NCBI GenBank assembly: GCA_022822745.1
Contig: JAJEAO010000011.1
Span: 23,921 to 87,920 of the forward strand
From: Acidobacteriota bacterium
GTDB taxonomy: Bacteria; Acidobacteriota; Vicinamibacteria; Marinacidobacterales; Marinacidobacteraceae
Direction of reading: 5' to 3'
DNA length: 64,000 bases
This document shows positions 1-64,000 of the stretch, one piece after another. The notes beneath the pieces are model-generated. The model did no database searches, was not told the DNA's origin, and saw only the letters and a list, made by a program, of their open reading frames with translations. Positions within the stretch are counted from its first letter, which is position 1. Each line of letters starts with the position of its first letter. The translations under genes and the position numbers were made by a program.

Positions 1-577
1 CGCGGAACCGGGAGATCCGGGCGAGCTGGAAGCTGGAGGCCTCGACGACGAAGAGGGTCCGGTCGGAGATCTCGCCGGAATCGGGAGGCGCCGCGAATTC
101 GGTCAGCGGGACGCCGAAGTTGCCGCCCGCGACGGCGGGGATCCCCTCGCGCCGGAGCGCTTCGGAGAGGAGCGCCACGACCGTGGACTTCCCCTTCGTG
201 CCGGTCACGGCGACGATCCGCTCCGCCGGTTCGCCGAGCGCCCGGTAGCCCAGCTCCAGTTCGCCCCAGACCGGGATGCCGGCGCGGTCGGCGGCGGCGA
301 ACACCGGCGCCGAGGGCGGGACGCCGGGGCTCGCGACGACGAGCGCGACGCCTTCCAGGAGCTCCGGCGGATGGCCGCCGGCATGGAGCCGGGCCCCGGT
401 CGCGCGCAGCGCCCCGGCCCGCTGGATCCGGTCCTCCGGACGCGCGTCGGCGACCAGCACGGCGCCCCGGTCGTGGAGGGCGAGCAGACGGGCGGCGGCC
501 AGGCCGCTGGCGCCGCCCCCGAGGACCAGGACGTTCCCGGCCGGAATCCCGATCGCGGGTCGGCGCGCCACCGTCAT
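1..577 (-). CDS. murD: UDP-N-acetylmuramoylalanine--D-glutamate ligase (C-terminus beyond window)
   Basis: Minus-strand translation MTVARRPAIGIPAGNVLVLGGGASGLAAARLL...IVAVTGTKGKSTVVALLSEAL; ATG overlaps the mraY stop; dcw gene order. Confidence 0.93.
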   Translation of the reverse strand, partial: MTVARRPAIGIPAGNVLVLGGGASGLAAARLLALHDRGAVLVADARPEDRIQRAGALRATGARLHAGGHPPELLEGVALVVASPGVPPSAPVFAAADRAGIPVWGELELGYRALGEPAERIVAVTGTKGKSTVVALLSEALRREGIPAVAGGNFGVPLTEFAAPPDSGEISDRTLFVVEASSFQLARISRFR

Positions 578-1653
578 CGCAGCTTGAGGGTGGTGAACGC
601 GGCCAGCCCGCACAGGACGGCGAGGATCCAGAACCGCACGCTCACCTGCGATTCCTTCCACCCGGCGAGCTCGAAGTGGTGGTGGATGGGCGCCATCCGG
701 AACAGGCGGCGACCGGTCAGCTTGAAGTGCCCGACCTGGAGGATCACGGACAGCGCCTCGAACACGAAGACGCCGCCGACGACCACGAGGAGCATCTCCT
801 GGCGGATCAGGATCGCCTGCATCCCGATCGCGGCGCCGAGCGCGAGGGAGCCCACATCCCCCATGAAGACCCGCGCCGGGTGCGCGTTGAACCACAGGAA
901 TCCGAGGGCGGCGCCGACGATCGAGGCCCCGAAGATCGCGACCTCGGAAGCCCCGGGGACATGGCTGATGTCGAGGTAGGCCGAGAACTCGGCGTGCCCG
1001 GCGAGGTAGGTGAAGGCGGTATAGACGCTGGCCGCGACCAGCACGCAGCCGGCGGCGAGCCCGTCGAGCCCGTCGGTGAGGTTCACCGCGTTCGAGGAGG
1101 CCACCAGGACCAGGACCACGATCGGGACGATCAGCACCCCCAGCTCGGGCTGGAACTCCTTGATGAAGGGAACGACGAGCCGGGTCGTGAATCCGCCGCC
1201 GCTCGCGTACCAGAGCAGGAAGACGCCGGTGGCGAGGCCGAGCAGGATCTGGATCGCCAGCTTCACCGGAACGGAGACGCCCCGCCGCCGGCGCAGCTTG
1301 CGCCAGTCGTCGGCGAAGCCGAGGGCCGCGAAGCCGAGCGTGCTGAGCACCGCGGCCCAGACCAGCGCGCTCCCGGAGTCGGCCCAGAGCGCGGTGGAGA
1401 CGACAACCGCTCCGACGAGAAGAACCCCGCCCATCGTGGGGGTTCCCGCCTTCGAGTGGTGCTGCGGAGGCCCGTCGTCGCGGATCGTCTCCCCGATCCG
1501 CAGGCGGGTGAGCCACCGGATGAGAGCCGGCCCGGCGACGAGCGACGCGACGATGGCGGTGGCCGCCGCCGCCGCCGCGCGGACCGAGACGTAGCGGAAC
1601 ACGTTGAACACGGTCCACTCGTCCGCGAGTCGGTAGAGCAGTTCGCCGAGCAT
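574..1653 (-). CDS. mraY: Phospho-N-acetylmuramoyl-pentapeptide-transferase
   Basis: MLGELLYRLADEW...HHSKAGTPTMGGVL...NAVNLTDGLDGLAAG...FRMAPIHHHFELAGWKE, hallmark MraY motifs. Confidence 0.97.
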   Translation of the reverse strand: MLGELLYRLADEWTVFNVFRYVSVRAAAAAATAIVASLVAGPALIRWLTRLRIGETIRDDGPPQHHSKAGTPTMGGVLLVGAVVVSTALWADSGSALVWAAVLSTLGFAALGFADDWRKLRRRRGVSVPVKLAIQILLGLATGVFLLWYASGGGFTTRLVVPFIKEFQPELGVLIVPIVVLVLVASSNAVNLTDGLDGLAAGCVLVAASVYTAFTYLAGHAEFSAYLDISHVPGASEVAIFGASIVGAALGFLWFNAHPARVFMGDVGSLALGAAIGMQAILIRQEMLLVVVGGVFVFEALSVILQVGHFKLTGRRLFRMAPIHHHFELAGWKESQVSVRFWILAVLCGLAAFTTLKLR

Positions 1654-1664
1654 CGGTTCTGTCC

Positions 1665-3071
1665 TCAGTTCCCGCCGGCGAGCTGCCGGACGGCGGCGTC
1701 GAGACCCACGGCGCGCGACGCCTTGAAGAGAGCCACGTCGCCGCGGCGGAGCTCGGCCTCGAGGAGGGCGGGGACGCCGTCCACCGAATCCGCTTCCAGG
1801 ATGCGCGGCCCCCTCCCGCCGCCGGGATCCCCCGCCGCGGCGGCGAGGATCCGGCCGAGCGGTCCCACCCCCACGACCACATCGAGTCCGGCGGCCCGCG
1901 CCGCCGCGCCGCAGGCGGCGTGGAGGTCGGCGGCCCGGTCTCCGAGTTCCCGCATGTCGCCGGCGATCAGGATCCGGCGCCGCGCCGGAGTCGCCGCGAG
2001 TTCGGCGATGAGAGCCCGGACCGCGGCGGGGGAGGCGTTGTAGGTGTCGTCCCAGAGCACCGCGCCCCCCGGGTGGCGAATGCGGCGCCCGCGCCCGGGG
2101 AGGGGTCCGAGTTCCCGCACCGCGGTCGCGGCGGCCTCGAACGGGGCCCCCATCGCCGCCGCCGCGGCCAGCCCGCCGAGCACGTTGGAGGCGTTGTGGC
2201 GGCCGGTGAGCCGACAGGAGACGCCGGTCCACGCGCCCGAGAACGCCCGCGCCTCGAACGCGAGGCCCTCGTCGAGACGACGGTAGCGGCGGCCCTCAAC
2301 ATCGGCCCCGTCCCCGAAGCCGTAGGAGACCTGCGGCGCTCCGGGCGCCTCCTCCCGGCGTCGCCGTCCCAGGGCCCGCACCCGATCGTCGTCGCGATTC
2401 ACCACGGAGGCGGCGTCGGGATCCAGGCCGTCGAACAGCTCCCCCTTGGCGGCGGCGATCCCCTCCACCGAGTCGAAGGACTCGAGATGCGCCTCCGCCA
2501 CCCGGGTGATCAGCCCGCAGTCCGGCGCGGCGATCCGGGTCAGGGCGGCGATCTCGCCCGGCGCCGACATGCCGAGCTCCACGACGCCGACTTCCTCGTC
2601 GGTCCGCGACAGGAGCGACAGGGGCAGGCCCCAGTGGTTGTTCCAGTTGCCGCGCGACTGGAAAACCGTCCAGGTGGCGCCGATCGCCGCCGCCGCCGCC
2701 TCCCGGGTCGTCGTCTTGCCGACGCTGCCGGTGATCGCGACGATCCGGACCCGGCTGACGGCGCGGTCCCACGCCGCCAGTTCGCCGAGCGCCCCGGTCG
2801 TGTCGGCGACCCGGATCAGGAAGGCCGGAGCGGGCGGGGCCGAAGCCTCGAAACCGCGAGCGACGACCGCCCCCGCCGCGCCCGCCGCGAGGGCCTCGGA
2901 GACGAAGCGGTGGCCGTCGTGGCGCTCTCCGCGGATCGCGAAGAAGAGATCTCCGGGCCGCACCTCGCGGCTGTCGAGGGTCACTCCCGTCAGGTCGCGC
3001 GCTCCGGCGCCGGGCGGGCCGGTCAGCTCGCCCCGCATCGCCCGGGCAGCGGCCGCGGCGGTCGTCTTCAT
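1665..3071 (-). CDS. murF: UDP-N-acetylmuramoyl-tripeptide--D-alanyl-D-alanine ligase
   Basis: MKTTAAAAARAMRGELTG...VAITGSVGKTTTREAAAAA...WDDTYNASPAAVRALI; the longer ORF extension is spurious. Confidence 0.95.
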   Translation of the reverse strand: MKTTAAAAARAMRGELTGPPGAGARDLTGVTLDSREVRPGDLFFAIRGERHDGHRFVSEALAAGAAGAVVARGFEASAPPAPAFLIRVADTTGALGELAAWDRAVSRVRIVAITGSVGKTTTREAAAAAIGATWTVFQSRGNWNNHWGLPLSLLSRTDEEVGVVELGMSAPGEIAALTRIAAPDCGLITRVAEAHLESFDSVEGIAAAKGELFDGLDPDAASVVNRDDDRVRALGRRRREEAPGAPQVSYGFGDGADVEGRRYRRLDEGLAFEARAFSGAWTGVSCRLTGRHNASNVLGGLAAAAAMGAPFEAAATAVRELGPLPGRGRRIRHPGGAVLWDDTYNASPAAVRALIAELAATPARRRILIAGDMRELGDRAADLHAACGAAARAAGLDVVVGVGPLGRILAAAAGDPGGGRGPRILEADSVDGVPALLEAELRRGDVALFKASRAVGLDAAVRQLAGGN

Positions 3072-4678
3072 CGCGGACTCCACGCGGCGAGCGCCTCGCG
3101 GGCGAGCACCCGGTCGTCGAGCGGGATCCGGGCGCCGGCGATCTCCTGGGTCGTTTCGTGACCCTTCCCGGCGATCAGCACCAGGTCGCCGGGCGCGGCC
3201 TCCGAAACCGCCGACGCGATGGCGGCGGCGCGGTCGGGCTCCTCGACGACCTCCGCCGCGAGGGCGGGGTTGTCGGCGCCCAGTCGGATCGCCGCCACGA
3301 TCGAGGCCGGATCCTCGCTCCTCGGGTTGTCCGAGGTGAGCACGACCCGGTCGGCGAGCCGGGCGGCGGCGTCCCCCATCAGCGGACGTTTCTCGCGGTC
3401 GCGGTCTCCGCCGGCGCCGAAGACGACGCTCAGCCGGCCGGCCCCGACGAGCCGGCGCGCGGCGGCGAGCGCGCGGGCGAGGGCGTCGGGAGTGTGCGCG
3501 TAGTCCACGAACACCGCCGGCGCGGCCTCCACCGGGCGCTCCGGCGCCTCGATCCGCTCCATCCGGCCCGGCGGCGGCTTCGCTTCGGCGAGCCCGCGGA
3601 CGAGCTCCGGGTCCGGGATGCCGAGCGCCGCCCCGGCCGCCCACGCCGCCGCCAGGTTGCTCGCGTGGAAGTCGCCGGTCAGGCGGCTTTCCAGGCGCCA
3701 CCGGCCGCTCTCCGTCTCGAGAACGAGATCCAGTCCATCGAGCCGGGGACGCGCCGAGACGATCCGGACGCCGCCGCCGTTCGCGCGGACGCCGAAACGG
3801 ATGACGCGGGCGTCGGGCCGGGTCTCCTCGATCTCCGCCGCGAGCCGGACGCCCCAGGCGTCGTCGGTTCCGACGACGGCGGCGCCGCCAGTTCGCAGGA
3901 GCCGGGTGAACAGGGTCCGTTTCGCCGCGAAGTAGTCCTCGAAGTCGTCGTGGAAATCGAGGTGGTCCCGGGTCAGGTTCGTGAAGACCGCGACTTCGAA
4001 CGAGGACCCCTCGAGTCGTCCGAGGGCGAGCCCGTGCGACGAGCACTCGACCGCCCCGAACCGGCACCCGCGGGCGCGGGCGCGGGCCAGGAAGGCCTGG
4101 AAGTCCGGCGCCTCGCGCGTCGTGAGTCCGGTCGCGGTCTCGGCCTCGCGCCCTTCGATCCGAAGCCGGTGGGCGACGGTTCCCGCGAACAGGCTGCCGC
4201 CGAAGGTCCGCGAGCCGATCGCGTCCAGCAGCCACGCCACCGTCGTCTTGCCGTTCGTTCCGGTGACGCCGACGAGGCGCATCTCGCGCGACGGGTGGGC
4301 GTGGAACGCCGCCGCCACCGGCCCGGCGGCGCGGCGCGGATCCTCGACCCGCACCCAGGGCAGGTCCGGCGGCGCTCCCGGATGGGCGACGAGCGCGGCC
4401 GCCGCCCCGGCGCCCTGCGCCGCGCCCAGGAAGTCGTGGCCGTCGAAGCGGTCCCCCCGGATCGCCACGAACAGATCGCCGGGGGCGACGAGCCGCGAGT
4501 CGCTCGCGACGCCGGTCACGAAGGCGCCGTCCGCGCCGCCCGACTGCTCGAGGGCGAGCGGCGGGCGCCGCGGGTCGGATGCCTCCCGCAGCAGCGCGCC
4601 GAGAACCCGGCCGCCGGAACGCGCCGAGGGGACCGGCGTCGGCGTGGGCGGGACCGCGGCGGCGGCCACGGCGATCAT
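3068..4678 (-). CDS. murE: UDP-N-acetylmuramoyl-tripeptide synthetase (MurE)
   Basis: VGVTGTNGKTTVAWLLDAI...VFTNLTRDHLDFHDDFEDYFAAK...VVFGAGGDRDREKRPLMG; overlaps murF and ftsI. Confidence 0.95.
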   Translation of the reverse strand: MIAVAAAAVPPTPTPVPSARSGGRVLGALLREASDPRRPPLALEQSGGADGAFVTGVASDSRLVAPGDLFVAIRGDRFDGHDFLGAAQGAGAAAALVAHPGAPPDLPWVRVEDPRRAAGPVAAAFHAHPSREMRLVGVTGTNGKTTVAWLLDAIGSRTFGGSLFAGTVAHRLRIEGREAETATGLTTREAPDFQAFLARARARGCRFGAVECSSHGLALGRLEGSSFEVAVFTNLTRDHLDFHDDFEDYFAAKRTLFTRLLRTGGAAVVGTDDAWGVRLAAEIEETRPDARVIRFGVRANGGGVRIVSARPRLDGLDLVLETESGRWRLESRLTGDFHASNLAAAWAAGAALGIPDPELVRGLAEAKPPPGRMERIEAPERPVEAAPAVFVDYAHTPDALARALAAARRLVGAGRLSVVFGAGGDRDREKRPLMGDAAARLADRVVLTSDNPRSEDPASIVAAIRLGADNPALAAEVVEEPDRAAAIASAVSEAAPGDLVLIAGKGHETTQEIAGARIPLDDRVLAREALAAWSPR

Positions 4679-6723
4679 CGCCTCGCCCCCCCGGGATCGG
4701 CGGGCGCCAGGTCGGCGACCCGCACCGCCCCCTCGCTCGACTCGCGCTCGCGCCGCAGGCGCTCGGCGAGCTCTTCCCGCCGCGGTCGGGGCCCGGCGGC
4801 TCCGCTCTGCGCCGGCCGTTCCCGATCGCTCGCGACGATCGTCTCGACGCCGTCCCCCACGAGCCGGTAGTGGCGGAGCAGTCGCGAGGCAATCCGGCCG
4901 AACACCCGGGCGGCGTTCGCTCCGCTGTGGTTCGGCCGGGTGGTGTCGAGGATCACGACCCCGGTGAACCGGGGAGCATGCGCCGGGACGAATCCCGCGA
5001 ACGAGGCGATGAAGTCGTCCGGGTGGTAGCCGCCCGGAACGGCCTTCTGCGCCGTCCCGGTCTTGCCGGCGACTTCGAAGCCGGGGACGGTCGCCGCTCC
5101 GCCCGTCCCGTCCTCGACCGCGCCCGCGAGGATGGCCTTCACCCGCTCCGCGGTCTGATGCGAGACCACCCGTCGGGGCGCGCCCGGGGGCGGGATCTCG
5201 TCGCCGATGCGCCGAACCAGCCGCAGCGGTTCGAGGATTCCGCCGTTCGCGATCGCGTTCACGCCCTGCGCCACCTGCGCCGCGGTGGCCGCGATCCCGT
5301 GGCCGAACGAGACGGTCGCCAGCCGGATCAGACGCCACGGCCCCGCCGAGGGCACGATGCCCCGGCTCTCGCCGCCGAGCCGGAGCCCGGTGGGCGCGCC
5401 GAACCCGAACGCCCGCAGGTACCGTTCGAGCCGGTCGGCGCCGAGCCGCACGCCCACCTGCAGCGTGCCGATGTTCGACGAGCGCTGGACCACGCCCGCG
5501 AAGCTGAGCAGCCCGAGCGGCTTCCAGTCCCGCACCGTGCGCGAGCCGACCCGGTAGCGACCGTCGAAGGTGTCGAAGACCTCGTTCTCGTGGGTCACGC
5601 CTTCGTTCAGCGCGGCGGCGGCGGTGAAGACCTTGAAAACCGAGCCCGGCTCGTACGGGTCGGTGATCGCGCGGTTCACCCGGGTCGAAGGCGGCGCCTC
5701 TCCGGCCCGGTTCGGATCGAACGAGGGCGCGCTCGCCATCGCGAGCACCTCTCCGGTTCCGCTCTCCACGATGAGGACCGCGCCGGCGCGGGCGTTCGTC
5801 TCCGAGATCCCGCGGGCCAGCTCCTGCTCGGCGATCGCCTGGATCCGGCGGTCGAGGGTCAGCTCCAGGTTCGCGCCCGGCTGAGCCTCCCGCACCACCC
5901 GGCTCCCGTGCCCGGTCTGGCGGCCGTCGGTCCAGACCATCCGGGCGCCGGGCTCGCCGCGGATCACGGCGTCGAGCGAGTACTCGACGCCGCCGAGGCC
6001 GTCGCCGTCCACGCCGACGTGCCCGATCACCTGCGCCGCCGTGCGTCCCGCCGGGTAGAACCGGCCGTACTCCTCGATCGTCCCCAGGGGCAGGCCGGTG
6101 TCCCGGGCGCAGGCGACCTCCGCATCGGCCGCCTTCCGCTTGAGCCACGAGAACTGCGAGTCGCGCCCGAGTCGCCGCCGGACCAGTTCGCGGGAGATGT
6201 CGAGGCAGCGGGCCAGGCGCGCGGCGGCCTCCTCCAGATCCCGTCCCTCGTAATCCGGCGGGGCCACATAGACCGAGTCCACCGCGAGCGATACCGCGAG
6301 CGGCTGGCCGGCGCGGTCGGTGATCTCCCCCCGCAGCGGCAGGACGTCGAGCTGGTACCGGTGCTGGGACGCCGCGCGGGTCACCGAGGCCTCGTGTCGC
6401 AGGATCTGGACGTCGTACAGGCGCCCGAGGAGGACAGCGCCCCACAGCCCGAGCACGGCGGCGACGACCAGGGCCCGGTGGCGGAGGGCCGTCCGATCCG
6501 CCGCGGGCGGCGGGGGAGGGGCCGCCGCGGCCGGACGAAGCGGGATCGGCGTCTCGGGGTTCGGGCGGCGGGGGCGCGCGGCGGGTCGGCGACGGCGCGT
6601 CCGTCGCCCTCGCTTGCGCCGGGCGGGCGCAGCCAGATCCGGAAACAGGGTCAGCGGTCGTCCCGATCCGCCGGGGTCGCGTCGGGAGGAGCGGGGGCCT
6701 CGCCCGGATCCGGGACCCTTCAT
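4675..6723 (-). CDS. ftsI: Peptidoglycan D,D-transpeptidase FtsI/PBP3-like, possible C-terminal extension
   Basis: YEPGSVFKVFTAAAALNEG (SxxK), RSSNIGTLQVG (SxN), VAGKTGTAQK (KTG); position in dcw cluster. Confidence 0.94.
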   Translation of the reverse strand: MKGPGSGRGPRSSRRDPGGSGRPLTLFPDLAAPARRKRGRRTRRRRPAARPRRPNPETPIPLRPAAAAPPPPPAADRTALRHRALVVAAVLGLWGAVLLGRLYDVQILRHEASVTRAASQHRYQLDVLPLRGEITDRAGQPLAVSLAVDSVYVAPPDYEGRDLEEAAARLARCLDISRELVRRRLGRDSQFSWLKRKAADAEVACARDTGLPLGTIEEYGRFYPAGRTAAQVIGHVGVDGDGLGGVEYSLDAVIRGEPGARMVWTDGRQTGHGSRVVREAQPGANLELTLDRRIQAIAEQELARGISETNARAGAVLIVESGTGEVLAMASAPSFDPNRAGEAPPSTRVNRAITDPYEPGSVFKVFTAAAALNEGVTHENEVFDTFDGRYRVGSRTVRDWKPLGLLSFAGVVQRSSNIGTLQVGVRLGADRLERYLRAFGFGAPTGLRLGGESRGIVPSAGPWRLIRLATVSFGHGIAATAAQVAQGVNAIANGGILEPLRLVRRIGDEIPPPGAPRRVVSHQTAERVKAILAGAVEDGTGGAATVPGFEVAGKTGTAQKAVPGGYHPDDFIASFAGFVPAHAPRFTGVVILDTTRPNHSGANAARVFGRIASRLLRHYRLVGDGVETIVASDRERPAQSGAAGPRPRREELAERLRRERESSEGAVRVADLAPADPGGARR

Positions 6724-7073
6724 CGCGTCGGCTCCGGCGCGACCCGCTCGATCACGACCTCCGTGGTGGGCGTCACCAGGCCTCGCTCCCGCGCCAGGCG
6801 CCGGACCCGCATCGGGTCGGTGAGTTCGGCGATGCGAAGCCGCGACTTCCGGACCTCCTCGAGCAGCCGCTCGTGGGTGGCGCGCAGTTCTTCCACCTGG
6901 TAGCCGAGCCGCGCCGCCTCCAGGCGCGGCCACGCGGCCCCGACCACGGTGAGCAGGCAGAAGATCGCCGCGACCGCCACGCGGACCATCTGTCGGTAAC
7001 GGGCCGGGTCGGGCATGCGGCTGAGCCAGCGGTTCCGGGGTCGGTAGCCCACGGCGAAGCGCTCCCGATTCAC
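6720..7073 (-). CDS. ftsL: Cell division protein FtsL-like (short, one TM helix plus coiled coil)
   Basis: Small bitopic protein between ftsI and rsmH: AIFCLLTVVGAAWPRLEAARLGYQVEELRATHERLLEEVRKSRLRIAEL. Confidence 0.78.
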   Translation of the reverse strand: MNRERFAVGYRPRNRWLSRMPDPARYRQMVRVAVAAIFCLLTVVGAAWPRLEAARLGYQVEELRATHERLLEEVRKSRLRIAELTDPMRVRRLARERGLVTPTTEVVIERVAPEPTR

Positions 7074-7954
7074 GATCCCTCGCCTCCCGCCCGGCGCAGG
7101 ACCCGGAGTCGGGCGCTGCGCGATCTCGGATTCGCCTTCCTCTCCCGTTCGTCCGGGCGCACCGGCCGCCGGGTCTCGACGACGAAATCGGCGGTTCGGC
7201 CGAGTTCGCGGAACCGCCGCTTCACCGGTCCGTCCTCGCCGGAGTGGTAGGCGATCACGACCATCGCCCCCCCGGGGCGGAGGCGGCCCGGCCCCGCTGC
7301 GAGGACGGCGGCCAGCGCCTCGTCCTCGCGGTTCACCGCCCGGCGCACGGCGAGGAAGGTCCGGGTGGCCGGGTCGATCCGCCCCCGGCGCGGACCGGTG
7401 ACGGCGATGACGGCGCCCCGGAGCTCCCGGGTGGTTCGGAGCGGGCGTCGCGCCGCGATCCGACGGGCGATCGCGCGGGAGCGCCTCTCTCCCGATCGGT
7501 GGAGGAGGCTCGCGATCTCGCGCTCGTCGAGGTGGTCGAGGAGTTCGGAAGCCGGCTCTCCCCGTCTCGGGTCCATCCGCATGTCGAGGGGACCGTTCCG
7601 CCGGAGGGAGAACCCCCGCGCGGCGTCATCGAGCTGCGGGCTGGCGACGCCGAGGTCGAGGAGAAGTCCGTCCACCCGGTCCCACCCGGCGCGGTCGAGC
7701 ACTCCCGGCAGGTCGGCGAAATCGCCGGCGAGAAAGCGGAAACCGGGATGGACGGCGGTGAGCGCGGCGGCGGCCGCCTCCGCCTCCGGATCCCGATCGA
7801 GGCCGATCACTTCCGAGCCGGGAGCGGCGGCGAGGATTGCCCGGGCGTGGCCGCCGCGACCGAAGGTCCCGTCCAGGTAGCGGCCTCCCGCCCGCGGCGC
7901 GAGCCGGCGCAGGGTCTCCGCGACGAGGACCGGGCGATGGATCTCGTCCGACAT
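7070..7954 (-). CDS. rsmH: 16S rRNA (cytosine(1402)-N(4))-methyltransferase
   Basis: MSDEIHRPVLVAETLRRLAPRAGGRYLDGTFGRGGHARAIL...LLDLGVASPQLDDAARGFS; start chosen at MSDEIHRPVL. Confidence 0.96.
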   Translation of the reverse strand: MSDEIHRPVLVAETLRRLAPRAGGRYLDGTFGRGGHARAILAAAPGSEVIGLDRDPEAEAAAAALTAVHPGFRFLAGDFADLPGVLDRAGWDRVDGLLLDLGVASPQLDDAARGFSLRRNGPLDMRMDPRRGEPASELLDHLDEREIASLLHRSGERRSRAIARRIAARRPLRTTRELRGAVIAVTGPRRGRIDPATRTFLAVRRAVNREDEALAAVLAAGPGRLRPGGAMVVIAYHSGEDGPVKRRFRELGRTADFVVETRRPVRPDERERKANPRSRSARLRVLRRAGGEGS

Positions 7955-8033
7955 CAGGGGGCGGGCCCGGAGCCGCCGGGTCGAAGCGCCGGAGGGGAGC
8001 GGGGCGGAGAGGGCGAGCGCCACGGCGAGCGAG

Positions 8034-8474
8034 TCAGACTCCGAGCTCCCCGAGCAGGGCGTGGTCGGCGTCGGATGGGGGGTCGTTCTCGATCCGGTTC
8101 AGGAGCTTGTCGTGGTCCCAGGCTTCGAGGCTCCGTCCCTTCCCGAGCACGTCCACCGGTCCCTCGACGCCCGCCTGGGCGCGCAGACGCAGCGGAATGA
8201 GCACCCGCCCGTAGGCGGCGATCTCGGTCTCCTGCCCGAAGTAGTTCACGCGCAGCAGGAACTTCCGCTTGGCCGGGTCGAGATCTCCGCGGGCGGCGAG
8301 ACGGTTCTCGATTTCCTCCCAGACCGGCAGCGGGTAGATGGAGACGCTCTCCCCGTCGAGGCTGGTGACGAACAGCTTGCGGCCGTGGCGGGCGATCAAC
8401 GGGGCGAGGAAGGCGCGCGGCAGCTTCAGCCGTCCCTTCGGATCAACGGTGGCGGGGTGGTTGCCGCGGAACAA
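8034..8474 (-). CDS. mraZ: Transcriptional regulator MraZ (probable TTG start)
   Basis: LFRGNHPATVDPKGRLKLPRAFLAPL...KRKFLLRVNYFGQETEIAAYGRVLIPLRLR; first gene of dcw cluster. Confidence 0.93.
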   Translation of the reverse strand: MFRGNHPATVDPKGRLKLPRAFLAPLIARHGRKLFVTSLDGESVSIYPLPVWEEIENRLAARGDLDPAKRKFLLRVNYFGQETEIAAYGRVLIPLRLRAQAGVEGPVDVLGKGRSLEAWDHDKLLNRIENDPPSDADHALLGELGV

Positions 8475-8572
8475 GATGGGAGGGTCTGGAGTGCTGGAGA
8501 GTGCAAGCGCCGCCGTGACGCAGGGGAATCGGCCGGAACCGGGCCCGAGCGCACGGGTGGAACTGCGTTGTT

Positions 8573-8612
8573 TACCACTTTTCTCCACTTTTGTCCACTT
8601 TTATCCCATCCC
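8573..8612 (-). promoter_or_regulatory. MraZ-type operator: three 10-bp direct repeats upstream of mraZ
   Basis: Minus strand reads AAAAGTGGAC AAAAGTGGAG AAAAGTGGTA, preceded by GGGATGGGAT, about 100 bp upstream of mraZ. Confidence 0.78.
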
Positions 8613-8862
8613 AACCACAAACTCGGCCTCCTGCGGCCGGGCTGCCGCCACCCGGAAGGGTCAGCCCGCATGGCTCATCCCCCGCCTCGAGCGCGTTCCG
8701 GCAGGCGGCGTCGGGAAGCGTCCCGATCGCGGGAGCGCGGGCCCGCACCGCCCCCGCGGCGCCGCTCAGCGGTGCCGGAGGGACCAGAGGCTCACCGGCA
8801 GGAATCCCGGTTTAGGATGGGCGGATCGCGCCCCGCGCCCGACTGCCCCCCCGACGATCCCC

Positions 8863-9990
8863 TTGTCACTCCCGCTCCGCCTGGCCAGCCCCGTCGAGAA
8901 GCGCCCCGGATCAGAGTCGCCGCCCTCCGGCGGGCGCGATCCGGACCTGCCGCTCGGGACCGTCGCGCTCTTCCGCGGAGACGCCCTGATGGCGTATGGC
9001 GACTGGCCGGTTCCCTCGATGATCCTGTCCGACGGCGCCTATGGAGTCGGCGGATTCCCGGGCGACCCACGGAGTCCCGAAGAGCTCGTGGAGTGGTACC
9101 GGCCCCATGTCGCCGCGTGGGCCGAACGCGCCCATCCAGCCACGACCCTGTGGTTCTGGAATACCGAGATCGGGTGGGCCCACGTGCATCCGCTGCTCTC
9201 GGATCACGGTTTCGAGTACGTCCAGACCGTCGTCTGGGACAAGGGCGTCGCTCACATCGCCGGGAACGTGAACGGCAAGACGATCCGTCAATTCCCGGTT
9301 GTCACGGAAGTTGCGGTTCTCTACCGACGGCGACCGCAGTTTCCGACGCCCGACGGCGTGCTGTCCGCGCAGCGGTGGATCCGCTACGAGTGGCGACGCG
9401 CCGGGCTGGCGTTGCACCTGGCCAATCGGGCTTGCGGCGTCAGGAACGCGGCGAGCCGGAAGTACCTCGCGCAGGACTGGCGCTGGTACTGGCCGCCGCC
9501 GGAGGCGATGGAGCGTCTCGCAGCCTACGCCAATGCCCGCGGCCGGCCGGAAGGCGCTCCCTACTTCTCGCTCGATGGCGTGACCGCACTCACGGCCGAT
9601 ACCTGGGCATCGCTCCGCGACCGCTGGAATCACCTCCACGGGCTGACCAACGTCTGGTCGCACCCGCCCCTGCACGGATCCGAGCGCTTCAAGGGAAGCC
9701 GGATGCGTTCGGCGCCTCGAGTCCACCGAGTCGGTCCGTCCGCGTCGGTTCACCTCAACCAGAAGCCGCTCGAGTTCATGCGTCGCATGCTCCTCGCGAC
9801 GACGGAGCCGGGAGACGTCGTGTGGGAGCCTTTCGGCGGTCTCTGCTCCGCCTCGGTGGCCGCCGTGGAGCTGGGACGTCACGCCTGCGCCGCCGAGACG
9901 GTGGAGCGCTTCGCCGATCTGGCAGCCCAGCGACTGGAGGAAGTCCGGATGCGGTCCGATCAGGATCTTTTCCGGGTTTCCTCGGCGTAG
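8863..9990 (+). CDS. DNA methyltransferase (beta-class motif order, restriction-modification type); start uncertain
   Basis: SMILSDGAYGVGGFPGD (motif IV-like), LNQKPLEFMRRMLLATTEPGDVVWEPFGGLCSASVAAVELGR (motif X/I region). Confidence 0.82.
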   Translation: MSLPLRLASPVEKRPGSESPPSGGRDPDLPLGTVALFRGDALMAYGDWPVPSMILSDGAYGVGGFPGDPRSPEELVEWYRPHVAAWAERAHPATTLWFWNTEIGWAHVHPLLSDHGFEYVQTVVWDKGVAHIAGNVNGKTIRQFPVVTEVAVLYRRRPQFPTPDGVLSAQRWIRYEWRRAGLALHLANRACGVRNAASRKYLAQDWRWYWPPPEAMERLAAYANARGRPEGAPYFSLDGVTALTADTWASLRDRWNHLHGLTNVWSHPPLHGSERFKGSRMRSAPRVHRVGPSASVHLNQKPLEFMRRMLLATTEPGDVVWEPFGGLCSASVAAVELGRHACAAETVERFADLAAQRLEEVRMRSDQDLFRVSSA

Positions 9991-9994
9991 AGCG

Positions 9995-10906
9995 GTGTCT
10001 GCTCCGCCACCCCCCGAGGCGCCCCGCCTGGACCCGGCGCAGCCGGAGACCCGCCTGGTGGGCCGCGTCCACCGGGCTCTCCTGGCGCTGCCCGGGCACT
10101 TCTCGTCGCGAACCAGCATCGAAGGACTGGCGGCGACGGATCTCTTCGCGCTGAACACGGTCCTGGCGATGGCGATCGAGATCCAGGTGGTCGAGACGCT
10201 GAACCGGATGCGGAGCATCTGGGATCCGAACGGCGAATGGCCACTGTTCCATTTCCTGCGCCAGGCCCAGACTTTTCCGGACGTGCTCCTTCAACGTCCC
10301 ACTCGTGACGGCGGTCGGGAAGTTCTCCTGGGGATCGAGCTCAAGGGGTGGTACCTGCTCTCCAAGGAAGGTGTTCCGAGCTTCCGGTACACCGCGACGC
10401 CCGCCGCATGCTCTCCGCGCGACCTGCTCGCCGTCGTTCCGTGGCATCTGGGGAACGTGATGTCCGGAACACCGACGGTGCGCACACCGGGAGTCTGGTC
10501 GGCTGTTCACGCGGCGACGTACCGGAACTACTGGTGGAGGCACCGGAGGCGCGCCCGGTCCAGCCCCGACATCGTCGCTCCGGAAAACACGCGGCCCTAC
10601 AGCGGCCGGGAGCGGACATCGGATCGCCCGGTCTCCGATCACGGCGGGAACTTCGGTCGTATCGCTCGCATCGGCATCATGAAGGACTGGATCCGGGAAC
10701 AGCGGGAGCTCTCCATCGCGGGAATTCCGACTCGGAACTGGATCGCTTTCCTGCGCCAGCACGCCGAGGGAGGCGATCCGGATGTGGTGTTCCGGAAACT
10801 GCAAGGAGAGATCGAGAGAGTCCACTCCGGGAGCGCCGGGGATCGGGCGCGTCGGATTCTGGACGCGTTGAAGGGGCTGCGTGAGGACCTGCCCGCTGCG
10901 GATTAG
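9995..10906 (+). CDS. Putative type II restriction endonuclease partner, PD-(D/E)XK-like
   Basis: Starts a few bp after the methyltransferase; FPDVLLQRPTRDGGREVLLGIELKGWYLLSKEGVPSFRYTATPAAC resembles a PD...ExK core. Confidence 0.68.
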   Translation: MSAPPPPEAPRLDPAQPETRLVGRVHRALLALPGHFSSRTSIEGLAATDLFALNTVLAMAIEIQVVETLNRMRSIWDPNGEWPLFHFLRQAQTFPDVLLQRPTRDGGREVLLGIELKGWYLLSKEGVPSFRYTATPAACSPRDLLAVVPWHLGNVMSGTPTVRTPGVWSAVHAATYRNYWWRHRRRARSSPDIVAPENTRPYSGRERTSDRPVSDHGGNFGRIARIGIMKDWIREQRELSIAGIPTRNWIAFLRQHAEGGDPDVVFRKLQGEIERVHSGSAGDRARRILDALKGLREDLPAAD

Positions 10907-10972
10907 CGCCAGCTCCATCCCGGCCGGTCGGCGTCGTCGGGCCGCGGTCTTCGCGCCAGGGGTCTTCCTCCG

Positions 10973-11683
10973 GTGACCGGGTTCCGGACCTTCGCCGCGC
11001 CGCATCTCGTCGCGATCGCGCTGACCCTGGTGGTTCCGGCGGCGCTCGCGTGGTGGGCTCGGCGGCGGGGACCGTCCGCTGCGCGGGCGATCTCGATCGG
11101 GTGGGCGGGGGTCATGGCGGCGAACGAGGTTCTCTACTGGTCGGTCCGCTGGATCGAACTCGGCCCGTGGGGGTTCCTCGCGAACCACCTGCCGCTCAAC
11201 CTGTGCGGCGCCGCGGTGCTCCTGACCATCGCCACTCTGGTTTCGCCGCGACGATGGGCCTACGGCATCCTCTATTTCTGGGGCCTGGTGGGCGCCGGCA
11301 ACGCCGTGCTGACGCCGGGCGCGCTCGCCGTGGACTTCCCCGAGTACCGGTTCTTCCAGTACTTCGTCGCCCATTCGGGGATCGTGGGCGCGGTCCTGTT
11401 CATGACCTGGGGGCTCGGACAGCGCCCCGGGGTTCGCGACCTGGTGCGCGCCTTCGTCGCCCTGAACGGCCTCGCGCTCCTCGCCGCGGCGGCGAACCTG
11501 CTGCTCGGCGCGAACTACCTCTACCTCAGCGCCCCGCCGCCGGGGACGGTCTCCCCGTTCTTCTTCGCCCCGTGGCCCTGGTACCTCCTCTTGCTGGAGT
11601 TCCTCGGCGCGGCCATGTTCCTCCTCGTGCTGGCGCCCTTCCTGGGGCGGCGGAACCGTCCCTCCCGCGCCTCGCCCGGCTGA
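10973..11683 (+). CDS. YwaF/TIGR02206-like integral membrane protein
   Basis: Multi-TM protein: NHLPLNLCGAAVLLTIATL...GAGNAVLTPGALAVDFPEYRFFQYFVAHSGIV. Confidence 0.7.
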   Translation: MTGFRTFAAPHLVAIALTLVVPAALAWWARRRGPSAARAISIGWAGVMAANEVLYWSVRWIELGPWGFLANHLPLNLCGAAVLLTIATLVSPRRWAYGILYFWGLVGAGNAVLTPGALAVDFPEYRFFQYFVAHSGIVGAVLFMTWGLGQRPGVRDLVRAFVALNGLALLAAAANLLLGANYLYLSAPPPGTVSPFFFAPWPWYLLLLEFLGAAMFLLVLAPFLGRRNRPSRASPG

Positions 11684-11775
11684 CCCCGACCGGGAACCGA
11701 CCGCTCCCCCGTCGTCGCCAAACCGTCCGGTATTCTGGTCGGTAACCGCTAATTCCGGGTCGAATACGGAACACG

Positions 11776-12117
11776 ATGATGAAACGCCGCCACGCCACGC
11801 TCCCGCTGCCCGTCTTCCCGCTGCTCCGGAAGCTGGGTTCGGATCTGCGCGACGCCCGCCGCCGTCGCCGGATCCCCACCGCCCTGATGGCGGAGCGCGC
11901 GATGTTCTCCCGCACCACGCTCCATCGGATCGAACGCGGCGATCCGGGGGTCTCCCTCGGGAACTACGCGCGCGTCCTGTGGGTCCTCGGCCTCCACCGG
12001 GGTCTCGGGGATCTGGCGGACCCGGCCCGGGATCCGGTCGGACTCGAACTCGAGCGGGAACGGCTTCCCCGGAGAATTCGCCTGCCGACGCGGGATCCCG
12101 GGGACAGCGCCTCGTGA
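11776..12117 (+). CDS. XRE-family transcriptional regulator, HipB-like
   Basis: LGSDLRDARRRRRIPTALMAERAMFSRTTLHRIERGDPGVSLGNYARVLWVLGL (HTH_3); overlaps the downstream hipA-like remnant. Confidence 0.8.
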   Translation: MMKRRHATLPLPVFPLLRKLGSDLRDARRRRRIPTALMAERAMFSRTTLHRIERGDPGVSLGNYARVLWVLGLHRGLGDLADPARDPVGLELERERLPRRIRLPTRDPGDSAS

Positions 12118-12355
12118 CGGAGCCTCGGGCCGTCGTCTTCCTCGGCCACGGGGGCTTCGACCAGCCGGTGGGAACGCTCTGGCTGCGCCGTCGGGGCGGC
12201 CGCGAGACCGCCTCGTTCCGCTACGCGCGCGAGTGGCTTCTCCATCCCGGCTGCTTCGCCCTTGATCCGGCCCTGCCGCTCGGTCCGGGCGCATCGGCAT
12301 CCCGGCGCGCGAGCAGTACCGCATGGAATCGGCCTTCGTCCCGAGCGCGGCCTGA
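12114..12355 (+). pseudogene. Internally deleted HipA-family toxin remnant
   Basis: N-terminal HipA-like AVVFLGHGGFDQPVGTLWLRRRGGRETASFRYAREWLLHPGCFALDPALPLGPG, then in another frame a HipA C-terminus-like GRIGIPAREQYRMESAFVPSAA*. Confidence 0.6.
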
Positions 12356-12397
12356 GCCTGCAGCCGCCCCGCGGCGGCGGGAGTAGCATTCGCCGCC

Positions 12398-13462
12398 GTG
12401 CGCGCCGGGATTGTGGGATTCGCCGCCGCCGGGAAGAAGACCCTCTTCTCGCTGCTCACCCGCGCCGCGGCGGTGGGCTACTCCCGGGAGGCCCGTCGGG
12501 GCGTCCTCGCGGTTCCCGACGCGCGGCTCGAGACGCTGGCCCGGCTCCACGGATCCCGGAAGACCACCCCGGCCACTCTCGAGCTGGTGCTTCTCCCGGC
12601 GCTGCGGCCGGGCGCCTCGGGCGTCACCGAAAACCTGGCCGCGATCCGCGATGTGGACGTCGTCGTCCACGTGGCGCGCGCCTTCGAGGATCCGTCGGTC
12701 CCCTCGCCGTTCGACTCGGTGGATCCCGTCCGCGACGCGACGAACCTCGAGCTGGAGTTCCTGCTCGCCGACCTCGCGGTGCTGGAGAAGCGCCTCGGGC
12801 GCCTTCGCTACGACCGCGCGCGGGGCAAGCCGGAGGCAATCCGCGGTGAGGCGGATCGGCTGGAGCGCGCGCGGCGGTTCGTGGAGGCGGAGCGGCCCCT
12901 GCGCGATGTCCTGTCCCGCGACGAGCGGAAGGCGCTCGCGGGCTACGGGCTGATGAGCGCCAAGCCGCAGTTGATCGTCGTCAACATGGGGGAGGAGGAC
13001 ATCAGCGCCCGTCCGGAGGATCAACCCGGGTTCGGGGCTCTCGCCGCTCTCGGTGAAACCCGGCTGGCGTCGGTCTCGGCGCGGATCGAGGCCGAGATCG
13101 CCGACCTCGAAGACGAGGACGCCGCCGAGTTCCGCGCCGATCTCGGAGTGGAATCGGGCGCCGCCGAGCGGATCGTGCGCGCCGTCTTCGAGCTGATGGA
13201 CCGGGCCACGTTCTATACCGCGGGCGAGACCGAAGCCCGCGCCTGGCTGGTGCGGCGGAACACGCGCGCTCAGGAGGCGGCCGGATCCATCCATTCCGAC
13301 ATGGAGCGGGGGTTCATCCGCGCCGAGGTCGTCGCTTTCGAGACGCTCGTCGAGTGCGGCTCGTGGGACGGGGCCCGCGCCCGGGGCGCGCTGCGCCTGG
13401 AAGGGAAGGACTACCCGGTCCAGGACGGCGATGTCCTCGTGATCCGGTTCGCCGTGGGCTGA
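12398..13462 (+). CDS. ychF: Divergent YchF/OBG-family GTPase with altered P-loop
   Basis: MRAGIVGFAAAGKKTLFSLLTRAA...C-terminal TGS-like FYTAGETEARAWLVRRNTRAQEAAGSIHSDMERGFIRAEV. Confidence 0.82.
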   Translation: MRAGIVGFAAAGKKTLFSLLTRAAAVGYSREARRGVLAVPDARLETLARLHGSRKTTPATLELVLLPALRPGASGVTENLAAIRDVDVVVHVARAFEDPSVPSPFDSVDPVRDATNLELEFLLADLAVLEKRLGRLRYDRARGKPEAIRGEADRLERARRFVEAERPLRDVLSRDERKALAGYGLMSAKPQLIVVNMGEEDISARPEDQPGFGALAALGETRLASVSARIEAEIADLEDEDAAEFRADLGVESGAAERIVRAVFELMDRATFYTAGETEARAWLVRRNTRAQEAAGSIHSDMERGFIRAEVVAFETLVECGSWDGARARGALRLEGKDYPVQDGDVLVIRFAVG

Positions 13463-13471
13463 CCCCCGTTC

Positions 13472-14926
13472 TCAGCCATCCGGCGCCGGATCCGTCCCGT
13501 GGGGATCGCGCCGCACCGCCAGCATGTCCGGCGTCGCGATCTCGACTCCGGCGGCGTCGAACACGTCCATGACCTTCTCCCGGAGGGCCGCCTCGAGCGC
13601 CACCATCGAGTCGGCTTCCCGGATGTTGGCGTGGAGTTCGTAGTCCACGCCGAAGTTGCCGAAGCCGCGGGGGAGAACCCGGGGCGCGGGATCGTCGAGG
13701 ATCCCGGGCGTGCGCGCCGCCGCCTCCAGCAGCAGATCGCGCGCCTTCCGCCACGGCAGGTCGTAGCCGAGCCCGGCGACGACCACGACCGCGAGTTCCC
13801 CGCGCGTCGCCGCCTCGCTGAAGTTGACGACCTGATCGCGCAGCACGACCCCGTTCGGGATCGTGACCTCCTCGTTCCGCAGGGTGCGAATCCGGGTCAC
13901 GATCAGGGTCCGGGCGAAGACCTTGCCCTCCGTGTCCCCGATCTTCACCCGGTCGCCCACCCGGAACGCGCTGGTGTAGGTGAGGACGAGGCCGGAGACG
14001 AGGTTCCCGATCGCCGAGCCCGATCCGAGCGTCACCATGGCGCCGAGGAACAGCGAGAATCCGTCGAAGAAGCGGGATCCCGAGCCGGGCAGGTACGGGA
14101 ACGCGAACATGAGCGCGAAGAAGATCGTGAGCAGCCGGAGCACCGAGTAGGTGGCGTCGGCCCAGTCCGGGTCGAAGCCGCCGATCGTCAGGTCGCCCCG
14201 TCCCACGGCGAACCGCAGGATGCGCAGCAGCCGGAGGAACAGGAACGCGGTGACGACGATCACCGCGATCGTGAACAGGTTCGGGAGCCAGCGGATGATG
14301 CCGAGGGCGACCTCCGCCGCCGGAGCGCCGACGAACCGGAGGATCCGGTCTCCCCAGGCCGCCGTGGCCGGGAAGAAGGTCAGGACCAGCGGGACATAGA
14401 GATAGAGGAGGAGCAGGACCAGCAGCGCCCGCGCGATCCGCACCACGGCGAGCACGGTTTCCGCGATCCGGTCGCGGCGCACCAGGTCCACGCCCCGGAA
14501 CTGCACCTGCTCGCCAGCCTCCCGCCACGCGGAGACCCGCGTCCGCGCGACTCCGGTCGCCCGTCGGAGGAAGCGCAGCAGCACGACCAGGAGGGCGGTG
14601 GAGACGACGGTGAAGACGCCGCCGCGAACCAGCCCGCGGATGCGCTCGGCCTCGGCGCGGCCGAGCTCGGCGAAGAACCGCGTCCCCTCCTCCAGACCGC
14701 TCCACCACGTGTACCCGAGCAGCAGGAAACCCAGACCCGCCGAGGACCACCGGGCCCAGCGCAGCAGCGTCTGCCGCAGGGGAGGTTCGGCCACGCGCCG
14801 CAGCAGAACCCCGATCGTTCCCGCGAGCGCCCACGCCGCGAAGGCCGCGAACAGCGGAAAGAGGACGAGATGCTGGGTCAGATCCCCGACGCCGGCGTCG
14901 GTGAGCCACTGACGGAGGACTTCCAC
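13472..14926 (-). CDS. MscS-family mechanosensitive ion channel
   Basis: GSGSAIGNLVSGLVLTYTSAFRVGDRVKIGDTEGKVFARTLIVTRIRTLRNEEVTIPNGVVL. Confidence 0.9.
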   Translation of the reverse strand: MEVLRQWLTDAGVGDLTQHLVLFPLFAAFAAWALAGTIGVLLRRVAEPPLRQTLLRWARWSSAGLGFLLLGYTWWSGLEEGTRFFAELGRAEAERIRGLVRGGVFTVVSTALLVVLLRFLRRATGVARTRVSAWREAGEQVQFRGVDLVRRDRIAETVLAVVRIARALLVLLLLYLYVPLVLTFFPATAAWGDRILRFVGAPAAEVALGIIRWLPNLFTIAVIVVTAFLFLRLLRILRFAVGRGDLTIGGFDPDWADATYSVLRLLTIFFALMFAFPYLPGSGSRFFDGFSLFLGAMVTLGSGSAIGNLVSGLVLTYTSAFRVGDRVKIGDTEGKVFARTLIVTRIRTLRNEEVTIPNGVVLRDQVVNFSEAATRGELAVVVVAGLGYDLPWRKARDLLLEAAARTPGILDDPAPRVLPRGFGNFGVDYELHANIREADSMVALEAALREKVMDVFDAAGVEIATPDMLAVRRDPHGTDPAPDG

Positions 14927-14999
14927 GAACGACGGCTCCTGCTGCGGGCCGATGATACGGCCGCACGGCTCCTCCGGGGTTGCCTCGCCGGGGCGGCTC

Positions 15000-15920
15000 C
15001 TACGAGGCCAGCCGCACCGCCCGGAAACGCTCGAACCGGGTCTCGAGGAATCGGTGGTCCGGTCGGGCGACCCGGCTTCGCGGCTGATGGATGCGCTTGC
15101 CGTGCAGGAGCTTCAGTCCGTGCTCGAGCATGGGGCCGTCCTCCTCCTCGCGAATCCGGCGCTGGACCTCGATGACCCGGCGATCGGGATGGACTCCGAT
15201 GAACAATCCGTCAAAGGCGGCGTGGTGCAGTTTGCAGAGCGAGAGACCATTCGGAACGACCGGCTCGCCCCCTTCCGAGTCGGGCACGATGTGCGCCGCG
15301 TCGAGGAGCTCCCGGTGCCCCAGCCGGCAGAACGCGCACTGTTCCCGGTAGGCGGCCAGAACCCGCTCGCGGAAAGCGCGCTGGTGGAGGCGCGCGTACC
15401 GCTTCGCGGAGACGTACCGCCGGACGGCGGAATCCTCGCCGAGGGCCTCCCGCCGCGGCAGTTCGAGCCCGCGCAGCAGTTGGACCTCGAAGGTCAGGGC
15501 GCCGGGGTGGTCCCCGACGATCGCGACCGGCCACTCGGCGAGGTAAATCCCCGGGCGGACGCCAACCAGCCAGACGAGCGGCTTTCCCCGGGTCATCGCT
15601 TCCCGCAGCCGCCGGTTGTCCCAGGCTTCGGGGTCGGCGCCCCGGTACCGGTAGCGCAGCAACCCTGCGCCCTCGTCGAACGAGTCCTCGTAGGGCGGCG
15701 GCTGATTCGGTTTCGGGGCAGCGGTCCGGATGGACAGCGCCGCGTCGCACACCTTGGGACACCAGATGCCCATCTGGCTCACGAGAGGGAGACGACGACC
15801 GTCCGGGAGTCGAAAGCCGCCGTGGAGGCCCGCCCACGAGAAGAGCCCGTCGTTCCTCCCGGACTCCCGTTCCAGCCAGGCGAAGACAGCGGCGCGGATC
15901 TCCTCGTCCCCCGGCGTCAC
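15000..15920 (-). CDS. HNH endonuclease with N-terminal DNA-recognition-like domain (restriction-type)
   Basis: RERVLAAYREQCAFCRLGHRELLDAAHIVPDSEGGEPVVPNGLSLCKLHHAAFDGLFIGV. Confidence 0.82.
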   Translation of the reverse strand: MTPGDEEIRAAVFAWLERESGRNDGLFSWAGLHGGFRLPDGRRLPLVSQMGIWCPKVCDAALSIRTAAPKPNQPPPYEDSFDEGAGLLRYRYRGADPEAWDNRRLREAMTRGKPLVWLVGVRPGIYLAEWPVAIVGDHPGALTFEVQLLRGLELPRREALGEDSAVRRYVSAKRYARLHQRAFRERVLAAYREQCAFCRLGHRELLDAAHIVPDSEGGEPVVPNGLSLCKLHHAAFDGLFIGVHPDRRVIEVQRRIREEEDGPMLEHGLKLLHGKRIHQPRSRVARPDHRFLETRFERFRAVRLAS

Positions 15921-15946
15921 GGTTTCCCAGGCTACCAGGCGATGGC

Positions 15947-16290
15947 GCGGGCCACCGGCGCTCGCCGGTGCGCCGGGCTGGTTCTCGCGGTAGCGGCCCT
16001 GCCCGGCAGGGAGTACGCCGGCGCCGGGGTTGCCGGCGCGCCGGGCCGGTTCTCGCGGTAGCGGCCCCGCCCGGCGGGAAATACGCCGGCGCCGGCATTG
16101 CCGGCGCGCCGGGCCGGTTCTCGCGGTGCCGGCCCCGCCCCGCACGGAGGGACGCGAACGCCACGCGCTTCGCGGGGAATTGCCACTCTGGAGTGTGGCG
16201 CTCCATACGAGTGGCGCCGGCATTGCCGGCGCGCCGGGCTCCGCCCGGCAGGAAGTACGCCGGCGCCCGCGAACGGGCCGGCGCAGTAGC
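15947..16290 (+). repeat. GC-rich intergenic tandem repeat (68-bp period, about 3 copies plus degenerate copy); dispersed repeat family site A
   Basis: GGTTCTCGCGG begins at about 15980, 16048 and 16116; core CGCCGGGCCGGTTCTCGCGGTAGCGGCCCCGCCCGG. Confidence 0.85.
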
Positions 16291-16291
16291 C

Positions 16292-18247
16292 CTACACGTC
16301 GAGGCGCGTGGGATCGGGGGCGCCACCGCGAATCAGCTTGCGGCGCGCGGCCGGATCCCGTCCCATGAGCTTCCGGATGAACGCCCGTCCCGAAGCGACA
16401 TCCCCGAGGCGCACCCGCAGCAGCGTGCGCCTGGCCGGGTCGAGCGTCGTCTCCCACAGGATCCGCGGAGGCATTTCTCCGAGACCCTTGAACCGGGTGA
16501 TCGCGGGCGCCTTCCGGCCGGCGGGAGCCGACCCGAGGATGCGGTCCCGCTCGGCCTCGTCGCGGGCCCATTGGACCTTCCCGCCGAAATCGAGCCGGAA
16601 CAGCGGCGGCTGGGCGACGTGCACCCGGCCGGCGCTGAGCAGCGGCGCGAGGTAGTTCACGAAGTAGGCGAGGAGCAGCGTCGTGATGTGGTGGCCGTCG
16701 GCATCCGCGTCGGCGAGCAGGATCACCCGGCGGTATCGCAGGCGATCCGGATCGCAGTCCTTCCCGAAACCGCAGCCGAGGGCGAGAACGATGTCGCGCA
16801 GCTCCCGATTGCGGAGGACCCGCTCCTGGGTGGCGCTGGCTGCGTTCAGGATCTTGCCGCGCAGCGGCAGGACGGCCTGCCGGACCCGGTCCCGCCCCTG
16901 CTTGGCCGACCCCCCCGCCGAATCCCCCTCCACGAGGAAGATCTCGGTCTCCCGGGCGTCCCGGGAGGCGCAGTCACTGAGCTTCCCGGGCAGGACGTTG
17001 CGGGTCCGGGATTCCACCTTGCGCGTCACCGCCGCCGCCGCGGCGCGCGACGCCTCCCGGGCGCGGGCGGCGAGAACGACCCGTCGGGCGATCCGCCCGG
17101 CGGCGCTGGGCGTCTGGTGGAGCCACTTCTCGAGCGCGACCCGCACCGCGGCGTCCACCGGCGTCCGGATCTCCGGGTTGTTCAGCCGGTCCTTCGTCTG
17201 GCCCTGGAACTGCGGGTCGGGGAGGAAGACGCTGAGCACGGCGAGCACGCCTTCGCGGGCGTCGTCGGCCGTGACCGAGAGGCCCCGCGGCGTGCGCTGA
17301 CTGGTTCCGAGGTACTGCCGCACCGCCTTCGCGAGCCCTTCCCGGAGCCCCGCCTCGTGGGAGCCGCCGGATCCGGTCGGGATCCCGTTCACGTAGCTTC
17401 GGAAGTCCTCCCGGGTGGCCTCGGTCCAGCCGAGCACGACTTCGAGTCGGCCCTCGCCGTCCGCCGTCAGCGGGTCCTTCACGAGATGGAACGGCGCCGC
17501 GTGAGACGGCTTCCGCTGCCGTCGCCCGAGCAGGGCATCGAAGTAATCGGCGAGTCCCCGCTGGTGGCGCCATTCCCGGGTTCGCCCGGAGGCCTGGTCC
17601 CGAAACGAGATCGAGAGCCCCCGGTGGAGGAAGCTCGTCTCCTCGAGTCGCGCCGCGATCCGGGCCGGGTCCGGCTGCGGGTCGGGGAAGATCTCCGGAT
17701 CGGGCCGGAACCGGATCTCGGTCCCCGAGCCCCGGGCCGGGCCCCGGTTCTCGAGCCCGGAGACCGGTTTGCCGCGCGCGAACTCCATTCGCCACCGGCG
17801 CCGGGCCCGCCAGACCGTGGCCGCGAGCGAAACGCTCAGCGCGTTGACCACCGATGCGCCGACCCCGTGGAGCCCCCCGGCGGCGCGGTACACCCCCCGC
17901 TCGAACTTGCCCCCGGCGTGGAGCGTGGTGAGGATGACCTCGAGCGCCGGCCGTCCGGAGGGCTGGTGCGTGTCCACCGGGATCCCTCGCCCGTCGTCGC
18001 GCACGCTGACGGAACCGTCGCCGTGGACGGTCACCGAGATCCGCGAGGCGTGTCCGTTCATGGCCTCGTCCACGGCGTTGTCGAGGATCTCCCAGACGAG
18101 GTGATGGAGCCCGTCCCGGTCCACTCCGCCGATGTACATGGCCGGGCGTTTCCGAACCGCCGCCAACCCCTCGAGGACGCGGATGTCCTTCGCCGAGTAG
18201 GCGGACTCCGCGCTCGATCGGCCAGCGGGGCGGGCAGTGGGGCTCAT
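16292..18247 (-). CDS. parE: DNA topoisomerase IV subunit B-type (GyrB/ParE)
   Basis: GLAAVRKRPAMYIGGVDRDGLHHLVWEILDNAVDEAMNG...EIFLVEGDSAGGSAKQGRDR...LLADADADGHHITTLLLAYF. Confidence 0.93.
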   Translation of the reverse strand: MSPTARPAGRSSAESAYSAKDIRVLEGLAAVRKRPAMYIGGVDRDGLHHLVWEILDNAVDEAMNGHASRISVTVHGDGSVSVRDDGRGIPVDTHQPSGRPALEVILTTLHAGGKFERGVYRAAGGLHGVGASVVNALSVSLAATVWRARRRWRMEFARGKPVSGLENRGPARGSGTEIRFRPDPEIFPDPQPDPARIAARLEETSFLHRGLSISFRDQASGRTREWRHQRGLADYFDALLGRRQRKPSHAAPFHLVKDPLTADGEGRLEVVLGWTEATREDFRSYVNGIPTGSGGSHEAGLREGLAKAVRQYLGTSQRTPRGLSVTADDAREGVLAVLSVFLPDPQFQGQTKDRLNNPEIRTPVDAAVRVALEKWLHQTPSAAGRIARRVVLAARAREASRAAAAAVTRKVESRTRNVLPGKLSDCASRDARETEIFLVEGDSAGGSAKQGRDRVRQAVLPLRGKILNAASATQERVLRNRELRDIVLALGCGFGKDCDPDRLRYRRVILLADADADGHHITTLLLAYFVNYLAPLLSAGRVHVAQPPLFRLDFGGKVQWARDEAERDRILGSAPAGRKAPAITRFKGLGEMPPRILWETTLDPARRTLLRVRLGDVASGRAFIRKLMGRDPAARRKLIRGGAPDPTRLDV

Positions 18248-18260
18248 CGAGGCGACCCCT

Positions 18261-20627
18261 TCAACCCAGGGGCTCCGGCGGCACGAGCGCCCCCACGACT
18301 TCGGCGAAGCCGGCCTTGACGACCCACTTGCCCGCCCGCCCCCTCGTCCCGATGCGGAACTGGCCTTTCTCCTCACCCCTCTGGAGATTCCGGAGCTGTC
18401 CGCCGGTGGTCTTCACGGTCAACAGATCCTTGCCGACCGAGATGCTGAAGCCGAGGACGCGATCCCCGACGCCCAGGCGGATCGCGCGGACGCCGAACCC
18501 CGGGCCGCGCAGGAGGTTGATCTCCTTCACGTCCACGAGGAGCACGCGCCCCTTCTCGGTGACGAGAGTCAGCGTGTCCTCCCCGTTGGTGAGCGCCACG
18601 CCGAGGATCGAGTCGTCTTCGCGCAGCCGGGCGTAGCGTCGGCCGGGGCGCTTCGACGCCGCGCGGAAGCTCGCCAGCCGGAAACGGAGCGCCTGGCCGC
18701 TCCGGGTCACCGCCACCGCCTGCTCCGGGGCGCGACCGCGGCCCGCCCGTCCGAGCGCCCTCGGATCGAGGCTCAGGAGCGAGACGATCCGTTCGCCGTC
18801 GCGCAACGCGAACAGCGTCTGAACCGGGTCGCCGTAGCCGGTGCTCGCGGGGACATGCGCGATCTGGGTCGTGAACGCGGTCCCGAACGAGGAGAACAGC
18901 GCGACCGGGGCTCGGGTGTTGCCGGGTTCGACGGCCACCACCCGGTCCCCGTCGCGAAGGCGCAGCTTCTCCAGCTCCCGCACCTCGCGCTGCCGCCGGA
19001 TCCATCCGTCCCGGGTGAGCACCACGGTGGCCTCCTCGTCCGGGAGCAGATCCTCTTCGACGAAGTCGTCGGACGCCGGAGCCGACGCGAAGCGCGTCCG
19101 GCGCGGCCCCCGGGTCCGGAAGCGGTCGCGGATTTCCACGAGCTCGCGCCGGACCTCGGCGGCGATCCGGCGAGTGCTCCCGAGCAGCTTCTCCACCTCC
19201 GCCAGCCGGGCCTTCCGCTTCCTCGCCTCCTCGACGAGAACCTGGATCTCGAGTCGGGCCAGCCGGTACACCCGCAGTTGGAGGATGGCGTCGGTCTGCA
19301 CGGCGTCCAGCGGCAGCTCCTGCCGAATCCGCCGGGCCGCGTCCGCCTTGCCCGAGGAGGCTCGCACGATCTCGAGGATGCGGTCGAGCGCGTCGAAGAC
19401 CAGCAGGAAGCCGTCGAGGAGATGAAGCCGCGCCTCGAGTCGCCGGCGCTCGTCGGCGAGCCGCCTCCGGACCACATCGCGCCGGAAGTCGAGGAAGTCG
19501 GTGAGGAGCGTCCGGACCCCGACCCGCTCCGGCGCCCCGCCCGGCGACTGGACGAAGCGAAGGCAGGTCAGGTCCACGGGGACCGAGGCGAGCAGCGGCG
19601 TCCGCTTCGAGAGCAGCGCCACGATCCGGTCCAACGGAATGTCCTTCCGGGTTTCCAGCCGGATCCTGACATCGTCGGTGGAGAGATCGCTGACCCCGAG
19701 GAGTCCCGGGATCGAACTGTCGGCCGCCAGCGCGCCGAGCCGCTCCACCAGTTGCGCCTTGTCCACGCCGTAGGGGACCGATGTGATGTGGATCGTGCGG
19801 ACCCGTCCGCGCACGCCCTGCTCCTCCACCCGGCCCCGGACGCGGATCGAGCCCCGCCCCCTGCGGTAGATCGCTGCGACTCTCTCGGGAGGATCCAGGA
19901 TCTCGCCGCCGGTCGGAAAGTCCGGCCCGGGCAGGCGCTCCGCGAGCCCGTCGTCGCCGAGTTCGGGGTCGTCGAGAAGCGCGATGAGGGCGTCGAGCAC
20001 CTCGACGGGCCTGTGGGGCGGGATCTGGGTGGCGACCCCGACCGCGATCCCGCTGGACCCGTTCACGAGCAGCAGCGGCAGGCGGGTCGGCAGCACGACC
20101 GGCTCGGTCCGGGCGCCGTCGTAGGTCGGGCGCTCATCCACGGTGTTCGAGGCGAGATCTCCCAGGATGTCCTCGCTCACGGGCGGGAGCCGGCACTCGG
20201 TGTACCGCATCGCCGCCGGGGGGTCACCGTCGAGCGAGCCGAAGTTGCCCGACCCCTCGACGAGCGGCACGCGGGAGGCGAACGGCTGCGCGAGCCGAAC
20301 GAGCGCTTCGTAGATGGCGGAGTCCCCGTGGGGGTGGTAGGCCCCCATGACGTCCCCGACGACCTTGGCGCACTTCGAGAAGCGGCCGCCCGGACGAAGC
20401 CCCTTGCGCCACATCGCCACCAGGATCCGACGCTGGACCGGCTTCAGCCCGTCCCGCACATCGGGCAGAGCCCGGGCGGTGATCACCGAGAGCGCGTAGG
20501 TGCGGTACCGGTCCTCGGTGACTTCGGCGAGTTCGACCGGCCGCACCCTCGGCCCCGACCCGGCAGCGGACGCCGCGCCGAGAGGAAGCTTCGCGGCGGC
20601 GCGGCGGCGGACGGAAGCTCGGGTCAC
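18261..20627 (-). CDS. parC: DNA topoisomerase IV subunit A-type (GyrA/ParC)
   Basis: [31 protein letters not shown]...[22 protein letters not shown]...[10 protein letters not shown]. Confidence 0.93.
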
Positions 20628-20657
20628 GCCGCCGCCGGGAGGTAGGCTGGCGCGGTC

Positions 20658-21032
20658 ATGTCCGTCGAGGCGCCCTCTCCCCGCCTGCCGGGAATCTCGC
20701 TCCTCGTGCTCGCCACGGTTGCGGTCGCGGCCGCGCCGCAGCTCGACCGGCTCGCGGGGGCCGTCCGGCTGTGCCTCGTCCAGAGGATGGCCGGGATCCC
20801 GTGTCCCCTCTGCGGGGGCACTCGCGCCGTTGCCGCCCTCGCGCGGGGCGGGTTCGTTGAAGCGCTCGCCTGGAATCCGCTCGCCGCCGTCGGCGTCACG
20901 CTGGCCGTTCCTCTCGGCGCGGCCATGGCCTCGGGGTGGGATCCTCCGGTGTCCTGGGGGAGGAGGCTCCTGTTCCCTGTCGCCGCCGCCGCGGTCATGA
21001 ACTGGGCCTACCTCCTCGCCGCCGGGCGCTGA
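20658..21032 (+). CDS. DUF2752 membrane protein
   Basis: [32 protein letters not shown]. Confidence 0.82.
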
Positions 21033-21049
21033 CCCCGTCGAAGACCCAT

Positions 21050-21092
21050 GGAGCGCCGCTCTCCACCGGTTCTCCCGGTAGGGGTGCGGCGC
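21050..21092. repeat. Degenerate copy of the dispersed intergenic repeat (site D)
   Basis: tggagcgccgctctccaccggttctcccggtaggggt shares words with site B (44.5 kb) in inverted orientation. Confidence 0.45.
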
Positions 21093-21110
21093 GGCCCAGG
21101 CGCCCGACGA

Positions 21111-21392
21111 TCAGTCATCGCCACCGGAGGATTCCACCATCTTCAGAAACGCCGCCAGGCGCTCGTTCTCGTAGCGAACGACATTCAGGAACAGGCTCTC
21201 GATCAGGTACCGACGCCTCTCTTCCTCGGTCATCGCATCGGCGATGTGGGTGATCTCCCCCATCATCGTCTCGTAGGTGTTGCGGAACTCGCTGCGGACC
21301 GAGACTTCCTGGTAGAGCGCCTCCAGGATGGCGAGCAGATCCCCGTCCAGCGGGATCCGGCGCCCGCCGCGCATCGTGATGGAGCGCATCAT
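21111..21392 (-). CDS. Small conserved hypothetical protein coupled to STAS protein
   Basis: MMRSITMRGGRRIPLDGDLLAILEALYQEVSVRSEFRNTYETMMGEITHIADAM; stop/start overlap with upstream STAS gene. Confidence 0.6.
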   Translation of the reverse strand: MMRSITMRGGRRIPLDGDLLAILEALYQEVSVRSEFRNTYETMMGEITHIADAMTEEERRRYLIESLFLNVVRYENERLAAFLKMVESSGGDD

Positions 21393-21742
21393 CGCGCTCC
21401 CTGCTCGGCGAGCGCTTCGACACCGTTCTCCACGGTGTCGTGGATCGTCATGAACTCGTGCGCGCCGGTCATGCGCAGCATCCGCGCCACCCGGTCTTCG
21501 AGCCCGGCGAGCATGATCCGCCCGCCCCGGTCCGTCACTCGGCGATAGAGGTCCATCAGGCAGCCGATGGCCGCCGAGTCCACGTAGTTCACCGCCGAGA
21601 AGTCCAGCACCACCCGCGGCGCCTCCTCGGGCAGGCGCTGATGCACCTGCTCGACGAAGGAGTCGAGCACGGCATACACCAGCCGCGGGCCCTCCGGGCG
21701 AAACACGGTGACGCCGGAAGCGATGCGCGTCGTGATCGTCAT
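21389..21742 (-). CDS. STAS-domain anti-sigma factor antagonist
   Basis: PRVVLDFSAVNYVDSAAIGCLMDLYRRVTDRGGRIMLAGLEDRVARMLRMTG. Confidence 0.85.
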   Translation of the reverse strand: MTITTRIASGVTVFRPEGPRLVYAVLDSFVEQVHQRLPEEAPRVVLDFSAVNYVDSAAIGCLMDLYRRVTDRGGRIMLAGLEDRVARMLRMTGAHEFMTIHDTVENGVEALAEQGAR

Positions 21743-21768
21743 GCTCTTGCCTCCCTGGTCGCCGGCCA

Positions 21769-22440
21769 TCACCGGCGCCTCGGCTTGCCGTCGGCCCCCC
21801 GGGCACGGGCGGGCTTTCGGCGGGCCTGGCGGTAGCGTCGCCGCACTTCCGCCCGGCCCCGGTGGATCCGGCTTTTCACCGTGCCCCCGGGGATGCCCAG
21901 CCGATGGCTGATCTCCTCGTAGGACAGCTCCTGGAAGAACCGAAGGTGAAGCACCTCCCGCAGCCGGGGCGACAGCGCCTCGAGGGCGTCGGCGAGGTGC
22001 CGGCGAGCCTCCCGGAGTTCGACGGTGCGGCCCGGGTCCGGACCGGGATCGGCCGCCCACTGCTCCAGTTCGCCCTCGTGGGGGCGCAACCGCTGCCGTT
22101 CACGGACCCGGGAACGGTAACGGTCGATGCAGAAGTTCCGGGCCACCGAGTTGAGCCACACGACGAAGTGAGCTCGGGGGTCGAACCGGTGGAGTTGCTG
22201 GTAGAGGTGCACCACGATCTCGTGGGACAACTCCTCGGCCTCCTCGTAGCTCCCGGTGAACCGGTAGGCGACCGAGAAGAGGCGCTTCCGGTGGCGGCCG
22301 ATGAGATCCCGCCACGCCGCTTCCGCGTCGATGTCCCCCGCGCGCAGCGCACGGATCGTGGCGAGGTCGAGGGCGTTCGGGTCGCCTCCGGCGGGAGTCC
22401 CGGTGGCGGCCCCGGGCCCGACGCCGGCGGAACGGCTCAG
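21769..22440 (-). CDS. ECF-type RNA polymerase sigma factor (start uncertain)
   Basis: LFSVAYRFTGSYEEAEELSHEIVVHLYQQL...LSPRLREVLHLRFFQELSYEEISHRLGIPGGTVKSRIHRGRAEVRR. Confidence 0.88.
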   Translation of the reverse strand: MSRSAGVGPGAATGTPAGGDPNALDLATIRALRAGDIDAEAAWRDLIGRHRKRLFSVAYRFTGSYEEAEELSHEIVVHLYQQLHRFDPRAHFVVWLNSVARNFCIDRYRSRVRERQRLRPHEGELEQWAADPGPDPGRTVELREARRHLADALEALSPRLREVLHLRFFQELSYEEISHRLGIPGGTVKSRIHRGRAEVRRRYRQARRKPARARGADGKPRRR

Positions 22441-23264
22441 GTCTCCGGGACCTCGGGACGCCCGGCCGCCACCCACGCCGTGTACCACAGGCTCGCCGCG
22501 TCGCCCGCCGCGCCGGACAGCAGGGAGTTCACGAGCGGGCCGAGCTCCCGCCACATGTTGTCCATGTAGAAGCGGTCGTACCCGGCGACGCCGCGGCGGG
22601 ACATGGAGTCCACGAACGTGATGTTGTCCACCCACACGTGCGCCTTGAGCGGGAGCGAGCGCATGTATTCCTCCGGACGATCCAGATAGAGGCCGGCGGA
22701 GTCGTCCACCCGGAGATCATTGGCGAAGGTCTCGAGGAGCTGGGTGTCGAAACGCCGGGCGAGCCCGTCCTGCTCGGTCGGCTGGCCATCCCCCGCGGCC
22801 GAGATGTTGGGCGGCGTGCTGATTTCCCCCACGAGCCACGAGACATCGGCCGCCAGACCGAGAACCTCGTCGAAGGCGCCCTCCCGGAACGCCTCCACGA
22901 GCTCGGCCCAGGTTTCGAGGAGGCGGTAGAGCGCGTCCCCGTTCGCGGTGATCTCTTCCTCGGAGAACCGCCGCCCGGCGAGCTCGCGGGTGACCGGGAC
23001 ATCCCAGAACGGGAACGCGTCGTAGCTCTCGAGATGGAAGTGCGCCGGGTTGCGCCCGCGCCCGGGATCCTCGAGCTCCTCGAAGAAGTCCTCCTCGCGG
23101 TCCTCGAAGAACTCCTTCAGCGGATCCCGCAGCGACTCGATGGCCTTCTCGCCGATGCGTCGGTGCCCCTCGGGCCCCCAGGCCGCCGCCGGCGCCCCCA
23201 CCGCGACGGCCACCAGCGCAGCCGCCGCCCCTGCGAGTCGCCGATCGGGTCGTGAGAATCGCAA
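22437..23264 (-). CDS. Secreted S1/P1-nuclease / zinc-dependent phospholipase C-like protein
   Basis: Signal peptide, mature N-terminus AWGPEGHRRIGEKAIESL, and PAHFHLESYD / WLVGEIS motifs. Confidence 0.68.
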   Translation of the reverse strand: MRFSRPDRRLAGAAAALVAVAVGAPAAAWGPEGHRRIGEKAIESLRDPLKEFFEDREEDFFEELEDPGRGRNPAHFHLESYDAFPFWDVPVTRELAGRRFSEEEITANGDALYRLLETWAELVEAFREGAFDEVLGLAADVSWLVGEISTPPNISAAGDGQPTEQDGLARRFDTQLLETFANDLRVDDSAGLYLDRPEEYMRSLPLKAHVWVDNITFVDSMSRRGVAGYDRFYMDNMWRELGPLVNSLLSGAAGDAASLWYTAWVAAGRPEVPET

Positions 23265-23375
23265 GGCTCGTCCGGCGGCCGGCCACCGACCGCGAAGTTC
23301 GGGATTCTAGACGGGCCGGGGTTTCTCCTGTCCGGCGCGGAGGCGCGACGGCCTCCCCGGTACGCTCCGCCCGCC

Positions 23376-23516
23376 GTGACGAACGCCGCCCCCCTCGCCC
23401 CCGGCGCCCGCGTCGTCATCCGGGACGCCGAGTGGATCCTCCGCCGGGTGGATCGCTCCCGCTCCGCAGGAGTCATGCCTTCTCGATCCCGCTCTGGTCG
23501 ACGTCATGTTGCTTGA
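23376..23516 (+). pseudogene. Truncated N-terminus resembling an SNF2-type (DISARM DrmD-like) helicase
   Basis: MTNAAPLAPGARVVIRDAEWILRRVDRSRSAG then loses similarity and stops. Confidence 0.4.
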
Positions 23517-23553
23517 CCGAGTGCGTCGGCGGATCCCCGCGACGGGCCCGGCG

Positions 23554-24027
23554 ATGAGTCAGGACCCCGACGCTTCCCGGCGCGCGTGGCCGTCATCCCC
23601 GCCCCCATCCGCTTCGAGACCCGATCGCGTCGAAGAAGCGGATCGTCGGGATCCAGGGGCCGGATGGCTTCCCGCAGCCCTCGCCGAACTGGACGCGCTC
23701 GACGAGGACATCGCGGAGGACGGCCTGCCACCGATCGGTCCGGCGGCTCGGTCGGCGGCCCGCGACCTGCTGCTCGCACTCCGTGAGCACACGGTGGCGT
23801 CGGTCGTGTACCCCACCGAGGACGCTGAAATCGCCATCTACTTCAGACCGCCGCGAATTCCGGCTTCGGTGACCGTGCGTATCGAGGACGATGGCGGCGC
23901 GTCCTGGTCCGCGCTCGTTCCCGGCCATTATGCCAACGGCCGATGTGAGGATCTGGCCGAACTTCCGCTGGGTGTTCTGAACCGGTCGCTCGAAGCGCTG
24001 TCCGGCCTGTCGGAATCGGCCAGTTGA
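23554..24027 (+). CDS. Hypothetical protein
   Basis: Uninterrupted ORF with coherent segment GWLPAALAELDALDEDIAEDGLPPIGPAARSAARDLLLALREHTVASVVYPTEDAEIAIYFRPPRIPASVTVRIEDDGG. Confidence 0.55.
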   Translation: MSQDPDASRRAWPSSPPPSASRPDRVEEADRRDPGAGWLPAALAELDALDEDIAEDGLPPIGPAARSAARDLLLALREHTVASVVYPTEDAEIAIYFRPPRIPASVTVRIEDDGGASWSALVPGHYANGRCEDLAELPLGVLNRSLEALSGLSESAS

Positions 24028-24361
24028 CCCGCCTCCGAGACCCGCGCGGTTCGGCCAGCTCGGCCATGGCGTTGTCGCCAGCGCGGCGGCCAGCCGCCCG
24101 GCGAACTCCTCCTGCGCGATGTCTTCCTCGAGCGGATCCCGGGCTCCTCGACCGCGGTAGATCAAATGGACCTGGCGCGCTGTGCCGGCCGGGGCGATGC
24201 CAGCCCTCGACTACAGGTTGAGGTGTAGTGCCACAGCCGCCCGCGTCGCGTCGTAACTCTCTCGACTACAACGAGTTGCAAATTCGAACTGTCGAAGATG
24301 AGCCGGGTGGAGGGGGCATGGCGCGGCGAGGACGCGTCGCGTTTCCCCGGCGTGATGGCGA

Positions 24362-25927
24362 TCAGGCGGGTTCGGCGCGCACTGCGAGGAGGTTGCGTTC
24401 CTCGCGGCCGAACACGGCGCCGATCCGGTGGATCGGTTCGCCGCGAGGGCGGTACTTCTCGGCGTAGCCTCGGTCCCGGATCTGCCGCATCGCCCGCGCC
24501 AAGGCCGTGTCGGCGTCCTCCCCGTCCTCCGCCATCTTGAATTCGAAGACGAACACCTGCCCTTCGTGGAGCAGGACCATGTCGGCCCGGCCACGATGGG
24601 AGGCCTCCTCCACCCGAACCTCCATCCCGATCGCCTGGAAGCAGGCGTAGAGCATCCCGGCGTACCACGCCTCGTAGCGAGCGAGTTCCGGACGGCTCTG
24701 CCACTGGTAAGGGACTCCGGCGAAGAAACTCTGCAGCCGGGCGGCGAAACCGTCGAAGTCGTTCTCTGCCAGCATCCGGCACAGCGCCCGGCCATCACTC
24801 GACACTTCCGCGCGGCCGGAACTGACGTGTTGAAGAAGACTGCTGTTCAGGCTGTAGCGGACCTCGAGATTCGGATAGTCGAGTGTGAACAGGGTCTGCG
24901 GTCCGAACCTCTCCTCGGCAGCGATCGTGAGGTAGCCGGTCTGGAACAGCAGGGCGTCGAGACGCATGTCATCCACATCGAACTTCGAGAGCAGGTTCGC
25001 ATCGGAGACCCGGTTCTCGAGTTCCAGCGTGTTCACTCGCCTGTCCATCATCAGGGGGAACAGGAAGCTGGGGGAACCGGTCTGGTACCAGTAGGGCTGG
25101 AACTCCCGACTGTCGAAGTGGAGAAGGATGTCGAAGGGGTTGTACACCTTCTCTCGACCGCGCCAGTGATAGCCGTTGTACCAGCGCCGGATCCCCTCCC
25201 GATCGAGCCCGGTCAACTCCGGCGCGAAAGTCGCATCGAGATCCCCGTCGGTGTAGCCGCAGAGCGTGGCGTAGCGCGGATCGAGGCTGAGATCCTTGAG
25301 GTTGTTCAGGCCCGAGAACAGGCTCACCTTGGAGAACATGCTGATCCCGGTCACGAAGACGAACCGGACATGCTCGGCGCTGCCCTTCATGATGCCGTAG
25401 AAGCCCCGAAGTATCTCCCGGTTCGCTTTCGCCAGCGCTGGCTTCCGGAGCGCATCCAGGATCGGCTTGTCGTACTCGTCCACGAGCACGACGACCCGTT
25501 TGCCCGTTCGGCGATGAAGCCGGTACAGCAGGTCGGTGAGGTGTTCGGGAGCGCGATCCGAGGTCGAACCCGGGTCGAGCCCCGAAGCGCGCTCGGCGAT
25601 CTCCAGTTGCTTGCGGATGTTGCCCTCGAGGTCTCCCTCCTCCGTGTACCGCCCGTCGAAGCTCAGGCGCAGGACCGGATACGTGTTGTCCCAGTTCCAG
25701 TGCTTGTGGATGTCCAGCCCCCGGAAGAGCGGCTCGCTGCCGGCGAACAGCTCGCGGAGCGTGTCGATCAGGAGGCTCTTCCCGAAGCGCCGGGGACGGG
25801 AGAGGAAGTAGTAGTCGCCCCGGTCGGTCAGCTCCCGGATGAGGGGCGTCTTGTCAACGTAGTAGCAGTCCGTCTCCCGGAGCCTGCGGAACGACTGGAG
25901 GCCGATGGGGAGGCGACGGCGTTTCAT
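24362..25927 (-). CDS. AAA-ATPase-like protein with C-terminal PD-(D/E)XK nuclease domain (DUF1703-type)
   Basis: MKRRRLPIGLQSFRRLRETDCYYVDKTPLIRELTDRGDYYFLSRPRRFGKSLLIDTL...VLVDEYDKPI...RGRADMVLLHEGQVFVFEFKMAEDG. Confidence 0.93.
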   Translation of the reverse strand: MKRRRLPIGLQSFRRLRETDCYYVDKTPLIRELTDRGDYYFLSRPRRFGKSLLIDTLRELFAGSEPLFRGLDIHKHWNWDNTYPVLRLSFDGRYTEEGDLEGNIRKQLEIAERASGLDPGSTSDRAPEHLTDLLYRLHRRTGKRVVVLVDEYDKPILDALRKPALAKANREILRGFYGIMKGSAEHVRFVFVTGISMFSKVSLFSGLNNLKDLSLDPRYATLCGYTDGDLDATFAPELTGLDREGIRRWYNGYHWRGREKVYNPFDILLHFDSREFQPYWYQTGSPSFLFPLMMDRRVNTLELENRVSDANLLSKFDVDDMRLDALLFQTGYLTIAAEERFGPQTLFTLDYPNLEVRYSLNSSLLQHVSSGRAEVSSDGRALCRMLAENDFDGFAARLQSFFAGVPYQWQSRPELARYEAWYAGMLYACFQAIGMEVRVEEASHRGRADMVLLHEGQVFVFEFKMAEDGEDADTALARAMRQIRDRGYAEKYRPRGEPIHRIGAVFGREERNLLAVRAEPA

Positions 25928-25985
25928 GGGCTTTCCGGCAACGCTACCACGCTCTCCCGCTGCCGACGCTCTGGCTGGAAGCCCT

Positions 25986-26831
25986 TCACACGCCGGGGGT
26001 TCCGCCACGCGCGAAGGTGAGAACGGAGACCGGGCCGGCGCCCGCGGCGAGGATCGCCCGGGTCGCGGCCCCGGCGGTGCTGCCGGTCGTCAGCACGTCG
26101 TCCACGAGCAGCAGCGGTCGTCCGACGAGGCTCGGCGCCAGTGTGCGCGTGCGGAAGACGCCGCGCACGTTCCGGCGGCGGCGCGCCGGGGTGACGGTGG
26201 TCTGCGGCGGGGAGTGGCGCCTTCGCAGGACGGAGGCCTCGATCGGGAGTCGCAACCGTTCCGCGACGCCCTCGGCGATGGACTGCGCCGGGTTGAAGCC
26301 GCGGCGGATGCGCCGCCACATCGGCGCCGGCATCGGAATCACGGCCACCGGCGGGCGCTCCGCTTCGGGCGGCAGCCCGGGCTCGGCCACGAGCGCATCT
26401 TCGGCGTCGGGCTCGGTAGTCGGATCCTCCGCCGCCGGATTCCGGAAGACCATCTCCCACGTCGTGGCCGCGGCGGCCGCGAGCAGCGCGGCGATCGGCT
26501 CCCGCCTCCGGTACTTCAACTCCACGACCGCGCGTCGGACCCGCCCTTCGTAGGGCGCCGCCGCGACCGCCCGGACCCACGGCGGCGGATCGTTCCGGCA
26601 CCGGCCGCACATCTCGGGCACGCGGAAATCGGCGCACCGCGGACAGGCGGCGAAGCGGGAGGGGACGATCAGTCGGGTCCGGCAATCGGCGCACACCGGC
26701 CCCCGCAGCGGATCCCGGAGCGGCTCGTCGCAGATGCAGCAGGGGCCCGGAACCAGGAGCTGCCCGAGGCCCTGTCGGATGCGGGAAACCGGGTCCGACC
26801 GAAGCAGAGTCGCCGGTCGCCCGCCGTTCAC
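25986..26831 (-). CDS. comF: ComF-family phosphoribosyltransferase
   Basis: Zinc-finger-like CCICDEPL...CADC...CPRC; PRPP motif VGRPLLLVDDVLTTGSTAGAAT. Confidence 0.9.
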   Translation of the reverse strand: MNGGRPATLLRSDPVSRIRQGLGQLLVPGPCCICDEPLRDPLRGPVCADCRTRLIVPSRFAACPRCADFRVPEMCGRCRNDPPPWVRAVAAAPYEGRVRRAVVELKYRRREPIAALLAAAAATTWEMVFRNPAAEDPTTEPDAEDALVAEPGLPPEAERPPVAVIPMPAPMWRRIRRGFNPAQSIAEGVAERLRLPIEASVLRRRHSPPQTTVTPARRRRNVRGVFRTRTLAPSLVGRPLLLVDDVLTTGSTAGAATRAILAAGAGPVSVLTFARGGTPGV

Positions 26832-28189
26832 ACGACCGGAGCCGTGGCGGTGGCGACCGGCTCGGCCGCGGCGCGCGGCGGGCCGAGTTCGAGAGCGACG
26901 GTCCCGAAAGCCCCGCAACGGTCGCAGGCGTCCTTCCACTCGGCGTGGCGTTCGCCGCACTCCGAACAGGCGAACTCGGCGGCCAGCGACGGCGCGCGGG
27001 CGATCACCTGTCGAGCGCGCGCCACCGCGCCGGCGAGGTCGCCGCGGCTCTCGAGGATGCGCGTCAGGCGGGCGCCCACGGCCGGGGAGTCGGCCGCCGA
27101 CAGTCCGGCGAGCGCGCCGGCGGCCTCGTCGAGCATGAACAGACGGTCGTAGAGCGCGCCGAGCAGGTAGCGCGAATTCCGGGAGGCCCGGCCTCCCGAA
27201 GAGCGGGTTTCCGCGATCGCCCGCTTCCAGACGGTGATGGCGTCCTCGGGACAGGTCTGGTCGAGGTAGTAGTCCTGGAGCGCGATGAGCGGGGCCATCG
27301 CCCGGGTCTCCGTGAAACCGCGACGCCACGCCTCCACCGCGGCCCGCTCGTTCCCGGCCCCGAGATAGGCCTTGCCCAGCCGGACCCACGCGGGCGCCGC
27401 GCCCGGATCCTCGTCGAGGACCGCCCGGAACACCCGCGCGGCCTCGACCGCCTCGCCGCGGTCGAGGAGCTGGACCCCGAGGGCGTGCCGAAGCGCCAAC
27501 GCCCGCCGCTCCTCCGCGGGTCTCCCGGAGCCGGGCGTGACCGAGAGGAGTCGCTGCTGGACCTGCAGAGCGGCGCGGGCGTCTCCGGCGGCGGTGAGGA
27601 GATCGCGAAGCTGACCGAGCGCCGACGCCGGAGGCTCGGCGTCCTCGGCGATCGTCTTCTCGAGCAGGTCGCGGGCGCGCCCCGGCTGCCCGTTCGCCGC
27701 CAGCGCTTCGGCCAGCGCGTAGGCGAGGCCGGTGTCTCCCCGGTCGTCTTCGACCGCTTCCTCCAGCGCCGCGACGGCCTCGCTCCAGCGCCCGATCCGC
27801 ATCAGGCACTCCGCCTTCCGTCGGAGCGTCTCCCGGTCGGCTCCGGCGTACTCCTCCGCCGCCTCCAGGCTCAGCAGCGCCTTCTCGAAACGGCCGGACG
27901 CCATCTCCTCCACGCCCTCCCGGAAGAGCCGGTCGCCTTCGTCGAGGTCCCTCTGCCCGCGGCGGAGGCGGCGCTCGCGAACCAGCCGACGGATTCGCCC
28001 GGCGCCGTCGAAGGCGAGGGCCACCGCCGCGCCGAGGCCCACGCCGCCCAGCATCACCTTCCAGAGCTCCACCCGGATCGGCAGGAACAGCGGGATCCGC
28101 ACGGTCACGAGCTGCCCGTTTCCCCCCACGACCAGCAGCCCGAACGCCGCGGTCACCAGGATGCCGACGAAGAACAGCAGGAAGCGCAT
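26828..28189 (-). CDS. LapA-like membrane segment fused to LapB-like TPR protein with zinc ribbon
   Basis: N-terminal two TM helices FLLFFVGILVTAAFGLLVV...WKVMLGGVGLGAAVAL; TPRs; C-terminal FACSECGERHAEWKDACDRCGAFG. Confidence 0.75.
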   Translation of the reverse strand: MRFLLFFVGILVTAAFGLLVVGGNGQLVTVRIPLFLPIRVELWKVMLGGVGLGAAVALAFDGAGRIRRLVRERRLRRGQRDLDEGDRLFREGVEEMASGRFEKALLSLEAAEEYAGADRETLRRKAECLMRIGRWSEAVAALEEAVEDDRGDTGLAYALAEALAANGQPGRARDLLEKTIAEDAEPPASALGQLRDLLTAAGDARAALQVQQRLLSVTPGSGRPAEERRALALRHALGVQLLDRGEAVEAARVFRAVLDEDPGAAPAWVRLGKAYLGAGNERAAVEAWRRGFTETRAMAPLIALQDYYLDQTCPEDAITVWKRAIAETRSSGGRASRNSRYLLGALYDRLFMLDEAAGALAGLSAADSPAVGARLTRILESRGDLAGAVARARQVIARAPSLAAEFACSECGERHAEWKDACDRCGAFGTVALELGPPRAAAEPVATATAPVV

Positions 28190-28220
28190 GGGGCGTCGCG
28201 GTCGGGGCCGCTCCCGGATT

Positions 28221-28640
28221 CTACGCGGGGTCGGGGGCGCGAGTCGGGGGCGGATTCGGAGGCGTCGAGGGGGGTTCCGGAGCCCACCGCGGCGCGTCTC
28301 CCCACAACCTCTCGAGCTGGTAGTACTCGCGGTGCTCGGGGGAGAAGATGTGGACGACGAAGTCCACGTAGTCCGCCAGCAGCCAGCCCCCGGCGGGGCT
28401 TCCCTCGATGTGCGTGGGCTTCCGACGGGCCTCTTCGAGCAGGCCGCGCCGGATCGCCTCCACGACCGTCTGACGCCTCCGCTCGGACGAAGCGGTCGCG
28501 ATCACGAAGAAATCCGTGAAGCCGGCGAGTTCGCGGAGGTCGAGGACCAGCACGTTCTCGGCGCGTTCGGCGAGCGCCGTGGCGGCGGCGAAACGGGCTT
28601 CGCGCTCGGACCGGGACAGTGCGGATCCCTCGGTGGTCAT
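28221..28640 (-). CDS. rsfS: Ribosome silencing factor RsfS
   Basis: VLVLDLRELAGFTDFFVIATASSERRRQTVVEAI...PTHIEGSPAGGWLLADYVDFVVHIFSPEHREYYQLERLWGDAP. Confidence 0.94.
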   Translation of the reverse strand: MTTEGSALSRSEREARFAAATALAERAENVLVLDLRELAGFTDFFVIATASSERRRQTVVEAIRRGLLEEARRKPTHIEGSPAGGWLLADYVDFVVHIFSPEHREYYQLERLWGDAPRWAPEPPSTPPNPPPTRAPDPA

Positions 28641-29320
28641 CGGTAATGTCCCTGTTCGCCGATCCGCGAGAAGACCGGCGGCGGCATCAGCCCCCCGACC
28701 GGGAGGCGAGCGTCGAGTCGGGCGCGGATCGCCCGGGAGGACGGGTCTGGCAGCGGGACTTCGAGGGCGAAGATCCGGGGCGGGACGAGAGGGGCGTCGA
28801 GGTTCCGCGTGATCCGGTTCCGAAGCGCCTTCGGGACGACTTCGAGCGCCTCGGTCAGGGGGTGGCCGGGACGGGAGACGACGACGACCGGGTGGCGTTC
28901 GAGCAGGTCGCGGTAGCGGCGCCAGGTCCGGATCTCCCGGAACGCGTCGCTCCCGACGACGAAGACGACCCGCGCCGCGCCGTCGGGGGTCGGCGGGCGC
29001 TCGCCGGCGATCTGGTCGAGCGTGTCAATGGTCCACGATGGCCCCGATCGCTCCAGTTCGACCGGGCTCGCGACGAGTCGCGCCCGGCCGTGGATCGCGT
29101 CCCGGACCATCCGGAGGCGGGCTTCGGCGCTCACGCTCGGGGCCACGGGGCGGTGAGGGGGCGTCGCCGCCGGGATGAGCCACACCTCCTCGACCCCCAT
29201 CCGATCGCGCACGGCTTCGGCGGCGCGCACATGGCCCCAGTGCGGCGGGTCGAACGTCCCCCCGAAGACGGCGATGACGCCCGGACGACGGGCGGCGGCT
29301 GGCGGCGAGGGCCCCTTCAA
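28637..29320 (-). CDS. nadD: Nicotinate-nucleotide adenylyltransferase
   Basis: IAVFGGTFDPPHWGHVRAAEAV...SSRAIRARLDARLPVGGLMPPPV. Confidence 0.94.
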   Translation of the reverse strand: MKGPSPPAAARRPGVIAVFGGTFDPPHWGHVRAAEAVRDRMGVEEVWLIPAATPPHRPVAPSVSAEARLRMVRDAIHGRARLVASPVELERSGPSWTIDTLDQIAGERPPTPDGAARVVFVVGSDAFREIRTWRRYRDLLERHPVVVVSRPGHPLTEALEVVPKALRNRITRNLDAPLVPPRIFALEVPLPDPSSRAIRARLDARLPVGGLMPPPVFSRIGEQGHYR

Positions 29321-30384
29321 GATCGCCCCAAGTGTACGGGGGGCGGGGATGTCGGAGGATTCGAGGCGTCGCCCGCCTCGGCTTCGGCCATGTCCCGCAG
29401 ACGGGCGGCGAGCGCGCGAGTCAGGTCGGCGCAGCCGTCGCCGGTGGCGGCCGAGACCGCAAAGCAGCGCAACCCGGCGCCAGCCGCCACCCGTTCGAGA
29501 CTCCGGATCCGGTCGGTCCCGCGGACGATGTCGGTCTTGTTGCCGACCACCACGGCGGGCTTCGCGGCGAGACCGCCGCCGTAGTTGCGGACCTCGTCCC
29601 GGAGGACGCCGAAGTCGCTCGCGGGGTGGCGTCCGGAGGACTCGGACAGATCCACGAAATAGACGACGAGCGCGGTGCGGGAGAGGTGCTTCAGGAATCG
29701 GAGACCGAGACCCGCGCCCTCGCTGGCGCCGGGGATGATCCCGGGAAGATCGGCAACGACCAGCTCGGTTTCCTCGCCCACGCGCACCAGGCCGAGGTTC
29801 GGGGACAGCGTGGTGAACGGGTAGTCGCTGATCCGCGGCCGGGCGGCGCTCACGCGAGCGATGAAGGAGGACTTGCCCGCGTTGGGGAACCCCACGAGCC
29901 CCACATCGGCGAGAAGCCGGAGCTCCAGCCGGATCTCGCGTTCCTCCGCCGCCTCGCCGGGTTCGGCCCGCCGGGGGGCCTGGTTCGTCGGCGTCCGGAA
30001 GACCGAGTTCCCCCGGCCGCCCCGGCCGCCCGCCGCCACGACGAGGGTCTGTCCTTCCTCCACCAGGTCGCCGAGCAGCACGCCGCTCGCGTGATCGAAC
30101 GCGGCGGTCCCCCGCGGAACGCGGAGAAGCAGATCCTCCCCCGATCGGCCCTGCCGGTTCTGCCCGCGGCCGTGCGCTCCGGCGCCGGCCCGGTAGCTGG
30201 GGCGGTAGCGGTAGGTGGCGAGCGTGTTCCGGCGCCCGTCGGCGACGAGCACCACGTTGCCGCCGCGTCCGCCGCTTCCCCCGTCGGGACCGCCCCGGGG
30301 CACGAACTTCTCCCGGCGGAAGCTGCGGGCGCCGTTGCCGCCGTTGCCGCCGGCGATCCTCAGCACGACCTCGTCAACGAGCAT
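29317..30384 (-). CDS. obgE: GTPase ObgE/CgtA
   Basis: MLVDEVVLRIAGGNGGNGARSFRREKFVPRGGPDGGSGGRGG...VGLVGFPNAGKSSFIARVSAARPRISDYPFTTLSPNLG. Confidence 0.97.
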   Translation of the reverse strand: MLVDEVVLRIAGGNGGNGARSFRREKFVPRGGPDGGSGGRGGNVVLVADGRRNTLATYRYRPSYRAGAGAHGRGQNRQGRSGEDLLLRVPRGTAAFDHASGVLLGDLVEEGQTLVVAAGGRGGRGNSVFRTPTNQAPRRAEPGEAAEEREIRLELRLLADVGLVGFPNAGKSSFIARVSAARPRISDYPFTTLSPNLGLVRVGEETELVVADLPGIIPGASEGAGLGLRFLKHLSRTALVVYFVDLSESSGRHPASDFGVLRDEVRNYGGGLAAKPAVVVGNKTDIVRGTDRIRSLERVAAGAGLRCFAVSAATGDGCADLTRALAARLRDMAEAEAGDASNPPTSPPPVHLGRS

Positions 30385-30438
30385 CGCATCCCGAAGAGCG
30401 ACGCGACGCTGCCGGATCGCCGCCCGGCCGAAGGAGGA

Positions 30439-30708
30439 TCAGCCTGCCGTTGCGTCCTCGGAGGTCACCGAGATGAACCGCCCCAGTCGCCCCCGGTTGC
30501 GGAAGGCGACGATGCCGGGAATCCGCGCGAACAGCGTGTCGTCGCCACCGCGGCCGACGCCGGGCCCGGGCTTGAACCGCGTGCCCCGCTGGCGGACCAG
30601 AATCGTGCCGCCGCGCACCCGTTCGCCGGCGAACCGCTTGACGCCGAGTCGCTTGGAGTGGCTGTCGCGCCCGTTTCGGGAGCTGCCCTGTCCTTTCTTG
30701 TGCGCCAT
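30439..30708 (-). CDS. rpmA: 50S ribosomal protein L27
   Basis: [61 protein letters not shown]. Confidence 0.98.
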
Positions 30709-30737
30709 TGCGATGTCCCCTGATAAGTCGTCGGCGA

Positions 30738-31070
30738 TCAGTCGCCGGATCCGTCCGGGTGGATCGCCTCGATGCGAACCTCGACCCGTTCCTGGCGGTG
30801 CCCCCTGGTTCTCCGGTAGCCCTTGCGCCGTTTCCGCTTGAACACCCGGATCTTGCGGTCCCGGTAATGGCCGAGCACCGTGGCGGAGACCGTGGCCCCC
30901 TCGACGTACGGGGTTCCGATCCTGGTCTCGCCGGACCCGGCATCCCGGATGAACAGCACCCGGTCGAAGGAGACCGCGTCTCCCTCGGCGGCGTGGATGC
31001 GCTCGAGGGCGACCCGCTGGCCCGGTTCAACCCGGTGCTGCTTGCCGCCGCTCTCGAAGATTGCGTACAT
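30738..31070 (-). CDS. rplU: 50S ribosomal protein L21
   Basis: [25 protein letters not shown]...[26 protein letters not shown]. Confidence 0.96.
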
Positions 31071-31096
31071 GAGAGACTCCGTAAAGGCGCGGGATT

Positions 31097-31546
31097 CTAG
31101 CAGTTGCATGGAGCTTCGGATTCGCCGGACGCTGCGGCGACCACCGGCAGCTCCGGCGCGGCGCAGGAGGACGGCTCTTCCTCGATGTCCTCGATCACGC
31201 GGTACCACTCCCACCGCAGTCCCTCGGGTTCGTATGCCCAGACCTTGTTCTGGCGGGCGTGGCAGCAGACCACTTCGCTCTCGATTTCGTGAGGCAGGCC
31301 CTCATCCGAGATCCGCCGGATCGCGGATTCGACCTGGACGTCTTCCATGACCTCGACCCCGAGATGGTTCAGGCGGTCGGCGGCTTCGTCGTCCGTCTCG
31401 AACAGGACGAGCTTGAGCGGAGGCTCGGCGATGGCGAAGTTCGCGTAGCCGGGCTTCCGCTTCCTCGGCTCGACGCCGAACAGCCGGGTGTAGAAATCCA
31501 CGGCAGCGTCGAGATCGCGGACGTTCAGGGCGAGTTGCAGTCGCAT
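31097..31546 (-). CDS. ArsI/CadI-family VOC metalloenzyme
   Basis: MRLQLALNVRDLDAAVDFYTRLFGVEPRKRKPGYANFAIAEPPLKLVLFE...VVCCHARQNKVWAYEPEGLRWEWY. Confidence 0.88.
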   Translation of the reverse strand: MRLQLALNVRDLDAAVDFYTRLFGVEPRKRKPGYANFAIAEPPLKLVLFETDDEAADRLNHLGVEVMEDVQVESAIRRISDEGLPHEIESEVVCCHARQNKVWAYEPEGLRWEWYRVIEDIEEEPSSCAAPELPVVAAASGESEAPCNC

Positions 31547-31857
31547 CGGGTGTTTCTCCTCGGGGGATCGGATGCTTCCTCGCAGCAGTTGCGGGTGAGG
31601 AAGTCCACCAGCGAGTTCATCGCGTCGAAGTCGGGGCTGTACACGAGAGAGCGCCCCTCCCGCCGCCGGCGAACCATGCCGGCGAGCCGCAGCTCCTTGA
31701 GGTGGAAGGACAGGGTGGGCGCCGGGATGCCCAGGATGGTTGCCGCCTGGCCGGCCGGCAGCCCCGAGGGCCCGCGTCGCACCAGCAGCCGGAAGACCTC
31801 CAGTCGGGTCTCGTGCGCCAGGGCCGAAAGGGCGGCGACCGCCTCATCGGTTTCCAT
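31525..31857 (-). CDS. ArsR-family transcriptional regulator
   Basis: METDEAVAALSALAHETRLEVFRLLVRRGPSGLPAGQAATILGIPAPTLSFHLKELRLAGMVRRRREGRSLVYS. Confidence 0.93.
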   Translation of the reverse strand: METDEAVAALSALAHETRLEVFRLLVRRGPSGLPAGQAATILGIPAPTLSFHLKELRLAGMVRRRREGRSLVYSPDFDAMNSLVDFLTRNCCEEASDPPRRNTRCDCNSP

Positions 31858-31925
31858 ATTTCCAAGTATATCGAAAGTTGGACGGAGACACAACGCCGCA
31901 TGCTGCGTTTTCGGGGCCGGCGCCC

Positions 31926-33287
31926 CTACGAGACGCGGATCCGCTCGAGGAGCTCGCGGTTGTTCCGGGTGCGCTCCATGCGGCTCAGCAGGAGCGACAT
32001 CGCCTCCAGGGGCTTCAGGCCGGACAGGGCGCGCCGCAGCAGATGGGTCTTCGGCAGCTCGTCGGCGGGGAGCAGGAGCTCCTCGCGCCGGGTGCCGGAA
32101 TGGTGGATGTGGATCGCCGGGAAGACCCGCGACTCGGCGAGCGTGCGACTCAGCACCAGCTCCATGTTTCCGGTGCCCTTGAACTCCTGGAAGATGACCT
32201 CGTCCATCTGGCTGCCGGTGTCCACGAGCGCGGTGCCCAGGATCGTGAGGCTGCCCCCGTCGTCGATCTTCCTGGCGGCGCCGAAGAACTGTCGCGGGAA
32301 CTCGAGCGCCCTCGAGTCGATCCCGCCGCTCATGGTGCGGCCCTTGCCCCGGGTCTCCCGGTTCGCCGCGCGGCCGAGGCGGGTGATCGAGTCGAGCAGG
32401 ATGACGACGTCCTCCTTCATCTCCACCAGGCGCCGGGCCTGTTCCAGCACGATCCGGGCGACTCGCACGTGGTCGGCGCTGCCGCTGTCCGCGGTCGAGG
32501 CCACGACCTGGGCGTGCGGCACCGACCGCCGCATGTGAGTGACTTCCTCCGGCCGTTCGTCGATCAGGAGGATGATGAGATGGATGCCGCCGTAGTGCTT
32601 CGCGATCGCCTGCCCGATCTGCTCGAGGAGGATCGTCTTGCCGGTCTTGGGGGCGGCCACGATGAGTCCCCGCTGTCCGCGGCCGATCGGGGCGAGCATG
32701 TCCACCACCCGAAGTGACATCGGGGCGTCCTCGGCCCGCGCGAGCTCGATGCGCGGCTCGGGGTGCACGCTGATCAGGTCCGCGTAGTTCCGGCGCGACG
32801 GCATCGCATTGACTTCGTAGCCGTTCACCTCGAGGACCGTGTGGAGCTCCTGGCTCGGCGGCCCCCGGCGGCGTCGGCGGCGTCGGCCGGGCGCGCTGTA
32901 GCCGTACACCATGTGGCCCTCCCGAAGTCGGTAGCGATCCACGACTCCGTAGGGCACGCGGACATCGGTGGCGCGGGGGAGGAAGTTGTTCTTCGCCAGT
33001 CGAAGATGACCGCTGTCCCGAGGGCCCAGATCCAGCAGACCGGTCACCTCGTTGCGCGGCAGCTCGGCGGGCGCCGCGGCTTCGGCGCTCTCGGCGCCCT
33101 CGGCCGACGCGGGTTGTTCGGAGGCGTCGGCCCGAGCCACGGCGTCCACGCCCGGGGCCGCTCCGTTGCTCCGCTTCCGGAACGGGCGTCGGCCCCGGCG
33201 GCGACGGCCGGAGTGTGAGTGCGACGGGCGGCCGCGTCGGGAATACGAACGGCGCCGCCGGGGAGAGTCTTGTCTCGTGCTCGGCAT
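31926..33287 (-). CDS. rho: Transcription termination factor Rho, Arg-rich N-terminus, Walker A APKTGKT
   Basis: MLAPIGRGQRGLIVAAPKTGKTILLEQIGQAI...LLIDERPEEVTHMRRSV...TMSGGIDSRALEFPRQFFGAAR. Confidence 0.96.
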   Translation of the reverse strand: MPSTRQDSPRRRRSYSRRGRPSHSHSGRRRRGRRPFRKRSNGAAPGVDAVARADASEQPASAEGAESAEAAAPAELPRNEVTGLLDLGPRDSGHLRLAKNNFLPRATDVRVPYGVVDRYRLREGHMVYGYSAPGRRRRRRRGPPSQELHTVLEVNGYEVNAMPSRRNYADLISVHPEPRIELARAEDAPMSLRVVDMLAPIGRGQRGLIVAAPKTGKTILLEQIGQAIAKHYGGIHLIILLIDERPEEVTHMRRSVPHAQVVASTADSGSADHVRVARIVLEQARRLVEMKEDVVILLDSITRLGRAANRETRGKGRTMSGGIDSRALEFPRQFFGAARKIDDGGSLTILGTALVDTGSQMDEVIFQEFKGTGNMELVLSRTLAESRVFPAIHIHHSGTRREELLLPADELPKTHLLRRALSGLKPLEAMSLLLSRMERTRNNRELLERIRVS

Positions 33288-33843
33288 CAGGGGCTTCCGC
33301 CGGGACCGGCTCGAGCGGCCCCGGGAAGAGTCGAAGAGAGGGGACGGCCCCGCGAGGGGCTCGTCATCAGGTGGGCGCGAGGTCGGCGGGGCTCGCTGTG
33401 GCCCGGCTCCACCTCGCCGGGAAGCGGGACGAAGACCAGGGCCGAACCGGTCCGGCGCGTCGGGCGCGGGTGCAGCCCTCGCGCCGGCTCACGGCGCTAC
33501 GCGCGAACGCCTCCCGACGGGTCCGTCGTGGAGCGGGCATCCGGAAACGTGGACGCACTCGCGATCAGCCGCGAAACCGGCTGACCTCATCCCCCCGCTG
33601 ATTCCGTTTCGCAGCATAGCACGAGCCAGCCGTCCCGGGCCGGTCTCCCGGTCGGGCGTCAACCGTCGCGCGCCCCTGACGGCGGAGCGCCCCCGGGCTG
33701 AAGCATGCCCCGTGGACCCGGAAATCGCTCCCGTGAGCCCCTTTCCGGGCGGAAAAAGCACGAGGCTCCCCCGCTCACGGCAGCTCTCCGGGTATCGGCC
33801 GATCTGTCTCCAACCTTGTAACCCGAATAAGGAGAAGCCGCCC

Positions 33844-36774
33844 ATGCCCCCACCCGATCACGAGCTGAACCGAACGCTGGTCCTCAACATCATCCGGGGC
33901 GCGCTGATGGAGGGGAAGCCTTACATCAGCGATGTTCTGGAGGAAATCCACGACGGCTGCGCCAGGGACACCGACTGGCTCGCGGCCGGGCTGCCCGAGC
34001 TGCCCGATTCGCTGTTCTCGGACGTGTCCGGCAAGGGATTCGCGAGGGCGAGTCGCGCGGAGAGGAAGCAGCACGAGCAGGAACTGAAGGCGATTCTGGA
34101 TCACCTGGAGGAAGCCGACCAGCCTCCGCCCGCCGCGCCCGCGGAGACCGACGAGGGGGAGAACGTCGTCCTGGATGTCTCCGACATGGCCGACCCGCCG
34201 CCGTCCGCGGAGGCCGACGAGGGCCCCGGGCATCGGGCGGTCCGCCTTCTCGCAGACTGCCTCGGACTGGATCGCGACTGCGTCCGGATCCTCGACCTCT
34301 GCCGAATCTCGGACGGGGACGGACTGGTGCGGAGCCTGTGGAAGACGTTCCAGCCTCTCCGGGACAATGCGCGGAAGGTGGCGCTCTTCCTGGCGATGCC
34401 CGGCGCGCGGGCGCGGCGGGCGCTGGAGACCCTGTGCGAAATCCGCCTGCTGCGCATCGGCGACTCCCGCGACCCCGACCGCGAGGATCCCGACGACTGG
34501 CTCCCTCGCCCGGTCCAGTCCCTGTGGACCGCGCCGGTCGCGGACCGCGACGAGCTGCGGAGGCGCCTGGTCGGCGAGCCGCAAGAGGCGCTCCTCGGCC
34601 TGGACGCCTTCGGCCATGTCGAGGAACGGGTGGAGGCGCTCGGAGTGCTCCGAGGAGCGCTCCGGCGGCGCGCCGCCGGCGAAACCGCCGAGCCGGGCGT
34701 GAACATCCTCCTGTTCGGTCGCGCCGGGACCGGGAAGACGGAACTGGCCCGCACGCTCGCGGCGGAAGCGCAGGGACAGCTCCATTCGATCGGCGAACTT
34801 CGCCCCGGCGCCAGCGAGACCACGGGGCGCCGCCTCAGCGGTCGAACCGACCGCCGCATCGAACGGCGGAACGGCTTGCGTTTCGCAAACGCCGTCCTCG
34901 CTCGCCAGCCGAACGCGGTCCTTCTCTGCGACGAGATGGAGGGGGTCGTGGACGCGGATGGTGACCGGCAGCTCGAAGTCCACCGGCTTCTCGAACGCAA
35001 TCCGGTGCCGACGATCTTCACGGCGAACCGGATCACCCACTTGAGCGAAGCGGTCCTTCGCCGGTTCATGGTCGTCGTGCGGCTCCGGCCACTCGGTCCC
35101 GGCGTCCGGCGCACCGTCGTGACGCGCATGCTCGGCGAATCCGGCATCGAGCTCCGTGATCCCGGCGCCGTGACCCGCCGCCTGGCGGACGAGCTGGAGT
35201 GCTCCTTCGGCATCGTCGCTTCGGCGCTCCGGGCGGCGCGACTCGTCGAGGGGCAGGACGAGGAGCTGCTTCGCAGCGCCGAGCGGATCGAACGCACGAT
35301 CTCGACCCACATCGCGCTGCCGCGGATCGGCGCCCCTGTTCCCGCCCGCCTCCCGTGGAGCGCGTTCCACCACCTGGGCGACGACGCCGAAGACGCGCTC
35401 GCCGTGCTCCGAACGACGCTTCGCGCGCGCGAGTCCGGCGATCCCGTCTCGGTTCCGGGAGTCAACCTTCTCTTCTACGGCGCTCCGGGAACCGGCAAGA
35501 CCGAGTTTTCCCGCACCCTCGCCGCAGAGGCGGGCGCGGTTCTCTATGCGGTCGGAGGCGCAGGGGCCGGATCGGACACCCGGCTGACCCTGCCGCGCGA
35601 CCACGCGCTCGAGTACGCGATCGAGACGCTGCGCCACGAGCCGCGGGCGGTGATCCTCTTCGACGAGATGGAGGATTTCGGCCACCTGCGGCCCAAGGAA
35701 TGGCTGAACCGCCTCATGGAACGCTCTCCGGTTCCGATTCTGTGGACCGCGAACGCCACCGACTTCTTCCGCGCGGTGCGTCCGTTCTCGCTGGATCGGA
35801 TGGTTCACGCGATCCGGTTCGGGCGCATGCGCCTCAAGGACCGCAAGGCGCTGTTTGCCTCGATGTTCCGGGAGGCCGGGCTGTCGGACTCCGAGTCGGC
35901 CCAGCTCGGCGACGAGTTCGCCCGCACCGCGGGAATGACCCCCCGGCAGGTCCGGCTCGCGGCCGAACACGGGCAGGGTCGCGGCGCCGACGCGATCCGC
36001 CGCATGGCTCATCAGAAGGCCAGGCTCCGGTTCGGAGCGGCGCCGTTCCAGCGCAGCTCTCCCCGGACCTACGATCCCGCGATCGTTCGCGCCGATCACG
36101 ATCTGATGGAGCTGGCGAGCGCGCTCCGGCGAGACCCGTCTTCAGGAGCAGGCCTTCTCTTCTCCGGTCCGTCCGGAGCCGGCAAGTCCGCTTTCGCGCG
36201 GTATCTCGCCGAGTCCATGGGAAAGGACTGCCAGGTGCGGCGGGCGTCCGACCTCATCGACAAGTACATCGGCGAGAGCGAGAAGCGGATCGCCCGGGCC
36301 TTCGACCAGGCGCGGTCGCAGGACGCGGTGCTCGTCTTCGACGAGGCCGACTCGCTGCTGTCCGATCGCCGGACCGCCCAGCGCTCGTGGGAGATCAGTC
36401 AGGTCAACGAAATGCTCTCCCAGATGGAGCGGCACCCGCTCCCGTTCATCTGCACCACGAACCTGGCCGACGCCCTTGATTCGGCATCGGTCCGACGGTT
36501 CCTGATCCACGCCCGATTCGACTACCTGGATCGGGAGCGGATCGCGCGGGGCTATCGGCTCTTCTTCGGAGAGGCAGCCCCGCCCGAAGTGCTCTTGCTG
36601 AAGCGCATGACTCCGGCGCATCTCGCGCTCGTCCGGCGCCAGGCAAGGCTCCTCCGTTTCAGCGAGGATCCGGATCGCATCGCAGCCGCCCTGCGGCGCG
36701 AGTGCCGGGACGCGTCTCGCCGCGCCGTCGCGGGCTTCGAAGTCGCCCGAGACCCACAGCCGCAGAACCGGTAG
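33844..36774 (+). CDS. Large protein with three tandem AAA+ ATPase domains
   Basis: Three Walker A motifs: GRAGTGKT (34717-34740), GAPGTGKT (35479-35502), GPSGAGKS (36166-36189); Walker B VLLCDEMEG, VILFDEMED, VLVFDEADS; RBS-like aggag before ATG at 33844. Confidence 0.88.
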   Translation: MPPPDHELNRTLVLNIIRGALMEGKPYISDVLEEIHDGCARDTDWLAAGLPELPDSLFSDVSGKGFARASRAERKQHEQELKAILDHLEEADQPPPAAPAETDEGENVVLDVSDMADPPPSAEADEGPGHRAVRLLADCLGLDRDCVRILDLCRISDGDGLVRSLWKTFQPLRDNARKVALFLAMPGARARRALETLCEIRLLRIGDSRDPDREDPDDWLPRPVQSLWTAPVADRDELRRRLVGEPQEALLGLDAFGHVEERVEALGVLRGALRRRAAGETAEPGVNILLFGRAGTGKTELARTLAAEAQGQLHSIGELRPGASETTGRRLSGRTDRRIERRNGLRFANAVLARQPNAVLLCDEMEGVVDADGDRQLEVHRLLERNPVPTIFTANRITHLSEAVLRRFMVVVRLRPLGPGVRRTVVTRMLGESGIELRDPGAVTRRLADELECSFGIVASALRAARLVEGQDEELLRSAERIERTISTHIALPRIGAPVPARLPWSAFHHLGDDAEDALAVLRTTLRARESGDPVSVPGVNLLFYGAPGTGKTEFSRTLAAEAGAVLYAVGGAGAGSDTRLTLPRDHALEYAIETLRHEPRAVILFDEMEDFGHLRPKEWLNRLMERSPVPILWTANATDFFRAVRPFSLDRMVHAIRFGRMRLKDRKALFASMFREAGLSDSESAQLGDEFARTAGMTPRQVRLAAEHGQGRGADAIRRMAHQKARLRFGAAPFQRSSPRTYDPAIVRADHDLMELASALRRDPSSGAGLLFSGPSGAGKSAFARYLAESMGKDCQVRRASDLIDKYIGESEKRIARAFDQARSQDAVLVFDEADSLLSDRRTAQRSWEISQVNEMLSQMERHPLPFICTTNLADALDSASVRRFLIHARFDYLDRERIARGYRLFFGEAAPPEVLLLKRMTPAHLALVRRQARLLRFSEDPDRIAAALRRECRDASRRAVAGFEVARDPQPQNR

Positions 36775-36818
36775 CGCGTCATCTGGACATCCTGCTGGAC
36801 ATCCTGGCCGTGTCGAAC

Positions 36819-37136
36819 ATGCTGACGAGAGCCGTCCATCGTGTAGGCGTCAGAGCGGTAAGTGTTTCTATCGTCACGGCGCTCGCCTCACTCCTGGTGG
36901 CGCTTCTTGCCCTCGTGATGGTGCTATGGATGTGGAGAGTCATTGATGATCTCGTCGAAAGGCTCATTGAGAAATCGGCATACGTACTGTGTCTGGGGAT
37001 GTTGAGCATCCTTCGTGTGGTCGTCAATTACTTCAGGAAACATCGCCATCGGATGTCCAAGAAGAATCAGGCTGCCGTATCCGAGATGGAAATCGAGCTA
37101 TCCGAGATAGAGGATCTCGTGAAGAGCCCGAGCTGA
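36819..37136 (+). CDS. Small membrane protein with TM hairpin and charged cytosolic tail
   Basis: VSVSIVTALASLLVALLALVMVLWMWRVIDDLVERLIEKSAYVLCLGMLSILRVVVNYFRKHRHRMSKKNQAAVSEMEIELSEIEDLV; directly downstream of the AAA+ gene. Confidence 0.6.
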   Translation: MLTRAVHRVGVRAVSVSIVTALASLLVALLALVMVLWMWRVIDDLVERLIEKSAYVLCLGMLSILRVVVNYFRKHRHRMSKKNQAAVSEMEIELSEIEDLVKSPS

Positions 37137-37328
37137 ACGAAGCGTCAACGGGTGGCCTTCATGATCCGATTCTCGTGCTCAATCCTTGACGCGAAATGGA
37201 GAAACTCCGAACTGAAGTGCCGCAGCCAGGACACGACGGACACGCCTCCGGTCCTGGACGATCTCCGCAGCGCAAACCGCTGCCGGCGCCGGCGACACGG
37301 CGCATCAACGCGAGGGGCGAGTCCTCCC

Positions 37329-38567
37329 TCAGTCGGTCGAGGAGAGTGCAGGCGACGCGCCTTGATTCCGCGCCTCTCTGACTTCCCAGAAGTCCACCAC
37401 GGATTTCCAGGATGGAGGCTCGGCGATGAATGTGCCGTCCTTGATCTCTTCGCCACCGAAAGTCCGACCGAGGTAGGGGTCCACCTTGCCTCCCGTCTGG
37501 TTGTATCCGATGGATTCCAGGAACGCCTGCCTGCCCTCCGTCTCCAGGACGACCGGCCAGTTCGTCTCGTCGGCGAGTCGGTACGCCAGCGGCAAAGTTG
37601 GTGTGCCCCAGAAGGGATCCGGCAGGCCAGTCATGAGAGCGTCACCGTCACCCATCGGCCTGATTCTCCAGGTCGGAACTGTGTCCATCTCGCGCATGCG
37701 GGAAATCTGGAAACTCCTGAAGTAATTACCTGGACAGTCCAACAGGCGGTGGCCCTTCCAGAACAGGTATCTCTGAACCTCGTTTCGGTCGATAAGGAAA
37801 TCCCGGAGGAGTTCCCATCCGGGCTCCATCTGCAGTTTCCGCCGAGTCGTGGCGAAGTGGTGTTCGCTCGTTCGTTCTCGTGCGTTGTGTCCCAAAACCG
37901 ACATACGGAGCGGTGCCCCCTTGGGGTGCGTCCTGGAGACGGTGGAATCCCTGTTGTCACCGCTACGCCAACCCCACTCGAAGCGCTCTATGTCCCCCCG
38001 TGGGCTGTTGACGATCACCGTTTCCTGGTCATACTCGTACGCATAGGAGAACGCGAGCGCCTTGACGCGACCGGCGAACGAGTGTCGCTTGGGGTTCCAG
38101 ACCAGCAGCCTGCTGGGATCCTGCTTTCCCCGGGACGTACCGAATCGCGCCAGAGTCGTGAGTCCGAGTTCATGAGCCTCGGCCATCATGGGCTCGAGCC
38201 TGTGCGACGACATCTCGACCCGCTGACGCCGGTCCAGGAGCCGGTACGGGATACGATGATCGGTCCACAACGCACGATGGCGTTCGTGCCGCATGAGGGG
38301 GTGGCCGCGGCCGATCCATGTTCCGACAAGGCCGAACTCGTGATTCGACAGGATTTCGTCCAGGAACACGCTGTCGGCCGCCTGCATGGAACAACGAAGA
38401 GACTCTGCGAACGGACGGTCCGGATGCGGCCAGCCGGAGCCGTCGAGGATGGGTCTCTTTCCCTCCAGGATGAGTCGGGCGGCCATCCGGAGTTCCCTCT
38501 CCTTTCGCCTGGAATGGGCGTTCTCGGTCTCCACCAGGCGCAGGATTCGCTTCAGGACTCTCGACAT
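37329..38567 (-). CDS. Hypothetical protein of unknown family
   Basis: Long coherent ORF in locally AT-richer DNA; MSRVLKRILRLVETENAHSRRKERELRMAARLILEGKRPILDGSGWPHPDRPFAESL. Confidence 0.7.
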   Translation of the reverse strand: MSRVLKRILRLVETENAHSRRKERELRMAARLILEGKRPILDGSGWPHPDRPFAESLRCSMQAADSVFLDEILSNHEFGLVGTWIGRGHPLMRHERHRALWTDHRIPYRLLDRRQRVEMSSHRLEPMMAEAHELGLTTLARFGTSRGKQDPSRLLVWNPKRHSFAGRVKALAFSYAYEYDQETVIVNSPRGDIERFEWGWRSGDNRDSTVSRTHPKGAPLRMSVLGHNARERTSEHHFATTRRKLQMEPGWELLRDFLIDRNEVQRYLFWKGHRLLDCPGNYFRSFQISRMREMDTVPTWRIRPMGDGDALMTGLPDPFWGTPTLPLAYRLADETNWPVVLETEGRQAFLESIGYNQTGGKVDPYLGRTFGGEEIKDGTFIAEPPSWKSVVDFWEVREARNQGASPALSSTD

Positions 38568-38977
38568 TCGCTGCCTCCCGGGGCGGGGGTTCTCCCGACG
38601 AACTCGAAGGGAGGCTTCAACTGAGTGCGGTGGCGCCGCGCCCGCGGACCCATCTCTTGCCCGGATACGACTTCGGTGGACACTGCGTCGGCGGGACTCA
38701 CCCCACCGGGGCGCGCGCGTACCTTGATGCGCGAAGGGAGCGGATCCAGGTCATTGCCCGTGGGCGTGGACGAGCCCGTCACTCCGTTCCCCGCCGCCCC
38801 GACCGGGCTGATGGCGAGCGATGGCTCCGCTGCCGCTCGATCGGCTCGCACGTCCGCCGAGCGATCGTCACCGATTCCGATGGAGCGCCGACGGGAACGT
38901 GGACGGCGCCCGCGATCCGGAGCGGGGGGTCCGTGAAGCGGCCGACGAGCGCCGGCGCCGTGTTCGCGAGCAAGTGA

Positions 38978-39144
38978 ACCTCCCGGTGCTACTCCGGGGA
39001 GGCGGGCTCCGCCGGATTCGTACTGTTTGCCCGGGAGCGGGCTCCCGGACCGCATCCCCCACACGGGGAGCCACCTTCGCCCGAATCCGGAGACCCAAGA
39101 GGCAGGTTGGCGAGAGCGCCCGAAGGCGCTCCACTCAGGATGCT
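38978..39144. repeat. Structured 167-bp direct repeat, copy 1
   Basis: Near-identical ungapped match to 43587-43753 (offset 4609 bp) with several stem-loops. Confidence 0.93.
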
Positions 39145-39408
39145 TCAGGCAACTTTATCACACGACTTCCCGCCCGAGCCGCCTCCGATAGAGCCGCCAT
39201 ACCAACACTCGCCGCCCTGGACGCCTGGGAACAGCGTCGTCACCGCGGAGTGAGGCGACAGGATCGCTGACCGGAAGCAGCCCATGTGGCCGGGCGACGG
39301 TCCTCCAGTCCTTGCCAACCGAGCGCACCGTGACTCACTATCACCGTGCGCGCCCTCGCCGGTGAGGTGATCTCTCCGGAGCGGTTCGCCGTCGCCGCCG
39401 CGATCCAG

Positions 39409-40293
39409 TTACGGCAGCTCCTGCAGACGTGCCTTCAGCCGTTCCAAGGAGCTCTTCTTCGGAGGATGCCCCTCCGGAAAGTCCCGCTCCGGGAGCGCGA
39501 TCCAGCCCTCCATCTTCGCGAGATCCTCCATCCCGCGTGGAATCGGTTGAACCAGCGGATCTTGTCCGGGTTGCCGGCGGTCCAACTCAACCATCAGGGC
39601 GATGATCGCTGACACCAAGCCATCCAAGGTGTCATCGCTATTGATGCAGTCTTCACGAAAACTCCCCAACCAGTCAGTCGGCAGATCAAGGCCCTTGATC
39701 ATCTTCTTGATGATCTTCTCGCGAGCACTCTTGTGTTTGTCCTCAGACCCCTTGTACCCAGTGTGAACCAACTTCCAGAGCTTCAGGGCAACGGCCGGAT
39801 ACACTTCCACGAAGCACCCGCTACGCCCGGAGCGGTCGACTCTCAAGCCTTTCTTGGCTGTTGCCCGCGAGAGAAGAGATGCGTTCCGGATTGCCACAGC
39901 GCCAAGAGAATCCACCGCAACGCTGAGTGGCTTCCGCCCGAGGTGCCAGACGTGTAGGTCGGTTGCCCGGTACTTCAGATCCAGATACTCGGATGCCGAC
40001 GTGATCCGCTCAGGATAGACGTCAGGATTGTTAAGTGGCCAGCGATGGAAGCTCCGGTAGTCATGTAGAGCACTGACAAACCCGACTGGCCACCCAAATG
40101 GTGAGTCAATGCCGATCCTCCGGACCAAGGGATCACCAAAGGCATCAAGCAGCGTCTTGTCGTCCGCGGGCTTCTGATGATCCTCAATCTCGGGGATCCC
40201 GTTTGAGATCTTGATCGTACATAGAGCTGTCTTGTCTGCTTGGGCGGCGAGGTCCACGCCGAGAACCTTGAAGTTCCTCTCTGAGTCACTCAT
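39409..40293 (-). CDS. DUF429-family protein (predicted RNase H-like fold)
   Basis: KVLGVDLAAQADKTALCTIKI...RRIGIDSPFGWPVGFV...YRATDLHVW...FVEVYPAVALKLW...SDDTLDGLVSAIIALM. Confidence 0.85.
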   Translation of the reverse strand: MSDSERNFKVLGVDLAAQADKTALCTIKISNGIPEIEDHQKPADDKTLLDAFGDPLVRRIGIDSPFGWPVGFVSALHDYRSFHRWPLNNPDVYPERITSASEYLDLKYRATDLHVWHLGRKPLSVAVDSLGAVAIRNASLLSRATAKKGLRVDRSGRSGCFVEVYPAVALKLWKLVHTGYKGSEDKHKSAREKIIKKMIKGLDLPTDWLGSFREDCINSDDTLDGLVSAIIALMVELDRRQPGQDPLVQPIPRGMEDLAKMEGWIALPERDFPEGHPPKKSSLERLKARLQELP

Positions 40294-40492
40294 GGGTCGG
40301 GAGGGTACCAGGGGAGAGCGGCTCGGAACAAATGCCGGCGCGCCGGACTGATGGTCAAGGGATGAGGGGCCTCTCCACTGGCGGCTTGCGGTTGAGCGAT
40401 CTCGCCGGGGCCAGGCGAAATCCTGTAGCGCCCAATGGGCCAAGGTCTGTTCTCTAAACAGGGACACTACTACGACTTACGCGAGAAATCGG

Positions 40493-40840
40493 TCACAGAA
40501 TGACGAACTTGGATGGCCCGGGGCAGCGCCGGGGCGGCAGTGCCGGGAGGTCGGAGGGTGAGATCCGGAGGGCGAGTTCGCGCAAGACGTCGAGCCGGGT
40601 GAGGTCCGGTTCGCTGGTCCGGAGCCAGGCGGTGTCGGTGGACTGAGTGATCACCGCGAGAACGGAGAGCGGGTCGCGGATCCTGTGCGTGGCGAGTCGT
40701 GCCGGGACGACCGGGCAGGCGTCGGGAAGGAGCTGGGGCGGTGTTCTGCGGACGGATCCAGGGACAGCCAGGCGCCGGGCCGTACGTTGGATCGCGTCGG
40801 TAAGGATGGACTCGGCAGTGTTCCCGAGTCGGGAGAACAT
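40493..40840 (-). CDS. Hypothetical protein, possibly truncated
   Basis: ORF MFSRLGNTAESILTDAIQRTARRLAVPGS; coding-like residues continue upstream (ESDAARILVQLGDPEN) without a clear start. Confidence 0.3.
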   Translation of the reverse strand: MFSRLGNTAESILTDAIQRTARRLAVPGSVRRTPPQLLPDACPVVPARLATHRIRDPLSVLAVITQSTDTAWLRTSEPDLTRLDVLRELALRISPSDLPALPPRRCPGPSKFVIL

Positions 40841-40894
40841 GTTCTCGGGGTCGCCAAGCTGAACGAGGATCCTTGCGGCGTCGGATTCGTGTCG

Positions 40895-42253
40895 TCAGTG
40901 CGCCTTTCGGTGACGGCTTCGGTATGGACCAGGGTCGGGTCGGCAAAACTCCCTGGGACGACGAAAGGCGATGATTCGTCTGAATCGGCCGCAATTCGGA
41001 CGGAAACTATAGGGGATTATATCTCTGAGTATCCACGGCGGAGGTAGCTGCCTCTGCGTTCCCCATATTGGATTCGACGCCATCCACCCACGATCCACTC
41101 CGCATCTCCGACTGCGTGATTTCCCTCCTCCATCTTCCAGGCGGCAGCTCTGCCGCCATGCGCGGAACTCGTCAACAAGGGCATACATCTCGTCAATGGC
41201 CACCCTCGCCTCTCGAAGGTACTGACCTCTCTCAAGATCATCGAACTCCCTCCGCTTCTCCATGATCCGCCGATCCATCTCGAGTCCCCATCGTCTCTCC
41301 TCCTTGCTGATATCGCGCCACCATTTCTCCTCATGGACTCTCAGGCCATCATAGGAGTAATGGTCCTGGATCGCCTCCTCCAAGTCTCTGCGTCCATCCT
41401 TATACAGACCACTCAGAAACACTCTACCCAAGCTCATGAACCCCATCGTAGGACGTGAGATGGGAAGTAGTCTCTGTTCGAGAGTCCATACATGATGTGG
41501 ATTGCGCCTGCTGACTCTAGTGTGATCGCCTCCAGACGGTATCGCTCCCTGTTGAACTGCGAGTTGTTGATTCTTGAGCCTTTGAAACGCCCCCGCCCCG
41601 AACCCCGCCCTAGTCAATTGGAGCGAGGTTTCCTCCTCGTTGGTGAAAGAGAGATGCGCAATGCCCCTGGAAGGCCTGGTCATGATGGCCGACTCCTGAC
41701 CGTGCTTCCGAGCGAAGTACAGCATCTCTTTCTCGAACTCATCCTCCGGGGTCGTTCTTCTATCGGCATCCATCTCCCGTCCTCGGAGTCCGACAACGAG
41801 CCAAGACCACCACATCTCCGCTGCGGGGGCTCCGCCACGATTCTGATGAATGTACGAGCCCTTTACGAGCTGAGCGGAATACCCTAGGTCATCAATGTCC
41901 TTCCGCATCTCCTTGTTCCGAAGTTGGTTCACGCTCCTCGTAAACTCCTCCTTCGCCTCTACATTGCCGTGTCTGTCGTACTGAGACTTCTCGTCCTTGT
42001 AGGCGGAGATCTGACACACTGAAACGCAAGGGTGACGAGTCCATTGCTCGAATTGCGCCATCGACCGTTCGAGGAACGAAATCGCGTGTTCATTCGTGAT
42101 GCCCTCCAGGGAGGCCAGTTGTTTCACTCTATCTTCAAGGGCATAATCGGGAGAGTCAAAGATGTCTGTGACGCCGTGCGAGAACTCGGAAGAGTAGCCA
42201 ACGATACTCATGGCTTCGCATCCGTTGGCGCAATAGTAGTCGCTATACTTCAT
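40895..42253 (-). CDS. Hypothetical protein of unknown family; C-terminal extent uncertain
   Basis: Long ORF in AT-richer DNA with amino-acid use unlike GC-driven spurious ORFs: MKYSDYYCANGCEAMSIVGYSSEFSHGVTDIFDSPDYALEDRVKQLASLEGITNEHAISFLERSMAQFEQW. Confidence 0.68.
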   Translation of the reverse strand: MKYSDYYCANGCEAMSIVGYSSEFSHGVTDIFDSPDYALEDRVKQLASLEGITNEHAISFLERSMAQFEQWTRHPCVSVCQISAYKDEKSQYDRHGNVEAKEEFTRSVNQLRNKEMRKDIDDLGYSAQLVKGSYIHQNRGGAPAAEMWWSWLVVGLRGREMDADRRTTPEDEFEKEMLYFARKHGQESAIMTRPSRGIAHLSFTNEEETSLQLTRAGFGAGAFQRLKNQQLAVQQGAIPSGGDHTRVSRRNPHHVWTLEQRLLPISRPTMGFMSLGRVFLSGLYKDGRRDLEEAIQDHYSYDGLRVHEEKWWRDISKEERRWGLEMDRRIMEKRREFDDLERGQYLREARVAIDEMYALVDEFRAWRQSCRLEDGGGKSRSRRCGVDRGWMASNPIWGTQRQLPPPWILRDIIPYSFRPNCGRFRRIIAFRRPREFCRPDPGPYRSRHRKAH

Positions 42254-42287
42254 CCTCTACCATCTCCTCGGTGAGTGCAATGAGACA

Positions 42288-43460
42288 CTAGCCGAACACG
42301 GGGTACTTCGACGCTCGCGCTCGTCGTACTCTCCGGTACGCTCTGACCAGGTCGGCGCCCATCCAGGCGAGACCGACGGGCCTTCGTGCGTTCGGCAGGA
42401 ATCGGTACTGGAGGGGCTGGACGGTGGCGGCGGCCACCATGAAGGGGCGCCAGTGGCCCGACGGCGCGAGGACGAACTCGGGAAGCCCGTCAGGGCCTCC
42501 ATCGGCATTGATCCTGTTGGTGTAGAAGCCGCCGGTCCCGAAGGCGGGATCAGGCAGATCGCTCCGGGATTCTGGAGGACCGTTGCGTGATCCCGTCGTT
42601 CGCGCCGCGATCGCTGCCGGGTCGCGGAGAATGATCCGGCGTCGGGTCAGGCCGGGCGTGGACAGGACTTGTCCCACACCCGAGGCGGGGAGCGAATTCC
42701 CAGAGGAGGCGTCCTCGCCGGAGGAATCGGACCTGGCGCGCCGCGCTTCCGTAGGCGTGAGCGCATCGGCGACGACGATCAACTGCAAGGGAGGCGTCAG
42801 GTTGGGGTGGCGGATGACGTAGGAGTACTGCTTCCAGCGCGCCGCGATCCGCGCTGCAGCCGAACGCAGAGCCCCGGCGGAGAAGTATTCCGGACCGACG
42901 AACAGGATGCTGAGCTCCGGTCTGGTCTTGCCCCCTCTCGCCCGGCGATGTTCGCACTCCGCGCGGAGGTGTCTGAGAGCCCTGTCTCCGCGCTGCTCGC
43001 CCGCGGGGAGACCAGGACGAACGGCGTTGCGCGCCGTCCGCATCAGACCGGTCGTCCGGGTCCAGTACCGCCTCCAGAGAGGAAGGTCCAGCATAGGAGC
43101 GTTCTGTCGCTGTCCGCAGTGGCCGCGGAGGATCCAGCTCGTCCGGGTCATCGCCGACACCTCGTTCCTGCCCCGGTCGAGAGGGAGTTTGCCGAGCTGC
43201 CTGACGGGCTCGATGAAGTCCTCCATGGAATCCCACCCGCTCGGTGTCCTGCCGCCTGGCAGCGAGAGGATCAGAAGCGGCTTGTCGCTCTCCAGAAGGG
43301 CCTGCAGCGGGGGGCCCATCGCCTCGATGAGGACGGGCACAGTGGAGTCGGAGTCCTTCGCGTGTTTCCGCACCGAGCTGAGTCCCACTTCCAGGAGAGG
43401 CTGGAACCTCCCGTTGACGCTGCCGGGAAAGCGAGGGGCCGCCGTCGCGTCCGAACTCAT
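42288..43460 (-). CDS. Hypothetical protein of unknown family
   Basis: MSSDATAAPRFPGSVNGRFQPLLEVGLSSVRKHAKDSDSTVPVLIEAMGPPLQALLESDKPLLILSLPGG...RPELSILFVGPEYFSAGALRSAAARIAARWKQYSYVIRHPNLTPPLQLIVVADAL. Confidence 0.68.
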   Translation of the reverse strand: MSSDATAAPRFPGSVNGRFQPLLEVGLSSVRKHAKDSDSTVPVLIEAMGPPLQALLESDKPLLILSLPGGRTPSGWDSMEDFIEPVRQLGKLPLDRGRNEVSAMTRTSWILRGHCGQRQNAPMLDLPLWRRYWTRTTGLMRTARNAVRPGLPAGEQRGDRALRHLRAECEHRRARGGKTRPELSILFVGPEYFSAGALRSAAARIAARWKQYSYVIRHPNLTPPLQLIVVADALTPTEARRARSDSSGEDASSGNSLPASGVGQVLSTPGLTRRRIILRDPAAIAARTTGSRNGPPESRSDLPDPAFGTGGFYTNRINADGGPDGLPEFVLAPSGHWRPFMVAAATVQPLQYRFLPNARRPVGLAWMGADLVRAYRRVRRARASKYPVFG

Positions 43461-43586
43461 GTCGTCTCGGCGGCGTGGACGGACTCGATCTCATCGAGGC
43501 CGGTCGCATCGGGTCGCCGCGGCCACGGCTTCCAGGGGCGGGGCTTCGCGACGGCGGGCGCCGGTGGGTTCTGCGAGCGCAAGCGG

Positions 43587-43753
43587 ACCTCCCGGTGATG
43601 CTCCGGGAAGGCAGGCTCCACCGGATTCGTACTGTTTGCCCGGGAGCGGGCTCCCGGACCGCATCCCCCGCACGGGGAGCCACCTTCGCCCGAATCCGGA
43701 GACCCAAGAGGCAGGTTGGCAAGAGCGCCCGAAGGCGCTCTACTCAGGATGCT
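43587..43753. repeat. Structured 167-bp direct repeat, copy 2
   Basis: Same length as copy 1, about 8 mismatches in a manual alignment; contains GAGCGCCCGAAGGCGCTC and CGGGAGCGGGCTCCCG hairpins. Confidence 0.93.
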
Positions 43754-44029
43754 CGGGACGACCGTACCAGAGGAGCTTCCGCACAAGCCGCTCCTGCGGC
43801 CATGTGTGCGCCACGACGTGACACGCGATCACCCGGCGATCCAGCGATCGACGCCGGATCCGGCCTCTCACGGGGGGCTTGCCAGTTCGAGTACGCCGTG
43901 CTCAGGTCGAGCCATCCGATCCCGGACGACCCGAACCAACCCGTCCCCTCCGGAAGGGTCGCCCGGTGCGGCGTTCCCCCGGGCCCCGCTGTAGAGCGGC
44001 GCTCCACGCGCGCCGCTGCGGAGGGTTGG

Positions 44030-44365
44030 CTAGCGCGATTCGATCGTCTGGATCGTGATCGTTTCGCCGTCGTCGGAGACGGTGCCGGTGATGGTCACGT
44101 CGGTCCCGGCGAAGGGCTGGGCCTCGTCCGGGTTCGCGATCGCGAAGACCTTCTCCTCGGACGCGACGTAGAGGGCGATGGAGGCCCCCATCTCCTGGCA
44201 GGCGATGACGCAGTCGGGATGGCTCATCCCGTCCATCATGTGCGTGGCGCCGCACATCGTGTCGGTGACGTGCGCCTCCCACGTCTGCTGCGCGGAGTCG
44301 GCGGCCGATCCGAGGGCGAGCCCGGCAAGCGCCAGGATCGAGAGAACGCTGAGGGTGATGCGCAT
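44030..44365 (-). CDS. Small exported protein with Cys/Met-rich segment
   Basis: Signal peptide MRITLSVLSILALAGLALGSAADS; WEAHVTDTMCGATHMMDGMSHPDCVIACQEMGASIALYVASEEKVFAIANPDEAQPFAGTDVTITGTV. Confidence 0.68.
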   Translation of the reverse strand: MRITLSVLSILALAGLALGSAADSAQQTWEAHVTDTMCGATHMMDGMSHPDCVIACQEMGASIALYVASEEKVFAIANPDEAQPFAGTDVTITGTVSDDGETITIQTIESR

Positions 44366-44446
44366 GGGGAGCCTCCTGCCTGCCCCCATTGTGCCGGACG
44401 GGGCGCGAGTGGTTCATCCGTGAGTCGAATCGCATGCTGGTCAGGT

Positions 44447-44720
44447 GGGCGTGCCGGGCGGGGCCGCTATCGGGAGAACCCGGGTGCTCCATAGAGGGCG
44501 CAGCCGGGTTTGCGGCGGGAATTGCCGCTCTGGAGAACCCCTACCGGGAGAACCGGGGCGCTCCATAGGGAGCGGCGCGTATGGAGCGCGAGCGTATGGG
44601 GCGCCAGTCTCCAGACTGGCGCTGCGAGGGCGCAGCGGGCCGCGTGCCGGGCGGGGCCGCTACCGCGAGAACCGGCCCGGCGGGCCGGCAGGCCGCGCCG
44701 GCGAACCGGGCCGGCGGGGC
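44447..44720 (-). repeat. Dispersed intergenic repeat site B (inverted relative to sites A and C), with perfect hairpin at 44601-44622
   Basis: ccgggcggggccgctaccgcgagaaccggcccggcg at 44647-44682 is the reverse complement of the site A/C core; gcgccagtctccagactggcgc hairpin. Confidence 0.8.
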
Positions 44721-44760
44721 GGGTCTCGGCTACTCTCACCGTCGCCCCGCACCTCGCCGC

Positions 44761-46140
44761 ATGTCCTCCATCTCGACGAAACCGGTCAGCGGGATGCGCG
44801 ACCACCTTCCCGAAGCCGCCGGCGTGCGCCGCGCGGCGGTGCGCCGCATCGAGTCGTCGTTCGCGGTCCACGGGTTCCAGCCCCTCGAGACCCCGGCGAT
44901 GGAGCGGCTCTCGACGCTCCTCGGCAAGTACGGCGAGGAAGGCGACCGCCTCATCTACCGGGTGCTCCACCGGGGGAAGCGGCTCGAGCGCGCGCTCGCC
45001 GGGGAAGCGGTGGCGCCGTCCGATCTCGCCGAGTTCGGGCTCCGCTACGACCTCACGGTGCCGCTTGCCCGGGTGGCGGCGGAATACCGCGGCGCCTTGC
45101 CGCCGGTGTTCCGGCGCTACCAGATCCAGCCGGTGTGGCGGGCCGATCGGGCGCAGCGGGGGCGGTTCCGCGAGTTCACCCAGTGCGATGCCGACATCGT
45201 GGGCAGCGGTTCGATCCTCGCCGACGCGGAGACGCTCGTCGTCCTCCACCACACCCTCTCCGCGCTCGGCTTCCGCGACTTCACCGTCCTGCTGAATCAC
45301 CGGGAGATCCTCCGCGGGCTCATCGAGGCGGCCGGGATCGCTGGCGCGGACGAGAGCGCGACGCTGGTGACGCTGGACAAGCTGGACAAGATCGGGCGCG
45401 GCCGGGTCGAGGACGAACTCGCCCGGGCGCCGGGCGTCGGTCCGGACCGCGCCCGCCGTCTGCTGGAACTCGTTCCCGATGACGACGGCAAGGTCGCGCC
45501 GGGGGATCTCCTCGCCGGGGTATCCGCCGAGCTGCCCGCGGGGCCGGCGCGGGACGCCGCCGATCAGATCGCGACGCTGCTCGATGCTCTCGACGACGCT
45601 CTCGATGGGGCGCTCGGCGGAGACGCCGCCGCCGTCCGCTTCGCTCCGAGTCTCGCCCGCGGTCTCAGCTACTACACCGGCCCGATCTTCGAGGTCGTGG
45701 CCGCGGGCGGGGCTGGCTCGCTCGCTGGCGGGGGCCGCTACGACGGCCTCATCGGCATGTTCGGCAAGCGGCCCGTCCCGGCGGTGGGGTTCTCGCTCGG
45801 GATGGAGCGGATTCTCATGCTGCTCGCCGAACGGGGAGGCTTCGGGGGCGCGACCGCGCCTCGCGCCGTGCTGTGTCCCCTCTCCGGCGTCGCGCCGGGA
45901 CAGACCCTCGCGGTGGCCGGGGCCCTGCGCGCCCGCGGAGTCCGGCTCGAAGTCCAGGTGGACCGCCTGCGGCTCGGCAAGCAGCTCGCCCGGGCGGCGG
46001 GTTCGGGGGCGCGGTTCGCGGTCATCCTCGGGCCGGACGAGGCGGCCGAGGGTCGCTGTGCGGTGCGGGATCTCGGGACCCGCGAGCAGCAGACGGTCCC
46101 GCTGGCGGAGGCGGCGGATCGGCTCCTCGCACCGGAGTGA
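44761..46140 (+). CDS. hisS: Histidine--tRNA ligase
   Basis: LRYDLTVPLARVAAEYRGALPPVFRRYQIQPVWRADRAQRGRFREFTQCDADIVG...RGLSYYTGPIFEV. Confidence 0.96.
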   Translation: MSSISTKPVSGMRDHLPEAAGVRRAAVRRIESSFAVHGFQPLETPAMERLSTLLGKYGEEGDRLIYRVLHRGKRLERALAGEAVAPSDLAEFGLRYDLTVPLARVAAEYRGALPPVFRRYQIQPVWRADRAQRGRFREFTQCDADIVGSGSILADAETLVVLHHTLSALGFRDFTVLLNHREILRGLIEAAGIAGADESATLVTLDKLDKIGRGRVEDELARAPGVGPDRARRLLELVPDDDGKVAPGDLLAGVSAELPAGPARDAADQIATLLDALDDALDGALGGDAAAVRFAPSLARGLSYYTGPIFEVVAAGGAGSLAGGGRYDGLIGMFGKRPVPAVGFSLGMERILMLLAERGGFGGATAPRAVLCPLSGVAPGQTLAVAGALRARGVRLEVQVDRLRLGKQLARAAGSGARFAVILGPDEAAEGRCAVRDLGTREQQTVPLAEAADRLLAPE

Positions 46141-46438
46141 GCCGGATGCGGCTGCGGTCCCGACGCCTCGGGTTCTTCGGGTCGGCCCGTCCCGCCGTCG
46201 GGTCGGGGAGGCGTTCGGCGCGGAAGGAGACCCGGGCGGGGAAGAGATCCGGCTCCCGCATCGGCGGCAGGGGTCGGCCGGGATCGCGCCGGTAGAGGCC
46301 GTCGGATCCCCGCCGCATGGCGCCCACGAACAGGATCTCGCGCCACTTGCGGAAGGGCAGGGTGAAGGCGCCCTCCTCGCCGAGTCGGCGGAGATCGTGG
46401 AACGGGCGGTCGTCGGCCATGGCGGAGGGCTGAACCAT
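46022..46438 (-). CDS. Hypothetical protein, divergent from trmJ and overlapping the hisS 3' end
   Basis: Fills an otherwise empty 300-bp gap; MADDRPFHDLRRLGEEGAFTLPFRKWREILFVGAMRRGSDGLYRRDPGRPLPPMREPDLF; C-terminus antisense to hisS is doubtful. Confidence 0.35.
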   Translation of the reverse strand: MVQPSAMADDRPFHDLRRLGEEGAFTLPFRKWREILFVGAMRRGSDGLYRRDPGRPLPPMREPDLFPARVSFRAERLPDPTAGRADPKNPRRRDRSRIRLTPVRGADPPPPPAGPSAARGSRDPAPHSDPRPPRPARG

Positions 46439-46439
46439 T

Positions 46440-47147
46440 GTGGCCCGAGTCCACCTCGTCCTGGTCCGCCCGCGACGGCCCGAGAACATCGGCGCGGTGG
46501 CGCGGGTGGCGGCGAATACCGGGCTCGCCGGGCTGCGCCTCGTCACTCCCGGGGACTGGCGGACCGTCGAGGCGTTCCGGATGGCGTGGCAGGCGGAGGG
46601 CTTCGTGGAGCAGGCGCGGGAGTTCGACTCGCTCGCGGAAGCGGTGGCCGACTGCGGCTATGTCGCCGGACTGAGCGGCCGCGGCGGCGACCGGATCCGG
46701 CATCTCACGCCCCGGGAACTGGCCGGCGAAGTGGCGGCGCTCGGCCCCGAGAGTGACGCCGCGGTCGTCTTCGGCAACGAGTCGAGCGGCCTCACCCTCG
46801 CCGAGCGCACGCTCTGCCAGCGGCAGGTGCGGATCCCGTCCGCGCCGCTTCAGCCGTCCCTGAATCTCGCCCAGGCGGCGATGGTCGCGGGCTACGAGAT
46901 CTTCCTCGCCGGCGAGCCGCCTTCCCCGTCACCCCTGCCGCGGGCCCGCTCCGAAGTCAGCGAGCGGGCGCTCGAAGCGCTCCGCGACGCCATGCTGTCC
47001 GTGGGTTTCCTGACCCGGCAGAAGCCCGAAGTGCGGTTCGCCGAGTGGCGGGAACTCTTCGGCCGCCGCGGGATGACCGAGCGGGAAGCGCGGCTGCTGA
47101 TGGCCTTCGCCCGACGCGTCCGTCACGCTGGCAGGCATACTCCGTAG
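46440..47147 (+). CDS. TrmJ-like tRNA/rRNA methyltransferase (SpoU/TrmH superfamily)
   Basis: MARVHLVLVRPRRPENIGAVARVAANTGLAGLRLV...VVFGNESSGLTLAERTLCQRQVRIPSAPLQPSLNLAQAAMVAGYEI. Confidence 0.92.
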   Translation: MARVHLVLVRPRRPENIGAVARVAANTGLAGLRLVTPGDWRTVEAFRMAWQAEGFVEQAREFDSLAEAVADCGYVAGLSGRGGDRIRHLTPRELAGEVAALGPESDAAVVFGNESSGLTLAERTLCQRQVRIPSAPLQPSLNLAQAAMVAGYEIFLAGEPPSPSPLPRARSEVSERALEALRDAMLSVGFLTRQKPEVRFAEWRELFGRRGMTEREARLLMAFARRVRHAGRHTP

Positions 47148-47167
47148 CCGAGAGGAGGAAGGAGACG

Positions 47168-48637
47168 ATGACGAAGCGAACGCTGGCCATCACGATCCCG
47201 GCGCTGCTCCTCGCCGCGCTGACGGCGGCGCAGCCCGGAGTGCACACGGCAACGAGCGGCGGGGAGGTGATGCGGCTCATCCGCCGCGAAAAGATGGACC
47301 TCATCCTGCCCGGCGCGATGCGGGACAACGACGTGGACATGTGGATCCACGTCACCCGCCACGGCGACCCCGATCCCCTCGCGCACTACTTCGGCAACAC
47401 CTACGGCTACCTGGTCTTCACCGACCTGGGAGACCGGATCGAGCGGGCCGTCTTCGGCAGCGGCGGCGCGGTGGAGGACATTGACGTTCGCGGTTCGGAC
47501 GCCTTCGCCCGGGCCATCTCCAGCTACGACCGCGGCTACCGGCTGGCCTTCGGCTACGGCGACGAGGTGTACGACGAGTTCGCCGAGTTCGTCGCCGAGC
47601 GGGACCCGGAAGTGATCGCGGTGAACACCTCCGAGTGGCTCGCCGAAGCGGACGGGATCTCTCATTCCGCGTGGGTGAAGCTGATGCGCGTGCTCGGGCC
47701 CGAATACGCCGAGCGGGTGGTCTCCGCCGAGCACCTGATCAGCGACTTCGCGGTGCGACGGACCGTTCGCGAGGTCGCGGAGCAGGTCAACAATCTCGAA
47801 GCCGCCCGTCAGCTCCAGCGAGCGGCGCTGGCGCGCATCGAGCCGGGGCGCACCACGATCCGGGAGATCGTCACCTGGGCGCGGGAGTGGGCCTACGAAC
47901 GCCACCTCGGCGGATTCGGCACATTCGGCCCGGGAGGCGTCCGGGTGTACTACTCCGCCGTCTCCGAGGATCCGCCCTATCCGCCATCGGTGCGCTACTT
48001 CCACTGGCACGGCGACTACGTCTTCCAGCGCGGCGACTTCTTCGCCATCAACGTCGGCGTTCGCTACATGGGGTTCACGACGGACACGAAGACCCACGCC
48101 TACATCCTCCGCGAGGGGGAGACCGCGCCGCCCGAGAGCATCCAGGAGGTCTTCGATCTGGCGGTCGCGGGGCAGTGGATCATGCGGCCTCACATGCGCG
48201 TCGGCATGACCGCGAAGGAGTCGCTGGACGCCATGGTCGCCGCCATGGAGGAGGCGGGTTACCTCTACACGCCGTTCGTGAACTCCGGCATCCAGGGCAG
48301 CGGGAGGACTCCCGACGGCACCGGGATGCTGGATTACGTGATGGTCCAGGAGGCGCTTGCGGGGACCGATCAGCCCGGTTTCGCCATCGACAACCACGCC
48401 CACGGCTCCATCGGAACGACGACCCTTGGTCCTTCCATGGCCAACTTCCGCGCCGATCGGCACGATCTGGTGATCCAGGAGAACCACATCTTCGCCTTCG
48501 AGTACATGGTCCACAGGAACATCCCCGAACGGCCCGGCTTTCCCCTCGCGATCAACCTGTCCAACCCGCATGTCGTGACCAGCAAGGGCGTCGAGTGGCT
48601 CCAGCCGCCGAACGAGGAGATCATCCTCATCCACTGA
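47168..48637 (+). CDS. Secreted M24-family (Xaa-Pro aminopeptidase-like) metallopeptidase
   Basis: Signal peptide; HWHGDYVFQRGDFFAINVGVRYMGFTTDTKTHAYIL ... IQENHIFAFEYMVH; strong RBS gagaggaggaagg. Confidence 0.78.
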   Translation: MTKRTLAITIPALLLAALTAAQPGVHTATSGGEVMRLIRREKMDLILPGAMRDNDVDMWIHVTRHGDPDPLAHYFGNTYGYLVFTDLGDRIERAVFGSGGAVEDIDVRGSDAFARAISSYDRGYRLAFGYGDEVYDEFAEFVAERDPEVIAVNTSEWLAEADGISHSAWVKLMRVLGPEYAERVVSAEHLISDFAVRRTVREVAEQVNNLEAARQLQRAALARIEPGRTTIREIVTWAREWAYERHLGGFGTFGPGGVRVYYSAVSEDPPYPPSVRYFHWHGDYVFQRGDFFAINVGVRYMGFTTDTKTHAYILREGETAPPESIQEVFDLAVAGQWIMRPHMRVGMTAKESLDAMVAAMEEAGYLYTPFVNSGIQGSGRTPDGTGMLDYVMVQEALAGTDQPGFAIDNHAHGSIGTTTLGPSMANFRADRHDLVIQENHIFAFEYMVHRNIPERPGFPLAINLSNPHVVTSKGVEWLQPPNEEIILIH

Positions 48638-48666
48638 GTTCCGGGTGGACCCGGTGGTCGCGCTGC

Positions 48667-50895
48667 CTACGGGTCCACCGTGAACAGGAACTTCATGCCC
48701 GCCTCGAGGTGCTCGGCGATGTGGCAGTGCGCCATCCACTTCCCCGGGTTCGTGATCTCGAGGAGGATGTCCACGGTCTCCCCGGCGGCGATGAGCATCG
48801 TGTCCTTGAACACCTGGTTCTGGACCGGCGAGCCGTTTCGCGCCGTGACCAGGAACCGCTGGCCGTGGATGTGGAAGGGGTGCTGCATCGCGTGGATCGC
48901 GGCGGCGTCGTTCCGCAGTCGCACCCGGACCACGTCTCCCACGCGAAACCGCCATTCGATCTCCTCGTTCTCGCGGCCGGTCGCGGGTTCGCGCACGATC
49001 CAGCGGGCCTCCTCAGGACTCGCCACCGAGTTCATCATCGGCATCGTGTCGGCCCATTCCACCGGAGCGAAGAAGACCCGGTCGGCGCGCATCCGCTGCA
49101 TGATCGCGGGATCGAGCCCTTCCACTTCCAGCGTGAGCGCCAGCTCGTAGTCCGGCGGGTCGTCGAAGCGGTCCCGGTAGGCGTCCACTTCCGCGCTCAC
49201 CTCCGGATTCGCCCGGAGCCGGTTCCAGTCGGGGGCCGTCTCCGGGTCGGCTTCCTCATCGGTGACGCGCGCGGCGCCGAGCGGGGTCACCCGCGAGAAG
49301 TAGCTCCCGAACGTGTGCTCGAGCGCGCGCACCCGGTTCTCGATGGCGTGCTCGCCGGCCTCGTCGTAGCGCACCTCCACGATGTATCGCTCCGCCGGGG
49401 CGAGAACGACCGAGTCCACCCACTCCTCCCGCTCGAACTTCGACAGGTCCGAACCCACGACCTTGACCCGGTGCGTCCCCGGTTCACCGAACGAGAGGTT
49501 GAAGGTTCGCGTGTTCGAGACGTTCGTGAGGAAGAAACGGATGACCTCGCCGCGGGCGACTTCGAGTTCGTAGCGCGGCTCCCCGTTCACGAGGAAGAGG
49601 TTCCCGAACCGCCCCATGAGCGCATGGGTCGCCCGCTCCTCTCCCCACGGATAGAGCGAGCCGTCGTCCGCGAGCAGGAGGTCGTCCAGAAGGAGCACCT
49701 CTTCCCGGTGTACCGGTCCGTACCAGAGCTCCGGGGGCGCCTCGACGAGCATGTTGCCGTACAGCCCCAGGTCCTGCTGCACCTCTTCCCGGTGGTGCGG
49801 GTGGTACCAGTAGAGCCCGGCGTCAGGGAAGTGGATCGTGTACTGGAAGCGGCCGCCCGGGGGCACCGGATCCTGGGTGAGGCCGGGGACGCCGTCGAAG
49901 GCGTTGTCGAGCCGGATGCCGTGCCAGTGGATCGCCGTGGGCCAGCGAGTGCGGTTCTCGAAGTTCACGAAGATGGTCGCGGCCTGGTCCACATGGATGA
50001 GCGGCCCCGGGTACTGGCCGTTGAAGCCGTACATCAGGTACTCGCGGCCGTGGATGCGGCGGCGCACGGCGCCTGCGATCAGGTCGAGCGTCTGTCCATC
50101 CGCGAGGCGCGCGACCCGGGACGGGGTCGCCTCCGGCGCCGAGCGGTCGCCGGCGAGCCGGGGCAGGAACGGCAGCGGCTTCGGACGGAGCCGTCCGAGC
50201 CCCGGGATCATCGGGGTTTCCGGGAGCATCGGGGGGTGCGGCCAGGCGAGCTCGTCGGTCGGGGCGCCGTGACCCATCGCGGCGTGGTCCATCGCGCCGT
50301 GGTCCATCGCGCTGTGGCTGGCGGGATCGGCGCCGGCCTCGCCGCTGCCGCTGACCGGCACCATGAGGTGGTTGTCGGGCAGCACCCGGGTCGAGGGCGA
50401 TGCCCCCCGGAGGGCGAGCCGTCCCCGGCGCGACGGCGGATCCGGCGAGGCCTCGGCGCTGATCAGGATCACGAACTTGTCGAAGGCGACCGGTCCGAGT
50501 CCGGGGAAGCGACCGTTGCCGACTTCGCCGAGTCGGATCACCGGGTCCATGACCGGCGTGGTGACCCAGGCCACCCAGCTCCGGGAGCCGTCGAGCGAGG
50601 CAGGTTCCGGGAGTCCTTCGATCTCGAGGTCGAGGAGGTAGAGATGGCTGCCGTCGCGGGTCACCGAGGCGCCGAACGGAGTGGGCGACCAGCGCAGGAA
50701 GGCGGTGCCGCCCGCGGGGGCGAGATCGGGCGTCGGGTAGAGCGCGATGCGGTGGAGGCCGGGCGCCCCCTGGTCGGCGCGGTCTTCCTCCGGGATCCCG
50801 GCAGCCGATTGCGCGAACGCGGAGGCCGCGCCGAGAAGCGCCGCGAGGGCGAGGGAAGCGGCTTCCCTCCCGAGTGGCCCGATCCGTTTTCCCAT
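48667..50895 (-). CDS. Multicopper oxidase
   Basis: IHWHGIRLDNAFDG, YWYHPHHREEVQQDLGLYG, HPFHIHGQRFLV, MAHCHIAEHLEAGMKF copper-ligand motifs; DHGAMDHAAMGHG Met/His segment. Confidence 0.95.
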   Translation of the reverse strand: MGKRIGPLGREAASLALAALLGAASAFAQSAAGIPEEDRADQGAPGLHRIALYPTPDLAPAGGTAFLRWSPTPFGASVTRDGSHLYLLDLEIEGLPEPASLDGSRSWVAWVTTPVMDPVIRLGEVGNGRFPGLGPVAFDKFVILISAEASPDPPSRRGRLALRGASPSTRVLPDNHLMVPVSGSGEAGADPASHSAMDHGAMDHAAMGHGAPTDELAWPHPPMLPETPMIPGLGRLRPKPLPFLPRLAGDRSAPEATPSRVARLADGQTLDLIAGAVRRRIHGREYLMYGFNGQYPGPLIHVDQAATIFVNFENRTRWPTAIHWHGIRLDNAFDGVPGLTQDPVPPGGRFQYTIHFPDAGLYWYHPHHREEVQQDLGLYGNMLVEAPPELWYGPVHREEVLLLDDLLLADDGSLYPWGEERATHALMGRFGNLFLVNGEPRYELEVARGEVIRFFLTNVSNTRTFNLSFGEPGTHRVKVVGSDLSKFEREEWVDSVVLAPAERYIVEVRYDEAGEHAIENRVRALEHTFGSYFSRVTPLGAARVTDEEADPETAPDWNRLRANPEVSAEVDAYRDRFDDPPDYELALTLEVEGLDPAIMQRMRADRVFFAPVEWADTMPMMNSVASPEEARWIVREPATGRENEEIEWRFRVGDVVRVRLRNDAAAIHAMQHPFHIHGQRFLVTARNGSPVQNQVFKDTMLIAAGETVDILLEITNPGKWMAHCHIAEHLEAGMKFLFTVDP

Positions 50896-51031
50896 GGCGT
50901 CGTCTTCTCCGGCTGCCCGGTGCGGGAACCGGTCGAACGAATGGTACCGGCCCCGTGCGCCGTCCGATCGGCGTCGGACACGGCCCTCGCCGCGAGCATC
51001 CACCGGGCTTGTCGGTGCGGTACTGCGCAGG

Positions 51032-51350
51032 GTGCGGTTCTTCAACACCACCGGCCCCGTGGACCCGGCGGACCATTGCTTCATCCCGCCGCTGGATCGT
51101 CTCGATCTCGACGCAGTCCGCCGGCTGATCCGGCAGGATCGCTGCTTCGTCCTCCACGCTCCGCGGCAGACCGGGAAGACCTCGGCCCTGCTGGCGCTGC
51201 GCGACCTGCTGAACGGCGAGGGCGATGTTCGCTGCGTCCATGCGAATGTCGAAGGGGCGCAGACGGCGCGCGAGAACGTGGGCGAGACGATGCGCACGCT
51301 GCTCAGCGTGTCCCGGGGGAATGCGCCGGGCGGGGCGCTGACGGATAGCC
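51032..51350 (+). pseudogene. Truncated AAA-like ATPase N-terminus abutting a TonB receptor gene
   Basis: MRFFNTTGPVDPADHCFIPPLDRLDLDAVRRLIRQDRCFVLHAPRQTGKTSALLALRDLLNGEGDVRCVHANVEGAQTARENVGETMRTLLSVSRG then similarity ends. Confidence 0.7.
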
Positions 51351-51359
51351 TTGTTGGCG

Positions 51360-53681
51360 ATGATCCGTTTCCCCGTCGCCGCTCTCGCGCTCACCTCTGC
51401 CCTGGCCACGGCGTCCGTCGCGGCGGCCCAGGTCGCGGTCTCCGGTCGGGTGATCGTGGCGTCCACCGGGGCGCCCGCACCCGACGCGGTCGTGATGCTC
51501 ATGGAGACGACGGCGCAGACGAGAACGGACGACGCCGGGAACTTCACGCTCGAGGGCGTCCCGGCCGGCGCCCCTGTCACGATCCGCGCCGAACTCGGCT
51601 TCCTGATCGGGGAAGCCACGTTCACGCCTGGCTCCGGCGGTTCCGTCCTCCCCGGTCCCATCCGTCTCGCGCTCCAGGCCAGGCTGCACGAGCGCGTGGC
51701 CGTGACGGCGGCCACAGGAGATCCCTCCTTGCTGGCTCGCTACGGATCGGTCGCCGCGTTCGAGGGCCTCGACCTGATTCAGGGCGCCCCCGACCTCGCC
51801 GAGATCCTCGAAGGAGCGCCCGGGGTGGCGATCCGGAGCCTGGGCCCGGGGCCGGCGCGTCCGATCCTCCGCGGATTCGACGGGGACCGGGTTCTGGTGA
51901 CGGAGGACGGCGTGCGGAGCGGAGATCTGGGCAGCCAGGCCGCCGAGCACGGAACCCTCGTGGACCCGGCCCGAGCTGAGCGGATCGAGATCGTCCGCGG
52001 ACCGGCCGCGCTTCTCTACGGAGCGAATGCGGTCGGCGGCGTGATGAACGTGGTCTCGCCCGGCGCCCGGCTGGCGCGCGAGGGCATCGCGGGATTTCGG
52101 GGGCGGGCGAGTCTCGCGGGCGGAACCAGCGACCAGCGGCGCGCCGCCGGGGCGCACCTCGCGGCGGGCGGCGACGGGTGGTTCACCTGGGGCGGCGGAA
52201 GCACGCGGCGAAGCGGGGACTACCGGTCGCCGCTCGGGACGGTCCGCGGCTCCCACGCCGCTCTCGACCACGGCGAGGCCGGCTTCGGCCTCGCGAGCGA
52301 ACGGGCTCATCTCGCGGTGGGGCTCCGACTCGACGAGAGCCGCTTCGGAGTGCCCCTCCTCGCGATGCTCCATGGGCCGGAGCTCGACGAAGCGGACGAC
52401 GAGGAGGAGTCCGAGGAGTCGGTGGAGGTCGCCATGGACCGGTGGCAACTCCGCGCCGACTTCGGAGTCGAAGATCTCGGATCCGTCTTCGACCGCGCCG
52501 CCCTCACCGTCCGTTTCAGCGGGTTCACGCAGGACGAGATCGAATCCGAGGGCGACGAGCCTCCCGAGCTCGAAACCCACCACGAGAACCGGTCGCTCGT
52601 CCTCCGCGCCGAACTCGAGAGATCCGCGGGGCGCCTCCTGTCCCGCCTGGGGGTGTGGGCGAACCTCCGCGACTTCGGATCCGCTGGACCGGAGGCGCTC
52701 GCGCCGGATACCCGCCACGAGGCGCTCGCGGCCTTCGCCCTCAACGAGTTCCGGGTGACCGATCGACTGGCGCTTCTCCTCGCGGCGCGTCTCGAAGACA
52801 ACGTGTACGACGCCGAGAGGCGCCCCGCGCCCGGTGACGATGACGACGACGATGACGGAGACGACGATGACGGAGACGACGACGATGAGCGGCTCGGACA
52901 TCTCGAACCGCCCGCGGTCGTGGATCGCGAGTTCCGCGGCGCCTCGACGAGCGCCGGCTTCCGGTTCGACCTCGGTCGCGGGACCGAGGTCGCCGGGACC
53001 GCGACGGTGGCGAGCCGGGCGCCGGCGCTCGAGGAGCTCTACAACTTCGGCCTCGACGCCGGGATCCAGGCCTTCGAGATCGGCAATCCGCTGCTCGAGA
53101 CGGAACGGTCTCGCGGATTCGACCTGATCCTCCGACGCACCGCCCCGGGCTTCGCCGGGAGCGTCGGCTTCTTCCGGTACGACATCGCCGGATTCACCTA
53201 CGGGGCCACCACGCGGGGCGTCTCCGGAGTCACGGTGATCTCCACCGAGCAGGCCGACGCCCGCCATCTCGGGTTCGAAGCCGAGGGCAGGCTCCGGCTC
53301 GGATCAGCGGATCTCGGCGCCACCGCCTCCTGGGTGGACGCGAAATTCCCGGACCTGGGAAGCCATGCCCCCCGCATTCCGCCGCTGAACGGCCGGGTGA
53401 CGCTCGACCTGCCGATCGGAGACCTGCGAATCGCGCCCCGGCTGCGGTGGGCGGCCCGGATGGACCGGCTCTACTTCGGCGAGACCCCGACGAGCGGCTA
53501 CCTGGCGGCCGACCTGACGCTCTCGTGGGTGCGACTCGCCCGGACCGCGGCGCACCACGTTTCCCTGGTGGCGCACAACCTGGCGGATTCGGTTGTCCGC
53601 CACCACACGTCCGTCATCAAGGACGTGGCGCCCCAGATCGGCCGCGGCCTCCGCGTCAGCTACTCCATCCGCTTCTTCTGA
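51360..53681 (+). CDS. TonB-dependent receptor with Asp/Glu-rich loops
   Basis: Carboxypeptidase-like N-terminal domain, plug LRGFDGDRVLVTEDGVRSGDLGSQAAEHGTLVDPARAERIEIVRGPAALLYGANAVGGVMNVV, C-terminal GLRVSYSIRFF. Confidence 0.92.
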   Translation: MIRFPVAALALTSALATASVAAAQVAVSGRVIVASTGAPAPDAVVMLMETTAQTRTDDAGNFTLEGVPAGAPVTIRAELGFLIGEATFTPGSGGSVLPGPIRLALQARLHERVAVTAATGDPSLLARYGSVAAFEGLDLIQGAPDLAEILEGAPGVAIRSLGPGPARPILRGFDGDRVLVTEDGVRSGDLGSQAAEHGTLVDPARAERIEIVRGPAALLYGANAVGGVMNVVSPGARLAREGIAGFRGRASLAGGTSDQRRAAGAHLAAGGDGWFTWGGGSTRRSGDYRSPLGTVRGSHAALDHGEAGFGLASERAHLAVGLRLDESRFGVPLLAMLHGPELDEADDEEESEESVEVAMDRWQLRADFGVEDLGSVFDRAALTVRFSGFTQDEIESEGDEPPELETHHENRSLVLRAELERSAGRLLSRLGVWANLRDFGSAGPEALAPDTRHEALAAFALNEFRVTDRLALLLAARLEDNVYDAERRPAPGDDDDDDDGDDDDGDDDDERLGHLEPPAVVDREFRGASTSAGFRFDLGRGTEVAGTATVASRAPALEELYNFGLDAGIQAFEIGNPLLETERSRGFDLILRRTAPGFAGSVGFFRYDIAGFTYGATTRGVSGVTVISTEQADARHLGFEAEGRLRLGSADLGATASWVDAKFPDLGSHAPRIPPLNGRVTLDLPIGDLRIAPRLRWAARMDRLYFGETPTSGYLAADLTLSWVRLARTAAHHVSLVAHNLADSVVRHHTSVIKDVAPQIGRGLRVSYSIRFF

Positions 53682-53712
53682 CGCGGCCGTCTCCGCGCCC
53701 GGCCCCCCGGGA

Positions 53713-56025
53713 TCAGAACCGGAAGCGCACCTCTCCCAGCACCTGGCGGCGGATGACATCCCCGAAGATGTGGTTCTGAACCTCCTCGTCGAGCAGGTTC
53801 ATCACCCGCACCGAGGGCTGGACGCGGCCCTCGGCGAGCAGCAGCCGGAAGGAGGCGTTCACGACCGTGTAGGCCTCGGACCAGCCGTGGAAGTTCTCGC
53901 CGAGGACATCGGTCCAGTAGGCGCGATCCGTGGCGTTCAGGGAGAGCCCGAGCTGCCACAGGTCCGATGTGACATCGAGACCGAGGTTCCAGGTGTGCGC
54001 GGCGGGGAGGCTCACTCGCTCGTCGCCGAAACCGGTCGCTTCCGGCTCCGCCTGCCACGCGTAGTTGACGTAGCCCCCGATGCGTCCCCGGCGCCCGTTG
54101 AGGCCCGCCTCGAACCCGGACTCCCGAAGGGAGGTTCGGTTGACGTAGCCGTAGGTCGCGGGCAGCTCGCGGCCGGTGGCGGCGAGGAGGTCCACCAGGA
54201 CCGCCGGATTCGCCGCGATGGCGGCGATCCCCCGGGGCAGGGTTCCCGGCGGGAGCCGTCCGGCGAGCGCTCCGACGAACTGCTGGACTCCCCGGAACGC
54301 CGGGTTCCAGCCGGGAGGCGGATCGGCGGTGGTCCAGATCCCGGTCACGGTCGAATCAATGACGTCGCGGCGCTCGTTGACCCACCATGACGCGCTGGCG
54401 CCGAGCCAGTCGCCGAGCGCTCCCGACCAGCCCGCTTCCCACGCGGTCAGCTTCTCCGCCTCCAGATCCGTGCTGCCGACGAGGCGGGACCGGTTGAAGA
54501 AGCCCACCGGCGCGGGGAAGAGCGCCTCCGGGATCCGGGCGGCGCCGGGAAGCTGGCGCAGCAGCGGGCGCAGGTCGAAGAGCGCGCGACTGCCGAACCC
54601 GACGTCGGCGTAGGAGCTGCGCAGGGAGGGCGAGCGAAACGCGCGGTTCCAGGAGACCCGAAGCGCGTGGTCCGGAGTCGGCTTGAACAGGAGCGTGGTT
54701 CTCGGCGAGAGGACGAACTCGTCCAGCACGCTCACCCGATCGGCGCGGACGCCGGCCACCCACCGCCAGCGCTCGCCGAGGAAGATCTCGTCGTTCAGAT
54801 AGAACCCCTGTTCGTTCCGTTCCTCCGCCGCGGGCGCCAGGCCGAGATCGGCCCGGATCAGCCGCGCGTTGCCTCCCCACGAGAGGATGTGGCGAGCGCC
54901 CAGAACCCGGGTGTCCCGGAGGCTCAGGTCATAGGTGTCCTGGTCGCCGTGCACTTCGAGGAAACGCCCGGGGGCGTTCGTGACCAGCAGCGACCGCGTG
55001 TCCATGCGGGAGGAGTTCACGAACGCCCCCACCTCGAACGCTTCCCGCTGGTACTGAACGCGGCCCCACGCGATCCGCGAACCCGAGTCGAGGGCGAACG
55101 GACCGAGGGCGGTGTAGAAGACGCCCTGGTTGCCCCCGTAGCCGCCCGAGAACTTCACGACGGCGGGCCCGTCCGAGGGCTTCCAGTCCGCGCGGAAGTC
55201 GAGCTTCGGCATCCGGGCCTCGGACCCCTCCACCACCGGGTAGCGCGCGCCGGAGTCGTTCGGGATCTCGCCCGCGGGTCGGGCGAAGGGATCGGACCGC
55301 GTGAATCCGACGCTCAGGCGCCAGGAGAAGGCCTGGTTCACGACGGCGGCGTGGGTCAGCGCGCCGGCGAAGGAGGAGCCGGCGTCCATCGAATTCCCGG
55401 CCACGTTCCGGGAGAAGGTCCCGAGCCGAAGATCCAGCGTCGTGCCTGCCGCCTCGCGCGGCGCGCGGGTGATCAGGTTGATCACCCCGGTCATGGCGTT
55501 GGCGCCCCAGACGGCGGAGGCGGGACCGTTCACGACCTCGATCCGGTCCAGGTCGTCGAGCTCGGTGGACAACATGCTCCAGGCGACGGACCCGTACTCC
55601 TGGTGCACCGGCCGGCCGTCCACGAGCACCAGTTGCTGGCGGGCCCCGGCGACCGCGGAGGAGCGGCTGGTGATCGACCAGGACGAGTTCGTCATCCGGC
55701 TCACGTTCACTCCCGGCGCCTGCCGCAGGATCTCGGCGAAGTCCGTCGCCGGCTGGGCCTCGATCCGGGCGGCGTCGATCACGGTGACCGCCGCCGGCGC
55801 GTTCACGATCTCCTGCTCCATCCGCGACGCGGACACCACGACCTGGTCGGTGAACCGCGCCACCGGCTCGGGGCTCTGCTCCTGTTCCTGCGGTGGCTGC
55901 GCTTCCTCCTCCTGCTGCGCCTCGCCGCCTGCTTCGCGGGCGCCGGGAGCCGGAGCGGCGATCAGGCAGATCCAGAGCGCGGACGGGAGGATCTGCTCTG
56001 CGCGAGGTCGTGAACCGATGGACAT
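53713..56025 (-). CDS. TonB-dependent receptor
   Basis: VVVSASRMEQEIVNAPAAVTVIDAARIEAQPATDFAEILRQAPGVNVSR...VVNGPASAVWGANAMTGVINLITRAPRE; C-terminal VRFRF. Confidence 0.93.
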   Translation of the reverse strand: MSIGSRPRAEQILPSALWICLIAAPAPGAREAGGEAQQEEEAQPPQEQEQSPEPVARFTDQVVVSASRMEQEIVNAPAAVTVIDAARIEAQPATDFAEILRQAPGVNVSRMTNSSWSITSRSSAVAGARQQLVLVDGRPVHQEYGSVAWSMLSTELDDLDRIEVVNGPASAVWGANAMTGVINLITRAPREAAGTTLDLRLGTFSRNVAGNSMDAGSSFAGALTHAAVVNQAFSWRLSVGFTRSDPFARPAGEIPNDSGARYPVVEGSEARMPKLDFRADWKPSDGPAVVKFSGGYGGNQGVFYTALGPFALDSGSRIAWGRVQYQREAFEVGAFVNSSRMDTRSLLVTNAPGRFLEVHGDQDTYDLSLRDTRVLGARHILSWGGNARLIRADLGLAPAAEERNEQGFYLNDEIFLGERWRWVAGVRADRVSVLDEFVLSPRTTLLFKPTPDHALRVSWNRAFRSPSLRSSYADVGFGSRALFDLRPLLRQLPGAARIPEALFPAPVGFFNRSRLVGSTDLEAEKLTAWEAGWSGALGDWLGASASWWVNERRDVIDSTVTGIWTTADPPPGWNPAFRGVQQFVGALAGRLPPGTLPRGIAAIAANPAVLVDLLAATGRELPATYGYVNRTSLRESGFEAGLNGRRGRIGGYVNYAWQAEPEATGFGDERVSLPAAHTWNLGLDVTSDLWQLGLSLNATDRAYWTDVLGENFHGWSEAYTVVNASFRLLLAEGRVQPSVRVMNLLDEEVQNHIFGDVIRRQVLGEVRFRF

Positions 56026-56094
56026 GTTTCCTCCTTGAACCCGTGCCCGGTCGCGGCGCCGGGAGCCCGCCGCGCGCCCGGCTGCGGCGTCAGC

Positions 56095-59000
56095 TCAGGC
56101 CCTCGCGCCGCGGCGGCGACTCGCCTGGAGCATCTCCGCCACGATGAGCACGGCGGGAATGAAGAACAGCAGCCCCAGTCCCGCGAACGCGAGACCCGCC
56201 GTCAGGCTGACGACCATCGGCACGGTGAACTGGACCGCCTCGCTCTTGTCGTAGAGGAGCGGCGCCAGCCCGATGATCGTCGTGGCGCTGGTGAGGACGA
56301 TCGGCCGCGCCCGATGCCGGGCCGCGGCGGAGATGGCGGCGACCGCGGGCAGATCCGGATTCCGACGCCGAAGCCGGTTGTAGTAGTCCAGCAGCAGCAG
56401 CGTGTCGTTCACGACGACCCCCGAGACCGCCACCAGGCCGAAGAAGGACACGTAGTTGAACTCGTAGCCGAGAGCAAGGTGTCCGAACACGGCGCCGACC
56501 GCCGCGAGTGGCATCCCGGCCAGCGCGAGCCATGGCTGGGCCAGATTCCGCATCTGGGACGCGAGCAGTCCGAAGACGAGCAGCATCGCGAGCGGGAAGG
56601 CCCAGGCCAGCGTGGCCGCGGTGCGGCCCGACTGCCGGGTGGGCCCGGCGGGTTCCACGACGAGGTCCGGGTACCGCTCGGACAGATCCGCGAGGACCTC
56701 CCGGTTGACGCGCCTTCGGACCCGGAGGCCGCTCTCGATCTCGGGGTCGTAGGTGGCGGTGATCGTGGCCGCCGGGTGCCCGTCGAGCCGCATCCGGACC
56801 GCCGGCCCCCGAGTTTCCGCGACCTGAGCCACGGTCGCCAGCGGGGCCTCGGCGCCGCCGCCCACGGCGATCCGCTCGTCCATCAGGTCCCGCACGCTGC
56901 GTCGGCGCTCCTCCGGGTAACGGACGACGACCCGGATCTCTTCGGGGCCCTGCTGGATGCGCTGGGCCTCGGCCCCGAGGAAGGCGTCCCGCAACTGGTC
57001 CGCGAGAGCCCGCGTGGTCAGGCCGGCCAGAAAGCCGGTCTCGCTGAGCTGGAAGTCGAGGCGACGGTGCCCCGGCGCCAGCGAATCCTCGATCTCCCGC
57101 ATCGCCTCGAGGCCGAGGAAGGAGGCCCGCAGATCCCGCACCGCCCGGTTCAGGGTCTCGGGATCCTGATGCGCGACGGTGTAGGACACGGCGGACGCGA
57201 ACAGCTCGGCGCTGGTCATGAAGTGGAGGCGCTCCGCGCCCGGAATCTCGCCGATTTCCGCCCTCCACTGCCGGAGGAAGTCCAGCTCGCCGACCGGCTG
57301 CGTCTCGGGATCGAAACGGACCGTCACCTGGGCGAGGTGGCTTCCGGCGGGAGGATCCTGGAGTCCGGCTCGGGCCCGACTGACTTCGTGCCCTCCGACC
57401 AGAACGGCGAGCGAGTCGAACTGACCGCCACCGACCGCCTCGTTCGCCGACTGCGCGGCGGCCTCGACCTGGCGCGCCGCCGCCAGGCTGGACGCGAACG
57501 GGCTTCCCACCGGCATCGTCACCTGGGCGACCAGCCGATCGGCGCCGAGCGTGGACGGGAACGGGTTGACCGGAACGGCGCCGGTCAGGATGAGCAGCAT
57601 CGCCAGGACGAGCGCGGCGGCGACGACGGCGATGACGCGGAACGGGGAGAGCACGGCCTGGCCGATGGCGCCCACGAGCCGACGCTGGACCAGATCGTCG
57701 AAGACGCGCCGGCCCGCCGCCTGGATGCGGGTCAGGGGGAACCGGCTCCAGGACCGGTCCCCCGCGAGGTGGCCGGGGAGGATGAAGAAGGCCTCGAGGA
57801 GCGAGAGCGCGAGGACGGCGACGACGACGATGGGCACGACCGCGAACATCTGCCCCAGAGCCCCTTCGAGCGGCAGCAGCGCGGCGAACGCCACCATCGT
57901 GGTCAGTCCGCCCACGAGCACCGGCCCCCCGACGGCCCGGACGCCGGCGATGGAGGCGGCTGCGCCCCGGTACCCCTGCTCCCGGTGCTTGGCGATGCTC
58001 TCGCCGACGACGATGGCGTCGTCCACGACGATGCCGGTGACGAGGAAGAACGCGAACAGCGTGATCGCGTTGATCGTGAGCCCGAAGGCGTCGAAGAGGA
58101 CGAACGCCCCGAGGAAGGAGACCGGGATCCCGGCCGCGACCCACAGGGACAGACGCAGATCGAAGATCAGCAGCAGGCTGATGAACACCAGGATGACGCC
58201 CATGAGGGCGTTTCGGGTCACGCGGGAAATCCGGTACCCGATGAGTCGGGTCTCGTCGTCCCACAGCTCGATGTTCGCGCCGTGGGTCGGGACATAGCCG
58301 TCGAGGGCGCCCTTGGCCGCCTCGGCCACCTCCTGCGGCGGCTGCCCCGCCGCGGCGTAGAGGCGGACGAACACGGCGGAGCTTCCGTCCACTTCGCTGA
58401 GGAGCGCCTCCTCCTCGAAGCCGTCCCGGAGCGTCGCGACATCCCGCAGGCGGACCAGCGAGCCGTCCGGCCGGGAGAGGACGACCACATCCCCGAACTC
58501 CCGGGCGGTGGTTCGCTTCGCCAGCGTGCTGAGCACGACCTTGCCGGCCTCGGTCCTCAGTTCGCCGCTCGTCCGGTTCAGCGAGGACTGCCGGATCCGG
58601 CGCGCCACCGCGCCGATCGTGAGGTCGTAGCGCCGAAGGGCCTCCTCACTCAGTTCGATCTGGATCTCCCGGGACCGGGCCGCGTCGAGCGAGACGAAGG
58701 ACACCGACGGGAGCGCGAGCAGGTCGGCCCGGAGCCTCTCGGCGCTCCTGCGCAGCCCGTCCTCGTCCAGAACGTCCGAAGTCACGACCAGGCTCAGGAC
58801 CTGGCGGATCACTTCGGTCCGGACGATCTCCGGCTTGTCCGCCCGGAACGGGGGGAAGTTCTCGATGCGCTCCACGGCGGTGCGGGCGGCGTTCAGCACA
58901 TCCACGCCGTCGGCGAACGGCTTCAGCTCCAGCGTGACCCGTCCCAGCCCCTCCCGAGCCATCGAGACGACGCGCTCCACGCCCACGATGCCGGAGACGC

Positions 59001-59256
59001 TCTCCTCGATCCGGGAGGTGACGTCCTCCTCGATCTCTTCCGGCGTCGCCCCCCGGAAGGGCACGGTGACCGTGATCGTGCGCGGGTCGTATTCGGGCAG
59101 TCGTTCGACCGTGAGCCGGGCGGCGGCAAAGACCCCGCCGACCAGCAGGACCAGCATCAGCAGGTTCGCGGCGACATGGTTCCCGGCGAACCACGCGATC
59201 GGCCCGCGAGCGGACTCCGGAGTCTTGGCGCGGTCGGCCGGGTTCGGCTCTGTCAT
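56095..59256 (-). CDS. RND-family efflux transporter, AcrB-like
   Basis: MLVLLVGGVFAAARLTVERLPEYDPRTITVTVPFRGATPEEIEEDVTSRIEESVSGIVGVERVVS...GIVVDDAIVVGESI. Confidence 0.95.
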   Translation of the reverse strand: MTEPNPADRAKTPESARGPIAWFAGNHVAANLLMLVLLVGGVFAAARLTVERLPEYDPRTITVTVPFRGATPEEIEEDVTSRIEESVSGIVGVERVVSMAREGLGRVTLELKPFADGVDVLNAARTAVERIENFPPFRADKPEIVRTEVIRQVLSLVVTSDVLDEDGLRRSAERLRADLLALPSVSFVSLDAARSREIQIELSEEALRRYDLTIGAVARRIRQSSLNRTSGELRTEAGKVVLSTLAKRTTAREFGDVVVLSRPDGSLVRLRDVATLRDGFEEEALLSEVDGSSAVFVRLYAAAGQPPQEVAEAAKGALDGYVPTHGANIELWDDETRLIGYRISRVTRNALMGVILVFISLLLIFDLRLSLWVAAGIPVSFLGAFVLFDAFGLTINAITLFAFFLVTGIVVDDAIVVGESIAKHREQGYRGAAASIAGVRAVGGPVLVGGLTTMVAFAALLPLEGALGQMFAVVPIVVVAVLALSLLEAFFILPGHLAGDRSWSRFPLTRIQAAGRRVFDDLVQRRLVGAIGQAVLSPFRVIAVVAAALVLAMLLILTGAVPVNPFPSTLGADRLVAQVTMPVGSPFASSLAAARQVEAAAQSANEAVGGGQFDSLAVLVGGHEVSRARAGLQDPPAGSHLAQVTVRFDPETQPVGELDFLRQWRAEIGEIPGAERLHFMTSAELFASAVSYTVAHQDPETLNRAVRDLRASFLGLEAMREIEDSLAPGHRRLDFQLSETGFLAGLTTRALADQLRDAFLGAEAQRIQQGPEEIRVVVRYPEERRRSVRDLMDERIAVGGGAEAPLATVAQVAETRGPAVRMRLDGHPAATITATYDPEIESGLRVRRRVNREVLADLSERYPDLVVEPAGPTRQSGRTAATLAWAFPLAMLLVFGLLASQMRNLAQPWLALAGMPLAAVGAVFGHLALGYEFNYVSFFGLVAVSGVVVNDTLLLLDYYNRLRRRNPDLPAVAAISAAARHRARPIVLTSATTIIGLAPLLYDKSEAVQFTVPMVVSLTAGLAFAGLGLLFFIPAVLIVAEMLQASRRRGARA

Positions 59257-59275
59257 CGGTCGGCGCTCGGGCGCG

Positions 59276-60424
59276 TCATTCCACGACGCGGACCGGCAGG
59301 CCGGGGCGGGCCCCCGCCACCGGGCCCACGACCACGCCTTCGCCCGGGTCGAACGACTCCACCAGCCACCCGGCCGCGACCCGGCCCAGGCTCACCGGCG
59401 AGACGGACCGGAGCGCTCCGCCGTCCACGATCCAGACCCCGCCGCCCGGCTGCTCGGCCCGTTCGGGCAGGACGAAGACGTCCTGGACCTCGGGGCCCTC
59501 GAGCCGGACGATCGTGAACGTGCCGGGTCGGGGGAGACGGCTCGCGGACAGGTTCGCGGGAAACGAGAGGAACAGCGTGACCAGGCGACTCTCCCGGTCC
59601 ACGACGGCGGAGACCCGCTCGACGGTCGCGGTGAAGGCGCGTCCGCCAGCGACGACGCTCGCCCGGCGTCCCGTGACCGGCTCGAGGGCGAGCGCCTCTT
59701 CCTGGGAGACCTGCGCCTCGATCTGGACACCCCCGTTCCGGTACACCAGCCCGAGCGGCGTGTCGCGGGCCACGACCTGGCCGACCGAGATCCGGGCGTT
59801 CGCCACCCGGCCATCGAAGGGAACCGAAATCGAGGTTCGGGACAACTGGAGCTCGGCCTGGGCGAGCCGCTGGCGAGCCGCATCGGCGCACGCTTCCTCT
59901 TCGGCGATCCGGGCGACCCGGGTGATGGCCGGCGGTGGCTCCTGTCCCGGGTGCTTCTCCCGGAACTCGGCGATCTTCGCTTCCGCCTTGTGCTGCTGGC
60001 GCAGGACGCGCGCTTCGGCCGCCCGCACTTCCGCCTGGATCCGCTCCACGCGGTTTTCGTACTCCTCCGGATCGATCCGGACCAGCGTCTCTCCCGCCGA
60101 GAACGAGCCTCCATTGCGGAACGCGGGCGCGATCTCGATGACCTCCCCGGGAAGCTGACTGAAGAGCCTCACGCCGTCGAGCACCGTGACTGCGCCCGTG
60201 GTCCTCACCTCGTGAGCGGCCGCCGAGGCCTCCGGCCGGATCACCGTCACCGCCGGCGCCTCCGGCGCCGCCAGATCGATCGCGTCGAGGGCGATCTGGC
60301 TTCGAGGGGCGCGCGCGAACCACAGGGCCACCAGCGCGGCGACCGCGATCCCGACGATCTGAGCGATGCCGCGCCAGCCGGAGCGGCCTCCCCGCGCAGC
60401 GTCCGTTTCCTTCGACATCGACAT
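59276..60424 (-). CDS. RND efflux periplasmic adaptor subunit
   Basis: ITVIRPEASAAAHEVRTTGAVTVLDGVRLFSQLPGEVIEIAPAFRNGGSFSAGETLVRIDPEEYENRVERIQAEV...LSRTSISVPFDGRVANARISVGQVV. Confidence 0.94.
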   Translation of the reverse strand: MSMSKETDAARGGRSGWRGIAQIVGIAVAALVALWFARAPRSQIALDAIDLAAPEAPAVTVIRPEASAAAHEVRTTGAVTVLDGVRLFSQLPGEVIEIAPAFRNGGSFSAGETLVRIDPEEYENRVERIQAEVRAAEARVLRQQHKAEAKIAEFREKHPGQEPPPAITRVARIAEEEACADAARQRLAQAELQLSRTSISVPFDGRVANARISVGQVVARDTPLGLVYRNGGVQIEAQVSQEEALALEPVTGRRASVVAGGRAFTATVERVSAVVDRESRLVTLFLSFPANLSASRLPRPGTFTIVRLEGPEVQDVFVLPERAEQPGGGVWIVDGGALRSVSPVSLGRVAAGWLVESFDPGEGVVVGPVAGARPGLPVRVVE

Positions 60425-60591
60425 GTCCCTCTGCGCCTCCAACGGTACCCCACTCGACGGCTCATGCGAACCGCTGTCCAGCCGCGTCGGCTGCGCGGCC
60501 GGATGGTCCGGTGGATCGGCGCTGACTCGGCTCGCCGCTTCTGCTTTTGGATGGGCGACTGCCTGTGGCTGCTACACTGGTCGGTTCCCCT

Positions 60592-60876
60592 GTGACGAGA
60601 GTGAATCTCGCGGGCTGGCCCCGCTTCGCTGCCGCCGCGCTCGGCGTGGCGTTGCTCCTGTCGGCGCCGCTTGTCGAGTTCACGCACGACCATCCGGAAG
60701 AGACGGAGCCGTGCCCCGTCTGCGACATCGTTCCAGGCGGGGCCGTCCTCGGTCCCGCCGGGCCGATGCTGTCGGTTTCGGTGTGCGAGACCTGGATCCG
60801 CCCCGAGGCGGGTCATCGGGTTCCGGCGGTGGCGCCGGCGGCAGATCCCGGCGCGCCCCGGGCGCCTCCCGCCTGA
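60592..60876 (+). CDS. Small exported His/Cys-containing protein upstream of a ZnuD-like receptor
   Basis: GTG start; hydrophobic N-terminus AAAALGVALLLSAPLVEFTHDHPEETEPCPVCDIVPGG. Confidence 0.6.
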   Translation: MTRVNLAGWPRFAAAALGVALLLSAPLVEFTHDHPEETEPCPVCDIVPGGAVLGPAGPMLSVSVCETWIRPEAGHRVPAVAPAADPGAPRAPPA

Positions 60877-60972
60877 TCGGCTGGCGCATTCTCGAACAGG
60901 ACCCGGTCGGCCCCGCCTGCGGCCTCTGGAAGCCGGTTCCTCCTGTAGCCAGAGCCTTACCGGAGGTCTGCC

Positions 60973-63492
60973 GTGTCGCAATCCTTGCCGCAGCGATTCC
61001 GCTTTTCCCTTTCCCTTCTTTCCGCTTTCGCGCGACGCCCGGGTGTGCGTCGCTCCCTTCTGACCACAGCGAGCGTTCTGCTGCTCGGTGCGAGCGCCGG
61101 CGCTCAAGCGCGACTCTCCGGAACGGTCCTCATCGCCGAGTCCGGAGAGCCGGCGGCCGACGCAGAAGTCCTGCTCCTCGAGACCGACCAGGTCGTCCAC
61201 ACCGATGAGGACGGACGCTTTTCCTTCGATGTCGTGGAGCACAGGCAGACCTGGACCGTCCACGTGGATCTCGGTTTCCTCAGCGCGGTCCGGACGATCG
61301 CCCCGGACTCGGCGGCGGAGGAAGCCGTCGAGATCAGCGAACCCATCCTTCTCGGACCTCGGCACCGGATGCACGAGCGGGTCACCGTCACCGCCTCGGC
61401 GAGCGATTCCTCGCCGCTCGAGACCTTTGGCTCGGTCCACTCCATGGAGGGACTCGACCTCCAGAACGAATCGGCGCGCACCCTGGCCGAGCTGCTCGAC
61501 GGTTCCACCGGCGTCGCGATGCGCAGTTTCGGGCCCGGGGCTGCCCGGCCGATCGTGCGAGGCTTCGACGGCGACCGGGTCCTCATCATGGAGGACAGCG
61601 TTCGCACCGGCGATCTGGCCAGCAACTCGGCGGACCACGGGGTGCCGGTGGATCCCCTTCAGGCGGAGCGCGTTGAAGTGGTGCGCGGTCCCATGACCCT
61701 GCTCTACGGCTCCAGCGCGATCGGCGGGACGGTGAACGTGATCTCCATGGCCTCCCACCTCGCCCACTCACCTCCCCCGGGCTTCCGTGGCCAGGCGCTC
61801 GGCGACTACTCGACGGCGGATGAAGGCCGCCGCGGCGGCGTCCGGTTCCAGGCCGCGGGGAACGGCTGGTTCGCGTGGGGCGGCGGCAATTCGAATCGCA
61901 CCAGCGACTACGAGTCCCCCGTCGGCGTCGTGGAGAACACGCACACCGCCATGGATCAGGGCGAGGCCGGTTTCGGGCTGTTCGGCGACCGTTTCTGGTT
62001 TTCCGGGAGCGGCCGGATGGACGATTCCCGTTACGGCGTTCCCTTCGCCGGGGAGTTCCACGGGGCCCACGACCACGGCGCCCACGAGGAGGATGACCAC
62101 GGCCACCACGATCACGGCCACGATGAGCTGGAAATGGCGGAAGACGACCACGCGGAGGAGGAACTCCTCGTGGACATCGATATGTATCGGCGGCAGTTCC
62201 GGACCGATTTCGGAGTGCGCGACCTGGGCATGGTCTTCGAGGAGGCGCAGTTCACGATTCGCTACAGCGACTACGACCAGGACGAATTCGAGACCTTCGT
62301 GAATACCGGCGCCGAGTTCGTCGCGACGCACTACGACAACCGATCCCTCGTGCTCCGGGGGGAGCTGAAGAAGCCGGCCGGGCGGGTGACCAGTCGGCTG
62401 GGGGTGTGGGGTCATCTCCGCGAGTTCGAGGCGTCGGGGGAAGAAGCTCTCGCTCCCCGGACCGAGCAGAACGCGTTCGCGGTGTTCACCTACAACGAGA
62501 TCGAGGCCGGCGATCGGCTCGCCCTGCTGTTCGGGGCGCGGATGGAACGCAACGACTACGAAGTCGGAGAACGTCTCGAACCCGAGGGGCACGATCACGG
62601 ACATGGGGAAGAAGCCCACGAAGAGGCAGAAGAGGAAGGACACGAAGGTCACGACCACGGCCATGACCACGGTCACGAGGAGGAGGAAGGCGAGCACCAC
62701 GAGGAAGAGTTCGTCGCGCCCGCCGTCATGGATCGGGACTTCGTCGGCGCCTCGGCGAGCGCGGGAGCGCGCTACACGCTGAGCGATTCCCTGGCTCTGG
62801 TTGGCGCCGCGAGTCTTTCCACCCGCGTTCCGGCCGTGGAGGAGCTCTACAACTTCGGCCGACACATCGGGACGCTCGCATTCGAGATCGGCAACCCCAA
62901 CCTCGATCCGGAGCGGTCCCTCGGACTCGAACTCAGCCTGCGCCACAGCTCGGAGCTTCTGGCCGGCAGCGTGAGCGCCTTCCGCTACGACGTCAACGAC
63001 TTCATCTTCGCCGCCGCCCGCCCCGGCGTGGAGTCCGGCGGCCTCCCGGTCCACGACTTCCTCCAGTCGGATGCCATCTACCAGGGCTTCGAAGCGGAAG
63101 GGCATCTGGATATCGGGCCCGCGGAACTGGTGGCGAACGCCTCCTACGTAGATGCGCAGCTCGGGAACGGGCAGTACGCGCCCCGGATTCCGCCGCTCGG
63201 TGGGCTGGTGCGTCTCGATGTCCCGGTCGGCCGCTTCCGGCTGACGCCGCGGCTCCGCTGGGCGGCCCCGATGAACCGGGTGTACTTCGACGAGACGACC
63301 ACGGATGGCTATGGCGTGCTCGACTTCACCGCTTCCTATGCTTTCGTCGGCCGGAGCACGACCTCGAACATCTCGCTTCGGGCCTACAACATCACGGATG
63401 CGGAGTACCGCCTCCACACCTCGCTGATCAAGGATCTCGCCGCCCAGATGGGCCGGGGATTCCGGATCAGCTACTCCATCCGCTTCTTCTAG
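60973..63492 (+). CDS. TonB-dependent receptor with His/acid-rich loops (ZnuD-like, probable metal uptake)
   Basis: Plug MEGLDLQNESARTLAELLDGSTGVAMRSFGPGAARPIVRGFDGDRVLIMEDSVRTGDLASNSADHGVPVDP; loops HDHGAHEEDDHGHHDHGHDELEMAEDDHAEEE and HDHGHGEEAHEEAEEEGHEGHDHGHDHGHEEEEGEHHEEE. Confidence 0.92.
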   Translation: MSQSLPQRFRFSLSLLSAFARRPGVRRSLLTTASVLLLGASAGAQARLSGTVLIAESGEPAADAEVLLLETDQVVHTDEDGRFSFDVVEHRQTWTVHVDLGFLSAVRTIAPDSAAEEAVEISEPILLGPRHRMHERVTVTASASDSSPLETFGSVHSMEGLDLQNESARTLAELLDGSTGVAMRSFGPGAARPIVRGFDGDRVLIMEDSVRTGDLASNSADHGVPVDPLQAERVEVVRGPMTLLYGSSAIGGTVNVISMASHLAHSPPPGFRGQALGDYSTADEGRRGGVRFQAAGNGWFAWGGGNSNRTSDYESPVGVVENTHTAMDQGEAGFGLFGDRFWFSGSGRMDDSRYGVPFAGEFHGAHDHGAHEEDDHGHHDHGHDELEMAEDDHAEEELLVDIDMYRRQFRTDFGVRDLGMVFEEAQFTIRYSDYDQDEFETFVNTGAEFVATHYDNRSLVLRGELKKPAGRVTSRLGVWGHLREFEASGEEALAPRTEQNAFAVFTYNEIEAGDRLALLFGARMERNDYEVGERLEPEGHDHGHGEEAHEEAEEEGHEGHDHGHDHGHEEEEGEHHEEEFVAPAVMDRDFVGASASAGARYTLSDSLALVGAASLSTRVPAVEELYNFGRHIGTLAFEIGNPNLDPERSLGLELSLRHSSELLAGSVSAFRYDVNDFIFAAARPGVESGGLPVHDFLQSDAIYQGFEAEGHLDIGPAELVANASYVDAQLGNGQYAPRIPPLGGLVRLDVPVGRFRLTPRLRWAAPMNRVYFDETTTDGYGVLDFTASYAFVGRSTTSNISLRAYNITDAEYRLHTSLIKDLAAQMGRGFRISYSIRFF

Positions 63493-63509
63493 CTCATCCG
63501 GCGGAACGG

Positions 63510-63893
63510 CGCGCCGGCGAAGAGCCGGCGCGCCACTTGCCGGCGCGCCGGGCTCCTGCCCGGCACGCGTACGCGGGCGCCACCCGCCATCGCACTGCTT
63601 GCCGGCGCGCCACTCACCGGCTCGTCACCTGCCGGCGCGCCGGGCCGGTTCTCGCGGTAGCGGCCCTGCCCGGCACGCGTACGCGGGCGCCACCCGCCAT
63701 CGCACCGATTGCGGGCGCGCCACTCACCGGCTCGTCGCTTGCCGGCGCGCCGGGCCGGTTCTCGCGGTAGCGGCCCTGCCCGGCACGCGTACGCGGGCGC
63801 CACCCGCCATCGCACCGCTTGCGGGCCCGCCACTCACTGGCTCGTCACTTGCCGGCGCGCCGGACCGGTTCTCGCGGTAGCGGCCCCGCCCTC
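63510..63893 (+). repeat. Dispersed intergenic repeat site C, tandem array with 110-bp period
   Basis: GGTTCTCGCGGTAGCGGCC starts at 63647, 63757 and 63867; each unit carries CACGCGTACGCGGGCGCCACCCGCCATCGCA. Confidence 0.9.
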
Positions 63894-63925
63894 CCGCTCG
63901 AGGCTGTCATAATCGTCGGTTCGCT

Positions 63926-64000
63926 GTGAAAAGAGTGAAACGCGGGGGTTCGCCCCGCTCCGTCGGAGCCGTTCTGGCGGCGGCGCTGATCCTGACGTTG
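63926..64000 (+). CDS. Partial N-terminus, possible paralogue of the 60592-60876 small exported protein
   Basis: MKRVKRGGSPRSVGAVLAAALILTL; upstream GTCGGTTCGCTGTGAAAAGAGTGAA resembles GTCGGTTCCCCTGTGACGAGAGTGAA at 60580-60605. Confidence 0.5.
   Translation, partial: MKRVKRGGSPRSVGAVLAAALILTL

Follow-up and report, generated by a model that had tools for sequence, protein, structure and literature searches.

Tandem AAA+ machines normally carry two modules, and how additional tiers originate and divide the labour within a ring is a general question. The 64,000-nucleotide stretch of DNA analyzed here (the window) raises it with a single gene at 33844..36774 (+ strand), which encodes a 976-residue protein, P0001, containing three AAA modules. 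The gene is supported by a codon-usage gene model, by the Pfam family PF00004 (AAA) and by orthologues in four related genomes. Its open reading frame is intact, with an ATG start preceded at normal spacing by a GGAG Shine-Dalgarno-like motif, and the sequence-only reading had delimited it exactly. PF00004 matches three stretches of the protein (whole-protein E 2.7e-42). The N-terminal region (33844..34581, +; residues 1-246) is helical in the AlphaFold2 (AF2) model and is followed by modules D1 (34582..35313, +; residues 247-490), D2 (35314..36048, +; residues 491-735) and D3, which together with the stop codon occupies 36049..36774 (+; residues 736-976; best PF00004 stretch 771-893). D1 contains the Walker A motif GRAGTGKT (34717-34740, +) and the Walker B motif LLCDE, D2 the corresponding GAPGTGKT (35479-35502, +) and ILFDE, and D3 GPSGAGKS and FDEAD together with RRF.

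Both profile matching and structure prediction bear out the earlier claim of three AAA+ modules. In the AF2 model of residues 1-495, D1 adopts an AAA+ fold (residues 260-480, with mean pLDDT values mostly of 80-90), for which Foldseek returned spastin, p97/Cdc48 and PCH-2, each with probability 1.00; ATAD1 is also among the nearest solved structures, alongside these three. All three modules are visible in the full-length model, which is of modest quality (pLDDT 64, pTM 0.37). The window derives from a draft assembly (3.5 Mb, 120 contigs), in which a third module could conceivably be a product of sequencing, misassembly or a chimeric bin. We consider this explanation to have a negligible probability, and in effect ruled out, because the same three-module architecture is shared by four related genomes (G398, G404, G401 and G399), represented by other assemblies, with orthologues diverged to ~44% identity over the aligned length; a near-identical contig also exists in another record. 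Identity between P0001 and these orthologues is 29-31% in the N-terminal region, 43-47% in D1, 46-49% in D2 and 46-47% in D3. D2 is as conserved as D1 and D3 and is therefore not decaying.

The relatives of P0001 are proteins of ~650-770 (typically ~700) residues with two AAA modules, here termed A1 and A2, found in genomes, on plasmids and islands, and in one unverified phage record. Members include a Rahnella protein (L009), WP_013512269 from Pantoea plasmid pPAT9B03 and WP_076072477 from Rhodoferax; no E. coli homologue was found when the Rahnella gene was searched at the DNA level. P0001 and this family have in common a diverged N-terminal domain and a first module without an aromatic pore loop, and D3 shares with module 2 the motif SW(E)(V/I)xxVNEML, the aromatic pore loop, RRF and a C-terminal GF. 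D1 has all features of an A1 module (Walker A and B, an RR pair, no aromatic pore loop), D2 has all of them except RR, and D3 has the A2 features, namely the pore loop, RRF and SWE(V/I)xxVNEML. The family has exactly two modules, in contrast to P0001 and its four orthologues, in which module 1 is doubled, D2 reads D-R and ~120 additional residues precede the N-terminal domain. Since it has three modules instead of two, P0001 is a variant of the family and not a plain member.

This placement qualifies the sequence-only reading in two respects. P0001 is not a stand-alone new design but branches off from a two-AAA family. The N-terminal region, described as novel, is so only in part: residues ~129-205 correspond to a diverged copy of the family N-terminal domain (hhalign comparison with the N-terminal sequences of 27 two-AAA relatives, probability 93, E 3e-7, 95 columns; hmmsearch alone gave a weak match, E 0.003), while no relative of the first ~120 residues was detected outside the three-AAA clade. 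The homologues found carry only the annotations 'ATP-binding protein' or 'AAA family ATPase' and do not form a characterized housekeeping family. In the literature searched, which took in few subscription papers, there was no description of the two-AAA family or the three-AAA variant, and neither these sources nor the tools consulted describe the family as a defence system.

BLASTP aligns 224 residues of D1 and D2 with 36% identity (E 1e-24 for a database size of 1e6), and their local alignment score of 252 compares with a mean of 35 for shuffled sequences (z 40.6). D3 stands further apart from the two (z 13.6 to D1 and 9.1 to D2, against shuffles) and lies nearest to classical AAA remodelers, its best general matches being Cdc48-type. 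In a tree of 69 modules, A2 and D3 are split from A1, D1 and D2 with support 100, and D1 and D2 each form one clade (98 and 99). In a tree of module 1 sequences only, D1 and D2 lie on one side of a branch with support 77/96. The alignments and trees agree with, rather than prove, an origin of the three-AAA architecture by internal duplication of family module 1. A fusion of two tandem two-AAA genes is a possible alternative origin, and such a pair of paralogues is found at L007 (3494-5620 and 5823-7883) in a Deltaproteobacteria MAG, where it may illustrate another route to multi-module proteins; the grouping of D1 with D2 at 77/96 favours internal duplication over fusion. The D1/D2 duplication can be placed earlier than the divergence of two genera.

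The three modules are unequal, as the sequence-only reading had proposed along with the duplication and the classical character of D3. Walker A and B motifs are intact in every module of all five three-AAA proteins. An aromatic pore loop, the element that substrate-threading AAA motors use, is present (scored as [WYF]-x-G-x-[STNA]-E) in 32/32 A2 and D3 modules and in none of the 37 A1, D1 and D2 modules. Within P0001 it occurs only in D3, as the pore-loop-1 motif YIGESE (36265..36282, +), which is accompanied by SWEISQVNEMLSQME and VRRF. A second asymmetry concerns a putative arginine-finger pair. All 64 of the A1, A2, D1 and D3 modules have two adjacent arginines after sensor 1, whereas D2 reads D-R in all five three-AAA proteins; motif alignment locates the change in P0001 at D651-R652 (35794..35799, +). 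In Vps4 and spastin, both arginines of the RR pair extend into the adjacent ATP site. Loss of the first arginine should therefore weaken hydrolysis in the D2 tier and leave binding in place, so that this tier would act as a nucleotide-binding layer with weakened hydrolysis. With a single diagnostic change in D2, and unduplicated relatives as controls, sub-functionalization of an AAA ring becomes directly testable.

Several characterized AAA proteins share parts of this arrangement. Cdc48/p97, Rix7/NVL and AFG2 resemble P0001 in the AAA fold, the stacking of modules and a last module with an aromatic pore loop, but have two modules, a different N-domain and housekeeping roles in eukaryotes or archaea. 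An assignment to Cdc48/p97 was rejected on the TIGR01243 score of 74 bits against a cut-off of 802.65 and on the presence of three modules, not two. The meiotic-clade proteins spastin, katanin and Vps4 have a similar W/Y-x-G-E-S/T-E pore loop, and spastin is among the best fold matches of D1; these proteins also possess the RR arginine pair. They differ in being eukaryotic, with a single AAA module and microtubule or ESCRT substrates. D3 further resembles the AAA domain of IetA from the IetAS anti-phage system (best PADLOC IetA match 5e-29). IetA, however, is a single-AAA protein of ~370 residues, compared with 976 residues and three modules in P0001, and the NCBIfam IteA score, 79.3 bits where the cut-off is 510, excludes this identity. 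No IetS-type subtilisin-like protease was found beside the three-AAA gene among gene calls or Pfam-searched neighbours. Two single-AAA proteins similar to D3 are encoded elsewhere in the same genome (L002 and L003; G000:C87:6886-7353 and C13:99353-99757), and a motif scan found no subtilisin-like protease gene within ~1 kb of either.

The three-AAA gene is present in 5/193 genomes of the class, all in one taxonomic family, where its distribution is patchy (5/10 genomes). Ordinary two-AAA paralogues occur within the same genus too (G400 and G403, with a partial frame in G404). Plasmids and phages yielded no three-AAA copy, no place there covering 80% of the query. The copy in the window is part of an inserted segment of ~10.7 kb (33288..44029), delimited by comparison with nine relatives and flanked on one side by rho and on the other by a small gene next to hisS. 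The site is empty in 9/9 of these family relatives, in which rho, the small gene and hisS lie close together. The GC content of the 3' part of the insertion is 0.627, against 0.71-0.72 outside.

Other features of the insertion include a DUF429 gene encoding a predicted RNase H-like protein (39409..40467, -; PF04250, E 2e-15), and G404 has a weak DUF429 match (L036:3440-4144) in the interval that separates its three-AAA gene from the nuclease gene described below. A 240-nt direct repeat, 85% identical, occurs at 38943-39182 and 43552-43791, 4.6 kb apart, with a third copy at G000:C35:19754-19935 (90%); the repeat may mark a second, nested insertion. The insertion also encodes a 452-aa protein (40895-42253) with an S-adenosylmethionine lyase match below the Pfam cut-off (E 0.003) and two proteins of 412 and 390 aa without Pfam matches (37329-38567 and 42288-43460).

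The P0001 chain contains neither a protease nor a nuclease domain, which makes partners likely, as had been anticipated. The nearest candidate by position is a small hydrophobic ORF of 105 aa with two possible transmembrane helices (36819..37136, +; assigned from position and sequence). One could imagine that P0001 is a defence-type remodeler whose effector is this product, co-transcribed with the three-AAA gene and harmful to the membrane on release, the nuclease being incidental. The ORF is on the same strand, begins 44 nt downstream of the three-AAA gene and is also kept in L006, the near-identical contig. It is found in no other of the 193 class genomes, the four other three-AAA genomes included, and is for that reason weak as a partner; a GC3 of 0.65 and a low coding score suggest that it is spurious or of recent origin. 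We regard it as a possible operon partner on weak evidence, and its role as the effector as improbable.

Comparison of the three-AAA genomes pointed to a different partner. In three of them (G398, G401 and G404), a nuclease of ~614 aa is encoded by the next substantial same-strand gene beside the three-AAA gene; one small gene separates the two in G398 and G404. In the genome of the window, the nuclease gene is unlinked to the three-AAA gene (G000:C19:9566-11386), and in G399 it is absent. Among 17 relatives, it is found in 4/5 genomes with the three-AAA gene and in 0/12 of the others, a split with a probability of about 0.002 for independent genomes, which these are not, because three of the four share one locus by descent. 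Among the phylum genomes sampled, the nuclease was found twice (2/396).

The nuclease combines PD-(D/E)XK motifs, GxxD (GIPD), DAK (VDAK) and QxxxY (QLFLY), with the DEDD-type motifs DFET and YNEVD. These are kept in five homologues, with exceptions in G169 (AAD for IPD and DIK for DAK), and a match to PF13482 falls just below threshold. The same PD-(D/E)XK and DEDD make-up is seen in DUF2779 and TM0106 (COG2251), proteins that consist of a PD-(D/E)XK-like and an RNase H-like domain and are predicted to be 3'-5' exonucleases (PMC3985635). The co-occurring nuclease has no significant DUF2779 profile match (hhalign probability 0.8%) and only a weak match to TM0106, and therefore represents a separate family. 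The notion that the partner is homologous across two-AAA and three-AAA loci was accordingly dropped, the motif make-up being shared but homology to DUF2779 undetectable. In the second of the two phylum-sample cases, G169 (L078:2186-9595), the nuclease gene immediately follows a very large, helicase-like P-loop ORF of 1821 codons, which suggests that the nuclease family pairs with different motors. We consider the nuclease a candidate working partner of the three-AAA protein.

The surroundings of the parent family offer a wider context. A WYL regulator was found in 19/30 two-AAA loci and in 0/20 control loci scanned with the same queries, counts that do not amount to a blind test since the queries were taken from the two-AAA loci themselves. 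No WYL gene was found near the three-AAA genes in the five loci. WYL proteins regulate defence loci (PMC4012209, PMC9122601). The two-AAA loci also hold DUF2779 or TM0106 nucleases and PD-(D/E)XK and UvrD pairs, and in one plasmid locus BREX genes lie next door to the two-AAA gene. Further neighbours are ADP-ribosylglycohydrolase, HEPN, Sir2 and RtcB proteins and PLD/SNF2 cassettes. The neighbourhood survey that had been advised thus yielded an adjacent nuclease in three three-AAA genomes and the WYL association of the parent family. It points to a widespread two-AAA family with a strong WYL and nuclease association and, for the three-AAA variant, to a specific nuclease to pair with it. Among 17 loci from viral contigs, nearly all contained unrelated AAA proteins, the exception being the two-AAA member L055. 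A cassette of two-AAA gene, WYL gene, a 416-aa protein of unknown function, PLD-like protein and SNF2-type helicase is conserved in Rahnella and Pantoea (L009:7374-16253 and L022:7359-16219), with a similar set in Rhodoferax (L023), and looks like an undescribed defence operon.

Some of these neighbours would also fit a family that, instead of attacking invaders directly, senses or repairs damage (RNA repair, ADP-ribosylation or DNA damage stress). Its AAA protein, controlled by WYL regulators, would then remodel complexes that are modified or have stalled. Beside two-AAA relatives, RtcB (L008, L026), ADP-ribosylglycohydrolase (L019, L020), Sir2 (L024, L027), a macro domain (L023) and HEPN (L019, L020, L049, L054) all point in this direction. 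Each of them, however, occurs in a minority of loci, nucleases and helicases are equally common, and none of the five is found near the three-AAA genes; we judge a damage role to be a serious but unlikely alternative. A further possibility is that P0001 is an ordinary cellular remodeler, engaged in protein quality control like Cdc48 or IetA, with a neutral duplication and neighbours that are hitch-hikers in a variable region. In its favour, AAA proteins are promiscuous, Cdc48-type proteins give the best general matches, and any accessory segment might account for the insertion. The patchy distribution (5/10), the otherwise empty site, the WYL enrichment and the equal conservation of the three modules nevertheless render this reading distinctly unlikely.

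Sequence comparison shows the architecture of the three-AAA protein, the duplication, the motif asymmetry, the insertion and the co-occurrence with the nuclease; our confidence in the architectural statements is very high. A tandem AAA ATPase in defence-type surroundings is already a known kind; the three modules and the specialized middle one are new. For function, we tentatively favour, at somewhat less than even probability, an AAA remodeler of defence type that threads with one module, regulates with the other two and feeds a trans-encoded nuclease. Six chains would form a ring of three stacked tiers, with D3 pulling a protein or nucleoprotein substrate. D1 and D2 would bind nucleotide and serve as an assembly or regulatory platform, with hydrolysis weakened in D2, and the N-terminal helical domain might recognize the target or a partner. 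ATP-driven remodeling could then expose or deliver nucleic acid to the separate PD-(D/E)XK and DEDD-type nuclease, and the pair would destroy invading DNA or RNA. The reading draws on the WYL, nuclease and helicase neighbours of two-AAA loci, on the insertion at a site empty in nine relatives and on the patchy distribution. Against it speak the unlinked nuclease gene in this genome, the missing nuclease in G399, the common descent of three of the four co-occurrences, the lack of WYL genes near three-AAA genes and the want of convincing homology between the nuclease and DUF2779 proteins. The more specific proposal, that duplication turned the middle tier into a nucleotide-binding, poorly hydrolyzing control ring that switches the trans-encoded nuclease against invaders, and that the two proteins form a new two-component defence system, seems to us rather doubtful.

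Elsewhere in the window, at 31097-31893 an ArsR-like regulator (HTH_20) lies beside a glyoxalase-like gene that by eye resembles ArsI/CadI; the pair is inserted between rplU and rho, which are neighbours in the relatives. The gene at 24362-25927 encodes a protein combining AAA-ATPase_like and PDDEXK_9 domains, and a solitary N6/N4 DNA methylase (8863-9990) is located close to a cell-wall gene cluster.

Follow-up and report, generated by a model that had tools for sequence, protein, structure and literature searches.

What are the two direct repeats that bracket a block of genes in this stretch of Acidobacteriota DNA (64,000 nucleotides, referred to here as the window)? The copies have the same orientation and the same length (167 bp) and differ by 8 substitutions, just as the preliminary description of the window had it, and they lie 4609 bp apart. 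That description left three readings side by side: a modular insertion unit, a recombination end, or a structured non-coding RNA deposited with each cargo. The last is right in kind, and the match to RF01725 makes it more exactly a cis-regulatory riboswitch leader. We put at about 90% the probability that each repeat is a divergent riboswitch leader of the SAM-I/SAM-IV superfamily and that the window holds the remains of an operon. The RNA has a known, if distant, relative in an established riboswitch class. In the open-licence literature, we found no published description of this operon or its SAM riboswitches, and no PMC paper linking MoxR to a SAM riboswitch or to a MetK operon.

Three copies of one leader

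A BLAST search of the genome (G000) with the repeat returns exactly three places (E 1.9e-98, 1.8e-73, and 6.3e-63; the next match is at 0.03), and the similarity is not due to chance. The third copy lies outside the window and heads an intact operon. The repeat is thus not unique to the two spots in the window, a situation that had been named as pointing to a simple segmental duplication. The search for further copies proposed at the time gave this one more strong copy in the genome and no strong copy among 100 related genomes. The repeat has no match among plasmids.

The element is oriented along the minus strand, as are the genes between copies 1 and 2, and its 3' edge consists of a ribosome-binding site and a start codon. 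Each of the three copies has different genes behind it because the copies are 5' leaders. Weak similarity runs on at both sides of the repeat (a 240-nt family at 85%), and 150 nt of 5' flank are merely 44–46% alike between copies.

The leader as a divergent SAM-I/IV riboswitch

A scan of the window at the Rfam gathering thresholds gives nothing; the riboswitch is therefore hidden from that scan. A sensitive scan matches copy 1, on the minus strand and at full length, to RF01725, the SAM-I/IV riboswitch, and also scores copy 2 and the C35 copy (Table 1). All three scores are below the gathering cut-off of 41.1 bits, and for this reason the copies are termed a divergent variant and not curated members of RF01725. 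Model positions 1–99 of 99 are matched with all stems intact, and the alignment with the model preserves the family's core residues. The three hairpins named in the preliminary description are all found; read on the minus strand, they correspond to P5 (CGGGAGC/GCTCCCG), P4 (CCCC/GGGG), and P2 (GAGCGCC/GGCGCTC) of a single aptamer.

The structure is preserved among the copies. The aptamers differ from one another by 3 to 10 substitutions over 132 nt, and every one of the 135 base-pair cells (45 pairs in three copies) is canonical although 5 pairs vary. Inner P2 is a continuous helix of 8 bp without an internal loop. The L3-tail pseudoknot has a complementarity of 9 bp, and its pairing is locus-specific: over 24 loci it scores 15.8, and none of 1000 tail swaps, with the tail limited by position, reaches this value (maximum 13.9). 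Downstream of the pseudoknot is a hairpin that holds the ribosome site GGGAGG, with a TTG start a few nucleotides on.

The copies share with RF01725 (PMC2864571) the P1-P2-P3 core with a P2 lacking an internal loop, the hairpin between P3 and P1, the 3' hairpin, and the L3-tail pseudoknot. There is a likeness in gene context as well: RF01725 members elsewhere in the class precede metK and methionine-pathway genes. The copies differ from RF01725 in their score, in an enlarged L3, in a pseudoknot of 9 bp as against mostly 4–8, in the Shine-Dalgarno (SD)-masking hairpin that follows, and in the genes they head, a MoxR operon and the remains thereof.

Read by eye, each copy has an extended -10-like element some 8 nt ahead of its P1 (TGGTACGGT before copy 2 and TGGTAGAGT before the C35 copy; TAGAGT in G087), which makes the repeat in essence a 5' untranslated region. 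The promoter scan did not pick up this element. Besides the scores below the cut-off, two observations on folding count against the reading given here. Folding energies of the whole leader are unexceptional (z -0.83, -1.26, and +0.45), which tells against the riboswitch explanation, and the minimum free energy models keep the SD paired with or without the aptamer, so that no open state appears in them.

Table 1. Positions of the leaders, gene remnants, and genes discussed in the text. Positions are those of the window unless a contig is given; all bit scores are below the RF01725 gathering cut-off.
Feature	Position	Strand	Remarks
Genomic island specific to this genome	33060..44085		comparison with four sister species
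Orphan gene, 412 aa	37329..38567	-	first large ORF downstream of copy 1 (~0.4 kb)
Riboswitch leader copy 1	38978..39144	-	RF01725 34.3 bits, E 5.5e-4; 45/45 pairs canonical; pseudoknot test
Copy 1, aptamer match	39148-39013	-
Copy 1, P1 5' strand	39143-39139	-
Copy 1, pseudoknot strands	39090-39082, 39020-39012	-
Copy 1, SD-masking hairpin	39002-38979	-
Copy 1, TTG start	38973-38971	-
Extended -10-like element TGATAAAGT	39152..39160	-	~8 nt before copy 1 P1; read by eye
DUF429 protein, last gene of the block	39409..40293	-	PF04250 E 2.2e-15; PADLOC candidate PDC-S44 E 1.3e-8
X pseudogene remnant (second gene of the operon)	40556..40975	-	in-frame stop, internal deletion
Orphan gene, up to 452 aa	40895..42253	-	C-terminal end reads into X remnant
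Orphan gene, 390 aa	42288..43460	-	directly behind AAA remnant, where AAA body belongs
MoxR AAA ATPase remnant	43457..43582	-	TTG start and ~37 codons; stop overlaps next ATG (ATGA)
Riboswitch leader copy 2	43587..43753	-	RF01725 31.6 bits; pair counts
Copy 2, aptamer match	43757-43622	-
Copy 2, pseudoknot strands	43699-43691, 43629-43621	-
Copy 2, SD-masking hairpin	43611-43588	-
Copy 2, TTG start	43582-43580	-
Third genomic copy of the leader	G000:C35:19754-19923		RF01725 33.3 bits

The intact operon at C35

The C35 copy is followed on one strand by genes for a MoxR AAA+ ATPase, a protein X, a DUF2201/vWA protein, a divergent MetK, and the type III restriction proteins Mod and Res. The MoxR-type ATPase (L031:8250-9725) matches bpMoxR weakly, and X, of 182 aa, has no Pfam, NCBIfam, or PHROG match. 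The MetK matches TIGR01034 below the cut-off; its profile matches solved SAM synthetases (E 1e-54), and the motifs HPDK, GPDGK, and GGGALSGKD are kept. The MetK proteins of such operons form a clade apart from housekeeping MetK with a support of 100/100, and the housekeeping MetK of this genome is encoded elsewhere (C84). The C35 leader thus stands before a SAM-related gene, since the operon includes MetK.

A wrecked and re-used operon in the window

Remains of the same operon are found in the window in the expected order and on the expected strand. Behind copy 2, the start of the MoxR ATPase gene is 62% identical over 37 aa to the ATPase of the intact operon (E 1.5e-8; tblastn E 9.5e-6), and a tblastn search of the window with X gives the X remnant at 37–40% identity (E 3e-16 to 4e-18). 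Since the ATPase start, two orphan genes, and the X remnant follow one another, the two orphan genes have taken the place of the ATPase body and of the beginning of X. Neither the vWA nor the MetK part of the operon is found in the window. Read from copy 2, the block consists of leader, ATPase start, two orphan genes, X pseudogene, DUF429 gene, and the copy 1 leader, an arrangement that shows it to be a wrecked, re-used copy of the operon. Its riboswitch leaders have outlived their own gene and head new ones, which amounts to regulatory re-use.

The 390-aa orphan gene has a coding-like GC content by codon position (0.66/0.57/0.80); it is the sole copy in the genome and has no family and no plasmid match. 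The larger orphan gene matches phrog_12788 weakly (E 1.4e-4) and has no PDB match. A SAM-lyase reading of this gene, based on PF23780 at residues 102–211, was rejected (E 0.0027; 18.1 bits against a cut-off of 28). AlphaFold models of both orphan genes are too poor for a structure search (pLDDT 41 and 31).

It may be asked whether the two leaders in the window still have a present role or are non-functional relics, a riboswitch region duplicated in a decaying island. The relic reading is a possible one, though it stands clearly short of even odds. It draws on the truncated ATPase behind copy 2, on the decayed X gene, and on the sequence behind copy 1, where only a short ORF is followed, 0.4 kb away, by a gene whose control by copy 1 is uncertain. 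Against it, copies 1 and 2 differ at 3/132 aptamer positions (97.7% alike) where their flanks fall to 44–51%, and the pairs that vary among the three copies stay paired. Moreover, the ORF behind copy 2 is coupled by ATGA and has a codon bias like that of coding sequence. A recent duplication, with little time for decay, could also explain these features.

The island and the mobile-element reading

The preliminary description proposed that the repeats bracket an acquired cargo, as ends of a modular insertion unit. Part of this stands: an island of about 33.06–44.09 kb is absent from four sister species, in which the flanks at 33059 and 44085–44166 are joined by ~0.7 kb. The whole block is therefore part of an 11-kb island in which copy 1 does not mark an edge. 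The boundaries of the island do not coincide with the repeats at 39.0 and 43.7 kb, so that the repeats are not its ends, and the part of the proposal that made them an insertion unit or recombination end falls away, copy 1 being internal and the island reaching 6 kb to its left.

That the repeats are nevertheless mobile-element or recombination ends that excise the cargo (integron- or insertion-sequence-like, or cassette boundaries) is highly improbable. Direct repeats do bracket 4.4 kb within a genome-specific island, but the left edge of the island is 6 kb away, strong copies are absent from 100 relatives and matches from plasmids, and the element matches a riboswitch, stops at a start codon, and heads an intact operon in its third copy. 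As had been observed before, no recognisable transposase was noticed between the repeats, and no transposase, integrase, or relaxase is found among the scanned island proteins (those outside 33–37 kb). Excision of the cargo through recombination, also raised earlier, is possible by RecA-dependent deletion as between any repeats; no evidence of excision was found.

The island also encodes, at 33052-37136 (+), a possible defence pair: a protein that carries three AAA+ domains in tandem and, behind it, a small membrane protein. Elsewhere in the window, G+C-rich tandem repeats of 110 bp and 68 bp are present at 63555-63891 and 15956-16140; they are distant from each other and partly alike.

Relatives of the operon and their riboswitches

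A profile of the AAA protein, which holds no RNA information, was used to search 396 genomes of the phylum and 193 of the class. Riboswitches were counted for the 16 homologues with usable upstream sequence other than those of G000 and G087; G023, with only 62 nt upstream, was left out. A SAM riboswitch lies upstream on the same strand in 13 of the 16: SAM-I in seven (G050, G060, G066, G071, G089, G148, and G732), SAM-I/IV in three (G802, G873, and G790, the last a weak match to RF01725 at E 0.046), and SAM-II in three (G028, G832, and G564, the last weak at E 0.15). The remaining three homologues (G721, G143, and G144) have no riboswitch upstream. G087, which was found via its riboswitch, has the whole four-gene operon.

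MetK is present in 11 of the 12 operons with enough sequence. The exception is G790 (L105:8284-10545), where a protein with a cytidine-deaminase domain takes the place of MetK downstream of the vWA gene. Operon distribution is patchy (12/193 class genomes). A scan of the genome collection with MetK gives one relative, on an Acidiferrobacteraceae MAG contig (L041) with the end of a vWA gene upstream of MetK; apart from it, there is none at E <= 1e-50 in 193 class genomes and 369 Gammaproteobacteria.

SAM-I (RF00162) and SAM-II (RF00521) thus occupy the same place before the same AAA gene in other genomes. They are other RNA classes, and SAM-II is structurally unrelated to SAM-I/IV; its presence before one and the same operon means convergence on SAM control. 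That RNA classes unrelated to each other occur before a single operon is strong support for control of this operon by SAM, to which its expression would be tuned. The repeats in the window probably sense S-adenosylmethionine. A relative of SAM, such as SAH or another adenosyl compound, is quite unlikely as the ligand: the scores below the SAM-I/IV cut-off and the enlarged L3 and pseudoknot would allow for it, but the core residues of the family are kept and like operons elsewhere use SAM-I and SAM-II.

Several arrangements of these riboswitches deserve mention. Tandem SAM riboswitches precede the MoxR gene in G071, G832, and G089 (two SAM-I at L086, two SAM-II at L090, and two SAM-I at L120). 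In G087 (L073:1960-2090), the start codon (AUG) of the MoxR gene shares nucleotides with the 3' pseudoknot strand (UGGUU) of the SAM-I/IV riboswitch, which suggests that the pseudoknot may mask the start codon directly. An ORF of ~100 aa with the motif HHLWRNGR-WWIAFTVHLPGWQKERVRFSLGT separates the SAM riboswitch from metK in several genomes (L061-L068 and L076); at L092, it is placed between the riboswitch and the MoxR gene.

Proposed mechanism

In the favoured reading, the repeat is a 5' leader, extending from the transcription start to the start codon, with a translational expression platform. Binding of SAM would close P1 and the L3-tail pseudoknot, the SD hairpin would stay closed, and translation would stop; depletion of SAM is predicted to open the SD hairpin. 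At low SAM, a spare SAM synthetase and a MoxR-vWA machine would thereby be expressed, and the orphan genes behind copy 2 would now be under the control of SAM. Less confidently, the intact operon may be a back-up for times of low SAM: it would make SAM by means of its own MetK and might protect SAM-dependent functions, for example the adjacent restriction system.

Defence or metabolism

Restriction genes stand next to the operon in three genomes, type III genes in G000 and G790 and a gene for a type IV enzyme in G071. In G028 its neighbour is a NucS-like candidate for defence, and G066 has toxin-antitoxin-like genes beside it. Neighbours are metabolic, or defence neighbours are absent, in at least five loci (L073, L095, L098, L100, and L102), and the link to defence is therefore suggestive only.

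The closest protein relatives are the MoxR-vWA ternary conflict systems (Kaur et al. 2020, PMC7159879), which likewise combine a MoxR-type AAA+ ATPase and a vWA protein in a single operon. No counterpart of the third component that defines them was found: no VMAP, iSTAND, FtsH, or beta-propeller was identified, and a SAM synthetase and X are present instead. The main text of PMC7159879 contains no MetK, AdoMet, or riboswitch. The AAA+/vWA partnership is also known from chaperones of the NorQ/NorD and RavA/ViaA type (PMC9976466, PMC10585395); those serve metal-cofactor or respiratory enzymes, whereas the encoded partner here is MetK.

Chances are about even that the intact operon serves ordinary methionine and SAM homeostasis, as a second MetK with an assembly chaperone and no link to defence. 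Operons with metabolic or no defence neighbours and the kept catalytic motifs of MetK are consistent with this; the restriction, NucS-like, and toxin-antitoxin-like neighbours in five genomes, the patchy distribution in the class, and the occurrence of MoxR-vWA pairs in conflict systems argue against it. According to the account in PMC11842806, which cites Andriianov et al. 2023, the SAM lyase of phage T3 overcomes BREX in that it cleaves SAM and inhibits its synthesis. It is conceivable, if rather unlikely, that the operon is an immune or immunity-support module that senses SAM depletion. A phage SAM lyase would destroy SAM and inhibit housekeeping MetK, the riboswitch would open, and the divergent, possibly lyase-resistant MetK and the MoxR-vWA machine would keep SAM-dependent restriction alive or trigger an effector; the window would then hold the same switch, handed to new genes after loss of the ATPase. 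If this were true, a spare MetK induced by SAM shortage near restriction genes would be an answer to phage SAM lyase.

A further SAM-I/IV riboswitch of the genome

Only one SAM-I/IV riboswitch of this genome scores above the cut-off (53 bits); it is at C100 (L038:4447-4550). Behind it (L038:4611-6200) is a gene for an orphan protein of 529 aa, without a family, that is weakly similar to the product of window 40895-42253. In sister species of the family, a small ORF and aspartokinase-like genes follow the counterpart of this riboswitch.
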